44,873 nucleotides of DNA from Gemmatimonadota bacterium (GTDB lineage: Bacteria; Gemmatimonadota; Gemmatimonadetes; Longimicrobiales; Gaopeijiaceae): contig SKNW01000002.1 in NCBI GenBank assembly GCA_007120305.1, forward strand, positions 1 through 44,873. Direction: 5' to 3'. A program made the translations under genes and the position numbers. The notes under the pieces were generated by a model. The model had not been told where the DNA came from, did no database searches, and saw only the letters and a program-made list of their open reading frames with translations. This document shows, in pieces, positions 1 to 44,873 of this stretch (within the stretch, counting starts at the first letter, position 1; each line of letters begins with the position of its first letter).

Positions 1-1
1 G

Positions 2-226
2 GGCTCGGGGCGCCTGGAGATCGACTACTACGCCGTGGTGGCTCGGGGATCCACCCCTCGGCACGAGCAGGTGCAGTCTGGTGTTCACGTGGACGCGGGA
101 CGCCCGGCCCAGGGTCGGTTCGACCTCATCGTGCATCCGGTGAACCCGGAGTTCCGGGTGGAAAGCGTTCGGCTACTGGGCATTGGCGGCGATACCGTCC
201 ACGTGGGGAGGCGGCCGGGGGGGTGA
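2..226 (+). CDS. C-terminal fragment of an unidentified protein (5' end outside window)
   Basis: The frame is open from the first bases of the window to a TGA at 224-226, giving about 74 residues of a longer protein. The internal GTG at 35 need not be the start, because the frame continues upstream without a stop. The fragment is beta-rich (short runs such as LEIDYYAVV and FDLIVHPVNPEF) and ends in a Gly/Arg tail. I recognise no domain. The clean stop and coding-like composition support a real gene end, but the function cannot be judged from this piece. Confidence 0.45.
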   Translation, partial: GSGRLEIDYYAVVARGSTPRHEQVQSGVHVDAGRPAQGRFDLIVHPVNPEFRVESVRLLGIGGDTVHVGRRPGG

Positions 227-303
227 GGCTCCGGACCTGATCGTGGGCGGTCTGCGGCATCCGCGTCCTCGTCGGACCCTTCGGCGCCGATAGGGCGGTG
301 GTT

Positions 304-516
304 TCAGGTTCCCCGCTCTGACCCCGACCGATCCTGATCCGTCGAGTCCCGGCCAGGGTCCCGGTCGGTCTCGCCGTTCTCGTCGTCGGGGCGCTCCCCC
401 TGGTCACGCCGCCACTCACGGGTCTGTCCATCATCCTTCAGGTCGCCCGGGCGTTCCCGGATGCCGTCTCTGTCGTCGTCCCCGGAGTCGCGGTTCCTGC
501 CAGCTGAATCCTGCAT
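304..516 (-). CDS. small Asp/Arg-rich hydrophilic protein
   Basis: A 70-residue protein starting at an ATG at 516, preceded by AAGGAAA about 8 nt upstream, which is a credible ribosome binding site. An ATG further upstream (579) lacks such a site. The composition is extreme: almost only Asp, Arg, Glu, Gly, Asn, Ser and Gln, no hydrophobic stretch, no Cys, with irregular DDR/RDG motifs. It is probably intrinsically disordered. I recognise no family. Its size and charge resemble small stress-linked disordered proteins, but that is only a resemblance. A spurious reading frame in GC-rich DNA remains possible; the ribosome binding site and absence of a better frame are the main support. Confidence 0.4.
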   Translation of the reverse strand: MQDSAGRNRDSGDDDRDGIRERPGDLKDDGQTREWRRDQGERPDDENGETDRDPGRDSTDQDRSGSERGT

Positions 517-754
517 GGGTTTCCTTGCTTTTCGGGTGGGATGAGCGGGTGGGGTGGACGGGTGTTCCCGCCTCGCCACACTCGGAAGCGCAAGGCCCGT
601 GCCCTTGCTACAAGTGCCCAGCGGCGGGCGGCAGCCCGCGACCCGCTCGTGTAAGGTAATGCCACCTGGCTCACCGCAACGAGCATATGGTTCATCCGAT
701 GGGAAGATTTTTCATCGAACGAAAGAGGGCGATCCACGTCACCGGAGGCATTCG

Positions 755-1399
755 TCAAACCGTTCGCACCTCCTTGATCTTCGGAGATCGTCCGAGCTCG
801 AAGACGATCCGGGGCACCTCCGCCTTGCGGGCGCGGAGCTTGATTCGGCATCCGGACCCGTGCTCCTTCACAAAGGCTCCCTCAAGGGAGTGCTCCGAGA
901 AGCCCTGAGCGCTGAGTGCCTCGAGGACGTGGTCGACATTTGCCGAGTCGCCTGACCAGACGACCTCCAGGTGGTGCGACTGCGGCTGCCGTTGAAAGAA
1001 GGCGTCGAGGTGGTGCAGGCCTCGCAGGGAGATGAGGGCAATGAACGTCACGAACGCCGCCTGCGCGTAGGCTTCCATCCCGGCCGCCATCCCGATCATG
1101 GCCGCCACCCAGAGGGTGGCCGCTGATGTCAGACCCCGAATCGAGCCCCGGGACTGAAGAATCACGCCCGCTCCGATGAACCCGATCCCGCTCACCACCT
1201 GCGCCGCTATCCGACCCGGGTCCGCGGCGTTCAGGTTTCCATACCCTGCGACCTGCTGCGAGAGCTGTGTGGCCAGCGCGGCCCCCACGCCGACCAGCAG
1301 GTGGGTCCGAAGGCCCGCAGCCTTGCCGATGCTCTCCCGCTCAAGTCCGATGAGCGCGCTGAGCACCGAGGCGACAATCAGGGAGACGAAGACGGACAT
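755..1399 (-). CDS. MgtC/SapB family inner-membrane protein
   Basis: A 214-residue protein. The start at 1399 (MSVFVSL) is chosen because AGAGGTG precedes it and because it places the first membrane helix at the N-terminus. The N-terminal 140 residues have about four or five hydrophobic helices and the family signature: GLERE, then GK.AGLRTHLLVGVGAAL, then GIGFIGAGVI and GLTSAATLW. A soluble domain of about 70 residues follows. MgtC-type proteins act in the inner membrane in low-magnesium adaptation and modulation of P-type ATPases or ATP synthase; SapB-like relatives are of unknown role. The start overlaps the end of the upstream SDR-like gene by 22 nt, so the two are probably co-transcribed. 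Confidence 0.85.
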   Translation of the reverse strand: MSVFVSLIVASVLSALIGLERESIGKAAGLRTHLLVGVGAALATQLSQQVAGYGNLNAADPGRIAAQVVSGIGFIGAGVILQSRGSIRGLTSAATLWVAAMIGMAAGMEAYAQAAFVTFIALISLRGLHHLDAFFQRQPQSHHLEVVWSGDSANVDHVLEALSAQGFSEHSLEGAFVKEHGSGCRIKLRARKAEVPRIVFELGRSPKIKEVRTV

Positions 1400-2049
1400 T
1401 CCGCACCTCTGTCGATACCTCCCAGAGCCTCGGCGATGGAGATGGATCCCGTGAGGAGGTCGAAGCTCGTCCGGACCGTGCTCTCCTGGTCCAGGCAAGC
1501 CACCATGACGGCGGCGACGTCGTCCCTGGAGATGGATCCACCGGAATCAGGATCCGGTGCCACATCCACCTTCCCCGTTCCCTCGTCGGAGGTGAGACGC
1601 CCTGGCCGAAGAATGGTGTAGTCGAGTTGGCTCCGGCAAAGGTGCGCGTCCGCGATTCCCTTGGCCCGCAGGTAGTGGGAGATGGAGGAGTTCTCGCTCC
1701 GGGGGTCGGATCCGAGAGCGCTCAGCATGATGAAGCGACGGAGCCCGGCCGCCTCCATGGCGGCGATGCTCCGGATGGCACCGTCGCGGTCCACAGCCAG
1801 GGTCTTCTCGGGCCCCGCGTCCCCCCCGGATCCGGCGGCGAAGATGAGGGCCTCGGCGTTCGAGGTTTTCAGGGCTGAATCCAGGGGTTCTTCCAGGTCC
1901 GCCACCACGGTGGCGACGCCCCTCTCTTCAAAAGGTCCCACCTGGTCGGGATTCCGGACCATGGCCACAGGCTCGTGGGGACCGTTTCGGAGGTGCTCCA
2001 CGATCCTCCGACCCGTCTGTCCGTTGGCTCCGATAACGAGAACGCGCAT
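1378..2049 (-). CDS. NAD(P)-binding atypical SDR (NmrA/YhfK-like)
   Basis: A 223-residue protein beginning MRVLVIGANGQTGRRI, the GxxGxxG-type dinucleotide-binding turn of Rossmann-fold proteins. Further family features are an early acidic residue block (VVADLEEPL), IFAAGSGG, and the conserved LRRFIMLSALG and YTILRPGRL segments of atypical SDR proteins that bind NAD(P)H without a classical YxxxK site. The start at 2049 has a good ribosome binding site (GGAGGT, about 7 nt upstream). It is probably a flavin/quinone reductase-like or redox-sensing protein in the cytosol; the substrate cannot be assigned. The gene overlaps the MgtC-like gene downstream by 22 nt. Confidence 0.8.
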   Translation of the reverse strand: MRVLVIGANGQTGRRIVEHLRNGPHEPVAMVRNPDQVGPFEERGVATVVADLEEPLDSALKTSNAEALIFAAGSGGDAGPEKTLAVDRDGAIRSIAAMEAAGLRRFIMLSALGSDPRSENSSISHYLRAKGIADAHLCRSQLDYTILRPGRLTSDEGTGKVDVAPDPDSGGSISRDDVAAVMVACLDQESTVRTSFDLLTGSISIAEALGGIDRGAECPSSSP

Positions 2050-2154
2050 GATGGACCTCCGCCAGGGTGAAGTCTGGTGGACCCAGGGGGGGCTCCACGA
2101 GGCCCATGGAGTGCAAGCGGCGGGCCATGAGCCGCCCCGGTCACATCAGGGGAG

Positions 2155-3219
2155 TCAGGCCTCCCGGGTCAGCGACCCCTCCCGCTTCGACCGCAGCTGC
2201 GCCAGGTCCACCCCCTGCACGTACTCCACCACGGCGCGCACGACCTCGGGGTCGGTGTCGGGATGGAGCCCGTGACCCACGTTGAAGATGTGACCCGGCC
2301 GCCCGCCCACTGCCTCGATGACCTCCGCCGCCCGGGCCAGCGCCGTCTCCTTCCCCGCCAGGAGCGCCACCGGGTCCATGTTCCCCTGCACCCCCCGGTC
2401 GTGCCCCACGATCTTCCAGGCCTCGTCGATCTTCACCCGCCAGTCCAGCCCGATGACGTCACCCCCCCCTTCGGCCAGCATGGGGAGGAGTGCCGGGTTG
2501 CCGGTGGCGAAGTTGATGGTGGGGATCCCCGCCTCGCCCAGTCCGTCCAGGATCCGCTTCGTGTAGGGGAGCACCGAACGACGGTAGTCGTCGGGGTGCA
2601 GGGACCCGGCCCACGAATCGAAGATCTGGATGCACGCCGCCCCCGCCTCCACCTGCGCCTTCCCGAAGGCAATGAGGTGCTCGCTCCAGTAGGACATGAG
2701 CTCGTCCCAGAGCCCGGCCTCCTTCCACATGAACGCCTTGGTGCCCGTGCGCTCCCGGGTGCGGGGGGACTCCACCATGTACGTCATGAGGGTGAAGGGG
2801 GCCCCGATGAAGCCCAGCACCGGCACATCCAGCTCCTCCTTCAGGATCTGGAGCGTCCGCATCACGAAGTCCAGCCGGTCGCGGGGGTCGAAGGGCTTGA
2901 GGGACCGGATCGTCTCGGCCGAGTTGTAGGGGTGGGGGAGCACCGGCCCCAGCCCCTTCTCGATGCGCACGTCGATGCCCGCGCCCAGGAAGATTGTCGC
3001 GATGTCGGCGTAGAGCACCGCCCCGTCCACCGGAAAATACTCCAGCGGCAGCTTCGTGATGTCCGCCGCCAGTCGCGGGTTCCGGGTCACCGCCAGCAGG
3101 TCCTGGTCCCCCTTCAGATCGTGGTAGCGGGGGAGGGAGCGCCCGGCCTGACGCATGAACCAGACGGGGGTGCGGTCGAGGGGCTCGCGGCGCAGCGCAC
3201 GGAGGAGGCGGTCGTTCAT
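2155..3219 (-). CDS. hemE: uroporphyrinogen decarboxylase
   Basis: A 354-residue cytosolic enzyme that decarboxylates the four acetate side chains of uroporphyrinogen III to give coproporphyrinogen III in haem synthesis. Visible signatures are RTPVWFMRQAGRSLPRY at the N-terminus (the RQAGR substrate-binding loop), LYADIATIFLGAG with the catalytic Asp, GFIGAPFTLMTYM, IFDSWAGSL, and the C-terminal GHIFNVGHGLHPDTDPEVV. The ATG at 3219 gives the usual family length and N-terminus; an in-frame upstream extension has no family residues. No clear Shine-Dalgarno is seen before it. The nearest neighbours are not haem genes, so it may be transcribed alone. Confidence 0.97.
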   Translation of the reverse strand: MNDRLLRALRREPLDRTPVWFMRQAGRSLPRYHDLKGDQDLLAVTRNPRLAADITKLPLEYFPVDGAVLYADIATIFLGAGIDVRIEKGLGPVLPHPYNSAETIRSLKPFDPRDRLDFVMRTLQILKEELDVPVLGFIGAPFTLMTYMVESPRTRERTGTKAFMWKEAGLWDELMSYWSEHLIAFGKAQVEAGAACIQIFDSWAGSLHPDDYRRSVLPYTKRILDGLGEAGIPTINFATGNPALLPMLAEGGGDVIGLDWRVKIDEAWKIVGHDRGVQGNMDPVALLAGKETALARAAEVIEAVGGRPGHIFNVGHGLHPDTDPEVVRAVVEYVQGVDLAQLRSKREGSLTREA

Positions 3220-3451
3220 GGCGGGTCTGGGTGGGGTTGGGAGGGTGGGGTGTGGGGAGATGCGACGTCGACCGGCGAAGCGAGCCGTCGAATTTTCGGC
3301 CCGGAATCTATCACCCGACGCGCGGACAGGCACGGTGGTGCGGGGGAGGCGCCGCAAAGGTGCCCGGACCCCGGGCCCCACGGAACCGGCTCGGAAAGCG
3401 GGACGTGGCAGCCAGGCTGCGGGTCACCACCGGGTCACACGGCCCCCTGCA

Positions 3452-6400
3452 TCATAGGCTGCAGAGGAGACTCTCCGGGTCCACCTCTTCCGAGGATGGC
3501 CCGTACGGCTCCCGAATTTCGAGGGGGATTCGGGTCCAAACCTCCGGAGCCAGGATTGCCTTGAGCCTGGTCAGGGCTTCCACTACCGCTTCCCGGGCCT
3601 TCGCGATCTCGGGGAGCACCTGCTGAAGCATCGCTGCCTGCTCCCCACGGTCGAGCCCGTCGAAACGTTGACCGATCTCGTTTCGGGCCGTGTCCAGATG
3701 GACCCTCAGGGTATCGGACAAGGCCTGCAACTGGCGGATCTCGTCGGCGTTGAGCCCCACCTCGGGCGCCACCATGATGAGGACGGCGAGGGGGTTTGCC
3801 AGCATGCGGTCCACCGCCAGAATGGCGTCGAACGTACCCAGCGTCGGGGCGGGGGGTGAGATGCGAGCCGCATCACCAGCAGTGTCGAGACGCTCCCGCT
3901 GCTCCGGCGTCAGGGCGGCGAGCGCCGACTCCCACGCATCGGCTACCTCCCGACGCACCCACGACGTTGCCGGGAGGATCACCCCCCGATAGCTGGCCAT
4001 GACTCCCGGCACCCGGGCGGGCTCCGTGCCCCGCTTGGCCAGGAAGGCGGGGGCGACGCTGTCCAGCACGGGGGTGAGGGACGCCCGCGCCTCGGCCAGT
4101 TTCGGCTCCAGGGCCCCGGCCATCTCTTCGAGGCTCTCTCGCTGGTCGACCGTCAGGGCCAGTTCCTCCATGGCAAGGAGGTACTGAAGCGGGTTCTGCA
4201 CCAGGTACGCGAGCACCCCTTCTGCACTCTCCGCCTCTTCAAAGTGGGTGGCGAGTTCGCGAAACGTGAGATTCCCTCCCTGGTCGTCTGCCTCGCCACT
4301 CCCCTGGTTCTCTGCTCCCTGTGCCCCGGTCCTCCCCTGGCCCCCTTGACCAGCCAGCCCTCCCTGAGCACCTCGCCCGCCACCGGCAGGTGCGCCCGTG
4401 GAGAAGGCTCGCCCGGCGTTACCGGGGCCGAGGGTCATGCGTGCCGAGATCGTCAGGGAGAAGGCATTCCGGAAGGCATTGGGCCCCCGGTTGTCGCGGC
4501 CGAAGCCCTCGTTCACCTCGTAGCGGAAGTTGCCGGTGGTCGGGTCGAACCTGCGCACTTCGAGGAGGTTTGCATCGGCCCGCTGGCCCTCGCCCCACCC
4601 GCGCATGTCGTCCCGCCCATGAAGCAGAAGGTCGAGGCCGGTAAGCACGTTCCGGAAGTCGGCGGTGATGGTCGTGCGTCGATCGAGCCTCCCGATCTGG
4701 GGCCGGTAGTTCGCCCGGAAGTTGAGCGACTGGGTCCACCCGTTCCGGCAGCTGTTGCGGGCGGCCACCTGGCCAAACTGCTGCTCGAGGCAGCGCCGCA
4801 CCCGCCCCGGGGCTCCGTCGAAAACTCTGCGCATTCCCGCTGCAAGCGCGCTGTCGGCCACCACTGCCGGATCGTGGACAAAGGCTCGGTCGTTCCGAAG
4901 TCCGTCGCCGTTGATGTCGCGGTTGACCAGGGGGGTGAAAGGAGCGCCGGAGGTGATCCGGGAGTCGGCGGTGACTTCGAGGGAGGATGTGAAGGCGCGG
5001 GTGAACGAAAGGCTCAGGGTATGCCGCCGGTCGTTGGACGCGGTTGCCCATTCGACCTCGTTGGGGTTTCCGGCAGTGGTCATGGCCTGCAGCGAGCCCG
5101 ACCCCTGGTCCCGGGCCCAGGCCAGCGTGTAGTTGACGTTGCTCCGCACCCGCAAGGGGAGTTCTCCCGAGATGCGGGTCGATATCTGGTTCGACACGGA
5201 CCGCAGCGTCGAGGTCACATCGTACACGTGGGCGAAGTCCCTGTCTGCCCGGGAGGTGGCCAGCGACACGGTGCCCGATCGGGGGACGATGCCCGCGGGG
5301 TCCCCGAAGAAAAGCCGCCCGTCGTCGCCGAGTGGCGTTGCGGTCGCCTCATCCAGGTTCAGATCACGGTATCCCCAGAGCCCTCGACCCGTCGCGTGCT
5401 GGAAACGGAAGTCGCCGGTCAGCCCCCCGGGGAGAGGCGTGCGGTAGCCCAGGTCCACCCGGAGGGATCCCGGAAGAGACTGGTTCGGATCGATGAGGGT
5501 TACCGTGGGAGCCCGGGAGGACTGGGCCTGGGGCGACCCAGGCTCGCCCTCGGCGCAAAGCACCGGGACCAGGTCCAGGTCCTCCAGGTAGTCCGTCCAG
5601 TCTGGAACCGGTACGGCCGAGCCGATGCACAGCAGGCGCTGCTCGGCCGAGGGCATCCCCGTCTGCCGAATGGCGGTCGAGAAGATGTTCGTCGGCGTGC
5701 GTCCGGCGAAGTAGCCGATGCCTCCGCTGAGGCTCCGACGCTGCCGGGGTGGCGCTGGCAGCTGGTAGCTCACCCCCAGCCGCGGGCTCATGGCCATCGA
5801 CTGGGGGATGATGTCGGTGCGACGACCGAAGGCCGCCTCCACCGCAGGGTTGTACTCAGGCCGCTGCAACAGCCCGGAGCGATCCAACCGAACACCGAGG
5901 GTCACCTCCAGCGGCTGGCTCACCCGCCAGGTGTTCCCAAGGTGGAAGCCCAGGTTGAACCGACCGTTCCCGGCCTCCCGCTCCGTGAGGGTGCGCTCGT
6001 AGCGGTCCGGGCGGTTGTCGGCGAAGTCCTGGAGCGAGGCGAAGCGGAAGGATCCGAACAGGTTGTCGGTGGAGCGCGCCAGCCCCGACGACCGCTCCAC
6101 CGAAACCCCCGTCTTGATGCGGTGCACCTGCTCGCCCACGGGAAGTACGAACGAGAGCTCGTTGGAGAAGCTGTACTCTCTTGAAAAGGCCTCGGTGGGC
6201 ATGTTCCGGTTCCCGCCAAAGGTCAGGGTCCGGGAGCTCCGTGTGCCGTCGTCGAAGTTGGACGTGATCCGGACCTGACCCTGGGGCATGGCAATGAAGG
6301 GGACCGCGTCGGTCCAGTTCTGCAGGAACGACAGGTCCATGGAATGGGTCCAGTTTCGGCCGACCCGGGAGGTGAGGTTGAGGGCGGCGGAGTGCTGGTT

Positions 6401-7603
6401 TCGATCCGAGGTTCCTCCATGCTGGAAGAGATCCAGCGTGTTGATCCGGGTACTGTCCTGCCCATGGAGGTTCGTGTTGTAGCGCAGGCTCAGCGTGTGT
6501 GCACGGTCCCGATCCTGCACCACGTTCCAGTCCACGCGTCCCTGGAGCCGCAGGTCGTCGGAGAGCTGGCGGTACGCGCCCGTCTGTCCATCGACGGGGA
6601 AAGCACCGAAGCTCGAAAGCAGGTCGAGAAACCGGGCCACCGAGTCTGCCGCCACTCCCGTCCGGGCCTCGGCCTGGGGATCGGAGGCGGAAAGGGCGAA
6701 ACGGTAGTTCGTGTTCCGCGTGAACTGGAACGAGACGTTGTAGAAGATGCGGTCCTGAACGATGGGCCCCCCGTAGGAGCCACCCAGATTCTGCCGCGTG
6801 AAGGCGTTTGTGACCGGAGAGGCCCGAAGCTGCAGCGCGTCGTCGTCCAGGCGGTACGAAAGAGAACCGGAGCGTCGGTTGTTCCCGCGGGCGGTCGTGA
6901 CGGCCACCTGGCCCCCAGCGAAGCCTCCGCGGGACGCATCGAAGGTACTGGTGGTCACCTCCACCTGCCGGACCCCCTCCTCGGGGACTCCCAGGGGGGT
7001 CTCTCCCTGCGACACCCCGTCCAGGAGCACCTGGTTGAGTTCCTCCCGCATCCCCCCTAGCGAAAAGCGGGGGTCGCCGGTGAGCGAGTCGGGCTCAGCC
7101 GCCACGACGCCCGCTGCGAGGAGTGCCAGAGTGGCCGGGTCCAGGTCCCGCAGGGGGAGCTGTTCCAGGAGTTCGCGGCCAAGAACGAGAGACTCCTCGG
7201 CGGTCCGCCCCGCCCCCGGGTCCCGCAGCACTTCCACGACGAGGCCTTCGAGGGGGATGGCCTGGGGCTCGAGGCGCACGTTGGTGAGAAGGAGTTCCTG
7301 GTCCCCCTGGCGGAGCACCACGCCGGCCCACTCCGCCATCCCGAGGCTTGACACGCGGAGGATGTAGGCCCCGCCGCCGTCGGGGAAGAGAATCAGGTAG
7401 CGGCCGTCCTCCCCGGTGACGACCGGGCGCACGATCTCGGTCTCCACCGAGACGGCCACCACCCGGGCGGCGGGCACGGGCAAACCGTCGGGGCCGGTGA
7501 CCCGACCCACGAGAACGTCGCTCCGCTGTGCCTCCAGCACGAAGGGGAGGGCCAGCGCGAGCGCGGCGAGGAGGAGCAGGCCGAGGCGAGAAAGCGTTCC
7601 CAT
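3452..7603 (-). CDS. Oar-like TonB-dependent receptor with a helical C-terminal extension
   Basis: A 1383-residue outer-membrane receptor. The start at 7603 is set by a clear signal peptide (residues 1-25, ending VLEAQ); in-frame residues upstream are not protein-like. Order: signal peptide; CarboxypepD_reg-like beta-sandwich (about 30-110); plug (about 115-230, with VLLDGVSQ and a QVEVTTSTFDASRGG region); long beta-barrel up to about residue 1040, ending in a typical last strand (NAFSLTISARMTLG); a Gly/Gln-rich linker (about 1065-1110); then 273 mostly helical residues. That last part holds two similar halves, each with an LTxxQ-like motif (LTVDQRESL, LNADEIRQL) and closing LTPEQRERL or LAPEVWTRIP, resembling Spy/CpxP. 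Oar-type receptors import large substrates or act in export; the ligand is unknown. The start codon lies in a perfect palindrome (7595-7610). Confidence 0.88.
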   Translation of the reverse strand: MGTLSRLGLLLLAALALALPFVLEAQRSDVLVGRVTGPDGLPVPAARVVAVSVETEIVRPVVTGEDGRYLILFPDGGGAYILRVSSLGMAEWAGVVLRQGDQELLLTNVRLEPQAIPLEGLVVEVLRDPGAGRTAEESLVLGRELLEQLPLRDLDPATLALLAAGVVAAEPDSLTGDPRFSLGGMREELNQVLLDGVSQGETPLGVPEEGVRQVEVTTSTFDASRGGFAGGQVAVTTARGNNRRSGSLSYRLDDDALQLRASPVTNAFTRQNLGGSYGGPIVQDRIFYNVSFQFTRNTNYRFALSASDPQAEARTGVAADSVARFLDLLSSFGAFPVDGQTGAYRQLSDDLRLQGRVDWNVVQDRDRAHTLSLRYNTNLHGQDSTRINTLDLFQHGGTSDRNQHSAALNLTSRVGRNWTHSMDLSFLQNWTDAVPFIAMPQGQVRITSNFDDGTRSSRTLTFGGNRNMPTEAFSREYSFSNELSFVLPVGEQVHRIKTGVSVERSSGLARSTDNLFGSFRFASLQDFADNRPDRYERTLTEREAGNGRFNLGFHLGNTWRVSQPLEVTLGVRLDRSGLLQRPEYNPAVEAAFGRRTDIIPQSMAMSPRLGVSYQLPAPPRQRRSLSGGIGYFAGRTPTNIFSTAIRQTGMPSAEQRLLCIGSAVPVPDWTDYLEDLDLVPVLCAEGEPGSPQAQSSRAPTVTLIDPNQSLPGSLRVDLGYRTPLPGGLTGDFRFQHATGRGLWGYRDLNLDEATATPLGDDGRLFFGDPAGIVPRSGTVSLATSRADRDFAHVYDVTSTLRSVSNQISTRISGELPLRVRSNVNYTLAWARDQGSGSLQAMTTAGNPNEVEWATASNDRRHTLSLSFTRAFTSSLEVTADSRITSGAPFTPLVNRDINGDGLRNDRAFVHDPAVVADSALAAGMRRVFDGAPGRVRRCLEQQFGQVAARNSCRNGWTQSLNFRANYRPQIGRLDRRTTITADFRNVLTGLDLLLHGRDDMRGWGEGQRADANLLEVRRFDPTTGNFRYEVNEGFGRDNRGPNAFRNAFSLTISARMTLGPGNAGRAFSTGAPAGGGRGAQGGLAGQGGQGRTGAQGAENQGSGEADDQGGNLTFRELATHFEEAESAEGVLAYLVQNPLQYLLAMEELALTVDQRESLEEMAGALEPKLAEARASLTPVLDSVAPAFLAKRGTEPARVPGVMASYRGVILPATSWVRREVADAWESALAALTPEQRERLDTAGDAARISPPAPTLGTFDAILAVDRMLANPLAVLIMVAPEVGLNADEIRQLQALSDTLRVHLDTARNEIGQRFDGLDRGEQAAMLQQVLPEIAKAREAVVEALTRLKAILAPEVWTRIPLEIREPYGPSSEEVDPESLLCSL

Positions 7604-7610
7604 GGGAACG
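7595..7610 (-). promoter_or_regulatory. perfect 16-bp palindrome containing the start codon of the TonB receptor
   Basis: CGTTCCCATGGGAACG is self-complementary and contains the ATG of the receptor gene at its centre. In the mRNA it could form a 6-bp stem with a CATG loop, hiding the start codon, or the DNA could be an operator. A chance palindrome is also possible. Confidence 0.3.
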
Positions 7611-7813
7611 GTGACACCTGGCGCCTCCAGGGTGTTGGCGCTACCTGCCTCTCTCCTTGTGACCCGCGCCGAGAACGGCCTCGTGGAACCGGATCCCGTG
7701 CTCGACGTCGCCGTAACCCACACCATGAAGGAAACCGGGGGGCCTGCGTCTGCCGGGTCCGCCCCGGCGATCATGGCGCTCTTCCGGCCCAATCGGACCC
7801 TTTCGAAAGAGAG

Positions 7814-7842
7814 TTGCGCTCCCCGGGGGGGGGTGGTACGAT
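7814..7842 (+). promoter_or_regulatory. candidate sigma70-type promoter for the small lipoprotein gene
   Basis: TTGCGC (7814-7819) and TACGAT (7837-7842) are separated by 17 bp, a good fit to a housekeeping promoter in otherwise GC-rich DNA. It lies 80 bp before the start at 7923, in the divergent gap between the TonB receptor and the lipoprotein. No experimental support is available from sequence alone. Confidence 0.4.
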
Positions 7843-7922
7843 GCCTGAGTTCATCCGGCGGGTGGGGCGGGAACGTCCTCCCCGCGGGGTACCATGCAGG
7901 CAGAACGTACGGAGGAATGCAG

Positions 7923-8306
7923 ATGCTTAGAGTCCGAAGGGTTCGCTCCCTCGCGGTCGCCCTTGTGGCGGCGCTGGTGGCTGTGGGTTGCGCCGCCGGC
8001 AGCGGTGAGGGGGGTGCGGCTGGGGTCGCGCCGGCAGATGGCTTTGCCATCAACGTACAGAACAACATCCCGGGGAACGGATCCGTCGTCGTCATCCTCA
8101 TCCCTGCCGCTGGCGTGCAGACTCAGCTCGGCGAAGTGGCCGAAGGTGCGACGGGGACGTTCACGCACATGGGCTCGCCCGGTAATTACCGCCTGCAGGC
8201 GCGGGGCTCGGGAGGAGAGCGCAATTCGGGCAACTTCCAGGTCTACCGAGGCTCGCAGGCCACCTGGAATCTCCAGTCGAACAGGGTGATGGTCACGAAC
8301 GAATGA
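7923..8306 (+). CDS. small lipoprotein of unknown function
   Basis: A 127-residue protein with an Arg-rich n-region, a hydrophobic helix and a lipobox (LVAVGC, Cys23), so probably a lipid-anchored envelope protein. Of two nearby ATGs (7917 and 7923), the second is chosen because GGAGG at 7911-7915 is 7 nt away, whereas it would almost touch the first. After a Gly/Ala linker the mature part is beta-rich (FAINVQNN, SVVVILIP, GTFTHMGSPGNYRLQA), suggesting one small beta-sandwich. I recognise no named family. It precedes the SusC-like gene by 276 bp and is probably a separate transcript. Confidence 0.75.
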   Translation: MLRVRRVRSLAVALVAALVAVGCAAGSGEGGAAGVAPADGFAINVQNNIPGNGSVVVILIPAAGVQTQLGEVAEGATGTFTHMGSPGNYRLQARGSGGERNSGNFQVYRGSQATWNLQSNRVMVTNE

Positions 8307-8521
8307 TCCCCTCCGGGGGTGCTGCCCGTTTTTCCCTGCTTGCTTTTTGAGGACGACCGGGATATCCGTCTACCCGGTACCAGACCCGCCCGACCGGCCC
8401 TCCGATGGAGCCGTGTTGGGGGAAGACCCGTGCGTGAGCACGGAACCCGACCGGCTTCGACCCGGTCCCCCCGAGGAATCCTTCTCTCCCTTCCGCGAGC
8501 GAAGCAGATTCCTTATTCCGC

Positions 8522-8544
8522 GGGAGCCTCGACCTGAGGCTCCC
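8522..8544 (+). other. hairpin in the leader of the SusC-like gene
   Basis: A perfect 9-bp stem (GGGAGCCTC / GAGGCTCCC) with a 5-nt loop ends 38 nt before the ATG at 8583. There is no T-run, only CTATTACGTTCC, so it may be a weak terminator of the preceding lipoprotein gene or a structured 5' leader of the receptor mRNA. Confidence 0.4.
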
Positions 8545-8582
8545 CTATTACGTTCCTCGCATTAACGTGAGGTAGAGCAAGG

Positions 8583-11500
8583 ATGTCATCCAAAGTCAGA
8601 ACGTTGCTGGCGCTGGCCGCCGCCCTGGTGCTGGGTGCGCCGCTGGCCGCGGCGGCACAGACCGGTTCGATCACCGGTCGAGTCGTGAACGAGCAGACGG
8701 GTGAGCCCATGTCCGGCGTTCAGGTTTCCATTCAGGGAACCAACGTGGGCGCCCTCTCGACCGCCAACGGACAGTTCATCATCACCAACGTCCCCGTGGG
8801 CAACCGTATCGTTGTGGCGCGGTTCCTCGGATTCCAGGAGGCCGTGAACCGCGAGGTGAACGTAACCGAGGGCGGTACGGCCCTCGTCAACTTCTCGATG
8901 GTCATGTCGGTCCTCTCCCTCGACGAGGTCCTCGTCTCGGGTACCGTGGACCCGGTTGCCGGTGTCAGGGCGCCGTTCTCCATTGGCCGGGTATCGCGTG
9001 AGAACATTGCCACCGTGCCGACGACCCAGTCCGCACTCACCGTGATCCAGGGCAAGGTTGCAGGCGTCAACATCGTCCGGAACACGGGTGAGCCTGGAAC
9101 CGGCGTTTCCCTGGTGCTCCGGACGCCCACCTCCATCCAGGCGTCCAACTCCCCGATGTACGTGGTGGACGGTGTCGTGCTGGCCTCGGGCATCGGTGGG
9201 ACCACGGTGGACATCGAGGCGCTCGACATCGAGTCCGTCGAGGTCATCAAGGGGGCGGCCGCGGCCTCCCTCTATGGCTCCCGCGCAGCCGGCGGAGTGA
9301 TCTCGATCACCACCGCCCGGGGCCGGAACCTCGCCGTCGACCAGACGCGGATCCGGGTCCGCAACGAGATGGGGCAGTCGACGATCAACACCTACGACCG
9401 GGCCGCCAATGTCCACCCGTATGCCATCACCGACGACCGGACCCAGTGGCTCAACAGTGCCGGTGAGCCGACGGTGTTCTACGGCGAGCGCACGATCAAG
9501 GCGGATCGGGTCATGGACAACCCGTGGCCGGGGCAGACCTATGACAACGTGACGGGCCTCCTGCAGCCCGGCCGCTTCATGACGAACTCCGTTGAGATGT
9601 CCTACAACGGCGAGATGACGAACTTCCTCGCTTCGGTGAATCGTTACGCCGAGCGTGGTACGCTGGTCAACAACTCCGGCTACGAGCGTGGCAACTTCCG
9701 GGTGAACCTGGACCACCGCCTTGGACAGAACTTCTCGTTCTCGTCGAGTGTGAGCCACACCCGATCCACCCGGGACCGCTTCACTGGATCTCCCTTCTAT
9801 GACATGATCCGGATCCCGCCAACGGTGAACTTCCTCGCGAAGGACGCGAACGGGAATTTCCTGCAGCAGCCGGATTCCACGGTCAACTTCGAGAACCCGG
9901 CCTGGCGGCAGGCCACACGCCAGTGGTGGGACCGGCGTGCACGGACCCTGGTTTCGGCCGATGCCCGGTACAACCCCACCAACTGGCTCACGGTCATCGG
10001 CACGGTCGCCTATGACCGCGCTGACCTTACGGACGATTTCTATCTCCCCCGCGGCACGCCGACGTCGGTGACCACCGACGCCATCGCAAACGGTCAGGTG
10101 GACATCCAACACCGACGGAACGATTCCTACTCCGGCTCCGCAAGTGCCACGGCCATGCGGAACTTCGGCCAGCTGACCGCTCGCGTCACGGGGCGTGCCA
10201 CGGCCGAGCAGGAGAACTCGAACTTCATGCGTGCGCGGGGCATCGACCTGCTTCTTCGGGACGTTCCGCGGCCCGAGTTCTCGGCCGATCAGCGGTCGTC
10301 CTCGAGCCTCACGCAGGTTCGCTCGAACGGCTTCTCGCTCGCGAGCGGGTTCGACTACGGCGGCCGCTACATCCTGGACGCCCTGGTCCGCCATGACGGA
10401 AGCTCGCTCTTCGGTGCGGACGAGCGTTGGCAGACGTACGGCCGTGTGGCCGGCGCCTACCGCATGACGCAGGAGCGCTGGTGGCCGCAGTCGCTGGGCT
10501 TCCTCTCGGAGTTCAAGCCCCGCTACGCCATCGGCACGGCGGGAAGCCGCCCCGGCTTCTCCGCCCAGTACGAGACCTGGTCGGTCACGGCCGACGGGCT
10601 CGTGAACAAGGCAACCCTCGGAAACCGCTCTCTCAAGCCCGCCTACACGGTGGAGCAGGAGATGGGCGTGGACATGATCTTCAACAACAAGTACCAGCTG
10701 GAGCTGACCTACGCCAAGCAGGTCACGTCGGACCAGATCATCAACATGACCACCGCCGGACTCACGGGCTACAACAGCCAGTGGCAGAACGCGGGCGTCA
10801 TGGAGGGCCGTACACTCGAGCTCACCTTCGAGGCCTCGGTGATTCAGCGTCCCGGTCTGAGCTGGAACACCACGTTCGTGGCGGATCGATCCAGATCCGA
10901 GATCACCGAGTGGAACCGCTCCTGCATCGGGGCATCAAACACCCTGGGCGAGATCTGCGAGGGACGGCGCCTGGGCGAGATGCTCGGGTTCGCCTTCGTG
11001 CGCAGCCTCGATGACCTTCCGGCTCACTTCGCAGACCGGAGGAACGAGTTCCAGGTCAACAACGACGGCGTTGTTGTCTGGGTGGGCGAAGGGAACTCCT
11101 GGCGCGAGGGGTTCGAGAAGAACCTCTGGGGTACGCGGACGACGCTCAACGGCTACCCCGGCGCCCTCCTCTGGGGACACCCGGTGGTGCACCAGGACGA
11201 AGATGGCTTCCTGGACTCCAAGCGGGAGATCGGCGACTCCAACCCCGACGCCCAGCTCGGCTGGCTGAACAACATCAACTGGCGGGGCCTGGCAATCCAC
11301 ACGCACCTGCATGCGCAGATCGGCGGCGAGACGTACAACAATACCCGCCGGGCCATGTACCGCGAGTACCGTCACGCCGACATGGACCAGACGGGGGTCC
11401 CTCGCGAAGAGCAGAAGACCGTCGACTACTACCGTGACGGTTTTGCTTCCGGTACCTGGTTCGTCAACGAGCACTTCGTGGAGGACGCGTCCTACCTGAA

Positions 11501-11729
11501 GCTCCGAGCCCTTTCGGCCCAGTATCGCTTCAACCAGGGGCAGCTCGCCCGCGTCGGACTCGACCGTTTTGCCAGCAACCTCTCCCTCGGACTCGTGGGA
11601 CGTAATCTCCTCACCCTGACCAACTACTCCGGCATGGACCCGGAAGTGGGTGGCGTGTTCTTCCGGGTGGACCAGTGGTACTACCCCCCGTCGCGCACGC
11701 TCACGGGCATCGTCGAGATCACTTTCTGA
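8583..11729 (+). CDS. SusC/RagA-type TonB-linked outer-membrane receptor
   Basis: A 1048-residue protein. It has a signal peptide (about 1-25, ending AAAAQ), a CarboxypepD_reg-like domain (about 28-105, with GSITGRVV and FIITNVPVG), a plug domain (about 120-245, with PMYVVDGVVL, VEVIKGAAAASLYGSRAAGGVI) and a roughly 800-residue beta-barrel ending VEITF. The VDG and GSRAAGGVI motifs are hallmarks of SusC-type plugs. The start at 8583 follows GTGAGGT with about 9 nt spacing. SusC proteins form a lidded pore with a SusD lipoprotein and import oligosaccharides or peptides using TonB energy. The SusD-like partner begins 18 bp downstream. Nearby peptidase genes hint at peptides, but that is inference. 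Confidence 0.95.
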   Translation: MSSKVRTLLALAAALVLGAPLAAAAQTGSITGRVVNEQTGEPMSGVQVSIQGTNVGALSTANGQFIITNVPVGNRIVVARFLGFQEAVNREVNVTEGGTALVNFSMVMSVLSLDEVLVSGTVDPVAGVRAPFSIGRVSRENIATVPTTQSALTVIQGKVAGVNIVRNTGEPGTGVSLVLRTPTSIQASNSPMYVVDGVVLASGIGGTTVDIEALDIESVEVIKGAAAASLYGSRAAGGVISITTARGRNLAVDQTRIRVRNEMGQSTINTYDRAANVHPYAITDDRTQWLNSAGEPTVFYGERTIKADRVMDNPWPGQTYDNVTGLLQPGRFMTNSVEMSYNGEMTNFLASVNRYAERGTLVNNSGYERGNFRVNLDHRLGQNFSFSSSVSHTRSTRDRFTGSPFYDMIRIPPTVNFLAKDANGNFLQQPDSTVNFENPAWRQATRQWWDRRARTLVSADARYNPTNWLTVIGTVAYDRADLTDDFYLPRGTPTSVTTDAIANGQVDIQHRRNDSYSGSASATAMRNFGQLTARVTGRATAEQENSNFMRARGIDLLLRDVPRPEFSADQRSSSSLTQVRSNGFSLASGFDYGGRYILDALVRHDGSSLFGADERWQTYGRVAGAYRMTQERWWPQSLGFLSEFKPRYAIGTAGSRPGFSAQYETWSVTADGLVNKATLGNRSLKPAYTVEQEMGVDMIFNNKYQLELTYAKQVTSDQIINMTTAGLTGYNSQWQNAGVMEGRTLELTFEASVIQRPGLSWNTTFVADRSRSEITEWNRSCIGASNTLGEICEGRRLGEMLGFAFVRSLDDLPAHFADRRNEFQVNNDGVVVWVGEGNSWREGFEKNLWGTRTTLNGYPGALLWGHPVVHQDEDGFLDSKREIGDSNPDAQLGWLNNINWRGLAIHTHLHAQIGGETYNNTRRAMYREYRHADMDQTGVPREEQKTVDYYRDGFASGTWFVNEHFVEDASYLKLRALSAQYRFNQGQLARVGLDRFASNLSLGLVGRNLLTLTNYSGMDPEVGGVFFRVDQWYYPPSRTLTGIVEITF

Positions 11730-11747
11730 GTCGCGGAGCGAACTGAA

Positions 11748-13322
11748 ATGAGAAGATACATCAAGCGAAGTGCACTCCTCCTGACCGCCGTGGCGGCTGT
11801 GGGGTGCCAGGATCTGATCGTGGAGAACACGAACGCTCCCGACCGGGACCGGGCCCTCGCCCAGGCGGATGCCGTGGAGCTGCTGGTTTCCAGCACCTTC
11901 CCGAAGTTCTGGACTCGGATGCACCGTGGAACGGCGGGGTTCTATCCCCTTTCCATGGCCGGTGACGAGACCACGATGTCCGCGAACACCAACGGGGCTC
12001 GGAACGTCAGCGAGATCCCCCGCATTCCCTTCAACAACAACCCCGTCGTGGACGACCATGCGGTGGCGAATCTGTACTGGGGGGATATGTACGAAGTCCT
12101 CGCCAACGCCGGAGACGTCCTGAAGGTCATCAGCGATGGGCTGCAGATCACGACGGGCGAGGAAGGAGAGGACAACACCGACCGGGCCCGCATGTTCGCG
12201 AAGCTTTCCCAGGGGCTGGCCCTCGGATACATCGGGCTGCTCTTCGACCAGGGGTACATTTTCGACGAGAACACCCCGGCGCAGCACCTGGAGAGGCCTC
12301 AGCAATTCCTGCAGCTCGTGCCCTACCCGCAGGTCATGGCCAAGGCGTTTGAACTCCTCGCCGAAGCCGAGCAGCTTGCTCTCAACGGACCGGACTTCTC
12401 GATCCCGGCGGCCTGGCTCTACTCGCCGACGGACATCAGCCGGAACGAAGTGGTGCGCATTCTGAATGCATACGCCGCCCGTTTCCAGGTTCTCCAGGCG
12501 CGGAGCCCGGAAGAGCGGGCGACCCTCACCGACTGGGAGGCCGTTCGCACCCACATCTCCAGGGTTGAGGATGATGTCGTGGTGGCGCTGGGGCCCGGTG
12601 CCCGGGACAGCCAGTACCTCGCACGATCGATGCACCCGTCGGCGAACCCGCGTATGCACGCCCACGTCAGGCTCTACGGAAACGCCGACATCTCAGGCGC
12701 CTATCAGGAATGGCTGGCCACGGATCCGCAGGACCGGGAGCGCTTCCGGGTGGTGACACCGGACCGGCGCCTCACCGGAGCAGGGGGACCCGAGAGCCGC
12801 GGTTCGCGGTTCATCTTCCGACCCACCACCAACGTGGACCGGTCCTTTGGCGGATACAGGGAGTCGTTCTACCAGTTCCAGGGCAACGTGAACGCCGCCG
12901 GCAACGCCACATGGAACACGGGTGAGTTCTCGGTCCTCCCGCTCAGGGAACTACGTCTTTACCAGGCGGAGGCTCACTACCGGGCAGGCGAGTACCAGCA
13001 GGCCGTCGACCTCATCAACGTGACCCGCGTGGGGAACGGTCAGCTTCCCCCCGTGACCGGGCAGGGTGTGGTGCCAGGTGGAGCGCAGTGCGTGCCTCGC
13101 ACGGACTCGGGCGCCTGCGGGGACCTTTGGGACGCCCTCGTGTATGAGCGGATGATGGAGCTCAGCTTCATCGAACCGGCGCGCACCTTCCTGGATCGGC
13201 GGGGGCTCGGAACTCTGTTCCCGGGTACGATGATCCACCTCCCCATCCCCGGTGCTCGTCTGGAGATCCTCGGGATCCCCCGCTACACCTTCGGGGGCGG
13301 TGGAGAGGGTTCGGCGCCGTAA
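11748..13322 (+). CDS. SusD/RagB-like substrate-binding lipoprotein
   Basis: A 524-residue protein with a lipobox (AVAAVGC, Cys20) and a helical, TPR-like body typical of SusD proteins: VENTNAPDRDRAL near the N-terminus, LYWGDMYEVLANAGDVL, and near the C-terminus LREL RLYQAEAHYRAGEY followed by ALVYERMMELSFIEPARTFLDRR, which matches the usual SusD 'E.A.....L..IN..R' and 'ER..EL..EG.R..DLRR' regions. It forms the surface lid of the SusC-like receptor 18 bp upstream; the two are surely one operon. The ligand cannot be read from the sequence. Confidence 0.9.
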   Translation: MRRYIKRSALLLTAVAAVGCQDLIVENTNAPDRDRALAQADAVELLVSSTFPKFWTRMHRGTAGFYPLSMAGDETTMSANTNGARNVSEIPRIPFNNNPVVDDHAVANLYWGDMYEVLANAGDVLKVISDGLQITTGEEGEDNTDRARMFAKLSQGLALGYIGLLFDQGYIFDENTPAQHLERPQQFLQLVPYPQVMAKAFELLAEAEQLALNGPDFSIPAAWLYSPTDISRNEVVRILNAYAARFQVLQARSPEERATLTDWEAVRTHISRVEDDVVVALGPGARDSQYLARSMHPSANPRMHAHVRLYGNADISGAYQEWLATDPQDRERFRVVTPDRRLTGAGGPESRGSRFIFRPTTNVDRSFGGYRESFYQFQGNVNAAGNATWNTGEFSVLPLRELRLYQAEAHYRAGEYQQAVDLINVTRVGNGQLPPVTGQGVVPGGAQCVPRTDSGACGDLWDALVYERMMELSFIEPARTFLDRRGLGTLFPGTMIHLPIPGARLEILGIPRYTFGGGGEGSAP

Positions 13323-13375
13323 TGTAGAACGAACCGCGTCGGACTGCGCTCCTGAGTGCGATTCGGCGTAATGGC

Positions 13376-13405
13376 GAGGGGGGTCGGGCTTCGGTCCGAC
13401 CCCTC
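13376..13405 (+). terminator. hairpin after the SusC/SusD operon
   Basis: GAGGGG-GG-TCGG (13376-13387) pairs with CCGACCCCTC (13396-13405) around a GCTTCGGT loop, leaving a GG bulge. It lies 54 bp after the SusD stop and before the next lipoprotein gene. No T-run follows, so termination may be partial. Confidence 0.45.
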
Positions 13406-13506
13406 GAGCCCGAAGACCCCGGGGGGGGGTGGGAGGCCTGATGGTTTCCCATCCCCCTCCTTTCTTGACACACCGGGCCACGGTCCGGTGCACATGGAGG
13501 AATCAC

Positions 13507-13992
13507 ATGAAGGCTAGTCGTGGGTTCATGATGGCGATGGTGGCGATGATCGTGGCCGGGTGCGCCAGCGGGGGGGGAGGCGGAAGCGATGCCCGCGTCG
13601 ATCGAAATCTGGGATCAGCAACCCTTTCGGATCTCATGGAGCGATCGCACCGCGTGATCCGGCTGCACCAGTTCGAGGTGGAGCGCGAAGAGGAAGAGGG
13701 GATGTACTACCTGGAGACCCGCTGGAGGGATCGGACACTCTTTGACGACGAGCGCGCCCTCGGGATCCAGGCGGCGCAGACCCGCGTGGTGATTCGTGGC
13801 AACCCTCGGTCGCCTACGGCCCAGGGGCAGTTCTACAGCGTCAACATCCTGGTGGAGAACAGGGTGTCACTGGGTTCCGGTGAGTGGCGGCAGGAGGTTC
13901 TCACCGACGAATTCCGCGGTTGGGCAAACCGCATCGTGGAAGACCTGAGGCGTGAACTCGACGTGGGCGTTCGCCAGTTCGGTCCTGGCTGA
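13507..13992 (+). CDS. lipoprotein of unknown function
   Basis: A 161-residue protein starting at an ATG with GGAGG 6 nt upstream. The N-terminus has a Met-rich hydrophobic helix and a lipobox (MIVAGC, Cys19), then a Gly/Ser linker. The mature domain is alpha/beta: a helix (LSDLMERSHRVIRLHQFEVE), strands (YYLETRWRDRTLF, TRVVIRGNPRS, GQFYSVNILVENRVSL) and a final helix (FRGWANRIVEDLRREL). The pattern of a bent sheet closed by a C-terminal helix resembles small envelope lipoproteins. I do not recognise a named family. It is the last plus-strand gene before the strong terminator at 14017-14063. Confidence 0.8.
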   Translation: MKASRGFMMAMVAMIVAGCASGGGGGSDARVDRNLGSATLSDLMERSHRVIRLHQFEVEREEEEGMYYLETRWRDRTLFDDERALGIQAAQTRVVIRGNPRSPTAQGQFYSVNILVENRVSLGSGEWRQEVLTDEFRGWANRIVEDLRRELDVGVRQFGPG

Positions 13993-14016
13993 CGTACCGC
14001 AGGCGCGGCGAAAGGA

Positions 14017-14063
14017 ACGAAGGGCAGGAGGAGCCGGAGCCACCGGGTCCTCCTGCCCTTCGT
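14017..14063. terminator. bidirectional hairpin terminator between convergent genes
   Basis: A perfect 16-bp inverted repeat (14017-14032 with 14048-14063) around a 15-nt loop. It sits between the stops of the lipoprotein gene (13992, plus) and the barrel-less plug protein (14104, minus), where a shared terminator is expected. The arms are ACGAAGGGCAGGAGGA and its complement. Confidence 0.8.
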
Positions 14064-14103
14064 CATGTCTGATCGCGGCCGCTCGGCGCAGCCCGTCAAC
14101 CGG

Positions 14104-15186
14104 CTACCAGCCGGTGTTCCGCGTCCAGATCACGATGACGCCGCAGTTTGCGCGGGCCCCGATCCCTACCGCCTGGAACTCGTGCGGCACCGTGGCCACC
14201 CCGCGGTAGATCTCCACGGCGTCGATCCAGTCGGCTGGAATGTCGTCGATGCGGAAACCCTCGCCCACCCGCGCACCATTCAGCACGTAGCGATAGGGGC
14301 ATTCGCTCCGGTCGACCGGCACACTCCCTGCGCGATCACGGCTGGGGACCATCCGCACCCCAGCTACCCCCCTCAGGATGTCGCTGGCGTAGAGGGGAAT
14401 TCGCTCCTGGATCTGGGCTCGGGTAAGAAACGCTCCGAACCCTCGTTCCATACGGTCATAGAAGCCGGATTCCTCAAGGAGGATGGATCGAAGCTCCACC
14501 CGGATCGCCTCGAGAAGAATGGCCTCGGTGTCCATGGTCACGGAGAGTTGTGCCCGGGTTCCCGGCTCCACCGCGAGGGGACCTGAAACGTCGCCGTAGG
14601 CCAGGTGGGAGGCCGTGAAGGTGTAGGTCCCGGGAGGAACGGTGTTCAGCACGAAACGCCCGTCTGAGCCGGAGATCGCTGAGGTTCCCTGGTATCCCAG
14701 GGAAATCCGGGCGCCAGAGATGGGAGCGCCGCCTTCGGCCTGCGTGACCTGGCCACTGACTGGAATCCGGGGGGCATCGACCTCGAACTCCAGCGTGCGA
14801 ACATCCCCCGCTTCGAGGACGACCGGTAAGGTGCGCGACTGACTCCGGACGAACTGAGCCCGGATGCGGAGGGTCGTGGCTGCAGGAAGGTCACAGAGGC
14901 TGAACCGCCCACCTTCCGAAGTGACCACGCTGGTCTCGGCGGGATGCCTGGCCCCTGCCTCGTCCCAGATCACGGTGACGGTTGCTCGGTCGAGGGGGAT
15001 TCCCGTGAGGAGGTCGACGACGGTACCCTCGATACCGACCCGATTGCCCGCTGGCTCGCAGGAGACCCCGCCGGCCAGCTGATCGACCGCGCCCCGGAGC
15101 GCCGGGTCGGCGAGGACCGATACCGGAGCCAGGAGCAGGACCGCGAGTGCCATCAGGTGGGCTGAATGCGGTGTCGTCCTTCTCAT
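14104..15186 (-). CDS. secreted protein with two CarboxypepD_reg-like domains and a plug-like C-terminus, no barrel
   Basis: A 360-residue protein with a signal peptide (about 1-26). Two CarboxypepD_reg-like beta-sandwiches follow (about 50-125, IEGTVVDLLTG; about 145-225, VSGQVTQAEGG and FVLNTVPPGTYTFTA), as at the front of TonB receptors. Residues 240-355 resemble a TonB plug: FYDRMERGFGAFLTRAQI, YASDILRGVAGVRMV, YRYVLNGARV, DAVEIYRG. The protein then stops, without the barrel a receptor needs. Two cysteines (in ECPYRYVLNG and ANCGVIVIWT) match two in the paralogue at 19232-20074, suggesting a disulfide. The start at 15186 has GAGAGGAG upstream. It is probably periplasmic or surface-attached; its partner is unknown. 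Confidence 0.85.
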   Translation of the reverse strand: MRRTTPHSAHLMALAVLLLAPVSVLADPALRGAVDQLAGGVSCEPAGNRVGIEGTVVDLLTGIPLDRATVTVIWDEAGARHPAETSVVTSEGGRFSLCDLPAATTLRIRAQFVRSQSRTLPVVLEAGDVRTLEFEVDAPRIPVSGQVTQAEGGAPISGARISLGYQGTSAISGSDGRFVLNTVPPGTYTFTASHLAYGDVSGPLAVEPGTRAQLSVTMDTEAILLEAIRVELRSILLEESGFYDRMERGFGAFLTRAQIQERIPLYASDILRGVAGVRMVPSRDRAGSVPVDRSECPYRYVLNGARVGEGFRIDDIPADWIDAVEIYRGVATVPHEFQAVGIGARANCGVIVIWTRNTGW

Positions 15187-15318
15187 CGGCTCCTCTCCCG
15201 GGCGAAGTGAGTTTCCTTCGGAGTCGCCCCGAGGGCCGGCCCCACCTTCGAACGTTTCAACCCGCCATGACGGACCGGAGTTCCGATGCTGCGCCGGCTG
15301 CCCCCTGGTGAGCCCAAT

Positions 15319-15360
15319 GACACGGGGCCCCCGGAGAACTCACTCCGGGGGCCCCGTGTC
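15319..15360 (-). terminator. strong hairpin after the coiled-coil protein gene
   Basis: A perfect 18-bp inverted repeat (15319-15336 with 15343-15360) around an AACTCA loop, 48 bp past the stop of the minus-strand coiled-coil gene. There is no clear T-run on either side. It separates that gene from the barrel-less plug gene downstream. Confidence 0.7.
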
Positions 15361-15407
15361 CCTACCTGCCTGGATGTCGGGCTGAATACCCGGCCATCAT
15401 GCGGAGG

Positions 15408-15986
15408 TCAACCGTCGCTCAGGATTCTCGTGAGTTCCGCGACCAGTTCTTCCATGCGGTTCCGGAGAAGCGGTGCCACCGGATTGATCTTCGTCATTTC
15501 CTCGATGAGTAGTTCCTGGTAGGCCGTGACGGCCCGGGAGACTTCCGGACGCTCGAACGTCTCATCCTGGGCTGCCTCGATCCGGATCTGGATCTGCTGG
15601 GCCTCGGTCATGACCTCCTGGTACTTCTGTACGTCCTGCGCCTGCTGGGCTGCGACACCCTCTCGCTGAAGCTGGTTCAGTCGCTCCAGGAGACGATCAT
15701 ATTCGGGCTCGATCTGTTGCAGGGTGCGGGAAACCACGTCCGCCATGTTTTCCTGGAGCTCGCGAAGCGGCGGACTGCCGGCCAGGGCCTGGTCCTGAAG
15801 TTCCTCGAGGCGCTCCTGGGTTTCTTCCAGTTCCTCCAGCATGGCCCGGACTTCGGGGGTCAACTGGTCCTCCGTGGGGGGCCCAGTCTGGGCCAGGCCC
15901 GGAGATGCCAGGAGCAGCGCCATCGCAGTGGCTACCAGGCCGGACCGGAGAACCCTGAATCGGAAGAACGAGGGGAGGGGTCGCAT
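15408..15986 (-). CDS. exported coiled-coil protein of unknown function
   Basis: A 192-residue protein. The start at 15986 (MRPLPSFF) is preferred because AAAAGG lies 7 nt upstream, whereas the ATG at 16001 has no ribosome binding site; both are in frame. A signal peptide covers about residues 1-33 (ending PGLAQ). Almost all of the rest is heptad-rich, Glu/Gln/Leu-dominated helix (for example LEELEETQERLEELQDQAL, DRLLERLNQLQREG), predicting a long coiled coil in the periplasm. No Cys or enzymatic motif is seen. Such proteins often act as periplasmic spacers or chaperones (OmpH/Skp-like in shape), but homology is not claimed. It lies between the S9 peptidase and a plug-like protein, on the same strand. 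Confidence 0.8.
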   Translation of the reverse strand: MRPLPSFFRFRVLRSGLVATAMALLLASPGLAQTGPPTEDQLTPEVRAMLEELEETQERLEELQDQALAGSPPLRELQENMADVVSRTLQQIEPEYDRLLERLNQLQREGVAAQQAQDVQKYQEVMTEAQQIQIRIEAAQDETFERPEVSRAVTAYQELLIEEMTKINPVAPLLRNRMEELVAELTRILSDG

Positions 15987-16191
15987 TGTGAACCTTTTCA
16001 TTGAGATCGACTGGTTTCCATCGGGCGGGAGGGACGGGCGCCCCGGCGGTTGGGGACGGGCATGGCAACGTTGATGGGGGACCCCACTCCCCCAACCTGC
16101 AGACGACGCAGGAACTGGGCATCGTACCGCTTCCGAGTCACAAAGGGTCCCAAGCGTGGTGGCGTGCGACCGGGCGCGGACGGGGCGCAAC

Positions 16192-19077
16192 CTATCGGTG
16201 CCGGGGGTCGGGAACAAGTCCTCCCTCGCCACCGGTCGTGTTCGTGACGGCACTGGACACCGGGCCGTCTTCGGGTCCAATCCTGTACTTGTCCACATAG
16301 GGCACTCCACGCTCCATCCACGAGGGGGCGGGAATTCCCATCAGGTAGTGGTCGAAGAACTGCTTCATCCTGACCTGAAAGTCCTCCTGGTTGGCGCGTC
16401 GTCCGAGGTGGTGGGCCTCGCCGGGGTAGGAGAGAAAGATGACCTCCTTTCCGTTTCGTCGAGCCGAGTTGAAGAATTCGAGCCCCTGCCTCCAGTCCAC
16501 CGCACCGTCCTCGGTTCCGTGGAGAATCAGGAGCGGGGTCGTGATCCCCTCGACGTTGTGGACGGGTGACTGGGAGCGATAGAGTTCTCCGGCATTCCAC
16601 GGCGTGACCCCCATCCCCATCCGGACCTGGCCGGACTCGGTGATGCCCTGCTGCACGTTGCCCGAGCTGGCGTAGAGTTCGTTGTAGAAACTCACGAGGT
16701 TGGTGACCGGGGCACCCGTCACCACGGCCGCGAACATATCGGTCTGTGTGACGACGAAGGAGGACTGATACCCTCCCCATGAGTGCCCCTGAAGCCCGAT
16801 GCGCTCGGGGTCCGCGTAGCCGGCATCGATGACGGCCTGTACGGCCGACGTCAGCGCGTCCAGCGCCGAGGACCCGGGTTCCCCCATCGTGTAGACGATA
16901 TCGGGCTGGAGCACCAGGTAGCCATTGCTGGCGTAGGTTGCCATGTGGGGGCGGTCATCGAAGCGCGGGAGCTGGAAGGCGTGATGCTGCTGGGACATGG
17001 TCTCGTAGAAATACACGAGCATGGGATACCGCTTACCGGGTTCGTACCCTGCCGGAAGGGCCAGGGTCGCCTGGAGCTCGTTTCCGCGCCGGTCCATGTA
17101 GTCGATGAGCACCCTCCCCGGGCTCCAGGCAAAGTCCGCCAGGTGGGGATTGGTGTCCGTGATGCGCCGGGGATTCCGGAGCGTCCCGTCGCTCAGCCAG
17201 AGGTCCGGAAACTGGGTGAAGCTCTCGCGGGTGTAGAGAACCCGATCCGTGCTGTCCGCCCGGATGGGCGAGCCGATGCGGAGGTCTTCGTAGAGAATCA
17301 CTTCCGGCTCGGCGCCGGGGTCGAGCCGCCAGTACCCGGTGTGCTTGGTCCGATCTCCGTAGGCCGACAGGGTGAGGGACTCGGAAAGGTCGATGCTCGA
17401 GCCGGCATCCACGATCCGGAACACGATGCGGCGCTCGGATCCCACCCCTCGCGTGAGGTTCTCCGCCTCTCCCTCTTCCGCGACGGGAATGCGCCAGATG
17501 TCGTAACGGTGGTTCACGATGACGGAGCGAACGTCTTCCGTCCAGCCTGCCATCCCGTAGGCGGAGACCTCGTTGGGGTGGCTGTGGGTCTCGTTCGCGA
17601 ACGAAACCGGGGCTCGGGCCGAGAGGTCCACCGTTGTGCCGGCCTCGAGGTCGTGGGCGTTCAGGATGCCGTCCTTGAAGTAGAGGAACCACCGGCCGTC
17701 GGGTGAGGTCCCCATCTGTCGGACGAGCGCCTCCACGATGAGGGTCCGTTCCCCCGTGTCCAGGTCCACCCGGTAGTAGTCGGCGATCTGCCCGCCCCAC
17801 TGGGGCGTGTAGACGTAGGGCGTGGGGTCCCGCCCGATGGCCCAGCGACCGGTGGCGTGGGTCGTGACACTTGCCAGGCTTTCGTCTTCGAGGCGGACGA
17901 CATGACCGGTGGGGACCTGGTACACGATCGTGGAGGTGGCCTGGCGCGCCTGGCTGGCTCGCCGAGCCTGAACGGACTGGACCTGCTCGTCGGCCCAGTG
18001 CCAGACATCGACGTTGGCGCCACCGTTCACCTGCTCCACGGGGCCCTCCTCCCGCTGCTCCCGGATGCCTAGAAAAATGCGGTCCCCGTGATCATTCCAG
18101 CGAATGCCCGCGAAGTGACTGAGCACGTGGTCCCGGGGAAAGGCCGAGTCGCGCCGGGGATCCCAGGTCGTCTCGCGGGGCCTTTCGCCTGCAAGATTTC
18201 CGAACAGGAGGAGCACGTTCTCGCGCTGTTCCATCCCCTCCGGCGTGGCGCCCCGGAGAACGCCCACCGCGTCTCCGGCCTCGTTCCACCGGAGGCTCGA
18301 GAAGTGAGCATTTCCGGTGGAGAGCGCCAGCAGTCGCCCTGTTGCCATCTCCAGGGCGTAGGCACCATTTCCAGCCCGGCCCGCCGCATCCACCGTGTAG
18401 GCCAGCCACTCCTCGTCAGGGCTGAAGGCGAAATCCGAGACATTTCCGATGTTGCGTGTCTCGCCGGAGCCCAGGTCCTTGACGATCAGATCGGTTCCCG
18501 AATGCTCTGCATCCCGGCTCGCTGGCGCCTTGCGGATGAGGAACCATCGGGCGTCGTCGCTCAACCGGAAGCTCTGCACCCCCGAAAAACTCAGAGTCCG
18601 CTCGGAGCCAAGTTCGAGAAGATGAGTGGTGGCTCCACCTGCATTGCTCCCCCCGCCCCCTGCCGGAGCGATCCGGTAGGCTGCCCAGCGGGAATCACTG
18701 GAGAATACCGCCTGCCCCCCCCGGGGGAGGGTGAGGAGCCTGTCGCCGTCCAGCTCACGGACGAACAGCGTATCAGCCCCGTCGTTGGGAGAGAAGGTGT
18801 ACGTCGCCCAGGCTCCGTCCGGCGAGATGCGGGGGGAGGTGAGCCGCTTGAGCCCGGCGTAGTGCTCGAGAGCGAGGGGGATTCCGGTGGAGGTCTCCTG
18901 GGCGCTGGACCCGGCCCTGTTTGCACCGGTGTCCTGGACGGCGTGCAGCCCCATGGGGAGGGCCGCCGCGGTAGCGATCACCACGAGGGCGAGGCTCAGC
19001 CCAGCGCACGCAGGGCGCGGGCGGTGTCGTACGAGGTCGAGGCGAGGACGGGCGAGGGGTGGAGCCGAGAAGGGCAT
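16192..19077 (-). CDS. secreted S9 (dipeptidyl peptidase IV-like) serine peptidase
   Basis: A 961-residue protein. An N-terminal hydrophobic segment (about 25-45) acts as signal or anchor; then a WD/beta-propeller region (about 75-600, repeats such as ISPDGAWATYTF, FSPDEEWLAYTV, TSPDGRWFLYF) gates a C-terminal alpha/beta-hydrolase domain. The catalytic triad is readable: Ser766 in GHSWGGYQ, Asp857 in HGTEDGAV, His889 in GEAHHL; the Asp-His spacing of 32 equals that of DPP-IV. The start at 19077 has GGAGAG upstream. It probably trims peptides in the periplasm, consistent with the SusC/SusD and plug-like neighbours. Substrate preference is not predictable here. Confidence 0.93.
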   Translation of the reverse strand: MPFSAPPLARPRLDLVRHRPRPACAGLSLALVVIATAAALPMGLHAVQDTGANRAGSSAQETSTGIPLALEHYAGLKRLTSPRISPDGAWATYTFSPNDGADTLFVRELDGDRLLTLPRGGQAVFSSDSRWAAYRIAPAGGGGSNAGGATTHLLELGSERTLSFSGVQSFRLSDDARWFLIRKAPASRDAEHSGTDLIVKDLGSGETRNIGNVSDFAFSPDEEWLAYTVDAAGRAGNGAYALEMATGRLLALSTGNAHFSSLRWNEAGDAVGVLRGATPEGMEQRENVLLLFGNLAGERPRETTWDPRRDSAFPRDHVLSHFAGIRWNDHGDRIFLGIREQREEGPVEQVNGGANVDVWHWADEQVQSVQARRASQARQATSTIVYQVPTGHVVRLEDESLASVTTHATGRWAIGRDPTPYVYTPQWGGQIADYYRVDLDTGERTLIVEALVRQMGTSPDGRWFLYFKDGILNAHDLEAGTTVDLSARAPVSFANETHSHPNEVSAYGMAGWTEDVRSVIVNHRYDIWRIPVAEEGEAENLTRGVGSERRIVFRIVDAGSSIDLSESLTLSAYGDRTKHTGYWRLDPGAEPEVILYEDLRIGSPIRADSTDRVLYTRESFTQFPDLWLSDGTLRNPRRITDTNPHLADFAWSPGRVLIDYMDRRGNELQATLALPAGYEPGKRYPMLVYFYETMSQQHHAFQLPRFDDRPHMATYASNGYLVLQPDIVYTMGEPGSSALDALTSAVQAVIDAGYADPERIGLQGHSWGGYQSSFVVTQTDMFAAVVTGAPVTNLVSFYNELYASSGNVQQGITESGQVRMGMGVTPWNAGELYRSQSPVHNVEGITTPLLILHGTEDGAVDWRQGLEFFNSARRNGKEVIFLSYPGEAHHLGRRANQEDFQVRMKQFFDHYLMGIPAPSWMERGVPYVDKYRIGPEDGPVSSAVTNTTGGEGGLVPDPRHR

Positions 19078-19231
19078 GATCTCTCCATACCGGGAGGAAC
19101 GGGTCAGGGACCAGGAAAGCCCCGTCGACCCCGCCGTGAGATCGACAGGGATCAGCTTGCGACCCGTGTCCCCATTCCACAAGTCCCGCCAGGTGGCCCG
19201 GCACGGGACCCAAGTGGGCTGCCTCTGGCGG

Positions 19232-20074
19232 TCATCCGCCTCGCCGCCTCCATAGATCAATGTATGCGCAGGAGGGGGGATAGTAATTCGGGTGTATGTA
19301 ATGAGCGGGAAGCTGATTGATGCTCCGATAGATCGAGACTCCCTCGAGCGTATGCAGGGGAAAATCCGAGTCGAGCACCCTCTCCACAGGCAGGTCCGTG
19401 GTCGGGTAGTAACGTCCTTCCACGAAGAGGGTTACGCCGCTGCAGGTCCCTCCGCCCCTCGTGCTCGCCCCCATGGCCAGAAGGAGGGAGCCACTGGGAG
19501 TGCCGTCCCAGCGGTCCAGGTCATCCTTGCCCATGTGCCGGCCGTTCCCGATGCGCTGCTGACGTTCCATCTCCTCGTAGAATCGCCACACCGAAGGCGG
19601 CCGGTTGAGCCGCCAGGCGGGGAGGGCATCCACCGTGACCTCCACACCATCGAGGATCAGCGGTTCCGGGGTCATTTCGAGGGTGACCGGGGGGAAGGCT
19701 TCGTCGGCCCGGAGTTCGAACATCCCCGTTTCGCCGGGCTGGAAGGACAGGCGTGTGAGCGACAGTCGGTACCGTCCGGGTGCAGGTGCCGTGAGCCGGA
19801 AACGACCCTCGCGGTTCGAGATCGACACGGCCGCAGGCTCGCCGTCCTCGCCGACCAGGACCACCGACGCCGTATTGACCGGATTCCCCGAGTGGATATC
19901 GAGAACCATGCCCGAAACCACCAGCGGGGGATGGCCGCCAGGGCCGGGTTGCTGGGCCTGGATCGGGTGCATCGCGAAGAGAAGCGGGAGAAACACCGCG
20001 GCAACGGATCGGCAGATCAGGGCCGCGCCGCCTTCGAACAAACCGAAGTCGGCACGCAAGGGTGAGGGCTCCAT
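19232..20074 (-). CDS. secreted CarboxypepD_reg/plug-like protein without barrel (paralogue of 14104-15186)
   Basis: A 280-residue protein. A signal sequence (about 20-40, ending IQAQQ) precedes one CarboxypepD_reg-like domain (about 52-125, VSGMVLDIHSG, FRLTAPAPGRYRLSL). The C-terminal 130 residues are plug-like and match the protein at 14104-15186 in order and spacing: RFYEEMERQQRIGNGRHMGKDDL, then a Cys before a strand (TCSGVTLFVEGRYY), a LEGVSIYRSI segment, and a final CAYIDLWRRRGG. No barrel follows. The start at 20074 is the first ATG before the signal region but has no obvious ribosome binding site, so it is less sure. It lies 154 bp upstream of the S9 peptidase, on the same strand, and may be co-transcribed. 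Confidence 0.78.
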   Translation of the reverse strand: MEPSPLRADFGLFEGGAALICRSVAAVFLPLLFAMHPIQAQQPGPGGHPPLVVSGMVLDIHSGNPVNTASVVLVGEDGEPAAVSISNREGRFRLTAPAPGRYRLSLTRLSFQPGETGMFELRADEAFPPVTLEMTPEPLILDGVEVTVDALPAWRLNRPPSVWRFYEEMERQQRIGNGRHMGKDDLDRWDGTPSGSLLLAMGASTRGGGTCSGVTLFVEGRYYPTTDLPVERVLDSDFPLHTLEGVSIYRSINQLPAHYIHPNYYPPSCAYIDLWRRRGG

Positions 20075-20523
20075 GGGGGGAGAGGTCGCAGGGTGGGAGG
20101 GAAGGAGGGAACAGGAAGATTGGAGCGCTATGCGCCGGAGTGCACGGGGTCGGAAGGCGGAGGGTCGCCGAGGGACGGACGGGTTGTGCGAACGGATCGT
20201 TAAATCGGATCCCGGTGGCAAGTGACCGGCAGCTGGGAGCCCGGCCCGCGATGTGCGAACGGGAGATCCTCGCCTAGGGAGAGACCGGTCGCCTCGAGAC
20301 CCTGAACTGCCTGCCCTGATCCCACGTTCCGACATACCGGCGCCTGCGGAGAGGCCCGCTGGCGCCCGTCTCATGGCGTCCGGGCGCCCGACTCGGCGCC
20401 GGGCTCAACAGCCGGACCGGTTGCCCCAGCCGATCCGGCGCCCTTAATTCCGGGACGCCGAATGCCGGCCACCTTCGCATTCAGGATCGCACAGACCCCT
20501 CTCGCCCCAGCCGCCCCGCGTCC
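20075..20523. other. 449-bp intergenic region between divergent genes
   Basis: This stretch holds the control regions of the minus-strand plug-like gene and of thyX. I see no convincing small gene and no RNA gene. A candidate thyX promoter is listed separately at 20421-20449. Confidence 0.6.
20421..20449 (+). promoter_or_regulatory. candidate thyX promoter
   Basis: TTGCCC and TTAATT separated by 17 bp, ending 74 bp before the thyX ATG; the second hexamer is the most AT-rich spot in the area. Matches to sigma70 consensus are partial (4/6 and 3/6). Confidence 0.25.
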
Positions 20524-21519
20524 ATGCAGACCAAGCGCCCCACCGTGCCCGCCGCCGAGGAGGTTCTGGGCGGCTACTTCCCCATCCTGGACCACGGCTT
20601 CGTGTCCCTGGTCGACTACATGGGCTCCGACGAGGATGTGGAGCGCGCCGCCCGGGTCAGCTACGGCTACGGCACGCGGCACAAGTCGGCGACGCGGGGA
20701 CTCATCCGCTACCTGCGGCGGCACCGCCACTCCACCCCCACCGAGATGGTGGAGTTCAAGTTCCACTGCTCCATGCCCATGTTCGTGGCGCGGCAATGGA
20801 TCCGGCATCGGACGGCCTCCGTGAACGAGTACAGCGGGCGGTATTCGCTCATGCCCCTCCTCTTTCACACTCCCTCCGCCGAGCACTTCGCCCTTCAGAG
20901 TCCGCAGAACAACCAGGGGCGGCAGGGGGAAGCGGCGGATCGGGATCTCTGGAACGAGGCGGTGCGGCGGTGGAACGCCGGGCGCGAGGCCGCAGCGGCC
21001 GACTACACCTGGATGCTTGAGTCCGACGTGGCCCGGGAGCTGGCCCGCATCGATCTGCCGCTCTCCACCTACACGCAGTGGTACTGGAAGATCGATCTCC
21101 ACAACCTCCTCCACTTCCTCTCGCTCCGGGTGGACCCTCACGCCCAGTGGGAGATCCGGGCCTACGCCCAGGTCATGGCGGGGATCGTGAAGCGGGTGGC
21201 GCCGCTCAGCTACGAGGCCTGGGTGGACTACGACCTGACGGGGACCCCCATGAGCCGGGGGGAGCTGGAGGTTCTCCGTGCCCTCCTGGAGCGGGAGGGT
21301 GAAGACGGGATCCGGTGCCGCCCCGGCGCCGCCCTGGAGCCCGCCGGGATGGAGGCCCTGGGCCTCTCTCCCCGGGAGGTCCGGGAGTTCCTGGCCAAGC
21401 TGGATCCGGCCCCCCGCCCGGACTTCGAGCTGGACCTCTCCCGGATGCTTCCTGCCGAGGAGGTGGCCGAGATGATGGCCCGGGCGGTCCCGCAGGTGGA
21501 GAAGGCGCCCGGCGAGTGA
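20524..21519 (+). CDS. thyX: FAD-dependent thymidylate synthase
   Basis: A 331-residue enzyme making dTMP from dUMP with methylenetetrahydrofolate, NADPH and FAD. The ThyX signature is present as RQWIRHRTASVNEYSGRY (RHRxxSxNExSxRY) near residue 90-107. Other family segments are ARVSYGYGT, STPTEMVEFKFHC, and the C-terminal DLHNLLHFLSLRVDPHAQWEIR that contributes to FAD/dUMP binding. The length exceeds that of short ThyX forms because of an insert around SPQNNQGRQG and an extra acidic C-terminal tail of about 80 residues. The stop codon lies in the first copy of a 25-bp direct repeat. No folate gene is adjacent. Confidence 0.96.
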   Translation: MQTKRPTVPAAEEVLGGYFPILDHGFVSLVDYMGSDEDVERAARVSYGYGTRHKSATRGLIRYLRRHRHSTPTEMVEFKFHCSMPMFVARQWIRHRTASVNEYSGRYSLMPLLFHTPSAEHFALQSPQNNQGRQGEAADRDLWNEAVRRWNAGREAAAADYTWMLESDVARELARIDLPLSTYTQWYWKIDLHNLLHFLSLRVDPHAQWEIRAYAQVMAGIVKRVAPLSYEAWVDYDLTGTPMSRGELEVLRALLEREGEDGIRCRPGAALEPAGMEALGLSPREVREFLAKLDPAPRPDFELDLSRMLPAEEVAEMMARAVPQVEKAPGE

Positions 21520-21565
21520 CGCCTGAGTGACGCCCGGCGGGTGACGCCTGAGTGACGCCCGGCGG
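21516..21565 (+). repeat. 25-bp direct tandem repeat, two copies, at the thyX stop
   Basis: Two identical 25-bp units (21516-21540 and 21541-21565), each built from two related GTGACGCC-like halves. The thyX TGA (21517-21519) is inside the first unit, so duplication did not change the protein. It ends 26 bp before the CRP/FNR-like palindrome. Confidence 0.85.
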
Positions 21566-21591
21566 GGCCTCCCGGCCCACGGGGGCTGCGG

Positions 21592-21607
21592 TGTGACCTG
21601 CGTCACA
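21592..21607 (+). promoter_or_regulatory. perfect CRP/FNR-family operator upstream of the Ric gene
   Basis: TGTGACCTGCGTCACA matches the TGTGA-N6-TCACA palindrome bound by CRP/FNR superfamily regulators exactly. It is centred about 116 bp before the ATG of the di-iron repair protein at 21716 and after the thyX stop. The nearby gene suggests an NO- or oxygen-responsive family member, but the regulator itself is not in the window. Confidence 0.6.
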
Positions 21608-21715
21608 GCGGGGTGGCACCGTGGAGGCGAGCTTTCGATCGAGCCTTCGATCGCCTTCACCCAGGCGGCTGACCCCCTCGGGTCCGGTCGTCCGGGTCCC
21701 CTTCCGGGAGGTCCC

Positions 21716-22468
21716 ATGACCGATCATTCCACGACATCCGAGAACCCCGAGACCGACGTTCCCTCTGCATCTCCGCTGCTTCAGCGCCCCGTGGGCGAGG
21801 TGGTGGCCGAGGATTACGGCCGCGCCGCCGTGCTCCGGCGCTTCGGCATCGACTTCTGCTGCGGCGGCGGGCGGCCCCTTGTCGAGGCCTGCGAACGACG
21901 GGGAGTGGATCCGTCGGACGTCGTCGCCGCAGTTGCGGCCCATGATGCCCGTTCATCCGGCCCTGCCGACACGCCGCCCACGGACCCGGCCGCCCTGGTG
22001 GACCACATCGAGGCGGTGCACCATGCCTGGGTCCGGGAGACCCTCCCGGTCCTCCTCCACTTCACGGCCCGGGTGGCCAAGGTACACGGCGACGGGTGGC
22101 CCGAACTCCAGACCGTGGCCGAGCGGACTCACGAGCTGGCCGTGGAGATGGAGGATCACATGGTCGACGAGGAAGCGAACCTCTTTCCGCATGTTCGCGC
22201 GGCCTTCGGGAGCGGTGGGGCAGCGGCGTTCTCGCCCCTTCCCGATGCCGTCTTCGTCGAGCTGGAGGCCGAGCACGAGCACGCCGGCTCGCTGATGCGG
22301 GAGATCCGGGAGCTGACCTCCGATTTCACCCCCCCGGAGGTCGCCTGCGCCACCTGGAAGGCGGCCTACGCCAAGCTTGAGGAGTTCGAGGCCGATCTCC
22401 ACCGGCACGTTCACCTGGAGAACAACGTGCTCTTTCCGGCGATCCGGCAGGACATCGGGAGCACCTGA
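21716..22468 (+). CDS. Ric-type di-iron repair protein (ScdA/YtfE family)
   Basis: A 250-residue cytosolic protein. The N-terminal ScdA_N (DUF542) domain carries GIDFCCGGG with the conserved Cys pair (Cys48-49); the rest is a hemerythrin-like four-helix bundle with iron-ligand His/Glu in IEAVHHAWV, MEDHMVDEE, ELEAEHEHAG and DLHRHVHLENNVLFP. Ric proteins restore iron-sulfur clusters damaged by nitric oxide or peroxide. The start at 21716 follows GGGAGG. A perfect CRP/FNR-like palindrome lies upstream, and a nitrous oxide reductase operon 10 kb away makes nitrosative stress a sensible setting (inference). Confidence 0.93.
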   Translation: MTDHSTTSENPETDVPSASPLLQRPVGEVVAEDYGRAAVLRRFGIDFCCGGGRPLVEACERRGVDPSDVVAAVAAHDARSSGPADTPPTDPAALVDHIEAVHHAWVRETLPVLLHFTARVAKVHGDGWPELQTVAERTHELAVEMEDHMVDEEANLFPHVRAAFGSGGAAAFSPLPDAVFVELEAEHEHAGSLMREIRELTSDFTPPEVACATWKAAYAKLEEFEADLHRHVHLENNVLFPAIRQDIGST

Positions 22469-22475
22469 CCGGGGA

Positions 22476-22495
22476 CCCGGGCACCCCGCCCCGGG
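22476..22495 (+). terminator. weak GC hairpin after the Ric gene
   Basis: CCCGGG (22476-22481) can pair with CCCGGG (22490-22495) around an 8-nt loop, just after the stop at 22468. There is no T-run and the arms are short, so this is tentative. Confidence 0.25.
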
Positions 22496-22598
22496 CGGCA
22501 GGGCCGAGGGGGGGCGGGCCGCCGCGTTTCGCTTCCGCCCTCCACGCGGTATTCTGTCCCGGCCGGTAGCTGAACCGTCCTTGGCAGGGGAGCCTGCG

Positions 22599-23120
22599 AT
22601 GGCCCACGATCGAAGCGCGCTGGACGACCTCTTCAGCCTCGCCTACGAGGAGTTGCGGCGGCTTGCAAGACGCGTTCGGACCGAGGGCGACGGCGACACC
22701 CTGAATCCCACCGTCCTCGTCCACGAGGCGTGGATCCGCATGTCCGCCGCCCCCGAACTGGGGTCCCTCTCTCGCGTCCACTTCAAGCGGGTTGCAGCCC
22801 GCGCCATGCGGCAGGTGCTGGTGGATGCGGCCCGGCGCCGGAACGCGGGGAAGCGGGGAGGGGGGGCGTCCTTCGTGACCTTCGACGAGGGACTGGGCGC
22901 GGCTGACGGCTCTGTCCACGACCTTCTCACCCTGGACAGGGCTCTGGACGAACTGGCCCGGATGAGTCCCCGCCAGGCGTCGCTGGTGGAGGCGCGCTTC
23001 TTCGGAGGCATGGAGATGCGCGAGGTGGCGGAATCCCTTGAGGTTTCCGAGGCCACGGCCCAGCGCGACTGGCGTGCTGCCAGGGCCTGGCTCTCCGGCC
23101 AGCTCGGAGGGAAGGGGTGA
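22599..23120 (+). CDS. ECF-type RNA polymerase sigma factor
   Basis: A 173-residue sigma factor. Region 2 is seen in LDDLFSLAYEELRRLARR, LNPTVLVHEAWIRM and HFKRVAARAMRQVLVDAARRR; region 4 in LARMSPRQASLVEARFFGGMEMREVAESLEVSEATAQRDWRAAR, a helix-turn-helix. The LNPTxLVHEA wording is typical of the ECF-like group that lies next to Ser/Thr kinases in Acidobacteria, Planctomycetes and Gemmatimonadota. The start at 22599 has AGGGGAG upstream. Its stop overlaps the kinase start by 4 nt (GTGA), so they are translationally coupled, and the kinase may control the sigma factor by phosphorylation (inference; no anti-sigma gene is visible). Confidence 0.92.
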   Translation: MAHDRSALDDLFSLAYEELRRLARRVRTEGDGDTLNPTVLVHEAWIRMSAAPELGSLSRVHFKRVAARAMRQVLVDAARRRNAGKRGGGASFVTFDEGLGAADGSVHDLLTLDRALDELARMSPRQASLVEARFFGGMEMREVAESLEVSEATAQRDWRAARAWLSGQLGGKG

Positions 23121-25750
23121 GCGGGCCACCGGATCCCCGGAGGTGGGAGCGGGTTCAGGCGCTCTTCCACGAACTCGCCTCCCTCCCGGAGTCCGAGCGG
23201 GATCGCGTGCTCCGGGAACGGGTCCCCAGCGATCCGATCCTCCGCGGAGAGGTGCGGGACCTGCTGGCAGGTGACGCCCGCGCATCGCCCCTCCTGGACG
23301 AGGGTCTGGCGCCCGTGGCCGAACGCATCCTCGCCAGCTCGCCCGTCGATCGTCTCGAGGGGGAGCGGTTCGGCCCCTACCGGATTGTCTCCTTTCTCGG
23401 CGAAGGCGGAATGGGCACGGTGTACCGCGTGACCCGAGACGACCTGGGGAGCGAGGCAGCACTGAAGCTCCTCCGCGATGCGGCCTTCTCGCCCGCTCGA
23501 AGGGCCAGGTTTCTCGCGGAGCAGCGGACCCTGGCTCGGCTGCGACACCCCGGCATTGCGCACCTGCTGGATGCCGGTACCCTGGCCGACGGGACACCCT
23601 GGTTCGTGATGGAACTGGTGGAGGGGACGCCGCTCGACGTCCACCTCCGCACTGCTGAACCCGGGTTCGAGGCCCGCCTCGACCTCTTTCGCGGCATCGC
23701 CGAGGCGGTGCGCCATGCCCACGGCCATGCGGTCATCCACCGCGACCTGAAGCCTTCCAACATCCTGGTGCGTGCGGACGGCACGGTGAAGCTCATCGAC
23801 TTCGGGATCGCCAAGCTCCTGTGGGAGGATGGGGAGCCGGGCGGCAGGGCCGATATCACCCGGACCGGACTGGCACCGCTGACGCCGGCCCATGCCGCCC
23901 CCGAACAGCTGCGGGGCGAGGCGGTGGGGATCCATACCGATGTCTACGGCCTCGGCCTGCTGCTGTACCAGATCCTGGTCGGTGAACCCCCCTTCGACCT
24001 GGCGGGACGGAACGCTGCAGAGGCGGCCCGGATCCTCTCCGAGAGCGAACCTCCGCGTCCCTCCGGAGTCGCGAACCAGGAATCCGGGGGGAGCGGGAAC
24101 GCGGCGCGCGGCGTATCCCGGGCCCATTGGGCCGATCTCGACGTGCTCTGCCAGGTGGCCATGCACCCGGATCCGGGGCGCCGGTACCCCTCCGCCGAGG
24201 CCATGCTTCGGGACGTGGACCACCTGCTCGCCGGGGAGCCGCTGGAGTCCAGGCCCGACACCCTGACCTACCGGGTGGGGAAGTTCGCCCGTCGAAACCG
24301 GGGGCCCCTGGCCGTGGCCGGAGTGGCGCTTCTCCTCCTGGTCGCCCTCTCGGCCGGGTACGCTCATTCGCTGATTGCGGCCCGGGACTCCGCCCTCGCT
24401 GAGGCCGCCCGCGCCGAGCGGATCCAGCAATTCACCCTCGGGCTCTTTCGGGGCACGGATCCGGACTTCGCCCCGGCGGAGGACCTCCGCGTCATCGACC
24501 TCTTGGCCCGCGGCGTGCAGGAGGCGCATGCCCTGGAGGCAGACCCCGGACTCCAGGCAGGGATCTACCTCGCCCTGGGGGAGATCCATCGGCAGCTGGG
24601 CGAACTCGGTCAGGCCTCGGAACTCCTGGAGGCCGCACTCTCGCTCCGGGAACGGCGCTGGGGATCGGCCCACCCGGAGGTGGCCGAGGCGCGGGTCGCC
24701 CTGGGGCTTCTCCGCGAGGCCCAGGCGGAACTGGACGAGGCGGAGGCCTTCGCCCGCTCCGGACTGGACGTGGCGAGGGCGACGCTCCCCCCTGGCCACC
24801 CGGCCCTGGGACGAACCCTGGCGGCCCTGGGGCAGGTCCTGGAGGCGCGTGGACAATACGACGAGGCCCTCCTCCTGGTGGAAGAGGCCGTCGGGCTTCA
24901 CCGCGCCGCCGGCGCCGCCTCTCCCGAACTGGCCTCCGGGCTGGGCCAGCTGTCGAACCTGCACTTCTACCTTGGGCACTACCTGGTGGCCGATTCCGTG
25001 TCCCGGGAGGCGCTTGGGCTCCATCGACAGCTCTACGGACCCGGCCACCCGGCGGCGGCGGGCGACCTCATCAACCTGGGGGCCATCCAGTTCGAACTCG
25101 GAGATGCGGTGGAAGCCGAGCGCCTCTTCCGGGAGGCGCTGGCGATCCAGGAGCCATGGTACGGGCGAAGGCATCCCGCCGTGGCCGCGAATCTGACCAT
25201 GATCGGTCGGGCCCTGGTCCGCCAGGAGCGACTGGACGAGGCCCGCGAGGTCCTTCTGGAGGCGGAGTTGCTGGCTCGCACGGGACTGGGGGAGCGCCAT
25301 CCCCGGGTGGCCTCGGCGCTGAACGAACTTGGACTCGTCGCCCAGCTCCAGGGAGAGTGGGCCGAGGCATCGGACCACTTTCGACGGGTGGTGGATCTCT
25401 ACGCCCATCTGTATCCTGACGGGCACTACTACCTGGGGGTGGCCCGGTCGAATCTGGCCGGGACCCTTCAGGCGGGAGGAGATCCCCGGGGAGCAGAGAC
25501 CCTCTTCCGGGAGGCGCTGGAGATCTACCGCGCCTTCCTTCCCCCCGGCCACCAGCTCGAAGGCATCGCGTGGATCCGGCTGGGCGGCGCCCTCCTGGCC
25601 CAGTCTCGGCCGGGCGAGGCGGAAGAGGCTCTGCTCCGGGGGCGGGGGATCCTGGCGGAGCAGGGAGCGAGCCCGGCCTGGGTGGCCCGGGCTGACGAGC
25701 AACTGGAGCGGGTCGGGGTAGCGGTGGCTGCCGCGCCGGAGGGGCGCTGA
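23117..25750 (+). CDS. membrane Ser/Thr protein kinase with TPR sensor domain
   Basis: An 877-residue protein with a GTG start that overlaps the sigma-factor stop. After an N-terminal helical segment (1-80) comes a Hanks-type kinase domain (about 87-370): GEGGMGTVYR (P-loop), Lys117 in AALKLL, HRDLKPSN (208-215), DFG (228-230) and HAAPEQLRGE in place of the usual APE. One membrane helix follows (about 398-415, LAVAGVALLLLVALSAG). The outer part, about 440-860, is made of TPR-like repeats (for example AGIYLALGEIHRQLGELGQASELLEAALSL is cut short here: AGIYLALGEIHRQLGEL), suited to protein binding in the periplasm. It probably senses an envelope signal and controls the coupled ECF sigma factor. 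Confidence 0.93.
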   Translation: MSGPPDPRRWERVQALFHELASLPESERDRVLRERVPSDPILRGEVRDLLAGDARASPLLDEGLAPVAERILASSPVDRLEGERFGPYRIVSFLGEGGMGTVYRVTRDDLGSEAALKLLRDAAFSPARRARFLAEQRTLARLRHPGIAHLLDAGTLADGTPWFVMELVEGTPLDVHLRTAEPGFEARLDLFRGIAEAVRHAHGHAVIHRDLKPSNILVRADGTVKLIDFGIAKLLWEDGEPGGRADITRTGLAPLTPAHAAPEQLRGEAVGIHTDVYGLGLLLYQILVGEPPFDLAGRNAAEAARILSESEPPRPSGVANQESGGSGNAARGVSRAHWADLDVLCQVAMHPDPGRRYPSAEAMLRDVDHLLAGEPLESRPDTLTYRVGKFARRNRGPLAVAGVALLLLVALSAGYAHSLIAARDSALAEAARAERIQQFTLGLFRGTDPDFAPAEDLRVIDLLARGVQEAHALEADPGLQAGIYLALGEIHRQLGELGQASELLEAALSLRERRWGSAHPEVAEARVALGLLREAQAELDEAEAFARSGLDVARATLPPGHPALGRTLAALGQVLEARGQYDEALLLVEEAVGLHRAAGAASPELASGLGQLSNLHFYLGHYLVADSVSREALGLHRQLYGPGHPAAAGDLINLGAIQFELGDAVEAERLFREALAIQEPWYGRRHPAVAANLTMIGRALVRQERLDEAREVLLEAELLARTGLGERHPRVASALNELGLVAQLQGEWAEASDHFRRVVDLYAHLYPDGHYYLGVARSNLAGTLQAGGDPRGAETLFREALEIYRAFLPPGHQLEGIAWIRLGGALLAQSRPGEAEEALLRGRGILAEQGASPAWVARADEQLERVGVAVAAAPEGR

Positions 25751-25940
25751 TCCGCCTGGGGCACGCCGTCGTGTCCCGGCGGTCGATGATCGGTGAGGGC
25801 CGTGACAGGTCGGAGGTGGTTTTCGCGCAATGGGGAATGGGGGACAGGTGGATCTGTTCCACGGATGCGGCCAGGAATCCGGTCCGTGGCGTCCCCCGTA
25901 CTCGACCTGGCTCCGTTTCCGCCCACTGGAGGTTCTCCCC

Positions 25941-26462
25941 ATGCGCATCCTTCGTCCGATCATCCTCGCCGCGGCCGCCCTGCTTCTCTTCCTCCCTCTC
26001 CACGGGCTTTCGGCCCAGGAGGGGGCGGAGTCCAACGGACGACTGGGCGTGGGCTTCCAGAGCTCGTGGCCGGCCTACGGGCTGAGCGGGATCTTCGACG
26101 TGAACGAACGCCTCACGGCCCAGGCCGTGATCGGGGCCTTCGGTTCCGTCACAACCGTCTCCGGGCGAGGCCTCTACCACTTCCAGCGCGAGGAGAAGTA
26201 CTCCCTCTATGGCTTCGGTACGGTGGGCATCTGGCGGCATTCGTTCCGAGCCCTCGGGAACTCCGAAAGCGAGACATCCCCTGGCGTGGGTGGTGGAGCG
26301 GGAATCGAGTTGGACTGGAGGGGCCTCCTCGATGCCTCCGGCAACGGATCCGGGTTTCCCCCGCTCTTCAGCTCCATCGATCTCGGTTTCGTCGCGGCGA
26401 GCTTCGACAACTACAACTTTTCAGGCCTGGTCATCGGGGCCGGCCTGCACTACCGGTTCTGA
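25941..26462 (+). CDS. small outer-membrane beta-barrel protein
   Basis: A 173-residue protein with a signal peptide (about 1-25, cleaved near GLSAQ). The mature part alternates hydrophobic and polar residues in about eight strands (LGVGFQSSWPAYGLSGIFD, LTAQAVIGAFG, GLYHFQ, SLYGFGTVGIWRH, SSIDLGFVAASFD, GLVIGAGLHYRF) and ends in Phe, a typical outer-membrane insertion signal. GGAGGT precedes the ATG by 7 nt. Its function is unknown; OmpA/OmpW-like 8-strand barrels have this shape. It is the last plus-strand gene before the convergent nos operon, 23 bp away. Confidence 0.78.
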   Translation: MRILRPIILAAAALLLFLPLHGLSAQEGAESNGRLGVGFQSSWPAYGLSGIFDVNERLTAQAVIGAFGSVTTVSGRGLYHFQREEKYSLYGFGTVGIWRHSFRALGNSESETSPGVGGGAGIELDWRGLLDASGNGSGFPPLFSSIDLGFVAASFDNYNFSGLVIGAGLHYRF

Positions 26463-26485
26463 CCCTCACGGGATTCCTCCCCACC

Positions 26486-27313
26486 TCAGAAGTTCTTCCG
26501 GCCGAAGCTCCGCATCCCCAGCGCAAAGGGGACCGCGAGCCAGGCCAGGAGGGCGCCCATCGCCGTCAGGCGCCCCCCGGTGCCGCCGAAGAAGTCCCGG
26601 AAGAGCGCTCCGGTGAAGCCCATGAGCGCCGAGATGTCGAACTCGAGGAGGAGGAGGATCCGGGCCAGGTCCACCGGGTTCAGCATGGAGAGCGCGATGA
26701 CGGGGCGCTCCAGGGGAAAGTCCCCCAGGAGATAGATGGCCATGAGGATCACGGCATCGTAGACCACGGCGAAGGCGATCCACGCGCCCAGGCAGAGTCC
26801 GAGCCCCCGGATGCGGTCCTCGGTGGCCACCGCCACCAGGAAGGAGAGGGCGAGGAAGACCAGGGTCAGGGCCACGCCCGTGCCCAGCAGGAAGGCCAGC
26901 GGCACCCACCCCCCGCCTGCCCCACCCCCGTGGGCCAGGTAGGGGAGCGCCGTCCCCAGGACGAAGGCCACGGCCATGGGGACCGAGAGCCCGGCAAAGA
27001 GCCCCAGGAAGAGGCTGCGCCGCCGCACCGGGTGGGCCAGGAGCATCTCGGTGAACTCCCGGGATGCGTACATGTACATGGCGCCCAGCACGATGCTCAC
27101 CAGCGGGATCCCGATGAGCACGACGTTCAGAAGGCTCAGGATGACCCGCTCGCCCGAGCCGCCAAACCGGAAGAGGAGGTCGGTGAGGAGGACGAAGAAG
27201 AGCCCGTAGAGGAGGATCCACCGGCTCCGAAGCACGTCGCGAAGCTGGTAGCGGGTGATCTTGAGCGTGTCGGACCCGCCCTGGCGGCCGGATCCGGAAG
27301 TCAGCGCGTTCAT
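26486..27313 (-). CDS. nosY: NosY-type ABC transporter permease
   Basis: A 275-residue inner-membrane protein with about six hydrophobic helices (for example WILLYGLFFVLLTDLLF, GIPLVSIVLGAMYM, LTLVFLALSFLVAVA, FAVVYDAVILMAIYLLG). NosY pairs with the ATPase NosF and periplasmic NosD to form NosDFY, which supports assembly of the Cu-S centre of nitrous oxide reductase. Motifs shared with NosY are REFTEMLLAHPVRRRSLFLG and SMLNPVDLARI. The start overlaps the nosF stop by 4 nt (ATGA). It is the last gene of the operon. Confidence 0.92.
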   Translation of the reverse strand: MNALTSGSGRQGGSDTLKITRYQLRDVLRSRWILLYGLFFVLLTDLLFRFGGSGERVILSLLNVVLIGIPLVSIVLGAMYMYASREFTEMLLAHPVRRRSLFLGLFAGLSVPMAVAFVLGTALPYLAHGGGAGGGWVPLAFLLGTGVALTLVFLALSFLVAVATEDRIRGLGLCLGAWIAFAVVYDAVILMAIYLLGDFPLERPVIALSMLNPVDLARILLLLEFDISALMGFTGALFRDFFGGTGGRLTAMGALLAWLAVPFALGMRSFGRKNF

Positions 27314-28080
27314 GCCACGACCCTCGCGGTGATGCGGCGGGCGATGGCCCGCTCCAGGGAAGCCTCGCCGGTGGAGCCCATGAGGCTCTCCACCGACTCG
27401 CGAAAGTGGATCCGGCCGTCCAGAAGGTAGACCACGGTGTCGGCCAGCTCCTGCACCTCGGCCATGACGTGAGAGGTCAGAACCAGCGTCCGGCCCTCGG
27501 CCCGCTCCCGGAGGAGCCGATCCTTGAGGACGCTGCTCGAGACGGGATCGAGACCGGCGGTGGGCTCGTCCAGGAAGAGGATCTCCGGCCGGAAGCGCAG
27601 GGCCAGCACGGCGCTCACCTTCTGGCGATTCCCCCCCGACAGGGTCCGGAACGGCTTGTCCAGCTCGGCCTCGAGGCGAAGCTCGTCCACCAGGCTCTCG
27701 TCAGTGCCGGGCGGGTTGCCCCGAAGGTCCGAGACCATGGCCAGGATCTCCCGCGCCGTGAGGTTTTCGGGATACCGCGCGATCTGGGGCATGTAGCCGA
27801 TCCGGCGCCGGTACTCCGGCGACCCGTCCAGGCGCTCCCCCGCCACCGTGATCGTCCCCCCGTCGGGGATCACGAGCCCCAGAATGCTCTTGATCAGCGT
27901 GGTCTTTCCGGCGCCGTTTGGCCCCAGGATCGCCGTGGTCCGACCGGTCTCGAGGTCCAGGTCCAGGTCGTCCAGCACCCGGAGCCTCCCGAAGCGCTTC
28001 GAGAGCTTCTGGACGCGAATGATCGGGGTCGCCGGGACGGGTCCGGCCGGGGGAGCGGGGGCGTTCGTCGATGCGGTCAT
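27310..28080 (-). CDS. nosF: NosF-type ABC transporter ATPase
   Basis: A 256-residue ATPase. It has Walker A (GPNGAGKTT), a Q-loop (IGYMPQIARYPENLTAREIL), the signature LSGGNRQK, Walker B (ILFLDEPTAGLDP) and the H-loop (LTSHVM). It drives the NosDFY complex for copper-site maturation of NosZ. The start at 28080 overlaps the nosD stop (28077-28079), and its stop overlaps the nosY start, giving tight translational coupling. Its first 20 residues are an extra Pro/Ala-rich segment (TNAPAPPAGPVPATP) before the usual start of the ATPase fold. Confidence 0.95.
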   Translation of the reverse strand: MTASTNAPAPPAGPVPATPIIRVQKLSKRFGRLRVLDDLDLDLETGRTTAILGPNGAGKTTLIKSILGLVIPDGGTITVAGERLDGSPEYRRRIGYMPQIARYPENLTAREILAMVSDLRGNPPGTDESLVDELRLEAELDKPFRTLSGGNRQKVSAVLALRFRPEILFLDEPTAGLDPVSSSVLKDRLLRERAEGRTLVLTSHVMAEVQELADTVVYLLDGRIHFRESVESLMGSTGEASLERAIARRITARVVA

Positions 28081-29534
28081 GGCTGCACCTCGCGCATGCG
28101 GGGTTCGGGATCCACCAGCGCCTCGGGGGTCAGCACGGGGAGCACCCGCTCTGCCACCTCGAGCACGTCGACGAAGAAGCTGCGGAGAAGAATCAGCGCC
28201 GCCGGCTTCCCCTCGACGATGTACGAGAAGAGGCGGACGGGCCGGTGGGGAACGTCGCCGAAGCCATCGCCCGAGAGGTCGTAGCCCCGGTAGGCGCTCC
28301 AGTAGTTCCGCTCGAAGGTGTTGTCGCTCCGGCGGGCGTTGGTGGTCACATCGAAGGTGTTGTCGATGAAATCGTTCGCGGTGAAGTGGTTGTCCTGGCT
28401 GCTCCCCAGGATGCGCACCGCCCAGCCGTTTCGCTCCACCCGGTTGAGGCGGAAGGTCACCCGGTCCGCCCCCTCGACGAAGAGCGCCACCGAGTTTCGG
28501 CGGAAGAGGTTCCCCTCCACGAGGGAGTCCTGCACGTCCTTGAGGAGGAGCCCGTAGACCGCCGGGCCCCAGTTGTCCTCGAAGCGGTTCCCGGACATGA
28601 CCACGTTCCGGGTGTACATGACGGCCACGCCGGCCCCGTTCTTCCGGAAGACGTTGTCCTGGTAGAAGGAGTCGTCGGAGAACATGAAGTGGAGCCCGTA
28701 GCGGAGGTTCTCCTCGCTCGTGTTGCCGCGGATGATGACCCCGCGCGCGAACTCCAGGTAGATCCCGTCGCGGTGCCCCGCGATCCGGTTGTCCACCACC
28801 TGCACGCGCTCCACATCCCAGAGGTGGATCCCGTTTCCGGAATCCGCCTCCCGGGTGGCGTCGGAGCGCACCCGGTTCCCGCGGACCTCGCATTCCCGGG
28901 AGCGGGCCAGGTAGATGCCGAAGAAGTTGTCCTCGAGGCGGTTGTTCAGGATCCGGCAGGCCACGTGCTCTTCCACCTTGATGGCGGCGTGGTCCTGGGT
29001 GTAGCTCTTTCCGGCGCCCCGGAGCTCGAAGCCCTCCACGTGGACCGAGTCGGCGTCCACGAGGAGGATGGAGTGGGTCTCCTCCCCGTCCAGCACGGGC
29101 CATCCCTCGCCCACCAGGGTCAGGGGCCGGTCAATCGAGAGGGGAAACTCCCGGTACGTGCCCGGGGCCACCCGGATCACGGCATGGGGGGATGCGGCCT
29201 CCACCGCCTCGCGCAGGCTCCGGTAGTCCCCGGCCGGGCCGACCCGGATCTCCTGCCGGACCTGCTCCCGCGGCTCCTGCCCGATCTCCGGTCGCGCCTC
29301 GCGCCCGGCCTCCTCCCCGCGCCGGGTCTCCTCCCCGGGCCCGGCCGCCGACGAGGATGCCGGCGCGGATACTGGCGCGGATACTGGCGCGGAGGCCGGC
29401 ACGGATGCCGGAACTGCACCCCCTCGGGCCCACTCCGGGAGATCGTCGCTCCCGGGCGAGGTCACGGCCAGGAAGAGCACCCCCAGCGTCACGACGCCGG
29501 CGAGGACGGCGGGCCCGCGGGCGTCAGTGGCCAT
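28077..29534 (-). CDS. nosD: NosD periplasmic copper-site maturation protein
   Basis: A 485-residue protein. An N-terminal hydrophobic helix (about 8-25) serves as signal or anchor. Residues about 42-60 are a Pro/Ala/Ser/Val repeat encoded by 12-bp tandem units, then a charged linker up to about 95. The rest is a parallel beta-helix (CASH repeats: IRVGPAGDYRSLREAVEAA, CRILNNRLEDNFFGIYL, VVDNRIAGHRDGIYLE, MSGNRFEDNWGPAVYG), ending with the NosD-typical SDNTFERNYWSAYRGYDLSGDGFGD. NosD works with NosF and NosY in delivering sulfur/copper to the NosZ active site. The start overlaps the nosL stop by 11 nt. Confidence 0.94.
   Translation of the reverse strand: MATDARGPAVLAGVVTLGVLFLAVTSPGSDDLPEWARGGAVPASVPASAPVSAPVSAPASSSAAGPGEETRRGEEAGREARPEIGQEPREQVRQEIRVGPAGDYRSLREAVEAASPHAVIRVAPGTYREFPLSIDRPLTLVGEGWPVLDGEETHSILLVDADSVHVEGFELRGAGKSYTQDHAAIKVEEHVACRILNNRLEDNFFGIYLARSRECEVRGNRVRSDATREADSGNGIHLWDVERVQVVDNRIAGHRDGIYLEFARGVIIRGNTSEENLRYGLHFMFSDDSFYQDNVFRKNGAGVAVMYTRNVVMSGNRFEDNWGPAVYGLLLKDVQDSLVEGNLFRRNSVALFVEGADRVTFRLNRVERNGWAVRILGSSQDNHFTANDFIDNTFDVTTNARRSDNTFERNYWSAYRGYDLSGDGFGDVPHRPVRLFSYIVEGKPAALILLRSFFVDVLEVAERVLPVLTPEALVDPEPRMREVQP
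29362..29409 (-). repeat. 12-bp in-frame tandem repeat in nosD
   Basis: Four units of GGCGCGGATACT-like sequence (29362-29373, 29374-29385, 29386-29397, 29398-29409), the first two identical. On the coding strand they encode a VSAP/ASVP-type linker just after the NosD membrane helix. Confidence 0.75.
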
Positions 29535-30288
29535 GGCTGTTCCTTGCCCCGTCCGTATCCCCGCCCATGTCCCGGCTCATGCCCCCGCCTGTGCCCCCGC
29601 CTGTGCCCCCGTCGGTCGGCCCGCCCATGCCGCTCCCCATCCCTCGCCCCTGGCCCCGGACCGGTGTCCCGGCCACGAGCGCCTGGATCCCGGCCCAGTC
29701 CAGCACCTCTCCCCCGTGTGCGCCCTGCTGGGCTCGTGCAGCCGGTGCCCCGGCGTAGGCCGACAGGCCCAGCCCCATGGGGCTTCGGAGTCCGTCGCTA
29801 CGGAGGTAGGTGGCCCGGGTCGCATCCAGCCAGCTTCCGGGGGCCTCGAAATCGGTGACCCACCACCCGGCGATCCGGTCCTCCGGGACCTCCGCCGCCT
29901 GCTGGGTCCACTCCACCAGGCACTCGATGGAGTCGAAGACCCACACCCGGCCCCGGTCGTTCAGCAGCTGCGCGGCGAACCGCTCTTCGGAGATCCGCAT
30001 CCTGCAGTGGGCGCACTCCTCCTCACCGATGCGAATCGCCCGGGGACCGGCCGGTCCACACCCGGCGAGAGGCGCAAGCGCCAGGGCGAAGGAGGCCGTG
30101 ACCATGAGCCGCACCACCTCGCGGCGGCTGCGGACGGGCTCCTCCTGACCGCGGATCCATGGCCCCGAGGTCCATGGCCCCGAGGTCGAGGGCCCCGAGG
30201 TCGAGGGCCCGGAGGTCGAGGGCCCGGAGGTCGAGGGCCCGGGAAGCGATGGCTTTGCAGGCGATGACCTGGGGGTGGCAGGGCTCAT
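29524..30288 (-). CDS. nosL: NosL copper-chaperone lipoprotein with repeat-rich termini
   Basis: A 254-residue protein. The core has the NosL copper-site motif EECAHCRM (Cys92, Cys95, Met97), then FDSIECLVEW (Cys123) and DATRATYLRS. The signal region has a Tat-like RSRREVVRL and lipobox LAPLAGC (Cys77). Ahead of it are about 57 residues, including (GPSTS)n repeats from a 15-bp tandem array. The start at 30288 is chosen because GGAG lies 8 nt upstream; an ATG at 30105 would remove the repeats but leaves a signal without positive charge. The C-terminus is Gly/Met/Asp-rich, also repetitive, and ends HGH, possibly extra copper binding. NosL delivers Cu(I) to NosZ. Confidence 0.9.
   Translation of the reverse strand: MSPATPRSSPAKPSLPGPSTSGPSTSGPSTSGPSTSGPWTSGPWIRGQEEPVRSRREVVRLMVTASFALALAPLAGCGPAGPRAIRIGEEECAHCRMRISEERFAAQLLNDRGRVWVFDSIECLVEWTQQAAEVPEDRIAGWWVTDFEAPGSWLDATRATYLRSDGLRSPMGLGLSAYAGAPAARAQQGAHGGEVLDWAGIQALVAGTPVRGQGRGMGSGMGGPTDGGTGGGTGGGMSRDMGGDTDGARNSHGH
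29579..29638 (-). repeat. 12-bp degenerate tandem repeat in the nosL 3' end
   Basis: About five units related to GTGCCCCCGCCT run from 29579 to 29638 and encode the GGxGGG/GMGG-type tail of NosL. The second unit differs from the first by one base; later units are more degenerate. Confidence 0.6.
30156..30245 (-). repeat. 15-bp tandem repeat in the nosL 5' end
   Basis: Six near-identical 15-bp units, starting at 30156, 30171, 30186, 30201, 30216 and 30231 (TCGAGGGCCCGGAGG type). They encode GPSTS/GPWTS repeats before the NosL signal sequence. The period keeps the reading frame. Confidence 0.9.
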
Positions 30289-30348
30289 GATCGGATCTCC
30301 GGAGGCGGGAGGGGGCCACAGCAGCGCGGGCCGCTCAGCGCGGGCCGC

Positions 30349-31551
30349 TCAGCGGGGGGCCGTGTACGGGGCGGGTGGGCCGGGGGGAGTGGGAAGCCCC
30401 CATCCCTCGGCCACCACCCTCAGTGCCTGGTCCCAGTTCATGAGCCGACCGGAGTAGGCCTCCTGGAGGTTCACCGCCATCCGGTCGGTTTCGATGGCCA
30501 GGAGGGCAGGCCCGTCGGGACCCGCCGGGGCCTTTCGGTTGGGCGAGAGAAGAAAGTGGGCCGAGGCGGCATCCACGAGCTTCTCGCCCTGGGCGAAGTC
30601 CACGACCCGGACCCGGTCCACCTGGGCGGCCGGCGTGGCGCCGGAAAGGAGGTGCCCCGCCAGGCAGGCGGCCGAGGCGAAGGCCAGCGTCTCGCCCCCG
30701 GTCGTCTCGATCACCCCGCCCCAGCGGATTTCCTGGATCGGTACATGGCAGTAGGGATCGAGGTGGCCGTTGAACACCATGCGGTCGGCGTCGCTCCCGG
30801 GCGGCTGGACCGGGGCCCGCTGCAGCGCCGAGGCGGCCGAAGCGGTCATGCCGGCGTCCTCGCCCCCCGGGGTCCCGACGCGGTCGCATCCTCCGAGAAG
30901 GGTGGCGGCGCTTGCCCCCAGGGTCAGCATCACCAGGGGGGCCACCCGTGTCCGTCCGCCCTCGGCCGCGGCTTCGCGCCCGCGGAAGGCCCGGACCACG
31001 GCCCATGTTGCCATCAGCACCGATGCCATGATGAAGAAGGTGCCGAGCCCCGGCCACGACGAGGCACGAATGTTCAGGAGCTGCGCCGTCCCGATGATGG
31101 GCGGCGAGTAGGTCATGTCCGGGATGCGGATGGGGGCATCGGGGCTCAGGTTGTGCCCGTAGTCGATGTTCCAGAGGTAGAAGTCCACCATGCCGGTCAC
31201 CCCGGCGGCCACGAAGAGCACGAGCCACCCTGCCATCACCCGGGGCCGCCCCAGCGCCCCCGCCATGACCCCGGTCACGATGAGTCCCGCCAGGACCCAG
31301 GGCATGATCTCCAGCTCGGGGATGTTCTCGGGCTCGATGGCCTGCATGCCGATGTAGTGGTTCAGGATGTTGATGTTCTGGATGTCGTGCCGGTCGTGGC
31401 CGCGCACGTCGTTCACGTAGATGTGCATCCCCAGCCCATCCGGGTACTGGGGCGCCACGAGCCCGATGCTCCAGAGCGGCGTGATGAACGCCGGGAGCAG
31501 GAGGAGCGCGGCGAGCACCAGCACGAGGCGGCTCGTTCGGTCAGCGCGCAT
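30349..31551 (-). CDS. NosB-like membrane protein fused to a NosL-like domain
   Basis: A 400-residue protein in the place where clade II nos operons carry a membrane protein (NosB) after nosZ. Residues 1-190 have about four membrane helices (about 8-30, 83-100, 105-127, 167-187) and a His-rich loop (NDVRGHDRHDIQNINILNHY). Residues 203-222 look like a second signal sequence ending LLGGC (Cys222). Residues about 258-385 resemble NosL: DPYCHVPI (Cys268) for the CxxCxM site, with its first Cys replaced by Asp265; ACLAGHLL (Cys296); AHFLLSPNRKAP; and MNWDQALRVVAEG. The frame is open throughout; an internal GTG at 30945 could start a separate lipoprotein. Probable role: copper handling and NosZ activation. 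Confidence 0.82.
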   Translation of the reverse strand: MRADRTSRLVLVLAALLLLPAFITPLWSIGLVAPQYPDGLGMHIYVNDVRGHDRHDIQNINILNHYIGMQAIEPENIPELEIMPWVLAGLIVTGVMAGALGRPRVMAGWLVLFVAAGVTGMVDFYLWNIDYGHNLSPDAPIRIPDMTYSPPIIGTAQLLNIRASSWPGLGTFFIMASVLMATWAVVRAFRGREAAAEGGRTRVAPLVMLTLGASAATLLGGCDRVGTPGGEDAGMTASAASALQRAPVQPPGSDADRMVFNGHLDPYCHVPIQEIRWGGVIETTGGETLAFASAACLAGHLLSGATPAAQVDRVRVVDFAQGEKLVDAASAHFLLSPNRKAPAGPDGPALLAIETDRMAVNLQEAYSGRLMNWDQALRVVAEGWGLPTPPGPPAPYTAPR

Positions 31552-31650
31552 GGGGTGAGTCTCCGGCAGGGGGCTTCGGGGGCGGAAAAGGCATGGTGCG
31601 CCGGGGAGGGGGCGATGGGCCCGCCTCCCCGGTCGCGAGAGGAACTCCGG

Positions 31651-33630
31651 TCAGTTCGAAGAACCGCGGGTTCCGGTCCGCCAGGAGATCGGAACGCCCG
31701 AGCCCGGGGCCGACACCCGCACGTAGCCCTGCATCTCCTGGTGGAGCGCCGAGCAGAAGGCGGTGCAGTAGAAGGGATAGATCCCGGTGCGCGTCGGGAC
31801 CCACTTCAGGGTCTTGGTCTGCCCCGGCACGAGGATGATCTCGGCGTTCGTGGCGCCCTTGATGGCGATCCCGTGGGTCACATCCCAGTCCTGCTCCAGG
31901 TTCGTCACGTGGAAGTAGACGGTGTCGCCTACCTCGACCCCCTCGATGTTGTCCGGGGTGAAGTGGCTCCGGATGCTGGTCATGTAGACCCGGACCACGT
32001 TCCCCTCCCGCTCCACCCGGGCATCGCCGGGACGGCGCGTGACCTGGGGATGCTGGTTCTCGGAGAGTTCGTAGATCCGCCGCGCGTTTCCGGAGATCAG
32101 GTCCGCCCGGATTCCCTGGGCGTAGTGGGGCTCGCCGATGGTGGGGAAGTCCTTGAGCAGAACCATGCGGTCACCCGAAACGTCGTAGAGCTGGGCCGGG
32201 TGGTTCTGCTTCGGCCCCACCGGGAGGAAACGGTCCCGGGCGGTCTTGGTGAGACCAATCAGATACCTGGGCTGCGGGTCACGGGTGTCGCCGTGGGTCA
32301 GCATGAGATGCCCGATGGAGTAGTAGGCGTCGATCCGGTCCACCACCTCGAAGGTCTCGAGCGACCACTTCACGATCTCGGACGAGATGTAGACCGAGGT
32401 GTAGGCGTAGCCGCGACCATCGAACTCGGTGTGGAGCGGCCCGAGGCCGGGGTTCTGGACCTCGCCGATGATGGTGGCGTCGTAGTCCAGCACCGGGATC
32501 CCCATGATCGTCTCCACGATGGCCCCGTCGGAGATGGCCTGCTGCATGCGCGAGAAGGAGTGGACCGGGATCACGGTGGCGAGCTTGCCTCCCGCCACGA
32601 TGTATTCGCCGGTGGGGTCGATGTCGACGCCGTGGGGGGACTTCGGCGTCGGGAGGAAGTACATGGCGCCCTGGAGTTCCGAGGGCTGCAGAAGGCGTAC
32701 CCCCTGCTTCTCTTCGGAGACGGCGGTGCCAACCCCCGGGTCGTAGCGGTTGTGGAAGTAGGTTCCCGGCACGTCGCGGCCGGCGCCGTTCGCCGCGGCT
32801 TCGGCGGCCCGCCGCCAGTTCACGGCCAGGATGAAGTCCTTGTCGTTTCGCGATGCCTCGATCTCGAGCAGGGTGTGGGCCTGCTCGGTGTTGTACGAGG
32901 TGAAGAAGACCCAGTCCCCGGAGACGCCCATCCCCGAACGGGCCAGGTCGTAGTGGTAGGGGGGAACCTGCACCTGGAAGTCCAGCTCCATCTCGCCTGA
33001 CTCCGGGTCGACCCGGATGAAGGTCAGGGCGCCATCGAAGTTTTCCCGGTAGGAGTCGATGGGGACGTCCAGGTCCTGCTCCACAGGAATCGAGAATCGG
33101 GTTGCGCCAAAGACGTACTCGGTGTTCTCGGTCACGAACGACGAGGCATGGTTTCCGCCCGTGTTCGGGAGTTCCAGGATCTCCACGGTCTCGAACTTGG
33201 TCAGGTCGATGCGGGCGATCCGGGGGGTGTTGTTCCCGTTGATGAAGATCCACCGGCCGTCGGCCGTCCCGTTCGTTCGGGAGAGGACCGGGTGGTGGGA
33301 GTCGTCCCAGGGGATGAAGCCGTAGCTCGTCTGGAGCATTCCCTTCGACTCCTCGGAGTAGCCGTACCCCGACTCGGGGTCCTGGCTGAAGACCGGGATC
33401 ACCCGGAAGAGCCGGGCCGAGGGGAGGCCCCAGACCGAGAGCTGGCCGCTGTAGCCCCCGGAAAGGAAGGCGTAGAACTCGTCATGCTCGCCGGGGGCCA
33501 CGTAGACCCGCTCGGCGGCGTCACCGGCCGCGATCATGCCGTTCTCGCCGGCACAGCCTGCGAAGGCGACGCCCATTCCCGCCACCGCGAAGGTGGCGAG
33601 CGCGGCGTTCAACTTCCCGTTCAGTTTCAT
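31651..33630 (-). CDS. nosZ: nitrous oxide reductase, Sec-type (clade II)
   Basis: A 659-residue enzyme reducing N2O to N2. The N-terminus is a Sec-type signal with a lipobox-like VAFAGC (Cys26) and no twin arginine, as expected for clade II and unlike Tat-exported clade I. The beta-propeller carries CuZ histidines in WDDSHHP, GGNHASSF, SPHGVDID, LHTEFDGRG, IGHLML and EPHYAQ. The C-terminal cupredoxin domain has the CuA site CTAFCSALHQEMQGY (Cys622, Cys626, His630, Met633). The ribosome binding site is GGAGAGGG; the start overlaps the stop of the upstream cytochrome gene by 4 nt. If lipidated, the enzyme would be membrane-attached, close to its cytochrome c donor. Confidence 0.97.
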   Translation of the reverse strand: MKLNGKLNAALATFAVAGMGVAFAGCAGENGMIAAGDAAERVYVAPGEHDEFYAFLSGGYSGQLSVWGLPSARLFRVIPVFSQDPESGYGYSEESKGMLQTSYGFIPWDDSHHPVLSRTNGTADGRWIFINGNNTPRIARIDLTKFETVEILELPNTGGNHASSFVTENTEYVFGATRFSIPVEQDLDVPIDSYRENFDGALTFIRVDPESGEMELDFQVQVPPYHYDLARSGMGVSGDWVFFTSYNTEQAHTLLEIEASRNDKDFILAVNWRRAAEAAANGAGRDVPGTYFHNRYDPGVGTAVSEEKQGVRLLQPSELQGAMYFLPTPKSPHGVDIDPTGEYIVAGGKLATVIPVHSFSRMQQAISDGAIVETIMGIPVLDYDATIIGEVQNPGLGPLHTEFDGRGYAYTSVYISSEIVKWSLETFEVVDRIDAYYSIGHLMLTHGDTRDPQPRYLIGLTKTARDRFLPVGPKQNHPAQLYDVSGDRMVLLKDFPTIGEPHYAQGIRADLISGNARRIYELSENQHPQVTRRPGDARVEREGNVVRVYMTSIRSHFTPDNIEGVEVGDTVYFHVTNLEQDWDVTHGIAIKGATNAEIILVPGQTKTLKWVPTRTGIYPFYCTAFCSALHQEMQGYVRVSAPGSGVPISWRTGTRGSSN

Positions 33631-34223
33631 GGTTCCCTCTCCATCACGGTGCGGAGGTACTCGACGAGGGCACGCGCCTCGTCTTCGGAGATGTTCTGGT
33701 ACGGCATGACCAGCGGGTACTCGGCCAGGAGCTTCTGCCCCTCGGGATGCTCTCGGACCATCTGCTCCGGGTTCAGGATGAAGTTCATGACGAACGCCGC
33801 GGAGCGGTGTTCGAGGACGCGACCCAGCGGGGGGCCCACGAAGCGGTCCTCGAGCATGTGGCACGCCTCGCAGTTGTACTGGAAGAGCGTCTCGCCCCGG
33901 GTGGCCTTCTCCAGGTCGATGGTCCCCAGCTGCACCGGAGCCGTGATTGGACCCACCCCGTGCTCGAGTTCGAAGGCGGTGAAGGTGGGCCCGGAAGGGG
34001 CGTCGTCGCCCGCGGCCTGACCCGCGGGTCGGTCCTCGCCCCCGCATCCGGGCAGGGCAAAGGCCTGGACCAGGGCGAGGGTCAGGCCAAGGGCGAGGCT
34101 CGATCCGCGAGCCAGGCCGCTGGATCGACCGCTGGATCGACCGCTGGATCGGGCGCCGGATCGGGCGCCGGATCGGCCGCTGGTTCGGCCGCCGAAGCGG
34201 GGGGTGCGAATGCTTCCGTTCAT
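33627..34223 (-). CDS. cytochrome c lipoprotein, likely electron donor to NosZ
   Basis: A 198-residue protein, first in the nos operon. One haem site CEACH (118-122) and a likely distal Met in YPLVMPYQNIS (Met173) mark a class I cytochrome c, with ISEDEARALVEYLRTV as the closing helix. The signal sequence has a lipobox (FALPGC, Cys60). Before it lie about 38 residues rich in Arg, Ser and Gly (RSSG repeats) from a 12-bp tandem array. No ATG or GTG occurs between the repeats and the signal helix, so the start at 34223 (GAGG 8 nt upstream) seems right. The 4-nt overlap with nosZ and the role of similar cytochromes suggest it feeds electrons to CuA. Confidence 0.9.
   Translation of the reverse strand: MNGSIRTPRFGGRTSGRSGARSGARSSGRSSGRSSGLARGSSLALGLTLALVQAFALPGCGGEDRPAGQAAGDDAPSGPTFTAFELEHGVGPITAPVQLGTIDLEKATRGETLFQYNCEACHMLEDRFVGPPLGRVLEHRSAAFVMNFILNPEQMVREHPEGQKLLAEYPLVMPYQNISEDEARALVEYLRTVMEREP
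34117..34200 (-). repeat. 12-bp tandem repeat in the 5' end of the cytochrome c gene
   Basis: Seven 12-bp units from 34117 to 34200 (CCGCTGGATCGA, CCGCTGGATCGG, GCGCCGGATCGG types); the first two are identical, as are units four and five, and the last is degenerate. They encode an Arg/Ser/Gly repeat before the lipoprotein signal. Confidence 0.88.
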
Positions 34224-34250
34224 GGTGCCATCCTCAGGCGGGGGGTCTCG

Positions 34251-34316
34251 GGCGGTTCCCTCAACGCTCGATGAAAGCTAGAGTTGGGCAGTTTCACCGT
34301 CTGTCCGGGAACCGCC
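34251..34316 (-). promoter_or_regulatory. inverted repeat in the nos operon control region
   Basis: GGCGGTTCCC (34251-34260) and GGGAACCGCC (34307-34316) are exact inverted copies around a 46-bp less GC-rich segment, 27 bp upstream of the first nos gene. This is the position expected for the nos promoter. It may be a two-site operator or a leader stem. No TTGAT-N4-ATCAA (FNR/NNR) site is present here. Confidence 0.4.
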
Positions 34317-34443
34317 GCGCCCCGCTGTGGGGCGATTCCCTACACGCCGTGCCAGGCCGGGGCGGGCCGGGTCGGGGCGCGCCAGCCCCGACGCCCGACG
34401 GCAGGGAACAGGTAGGGGCTCATCGAGTGGGAGGGATCCCGGG

Positions 34444-35556
34444 TCAGGATTCCCGACCCCGCGGCCCTGGCGAACCGGTGCTGGGGGATGTGAGGCCGCG
34501 GGACACCAGGGGGAGCTCAAGACGAACCCGCGTTCCCCGGCCCGGCACGGACGAGATCCGGAGCCGTCCACCGGCATACCGGGCGCGTTCATGCATCCGG
34601 AGGATCCCCAGGTGGCGGTCCGGCCAGGCAGTGGCGGCCGTCACATCGAACCCCGATCCGTTGTCCGAGAGATCCACCTTCACCTGGTCCCCGGAGGTGC
34701 GGTAACGGATTCGCACCCGGGTCGGGTTCCCGTGCTGAAGCGCGTTGCTCAGGGCCTCCTGGAGGATCCGGTACAGGGCCAGTGCCCCGTCGGAGTCCAG
34801 GCAGGCATCGGGGGGGGTCCCTTCCACCTCCACCCGCACCCTCGTCCCCCGGGTCAGGTGGCGGGCCTGGACCTCCAGGGCCCGGGTGGGACCCAGTTCG
34901 TCCAGCTCAGGCGGCCGCAGCCCCCGGGCGATCCGCGCGATCCCCTCCAGGGCTTCGGACCCTTCGCGCCGGGCGGCCTCCAACGCCGCGCCGCTCGGGA
35001 CCAGCGCCGCGGGAAGAGGGTCGGGGAGTCCGCGCCGAGCGAGGCGAATCTGGACCAGGACCGACGACATCAGCTGGGCGGTCCCGTCCAGGAGCTCGTT
35101 GGCCAGCCGCTTTCGTTCCATTTCCTCGGCCTGGGCGATCCGGGCGGCCAGGCTCCGTTCCCGCTCCCGGGCGGCGGCCAGGGCATCCAGCATCCGGTTC
35201 ACCACCTTTACGACCCGGGTCATTTCCCGATCGGCCAGCGGGGAGACGGGGACCCGGGCCTCCAGGTCTCCCACTTCCACCCGGCGAACCACCGACCCGA
35301 TGGCCCGCAAGGGACGGAGTGCAAGGAACACGACGAGTGCGTTGGCGCCGGCCACGAGGAGCACGCCCACCGCCAGCCATCCCTTCACGAAGGGATCCGG
35401 GGCGGAGCGGGCCACCAGGGCCCCCGCCACCACGGCGCCCCCGATGAGCAGGGTCGCCGAGCCCACGATCTTGGCGTAGAGCGAGACCCTCAGGAGGCGG
35501 TCGGCCCACGGGCTCGATCCGTGAGCTTCGGGAGGGTCGCGGGGAGGATCCGGCAT
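34444..35556 (-). CDS. membrane histidine-kinase homologue lacking the phospho-acceptor His
   Basis: A 370-residue protein with two membrane helices (about 30-50 and 60-80), a HAMP-like linker (about 80-135) and the kinase module of the NarX/LuxR-partner type. The dimerisation box reads EMERKRLANELLDGTAQ, with Leu156 (codon CTG) where the family has His (RELHD). The following features are intact: IARGLRPPELDELG, the N-box LQEALSNALQHGN, DNGSGFDV and a G-box LGILRMHERARYAGG. It therefore may bind ATP but cannot autophosphorylate on the usual His. It lies 220 bp upstream of the nos operon on the same strand and divergent from a complete kinase. The ribosome binding site is not obvious. Confidence 0.87.
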   Translation of the reverse strand: MPDPPRDPPEAHGSSPWADRLLRVSLYAKIVGSATLLIGGAVVAGALVARSAPDPFVKGWLAVGVLLVAGANALVVFLALRPLRAIGSVVRRVEVGDLEARVPVSPLADREMTRVVKVVNRMLDALAAARERERSLAARIAQAEEMERKRLANELLDGTAQLMSSVLVQIRLARRGLPDPLPAALVPSGAALEAARREGSEALEGIARIARGLRPPELDELGPTRALEVQARHLTRGTRVRVEVEGTPPDACLDSDGALALYRILQEALSNALQHGNPTRVRIRYRTSGDQVKVDLSDNGSGFDVTAATAWPDRHLGILRMHERARYAGGRLRISSVPGRGTRVRLELPLVSRGLTSPSTGSPGPRGRES

Positions 35557-35712
35557 GGTCGGAGATCCGGACAGGCCAGGGTGAAGTTCGGGGTGCAGTG
35601 GTGGAGCGTGATCAAACGTGGCAGGTTTCCATGCCGGGATCTGTCGGGAGTCGGACGAAGGTGGTGTGGGGAGATCCTCCACAGCGGGGCTGTCCCAAGC
35701 GCGGGGGGGGGC

Positions 35713-36795
35713 ATGACGACGGAGGCATTCAACGATTTCCGGGCCGTGTTCGATGCGGCCCCGGACGGCATCGTCGTGGTGAACGACCGAGGGATCCTCA
35801 TCGAGGTGAACCCCCGGGCCCTGGCCATGCTGGGCTACACGCGCGCCGAACTCCTGGGCGCGCCTATCGAGTCCATCGTGCCCCACGAGGTTCGGACCCG
35901 CCACGTGGGGCTCCGCGACGGCTTCATGGCGCGCCCCGCCCATCGCCCCATGGGCGCCGAGATGGAACTGCGCGCCGCCCGGAAGGATGGCCGCGAACTC
36001 CCGGTGGAGGTGGCGCTCCGGCCCTGCCACACGCCGAACGGGGATTTCGTCATTGCCGTGATGCGCGACACCTCCACCGAGCGCAGGCTCCGGACCCTGG
36101 GAGCCGGCGTGCTTCGAGCCACCGAGGAGGAGCGGCAGCGCATTGCCCGGGAACTCCACGATGACACGGCCCAGTCCCTGGCGGCCCTCCTCCTCCGCCT
36201 CCAGGTCCTGGCCCGGACCCCGGACGAGGCGACCCGGCAGGGCATGCTGGAGCAGATGCAGGCGGAGGTCGAGGGGATGGTGGAAGGGGTGCGGCGCATT
36301 GCCCGCGGACTCCGGCCTCCGGCCCTCGAGGACGTGGGACTCGAGGCGGCGATCCGCTCCCAGTTCCGCCGGTGCTTCCACGAGACCGGAATCGAGACCG
36401 ATCTGCACCTCGAGAGCGTGGGGCATCTCCTGTCGCCCGAGGGTCAACTGGTGGTCTACCGCGTGGTTCAGGAAGCCATTTCCAACGTCGTCCGCCACGC
36501 CGGAGCCCGCCACGTCGAGGTTCGCCTTGAACGCCAGGGCGAGGGAGGGACGGCCCGGGTCGTGGCCTCCGTCCGGGATGACGGGCGGGGCTTCGATGCC
36601 GAGGGGGCCTTCCTGGCCGGCGCCGGGCTGGGGCTTGTCGGCATGGAGGAGCGGGCCCGGATCGCGGGAGGAAGCTTCTCCCTGGTGAGTGCCCCGGGCG
36701 AGGGGTGCGAGGTTCGGCTGCGAGTCCCGCTGGCCGCTGAGGTCGATGGACCTCCGTCTGTTTCTCCCCATGAGCGGAGGAGGTCCCATGGCTGA
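35713..36795 (+). CDS. PAS-domain sensor histidine kinase (NarL-partner type)
   Basis: A 360-residue soluble kinase without membrane helices. PAS domain, about residues 8-122 (FDAAPDGIVVVNDRG, LAMLGYTRAELLG, LPVEVALRPCHTPNGDFVIAVMRD). Dimerisation/phosphorylation box ERQRIARELHDDTAQ with His149 intact, then IARGLRPPALEDVG, N-box VQEAISNVVRHAG, and ATP-binding DDGRGFD and LGLVGMEERARIAGG. It overlaps the response regulator by 8 nt, so it should phosphorylate it. The PAS ligand cannot be told; no haem- or flavin-specific residues are obvious. It is divergent from the His-less homologue 156 bp away, which may heterodimerise with it (inference). Confidence 0.93.
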   Translation: MTTEAFNDFRAVFDAAPDGIVVVNDRGILIEVNPRALAMLGYTRAELLGAPIESIVPHEVRTRHVGLRDGFMARPAHRPMGAEMELRAARKDGRELPVEVALRPCHTPNGDFVIAVMRDTSTERRLRTLGAGVLRATEEERQRIARELHDDTAQSLAALLLRLQVLARTPDEATRQGMLEQMQAEVEGMVEGVRRIARGLRPPALEDVGLEAAIRSQFRRCFHETGIETDLHLESVGHLLSPEGQLVVYRVVQEAISNVVRHAGARHVEVRLERQGEGGTARVVASVRDDGRGFDAEGAFLAGAGLGLVGMEERARIAGGSFSLVSAPGEGCEVRLRVPLAAEVDGPPSVSPHERRRSHG

Positions 36796-37453
36796 GGGTG
36801 GCATTCGCATCCTCCTGGCCGACGACCACGCCATCTTCCGGGCGGGGCTCCGGGCCCTTCTGGAGCTGGAGGAAGACCTGGAGGTGGTGGGAGAGGCGGC
36901 CTCGGGCGACGAAGCCGTGTCCTGCGCCCTCGCCACGCGTCCCGACGTGGTGATCATGGATCTCTCCATGCCCGGAACCCACGGGCTCGAGGCCACCCGC
37001 CGTCTCGCGGCCCTGGACATCGGGGTCAGCGTCCTGGTCCTGACGGTCCACGCCGAGGAGGAGTACCTGGTTCCGGTGGTGGATGCCGGGGCCTCGGGGT
37101 ACCTGACCAAGGCCAGCGCGGACCGGGACCTGGTGGACGCCATCCACGTGGTGGCCCGGGGCGAGGTCTACCTGCCCGCCCGGGCCACGACCCTTCTCCT
37201 GAAGCAGTACCGGAAGTCCGAGCGGGAGGAGGGGCACGAGAACCCGGGAATCCAGGAGCTGAGCGCCCGGGAGCGCGAGGTCATGGCGCTCACGGCCGAG
37301 GGGTACTCCTCCACCGAAATCGGGCAGAAGCTCTTCATCTCGCCGAAGACCGTGGACACCTACCGCTCCCGCATCATGCAGAAGCTGCGTCTCAACCACC
37401 GCTCGGAACTGGTGCGTTTCGCCCTCCGGGCCGGGCTTCTCCGCGAACTGTGA
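36788..37453 (+). CDS. NarL/FixJ-family response regulator
   Basis: A 221-residue two-domain regulator. The receiver has the acidic pair (ADDH, 11-14), phospho-acceptor Asp58 in VIMDLSMPG, Thr/Ser in LVLTVHAEEE and Lys in GYLTKAS. The DNA-binding domain is LuxR-type (about 155-221): LSAREREVMALTAEGYSSTEIGQ, then LFISPKTVDTYRSRIMQKL. AGGAGG precedes the ATG at 36788. It overlaps the kinase by 8 nt and the next gene by 4 nt, so three genes form one operon. Its targets are unknown; the nos operon 2.5 kb away is a candidate. Confidence 0.95.
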   Translation: MAEGGIRILLADDHAIFRAGLRALLELEEDLEVVGEAASGDEAVSCALATRPDVVIMDLSMPGTHGLEATRRLAALDIGVSVLVLTVHAEEEYLVPVVDAGASGYLTKASADRDLVDAIHVVARGEVYLPARATTLLLKQYRKSEREEGHENPGIQELSAREREVMALTAEGYSSTEIGQKLFISPKTVDTYRSRIMQKLRLNHRSELVRFALRAGLLREL

Positions 37454-38034
37454 CTCCGGATCGTCCGACGCCGGCCCCTTCCGATCCCCTGGTCTTTGAC
37501 CAGGCCCTGGCCCGGGCCCCGGTCTCCGTGGCGCTGGAGGTGGATCTCCCGGTGGCGCCGAGGCGGGCCTGGTCCGCCCTCGTCCGGGTGGAGCGCTGGC
37601 CCCTCTGGCATCCTGGGGTGGAGGTGGCGGTGCTCCGGGCCGATGCTCCGGCCCCCGGGGTGCGCCTGGACTGGCGAGCCGACGGGATGCGGATCCGGTC
37701 CCATGTCCTGGTCGTCGACGAACTCCACCGCCTGGAGTGGTCGCTCCGGATGCTGGGCGGCCACGGGGCCCAGCGGTGGACCCTCACACCCTCGCCGGAC
37801 GGCGCCACCTCGGTTCGCCTGGAGGAGTGGTGGACCGGGCTGGCGCCGCGCCTTCTCCGGGGCACCCTGCAGCGGACGCTGGAGGTGGCCCGGACGGCCT
37901 GGCTGGAGCGGCTTCGGGACCACGTGACCCGGAACCCTTCATCCGGAGACCCTGAACCCCCGGATCCCGAACGCGAGGATCCTGAACGCAGGGAACGCTT
38001 CGACGGGGATGCGGATTCTTCCAGCGTCCGCTGA
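37450..38034 (+). CDS. SRPBCC (START-like) family protein
   Basis: A 194-residue protein with a GTG start overlapping the response-regulator stop (GTGA). The body has the START/Bet v1-like pattern of polyketide-cyclase/dehydrase proteins: VSVALEVDLPVAPRRAWSALV, RWPLWHPGVEVAVL, HRLEWSLRMLGG, SVRLEEWWTGL and a long C-terminal helix (LQRTLEVARTAWLERLRDH). Such proteins have a deep pocket for lipids or other hydrophobic ligands. The last 35 residues are Pro/Glu/Asp/Arg-rich with DPE repeats and probably disordered. Coupling to a two-component operon suggests a role in ligand sensing or response, but no function is established. Confidence 0.82.
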   Translation: MTPDRPTPAPSDPLVFDQALARAPVSVALEVDLPVAPRRAWSALVRVERWPLWHPGVEVAVLRADAPAPGVRLDWRADGMRIRSHVLVVDELHRLEWSLRMLGGHGAQRWTLTPSPDGATSVRLEEWWTGLAPRLLRGTLQRTLEVARTAWLERLRDHVTRNPSSGDPEPPDPEREDPERRERFDGDADSSSVR

Positions 38035-38099
38035 CTCGCTCCTCCCGCCCTTTTTCGCACCTCGCCGATCTTCCCACGCCTCACCGAACCCCCCCTGCC

Positions 38100-39302
38100 A
38101 TGCCAACGCATATCGTTCACTTCGATGGCGCCTCCGGTGACCGTCTCGCGGCCCGTGCCGATCTCCCGGTGGGGGGTCCGCCGCGGGCGTGGGCGCTGGT
38201 GGCCCACTGCTTCACCTGTTCCAAGAATCTCCGGGCGGTGGTAAACCTCTCCCGGGAGCTGAACCGGGCCGGCGTGGCCGTGCTGCGCTTCGACTTCACC
38301 GGGCTGGGAGAGAGCGAGGGCGACTTCGCCGACACCACCTTCTCCTCCAACGTGGCGGACCTGGTGGCGGCCGCCCGTTACATGGCGGAGGTGTGGCGTG
38401 CGCCGGACCTCCTCATTGGGCACTCGCTGGGTGGCGCCGCCGTCCTGCGCGCGGCCCATGCGCTCCCCTCGGTTCGCGGGGTCGTGACCATCGGGGCGCC
38501 GTCCGATCCCGTTCACGTGCTGGGGCACGTGGAGGGGGCACGGGCCGAGCTCGAGGCCATGGGCGAAGCGGAGGTGTCCATCGGCGGACGCCCCTTCCGG
38601 ATCCGGAAGGCGTTCGTGGACGACGTTTCGGAGGCTCGTCTCGACGAGGCGCTGCGGAACCTGGGGCGGGCCCTGCTGGTCCTGCATGCCCCGGAGGACC
38701 GCATCGTTCCCGTGGCGCATGCCGGGAGGATCTTCGAGGCGGCGCGCCACCCCCGGAGCTTCGTCGCCCTCGACGGCGCGGATCATCTCCTCTCGGACCC
38801 GGAGGCCTCGCGCTATGCCGCCGGCGTCATCGCGGCCTGGGCCTCCTGCTACCTGGATCCCGCGCCACCCGCTCCCTCCCGATCCGGCACGCTCGCCGAC
38901 GAAGGCCGGGTGACGGTGGTCACGGGCGCCGAAGGATACCGAACCGAGGGCCAGGTCCGGGGGCATCGCTTTCTGGTGGATGAGCCCGTGCAGCTGGGCG
39001 GGACCGACGAAGGCCCCACCCCCTTCGAGCTCCTCTGGGCGAGCCTGGCCGCCTGCACCACCATCACCCTGCGCATGTACGCGGATCGGAAGAAATGGCC
39101 GCTCGAGGACATCCAGGTCCGGATCCGTCACACCCGGGAGGCGGGACGGGATCACGTGGTCCGGGAACTCCGACTCGACGGGCCCCTGGACGCGGAGCAG
39201 CGGCAGCGACTCGTGGAGATCGCCGATCGATGCCCCGTCCACCGCACCATGGAGCGCGGGGTGGAGATCACCACAGAGGTCTTCGGGATGGACGCTACCT
39301 AG
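38100..39302 (+). CDS. alpha/beta-hydrolase fused to OsmC-family peroxidase domain
   Basis: A 400-residue two-domain protein. Residues 1-255 form an alpha/beta-hydrolase with nucleophile elbow IGHSLGGAAVL, APEDRIVPVAHA (acid) and DGADHLL (His). Residues about 260-400 are an OsmC domain with both catalytic cysteines (SLAACTTITLRMYA and DRCPVHRTM) that reduce organic hydroperoxides. The family is known as bifunctional hydrolase/OsmC. It probably acts in peroxide defence, perhaps first hydrolysing a peroxidised ester (inference). A 65-bp gap follows the SRPBCC gene, so it may be read from the same or its own promoter. The ribosome binding site is weak. Confidence 0.94.
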   Translation: MPTHIVHFDGASGDRLAARADLPVGGPPRAWALVAHCFTCSKNLRAVVNLSRELNRAGVAVLRFDFTGLGESEGDFADTTFSSNVADLVAAARYMAEVWRAPDLLIGHSLGGAAVLRAAHALPSVRGVVTIGAPSDPVHVLGHVEGARAELEAMGEAEVSIGGRPFRIRKAFVDDVSEARLDEALRNLGRALLVLHAPEDRIVPVAHAGRIFEAARHPRSFVALDGADHLLSDPEASRYAAGVIAAWASCYLDPAPPAPSRSGTLADEGRVTVVTGAEGYRTEGQVRGHRFLVDEPVQLGGTDEGPTPFELLWASLAACTTITLRMYADRKKWPLEDIQVRIRHTREAGRDHVVRELRLDGPLDAEQRQRLVEIADRCPVHRTMERGVEITTEVFGMDAT

Positions 39303-39497
39303 TATCCTGAGTCAGAGATTCGCTGGAATTCGAACGGCGCTGCATCCACCGTGGCCGCGTCGCTCCTCCTCGCAAGAGCGGTGCTCTTCAGGCGGCCCGC
39401 TGAAGGCATGGCGAACGCACGTCGAGGCGGACCCACGACCGAAGTGGGCCCCTGCCGCCCTGACCCGGACACGCAAGACCCCTTCCCGATGGCCCCT

Positions 39498-41180
39498 CTA
39501 CTTCTTCAACGGCCTTCCAGGAGGGAGGGGAGCCCCCGACGGGGACGTGAAGTCGGCCAGCGCGTCGAGCAGAACCCGAGCCGTAACGCCGGCGAAGGCC
39601 CCCAGCGCCGGGCCCGAGTCCCGGACACCGATCCGGTTGGCTTCGAGCTGGAAGCCGCAGATGCTCCCGCCCTCGCTGCAGCCGTAGCGCCGGGTGTTGT
39701 ACCCTCCCGAGAAGTACGGGGCGCCAGCCGGGTGCGGATCCTGGGGAGAGGGCACCGCCGGGTATCCGCGCTGGTGGAACCGATCCCCCAGGGATCCCGC
39801 TCCACGGACGACCTCCGCAGGGGTCCGACCGGTCCAGGTGGCCACCTCCCGGAGGCTGGAGCGCGCCGCGAGCTCCGGCTGGTCCAGCACGGCGTCATCG
39901 AGGGCAAGTTCTGATCCCGTAAGCAGGTAGCCAAGCTCCAGTCGCTGGACCTCGTGGCCATGGCCGTGAACGTCCATGTAGAGACCGCGGGCGTGGGAGG
40001 CCCGGACCAGGGCCATGGCCGTTTCGGTCCACGCATGGAATTCCCGCCAGGCACGGGTCGCCTCCGGGTTCCCCTGGGCGGCCTCCTCCAGGTCCCGGTT
40101 GGCGTCCAGCTTGCGGCGGTGGAGGTGGACCCGGACCAGGTGGGGACGCTCCCCGGTGAGCGCCTCCAGCGAGTCGGCCACCAGGAGGGCCAGGGTGTCG
40201 GTGGCCAGGTCCCGGACCATCGTGCCCCACGTCCGGTCCGGCAGGTCCGAGGGGAGGAGCGTCCCGCCGTGCGCCGCCGTGATCACCAGGGGGAGTGTTC
40301 CGGGAGTATACTCGACGAACTCCCGGTTCCCATCGAGGCGAACCCCCACCTCCGGGGGAACCGTGCGTCCTTCCAGTTCGGCGCGAAGAGCGTCGGTTGC
40401 GCCGGCATGGAGACGGATGCGCTGCTCGGCTTCCGCCGGGTCGGAGCCGGCGTACCACGTCACCGTGGCCTCCCCCTTGGCATCGGTTGGCGGGGCGGCT
40501 TCGGAGACCCACCCTCCCCCCGCCAGAATCGTGACCTGGAGCGGGCGTCCCGCCACCGGGTTGCCGTACTGGTCTTCCACCCGCACCCGGATCGGCTCGG
40601 CAAAGGCACTTCCCGACGTGGTGATCCTTTCGCCACCGGAGGTCTCCACGGTCAGGGACGCCGGAGCGTCAGCCCGGGCGTCGGCGGAGAAGGCCACGGG
40701 GGAAAGGCCGGCCACGGAGGCCCGCGCCGTCTGGGTTCCGACACCGGTTCCCAGCGTCCATCGCCCCCGGGCCTCGCCCGAGGCATCGGTGGTGGGTGCG
40801 CCCTCGGCCTCCAGGGTCCCTCCGCCCGAGGTCACCTCCCACGCCACGGAGACGCCCCCCACACCCTGGCCGGCGGCGTTCACGACCCGGACCCGGACCG
40901 GGGTGGCCAGGGGGAGGCCTACCGTTCCGCCAAAGGCGGTCCCCCCGATGGATGCCACGCTCGCCGGGACTCCCGGGGCGTCCGGTCCGGGACCATTTCC
41001 GGAGACCGGCCCACCGTCACCTCCGCATCCGGCCAGGGCGATCACGGCACCGAGAAGGATCCACGCCCCCGGTCGAACCGCCGAAGGACGGGAAGGGCCC
41101 GCGGGCCCCCCGAACCGGACCCGGAACCGGAACCGGAACCCGGACCGGAACCCCGATAGGAAACGGAATGGAGAGATCAT
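39498..41180 (-). CDS. lipoprotein with Ig-like domains and an N-formylglutamate-amidohydrolase-like domain
   Basis: A 560-residue protein. After an FR-repeat N-terminus (1-24) come a signal helix and lipobox (VIALAGC, Cys52). Two Big_1-type Ig-like domains follow (about 75-170 and 172-265; motifs VRVVNAAGQGVGGVSVAWEV, VRVEDQYGNPVAGRPLQVTI). The C-terminal part (about 285-550) resembles N-formylglutamate amidohydrolases: LVITAAHGG, VHLHRRKLDANRD and LYMDVHGHGHEVQRLELGY supply possible zinc His/Asp/Glu ligands. So it is probably a surface- or periplasm-anchored hydrolase acting on an N-acyl or peptide bond; substrate unknown. The start overlaps the mtgA stop by 4 nt (ATGA). Confidence 0.83.
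   Translation of the reverse strand: MISPFRFLSGFRSGFRFRFRVRFGGPAGPSRPSAVRPGAWILLGAVIALAGCGGDGGPVSGNGPGPDAPGVPASVASIGGTAFGGTVGLPLATPVRVRVVNAAGQGVGGVSVAWEVTSGGGTLEAEGAPTTDASGEARGRWTLGTGVGTQTARASVAGLSPVAFSADARADAPASLTVETSGGERITTSGSAFAEPIRVRVEDQYGNPVAGRPLQVTILAGGGWVSEAAPPTDAKGEATVTWYAGSDPAEAEQRIRLHAGATDALRAELEGRTVPPEVGVRLDGNREFVEYTPGTLPLVITAAHGGTLLPSDLPDRTWGTMVRDLATDTLALLVADSLEALTGERPHLVRVHLHRRKLDANRDLEEAAQGNPEATRAWREFHAWTETAMALVRASHARGLYMDVHGHGHEVQRLELGYLLTGSELALDDAVLDQPELAARSSLREVATWTGRTPAEVVRGAGSLGDRFHQRGYPAVPSPQDPHPAGAPYFSGGYNTRRYGCSEGGSICGFQLEANRIGVRDSGPALGAFAGVTARVLLDALADFTSPSGAPLPPGRPLKK
41114..41152 (-). repeat. hexanucleotide repeat at the 5' end of the Ig-like hydrolase gene
   Basis: CCGGAA/CCGGAC-type hexamers, slightly irregular, from 41114 to 41152. 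On the coding strand they give Phe-Arg/Ser-Gly-Phe-Arg residues before the signal helix. Confidence 0.7.
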
Positions 41181-42157
41181 TCGAGGACGCCGGTCAGGGG
41201 GGAGGACACCGGGGAGCGGTCTCCATCAGGGGGTAGCCTCAAGTTCGGGGACTCCGGTCGCGAGTTCAACCGGATGTCTCCCGAAGGCGGAGGCGGTGGC
41301 TCGCCCGGAGGAGGGACGAGGATCGGGATGGGCTCGGCCGGGAGGATCGGGATGGGCTCGGCCGGGAGGACGGGAACGGGAGGGCCGCCCCCGAGCCTCT
41401 GGATAATCCGGTCCCGGCGCCAGGCCATGCGTCCGGGCTGGTGCGCAGGGTTGGAGGTCAGGGGATGGGGGAGTGTCCCGGCCAGGGACGCGGCCTGGTA
41501 GAGGTTCAGCTCCCTGGCGGAACGCTGGAAGTAGGCCTGGGAGGCAGCCTCGACCCCGAAGATGCCTGGCCCGAACTCCGCCACATTCAGGTAGAGCTCC
41601 AGGATCCGGTCCTTGTCCAGGAAGAATTCCAGGCGCCGGGCCAGCAGGAACTCCTGCCCCTTTCGCACGAAGGACCGGGATTCCGAGAGGTAGAGGTTCC
41701 GGGCCAGCTGCTGGGTGAGGGTGCTCCGCCCCCGGATCTCGTCCCGGTCTTCCCGGAGAACGCGCCACGCGGCGGCCAGCGCCGCGCGGTCCTCGGCGCT
41801 CCGGAGGTTCGGCGGGATGGGGCCCCGGTACCGGACCTCCTCGGCCAGCGCCACCCAGTCCACCCCCGCGTGCTCCCGGAATCGATCGTCCTCGGCCACC
41901 AGGACGGCCCGCACCAGCACGTCGGGGAGTTCGTCCAGCGGAACCCAGCTGTGGGCCAGGACCAGGGCGTCACCGGCGGCCCGGGCCTGCTGGAGCCGGG
42001 TCTCCATGAAGGCGGTGGTCCCGGGATTCTTCCAGCGGAGGGGCAGGGGCCAGGGCTGAACGAGCCAGACCAGGGCGGGGAGCACGAGGATCCACGCCAG
42101 GGTTCGAAGGAGGATGCGGGGGCGAGTCGGTGGCATACCGGATTGCGTACCACGCAT
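41177..42157 (-). CDS. mtgA: monofunctional peptidoglycan glycosyltransferase (GT51)
   Basis: A 326-residue inner-membrane enzyme polymerising lipid II into glycan chains. One N-terminal helix (about 15-35) is followed by the GT51 domain with its motifs: VAEDDRFREHAGVDW (catalytic Glu), RGRSTLTQQLARNLYL, RKGQEFLLARRLEFFLDKD and RILELYLNVAEFGPG. No transpeptidase domain follows. The last about 75 residues are a Pro-rich tail (PAEPIPIL repeats) that is not part of the enzyme. The start at 42157 is uncertain; an ATG at 42136 is in frame, and neither has a clear ribosome binding site. The next gene (Ig-like lipoprotein) overlaps its stop. Confidence 0.93.
   Translation of the reverse strand: MRGTQSGMPPTRPRILLRTLAWILVLPALVWLVQPWPLPLRWKNPGTTAFMETRLQQARAAGDALVLAHSWVPLDELPDVLVRAVLVAEDDRFREHAGVDWVALAEEVRYRGPIPPNLRSAEDRAALAAAWRVLREDRDEIRGRSTLTQQLARNLYLSESRSFVRKGQEFLLARRLEFFLDKDRILELYLNVAEFGPGIFGVEAASQAYFQRSARELNLYQAASLAGTLPHPLTSNPAHQPGRMAWRRDRIIQRLGGGPPVPVLPAEPIPILPAEPIPILVPPPGEPPPPPSGDIRLNSRPESPNLRLPPDGDRSPVSSPLTGVLE
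41321..41368 (-). repeat. 24-bp tandem repeat in the mtgA 3' end
   Basis: Two identical 24-bp units (41321-41344, 41345-41368), with a partial third. They encode the PAEPIPIL octapeptide repeat of the Pro-rich tail. Confidence 0.85.
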
Positions 42158-42178
42158 CGCCGCCCAATGTTCGCCGAC

Positions 42179-44050
42179 ATGAAGATCTCCTACCTGAACG
42201 GTCCCCGCCTCCGCCGCTCGCTCATCGCCGCCTGTGACTTCACCGAGAGCCGCCGGCGGGAGCTCAACCGGATCAACGTCTTCCCCGTCCCCGACGGCGA
42301 CACCGGCACCAACCTGGCGCTCACGGTGCGGGCCATCGCCGACCACCTGCGACGCATGCGGAATCCGACCGTGGGCGACGTGGCCCGCGAGGCGGCGGAA
42401 GCGGCGATCCTGGGCGCCCGGGGCAATTCGGGGATGATGCTCTCCCACTTCCTTCTGGGGTTCGCCGACGAGGTCGGGGACCGGGACCGGATCACGCCGC
42501 CCGAGTTCAGCGCGGCCCTGGACGCGGGCGTCCGTTCGCTCTATGCGGCCATCGACCAGCCGGTGGAGGGGACCATCCTCACCGTGATGCGGGAGACCGC
42601 CGAGGCCGCCGCCGGGCTCACGGAGTCCGACTTCCACCCGTACCTGGAGCATCTTCTGGAGGCGGCCCGGGCCTCCCTCGACCGCACACCGGATCTGCTC
42701 CCGGTCCTGCGGGAAGCCGGAGTGGTGGACGCCGGGGCCAAGGGGTTTGTCCACCTCCTGGAAGGGGTGGTGGTGTACGTCGTGGAGGGGGCGCTGATGG
42801 TGGAGCGGGCGGAGCCTCCCGCCGATCCGGCGGAGGAGCTGTCGCCGGCGGCGGCGGCGCACGCCCACTTCGAGGTCGAAGAGACGTACCGCTTCTGCAC
42901 CGAGGGGCTGGTTCGGGGAAAGGACCTCCCCGACGAGGCGGAGGTGCGGGCCTGGCTCCGGACCCGGGGAGATTCCATCGTCGTCATCCGGAGTGGCGAA
43001 CTCCTGAAGGTCCACGTCCACACCGACGAACCGGAGGAGGTCTTCCGGTGGATGCGGGGACTCGGCACCCTGGCCACGCACAAGGCCGAGGACATGCAGC
43101 TGCAGCACGACGTGGTGGCCCGGGGGGGAGCGGGCGCCCTGGCCCGTCGACCCGTGGCCCTGGTCACCGAAAGCGCCCAGGACCTCCCGGAGGATGTCCT
43201 GCGGGCCCACGGGATCCGGGTCGTTCCCCTCCTCCTTCTGGACGGAGAGGAAGTGCTGCGGGACGGGGTGGACATCACCAGCGAGGGCTTCCACCAGCGG
43301 CTTGCCGAGCCCGGCGAACTCCCTACCACGTCGCAGCCGGCGCCGGCGGACTTCCTGCGGGCCTTCACCGCCGCCGCCGAAGACGGCGAGGAAATTCTCT
43401 ACCTGGGGCTCAGCTCCACCCTGTCGGGGACCTTCGCATCGGCCGAAGCCGCCGCCGGGCGCTTTGACGCCGCCACGCCCCTGCACCGCTTCGATACCCG
43501 GGCGGCCTCCATTCTTCAGGGCCTCCTCGTGCTTCTCGCGGCGGAGCTGGCCGAGGCGGGGGTCTCTCCCGCCCGGATCCTGGGACGCCTGGAGGCGGCC
43601 CGCGACCGATCCGGCGTCTACTTCACCATTGACACCTTCGACCGCCTGCTGGCCTCGGGGCGGGTGGGGAAGGGGAAGGCCTTCTTCGGACGGATGCTGA
43701 ACGTGAAGCCGATCCTCGAACTGGGTCTCGATGGGCGGATCGCCCAGGCGGGGAAGGCCCGGGGGAGGGACGCCGTGGTGGAGGCGGTCCTGGAGAAGGT
43801 GGTCAGGCGGGTGCCTCCCGACACCGTGGTGGGGCAGGATGGTGACGCCGTGAAGGCCCGGGTGCGGTTCGGCGTGGTCCATGTGGCCCGCCCCGACATC
43901 GTACCGCCCATCGAAGCTGCGCTTCGGGCGCGGTACGGGGACGACGTGGAGATCCTGAGCGGTCCCGTCACACCGGTCCTGGCCACCCACCTGGGCCTGG
44001 GCGCCTGGGGCCTGGGGTGGGTGGTGGATGCAGGAGCGGGGTCCCCGTGA
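42179..44050 (+). CDS. FakA-FakB type fusion (DhaL/DAK2 domain + DegV domain)
   Basis: A 623-residue protein. Residues 1-200 are a DhaL (DAK2) domain, with NVFPVPDGDTGTNL (Mg-ATP ligands) and GARGNSGMMLSHFL. Residues about 230-305 match the FakA middle domain (VEETYRFCTEGLVRG, VHVHTDEPEEVF). Residues about 325-615 are a DegV/FakB fatty-acid-binding fold: VALVTESAQDLP, TTSQPAPADFL, LGLSSTLSGTFASA, GRVGKGKAFFGRMLNVKPIL. In Firmicutes, FakA phosphorylates fatty acids presented by separate FakB proteins; here kinase and carrier share one chain, the carrier replacing the FakA C-terminal domain. The start is uncertain between 42179 and 42167. Function as a fatty acid kinase is inferred. Confidence 0.92.
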   Translation: MKISYLNGPRLRRSLIAACDFTESRRRELNRINVFPVPDGDTGTNLALTVRAIADHLRRMRNPTVGDVAREAAEAAILGARGNSGMMLSHFLLGFADEVGDRDRITPPEFSAALDAGVRSLYAAIDQPVEGTILTVMRETAEAAAGLTESDFHPYLEHLLEAARASLDRTPDLLPVLREAGVVDAGAKGFVHLLEGVVVYVVEGALMVERAEPPADPAEELSPAAAAHAHFEVEETYRFCTEGLVRGKDLPDEAEVRAWLRTRGDSIVVIRSGELLKVHVHTDEPEEVFRWMRGLGTLATHKAEDMQLQHDVVARGGAGALARRPVALVTESAQDLPEDVLRAHGIRVVPLLLLDGEEVLRDGVDITSEGFHQRLAEPGELPTTSQPAPADFLRAFTAAAEDGEEILYLGLSSTLSGTFASAEAAAGRFDAATPLHRFDTRAASILQGLLVLLAAELAEAGVSPARILGRLEAARDRSGVYFTIDTFDRLLASGRVGKGKAFFGRMLNVKPILELGLDGRIAQAGKARGRDAVVEAVLEKVVRRVPPDTVVGQDGDAVKARVRFGVVHVARPDIVPPIEAALRARYGDDVEILSGPVTPVLATHLGLGAWGLGWVVDAGAGSP

Positions 44051-44063
44051 CGGGGCCCACCTG

Positions 44064-44873
44064 ATGCTCCCCCAGCCCGACGAGGGGGTGGGCCTGGGGG
44101 CGGACCCCCTGGCCGTGGGGGCCTTCGTGGCCTACCTGGTCCTGATCCTCGCCATCGGGGCGCTTTCGGCCCGGTTCTCCTCCCGGGGGATCGGACACTT
44201 CTTCGTGGGCGGGCGTGCCATGAATCGCTGGGTGGTGGCGCTCTCAGCCGTGGTGTCCGGGCGAAGCGCCTGGCTCCTCCTGGGCGTGACCGGGATGGCG
44301 TGGTCCATGGGCGTGGGCGCCGTCTGGGCCGTGGTGGGCTACACGGCGGTGGAATTCGTCCTCTTCCTGACCCTGGCCCGCCGGCTTCGGCGCGTGGCGG
44401 GGGAGGCGGACTGCGTCACCCTGACCGACGTCTTCGTCGCCCGCCTGGGGGATCCCCGGGGGACTCTCCGGATGACGCTCTCGGTGGTCATCCTCGTCTT
44501 CATGGCGGCCTACGTGGCGGCCCAGTTCGCCGGTGGAGGAAAGGCCATGGCCGCCGGCTTCGGGCTCTCGCCCACCGCGGGGATCCTCCTCACGGCCGGG
44601 ATCGTCCTGGCCTACACCACGGTGGGGGGCTTCCTCGCCGTCTCCCTCACCGACACCCTCCAGGCCGTCTTCATGATCGGGGCCCTCCTGGTGATCCCCT
44701 TCCTGGCTCTGGCGGCGGAGGGGGGATGGGAGGTTGTGGCGGCTCAGGTTGTGGCCGCCGAGTCCGGGGGAGGGGGCTTCCTGGATCCCTGGGCGCTGGG
44801 GGCCGGCGCCCTCCTGGGCCTCGTGGCCATTGGACTGGGCTCCCCCGGGAATCCTCACATCCTCGTCCGGTAC
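44064..44873 (+). CDS. sodium/solute symporter, SSS family (3' end outside window)
   Basis: The first 270 residues of a PutP-like transporter, open to the end of the window. About seven membrane helices are visible (for example AFVAYLVLILAIGAL, VVALSAVVSGRSAWLLLGVTG, LSVVILVFMAAYVAAQF, GILLTAGIVLAYTTVGGF). Family motifs include FFVGGRAMNRWVVALS and SPGNPHILVRY, the latter near the window end, matching PutP-type proline/solute symporters. The substrate (proline or another organic solute) cannot be fixed. It starts 13 bp after the FakA-FakB fusion stop, so they are likely one operon. No ribosome binding site is clear. Confidence 0.9.
   Translation, partial: MLPQPDEGVGLGADPLAVGAFVAYLVLILAIGALSARFSSRGIGHFFVGGRAMNRWVVALSAVVSGRSAWLLLGVTGMAWSMGVGAVWAVVGYTAVEFVLFLTLARRLRRVAGEADCVTLTDVFVARLGDPRGTLRMTLSVVILVFMAAYVAAQFAGGGKAMAAGFGLSPTAGILLTAGIVLAYTTVGGFLAVSLTDTLQAVFMIGALLVIPFLALAAEGGWEVVAAQVVAAESGGGGFLDPWALGAGALLGLVAIGLGSPGNPHILVRY

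Follow-up and report, generated by a model that had tools for sequence, protein, structure and literature searches.

The window, i.e. the whole stretch of 44,873 nucleotides that was analysed, contains a clade II nos cluster on the minus strand, with the genes in the order c-type cytochrome, nosZ, fused gene, nosL, nosD, nosF and nosY. The genes, and the features inside the fused gene, are listed here.

33627-34223, minus strand: c-type cytochrome, upstream of nosZ
31651-33633, minus strand: nosZ, Sec-dependent (clade II) nitrous-oxide reductase (TIGR04246, 880 bits)
30349-31551, minus strand: fused gene of 400 amino acids, NosB plus internal lipoprotein signal plus diverged NosL (NosL-prime)
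30967-31551, minus strand: NosB domain, residues 1-195, with four membrane helices and the motifs LNHYIGM and YGHN
30886-30990, minus strand: internal lipoprotein-type signal, with a positive n-region, a hydrophobic core (203-220) and the lipobox LLGGC up to Cys222
30886-30888, minus strand: codon of Cys222, predicted to be the lipidated +1 residue of NosL-prime
30760-30885, minus strand: long linker between Cys222 and the domain core, which lies 43 residues away
30379-30783, minus strand: diverged NosL domain, residues ~257-391, without the copper-site residues
30748-30759, minus strand: DPYC (residues 265-268) in place of the CxxC of CxxCxM; the Met is Val270
30664-30666, minus strand: Cys296, the second invariant Cys, domain position 44
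30523-30525, minus strand: Ala343, where canonical NosL has its second invariant Met, in the SPMG motif
29524-30288, minus strand: canonical nosL (CAHCRM, SPMG, terminal SHGH; Pfam NosL, 47.8 bits)
28077-29534, minus strand: nosD (Pfam/NCBIfam)
27310-27993 (start approximate), minus strand: nosF, ABC ATPase
26486-27313, minus strand: nosY, ABC-2 membrane subunit

The nos operon of the window has low-complexity protein ends, with tandem repeats in NosD and NosL. At the N-terminus of nosL (30161-30240, minus strand) a 15-bp repeat is present in 5.3 copies with a 95% match and encodes PSTSG-type pentapeptides ahead of the NosL signal; the equivalent nosL site of the nearest relative, L002 (approximately 3130-3230), has another pentapeptide repeat, MNGVP. 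Tandem repeats of 12-18 bp are also found near the N-terminus of NosD (29300-29411, minus strand) and in the C-terminal tail of NosL (29559-29658, minus strand). A twin-arginine-like SRRxVxRL precedes the lipobox of the canonical NosL in the window (30070-30140, minus strand) and in L002; other relatives differ here. The canonical NosL of the window genus may use the Tat route.

An earlier note, made from the letters of this DNA, had described 30349-31551 as coding for a NosB-like protein with four helices; the frame exists, on the minus strand, and the description holds. According to hydropathy, the membrane helices are located at approximately residues 5-33, 80-101, 104-126 and 167-183, and a fifth hydrophobic segment, at 203-220, ends in LLGGC. 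The stretches LNHYIGM and YGHN, given as recognition marks of NosB in the NosB passages of PMC9697520, are found at positions 63 and 131. Residues 1-195 have three characteristics of NosB, i.e. four membrane helices, a gene beside clade II nosZ and the LNHYIGM/YGHN motifs; no Pfam or NCBIfam model matches them. The positive charges are placed as expected for a NosB with both ends inside, followed by a signal that crosses from in to out. The AlphaFold model of the full-length protein is poor (pLDDT 58.6, pTM 0.41), so the weak Foldseek matches of its NosB part to TARP/claudin proteins are given no weight.

The C-terminal domain is a true relative of NosL, beyond the match by eye on which the proposal of a second NosL-like domain in the same chain had been based. 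Pfam NosL gives 15.4 bits on the window protein alone, below the cut-off of 24 bits, and seven of the nine diverged members match it at E<=0.1. With an alignment of nine relatives, hhalign matches canonical NosL at 99.9% (E 6.5e-31, 127 columns). The AlphaFold model of the domain has a pLDDT of 64.7 and a pTM of 0.62; its top PDB matches in Foldseek are all NosL (7og7, 7znq, 7osf, 7osg, 7osj) with a probability of 1.00, and the significant matches (E-value 4.3e-5 for 7OG7, 2.4e-4 for 7ZNQ) are NosL structures only. The profile and structure comparison proposed in the earlier note thus agrees with NosL, and a different family for residues 258-385 is ruled out by the hhalign and Foldseek matches. 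The next gene, which had been read as a nosL, does encode a canonical one, the only NosL above the Pfam cut-off in the window genome.

Other genomes add what the earlier note could only propose to look for, since a search among relatives found both fused and split forms. A scan of an 84,980-species collection with peptides of the window protein gave six loci. Each is of the diverged type and comes from a Gemmatimonadota MAG. One of the six ends at a contig end within the linker, and four belong to MAGs with the prefix CSSed, which denotes sediment from Cock Soda Lake (PMC6704655). A NosB match was found in 133 of 395 Gemmatimonadota genomes, and the approximately 60 loci that we inspected closely show three main states: separate NosB and canonical NosL, NosB fused to a canonical NosL, and NosB fused to a diverged NosL. 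The genomes checked that have a canonical-type fusion contain no NosL besides the fused one. The diverged type was found in nine Gemmatimonadota genomes, from at least five genera and two families (coded taxonomy). It is monophyletic both in the NosB tree (99/88) and in the NosL tree (100/100), where its stem has a length of 1.03 changes per site. The earlier description of the fusion as recent does not fit: the state is common to nine genomes from five or more genera, and the stem of the diverged domain is long and has full support; furthermore, NosB-NosL fusion is recurrent in the phylum and had already been published.

A canonical NosL is encoded by the next gene in all seven diverged-type genomes with a continuing contig, and the other two contigs end there, i.e. 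the co-occurrence with an intact NosL is strict where the contigs allow it to be seen. In four genomes the stop codon of the fused gene and the start codon of the partner nosL overlap as ATGA. The partner NosLs form one clade (100/96, long rows left out). In the AU test, p is 0.449 for the diverged domain and the neighbour NosL as one clade, and 0.363 for the diverged domain with the other fused NosLs; neither grouping is rejected, and the diverged domain may or may not have arisen by duplication of the neighbouring NosL. The window type departs from the published fusions, in which the fused copy, with its copper site intact, would serve as the organism's sole NosL, as a canonical NosL is adjacent and the fused copy lacks the ligands. 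Among plasmid records, NosB was found in Bacteroidota, Deinococcus, Thermomicrobium and haloarchaea, and none of the records spans the whole query; in the two Bacteroidota plasmid records inspected, the NosB and NosL genes are separate. In one genome (G027) one fused gene spans two contigs, the end of L007/L040 and the start of L041, with 12 encoded residues in common at the break, and is probably continuous across it.

The internal lipoprotein-type signal ending in LLGGC, another claim of the earlier note, is present as segment 203-220 and Cys222. The charged n-region, the hydrophobic core and the lipobox Cys are all there, but internally, away from the N-terminus. We examined 25 fused proteins (16 canonical and 9 diverged), and all 25 have a hydrophobic segment between NosB and the NosL core, followed by a Cys that is preceded by Gly, Ala or Ser. 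A PROSITE-type lipoprotein pattern is found in 22 of the 25, compared with 26 of 32 separate NosLs; in the remainder of the fused proteins it hardly occurs. The distance from this Cys to the core is 12-15 residues in canonical fusions vs 11-19 in separate NosLs; in the diverged forms it is 25-51. The residue at +2 after the lipobox Cys (30883-30885, minus strand) is Asp in the window genus only, i.e. in the window and L002. In E. coli, Asp at +2 would hold a lipoprotein at the inner membrane.

On the NosB tree the label fused or separate changes at least eight times, so the kept lipobox is not a single inherited coincidence, and the presence of the lipobox Cys in every fusion argues for a separation of the two halves after synthesis. 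An internal translation start as the general explanation is ruled out for 17 of the 25 fusions, among them eight of the nine diverged ones, which have no in-frame ATG, GTG or TTG 14-40 codons before the lipobox Cys. The window gene has candidate internal starts, GTG at -19 and -15 and ATG at -14 from the Cys, and in the window species internal initiation could give a separate lipoprotein. The simplest reading of the sequences is that the lipobox Cys would be used, i.e. lipidated by Lgt and cut by LspA, and the predicted topology (N-terminus in, four helices, C-terminus in, outward signal) would allow this processing. Cleavage of the fused precursor appears fairly likely to us.

Alternatively, the fusion could stay intact, and the former signal would then be no more than a fifth helix in the membrane, holding the NosL-like domain beside NosB. 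This agrees with the single open frame in every case, with the plausible topology and with the long flexible linker of the diverged type. However, a plain anchor needs no Cys, and yet all 25 fusions retain the Cys and a small residue in front of it, in a linker that is otherwise hardly alignable (45% identity even between the window and L002). We consider an intact fusion unlikely. The lipobox residues could also have been kept because the Cys is lipidated but not cut, or because they are lost slowly. The suggestion that the domain is an attached partner of the NosZ machinery stands in that it is made in one chain with NosB; the attachment itself is doubtful, given a lipobox Cys that no fusion has lost.

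In the canonical NosLs of these loci, Cys13, Cys16, Met18, Asp40, Cys44 and Met92 (the numbers are columns of alignment A6) are each present in 48 of 48. The likely Cu(I) ligands of NosL are the Cys and the Met of the CxM motif, and one more Met is absolutely conserved (Bennett et al. 2019, PMC6530538). When 7OG7 and 7OSF are aligned, their CxxCxM and second Met fall in the same columns. The earlier note had observed correctly that the first Cys of CxxCxM is replaced by Asp, and we found that Met18, Asp40 and Met92 are lost as well. None of the nine diverged domains retains Cys13, Met18, Asp40 or Met92, and all nine have Asp13, Cys16 and Cys44. In place of the Cu(I) motif CxM (CxxCxM in clade II) all nine have DxxC and no Met, and the position of the second invariant Met (SPMG) is occupied by A, D, N, S or T. 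Each diverged domain has exactly two Cys, 28 residues apart, and across the nine there are new invariant residues, D13, R24, G26 and G27. All 7 partner NosLs have His in the C-terminal tail; the 8 diverged domains that are complete lack it there. Because the Cu(I) thioether and other residues of the site are lost, NosL-prime quite probably does not carry Cu(I).

The dN/dS of the diverged domain is 0.15 between the window and L002, 0.17 between L004 and L005 and 0.37-0.41 for distant pairs; these values are similar to those of NosB and the intact NosL, so the domain is maintained by purifying selection. No stop codons or frameshifts were found in the diverged domains of the nine genomes.

The diverged domain might still be metal-binding or redox-active in a changed role, which is compatible with cleavage. 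Asp13, Cys16 and Cys44 could hold Zn(II) or Cu(II), or the Cys pair could act on copper or on the thiols of NosZ. The evenly spaced pair and the invariant Asp in all nine domains, as well as the purifying selection, are consistent with such a role, and the fixed set of Asp, Cys and Cys would be better suited to Zn(II), or to a disulfide, than to Cu(I). However, both Cys are invariant in canonical NosL too, so their survival may be structural, and every thioether ligand is lost. A metal or redox role is, in our view, doubtful; some metal binding by NosL-prime is possible, with two invariant Cys remaining.

It is far less probable that the domain is a decaying NosL, a remnant from before a second nosL took over, kept only by its joining to NosB. 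The ligands were lost while another NosL was present and the stem branch is long (1.03 changes per site), but the dN/dS of 0.15-0.41 is near that of NosB and the intact NosL, new residues (D13, R24, G26, G27) have become invariant, and the domain is conserved over at least five genera with its frame intact. An assembly or frame error that joined two genes, conceivable as the source is a metagenome-assembled genome, is refuted by the same fusion in nine genomes, including a relative with 82-83% identity, and by fused forms in near-closed assemblies (G040, G096, G154).

From the observed anatomy, homology, ligand loss, selection and co-occurrence, we propose one precursor that would give NosB and NosL-prime, with copper carried by the neighbour NosL. 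The four helices of the NosB part would insert so that both termini lie in the cytoplasm, and the next hydrophobic stretch, a complete lipoprotein signal, would cross outward. Lgt would lipidate Cys222 and signal peptidase II (LspA) would cut before it, leaving the cut signal on NosB as a fifth helix and releasing NosL-prime as a membrane-anchored lipoprotein in an amount equal to NosB. The intact NosL from the next gene would deliver copper to NosZ. NosL-prime would keep the NosL fold for docking or adaptor work at NosB or NosDFY, and might hold a Zn(II)-type site of Asp/Cys/Cys or a disulfide. We lean slightly towards this explanation as a whole; its adaptor part, suggested by gene association, is more tentative and falls a little short of even. 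In its general form, the proposal is that NosB-NosL genes are bacterial polyprotein genes whose product signal peptidase II splits at an internal lipobox, that this arrangement was repeatedly reached or lost, and that in one clade the released lipoprotein is a non-copper-carrying NosL adaptor beside an intact NosL; for this we see the case as evenly balanced.

NosB of Wolinella succinogenes is required for N2O respiration, according to the sections on NosB in PMC9697520 and PMC11102522. It is essential to clade II N2O respiration in this organism, and one guess in the literature at its role is copper handling, since NosB can be fused to NosL. The diverged fusions are a natural experiment, in which NosB is joined to a NosL that lacks a copper site but is under selection, and copper carriage is left to a separate NosL; they distinguish a need of NosB for the copper of NosL from a need for the NosL fold. 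Should the internal lipobox be cut, this would be an unusual bacterial polyprotein processed by the lipoprotein peptidase, and the published NosB-L "fusion proteins" might be two proteins.

Compared with the canonical NosL chaperone (PMC6530538; 7OG7, 7ZNQ, 7OSF-J, 2HPU), NosL-prime has the common fold, full-length homology, a lipoprotein signal and a place in the nos operon. It differs by the absence of CxM and of the second Met, by Asp for the first Cys, by the lack of a His-rich tail and by a signal that is internal instead of N-terminal. The NosB of Wolinella succinogenes, as presented in the NosB passages of its literature, has four helices, LNHYIGM and YGHN and adjoins clade II nosZ, like the window NosB; it is a stand-alone protein, whereas the window NosB carries an added signal and domain.

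NosB-NosL fusions have been published for Dyadobacter fermentans and Flavobacterium (PMC9697520, citing van Spanning 2011 and Hein et al. 2017). As in the window gene, NosB and NosL are there in one frame directly after clade II nosZ, and the paragraphs of PMC9697520 on these fusions describe them as uniting the functions of NosB and NosL in one protein, with no mention of an internal lipobox. In the window type, by contrast with the fusions described in those paragraphs, the fused NosL is without copper ligands and its gene is followed by a second, intact nosL. A literature search that did not cover Hein 2017 found neither a fused NosL without copper site that accompanies an intact one, nor a universally kept lipobox in NosB-NosL, described anywhere, and a search for internal lipoboxes or signal peptidase II polyproteins found no publications. 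New are one Gemmatimonadota clade with a copper-site-less fused NosL and the lipobox Cys kept across all 25 fusions.

FbcH of Bradyrhizobium, the cytochrome b/c1 polyprotein, combines a multi-helix membrane protein and an exported protein in one chain, and its internal signal is cleaved. By analogy, it may serve as a precedent for a processed membrane-protein precursor. FbcH is cut by signal peptidase I, whereas the window protein carries a signal peptidase II box, at which cleavage is predicted.
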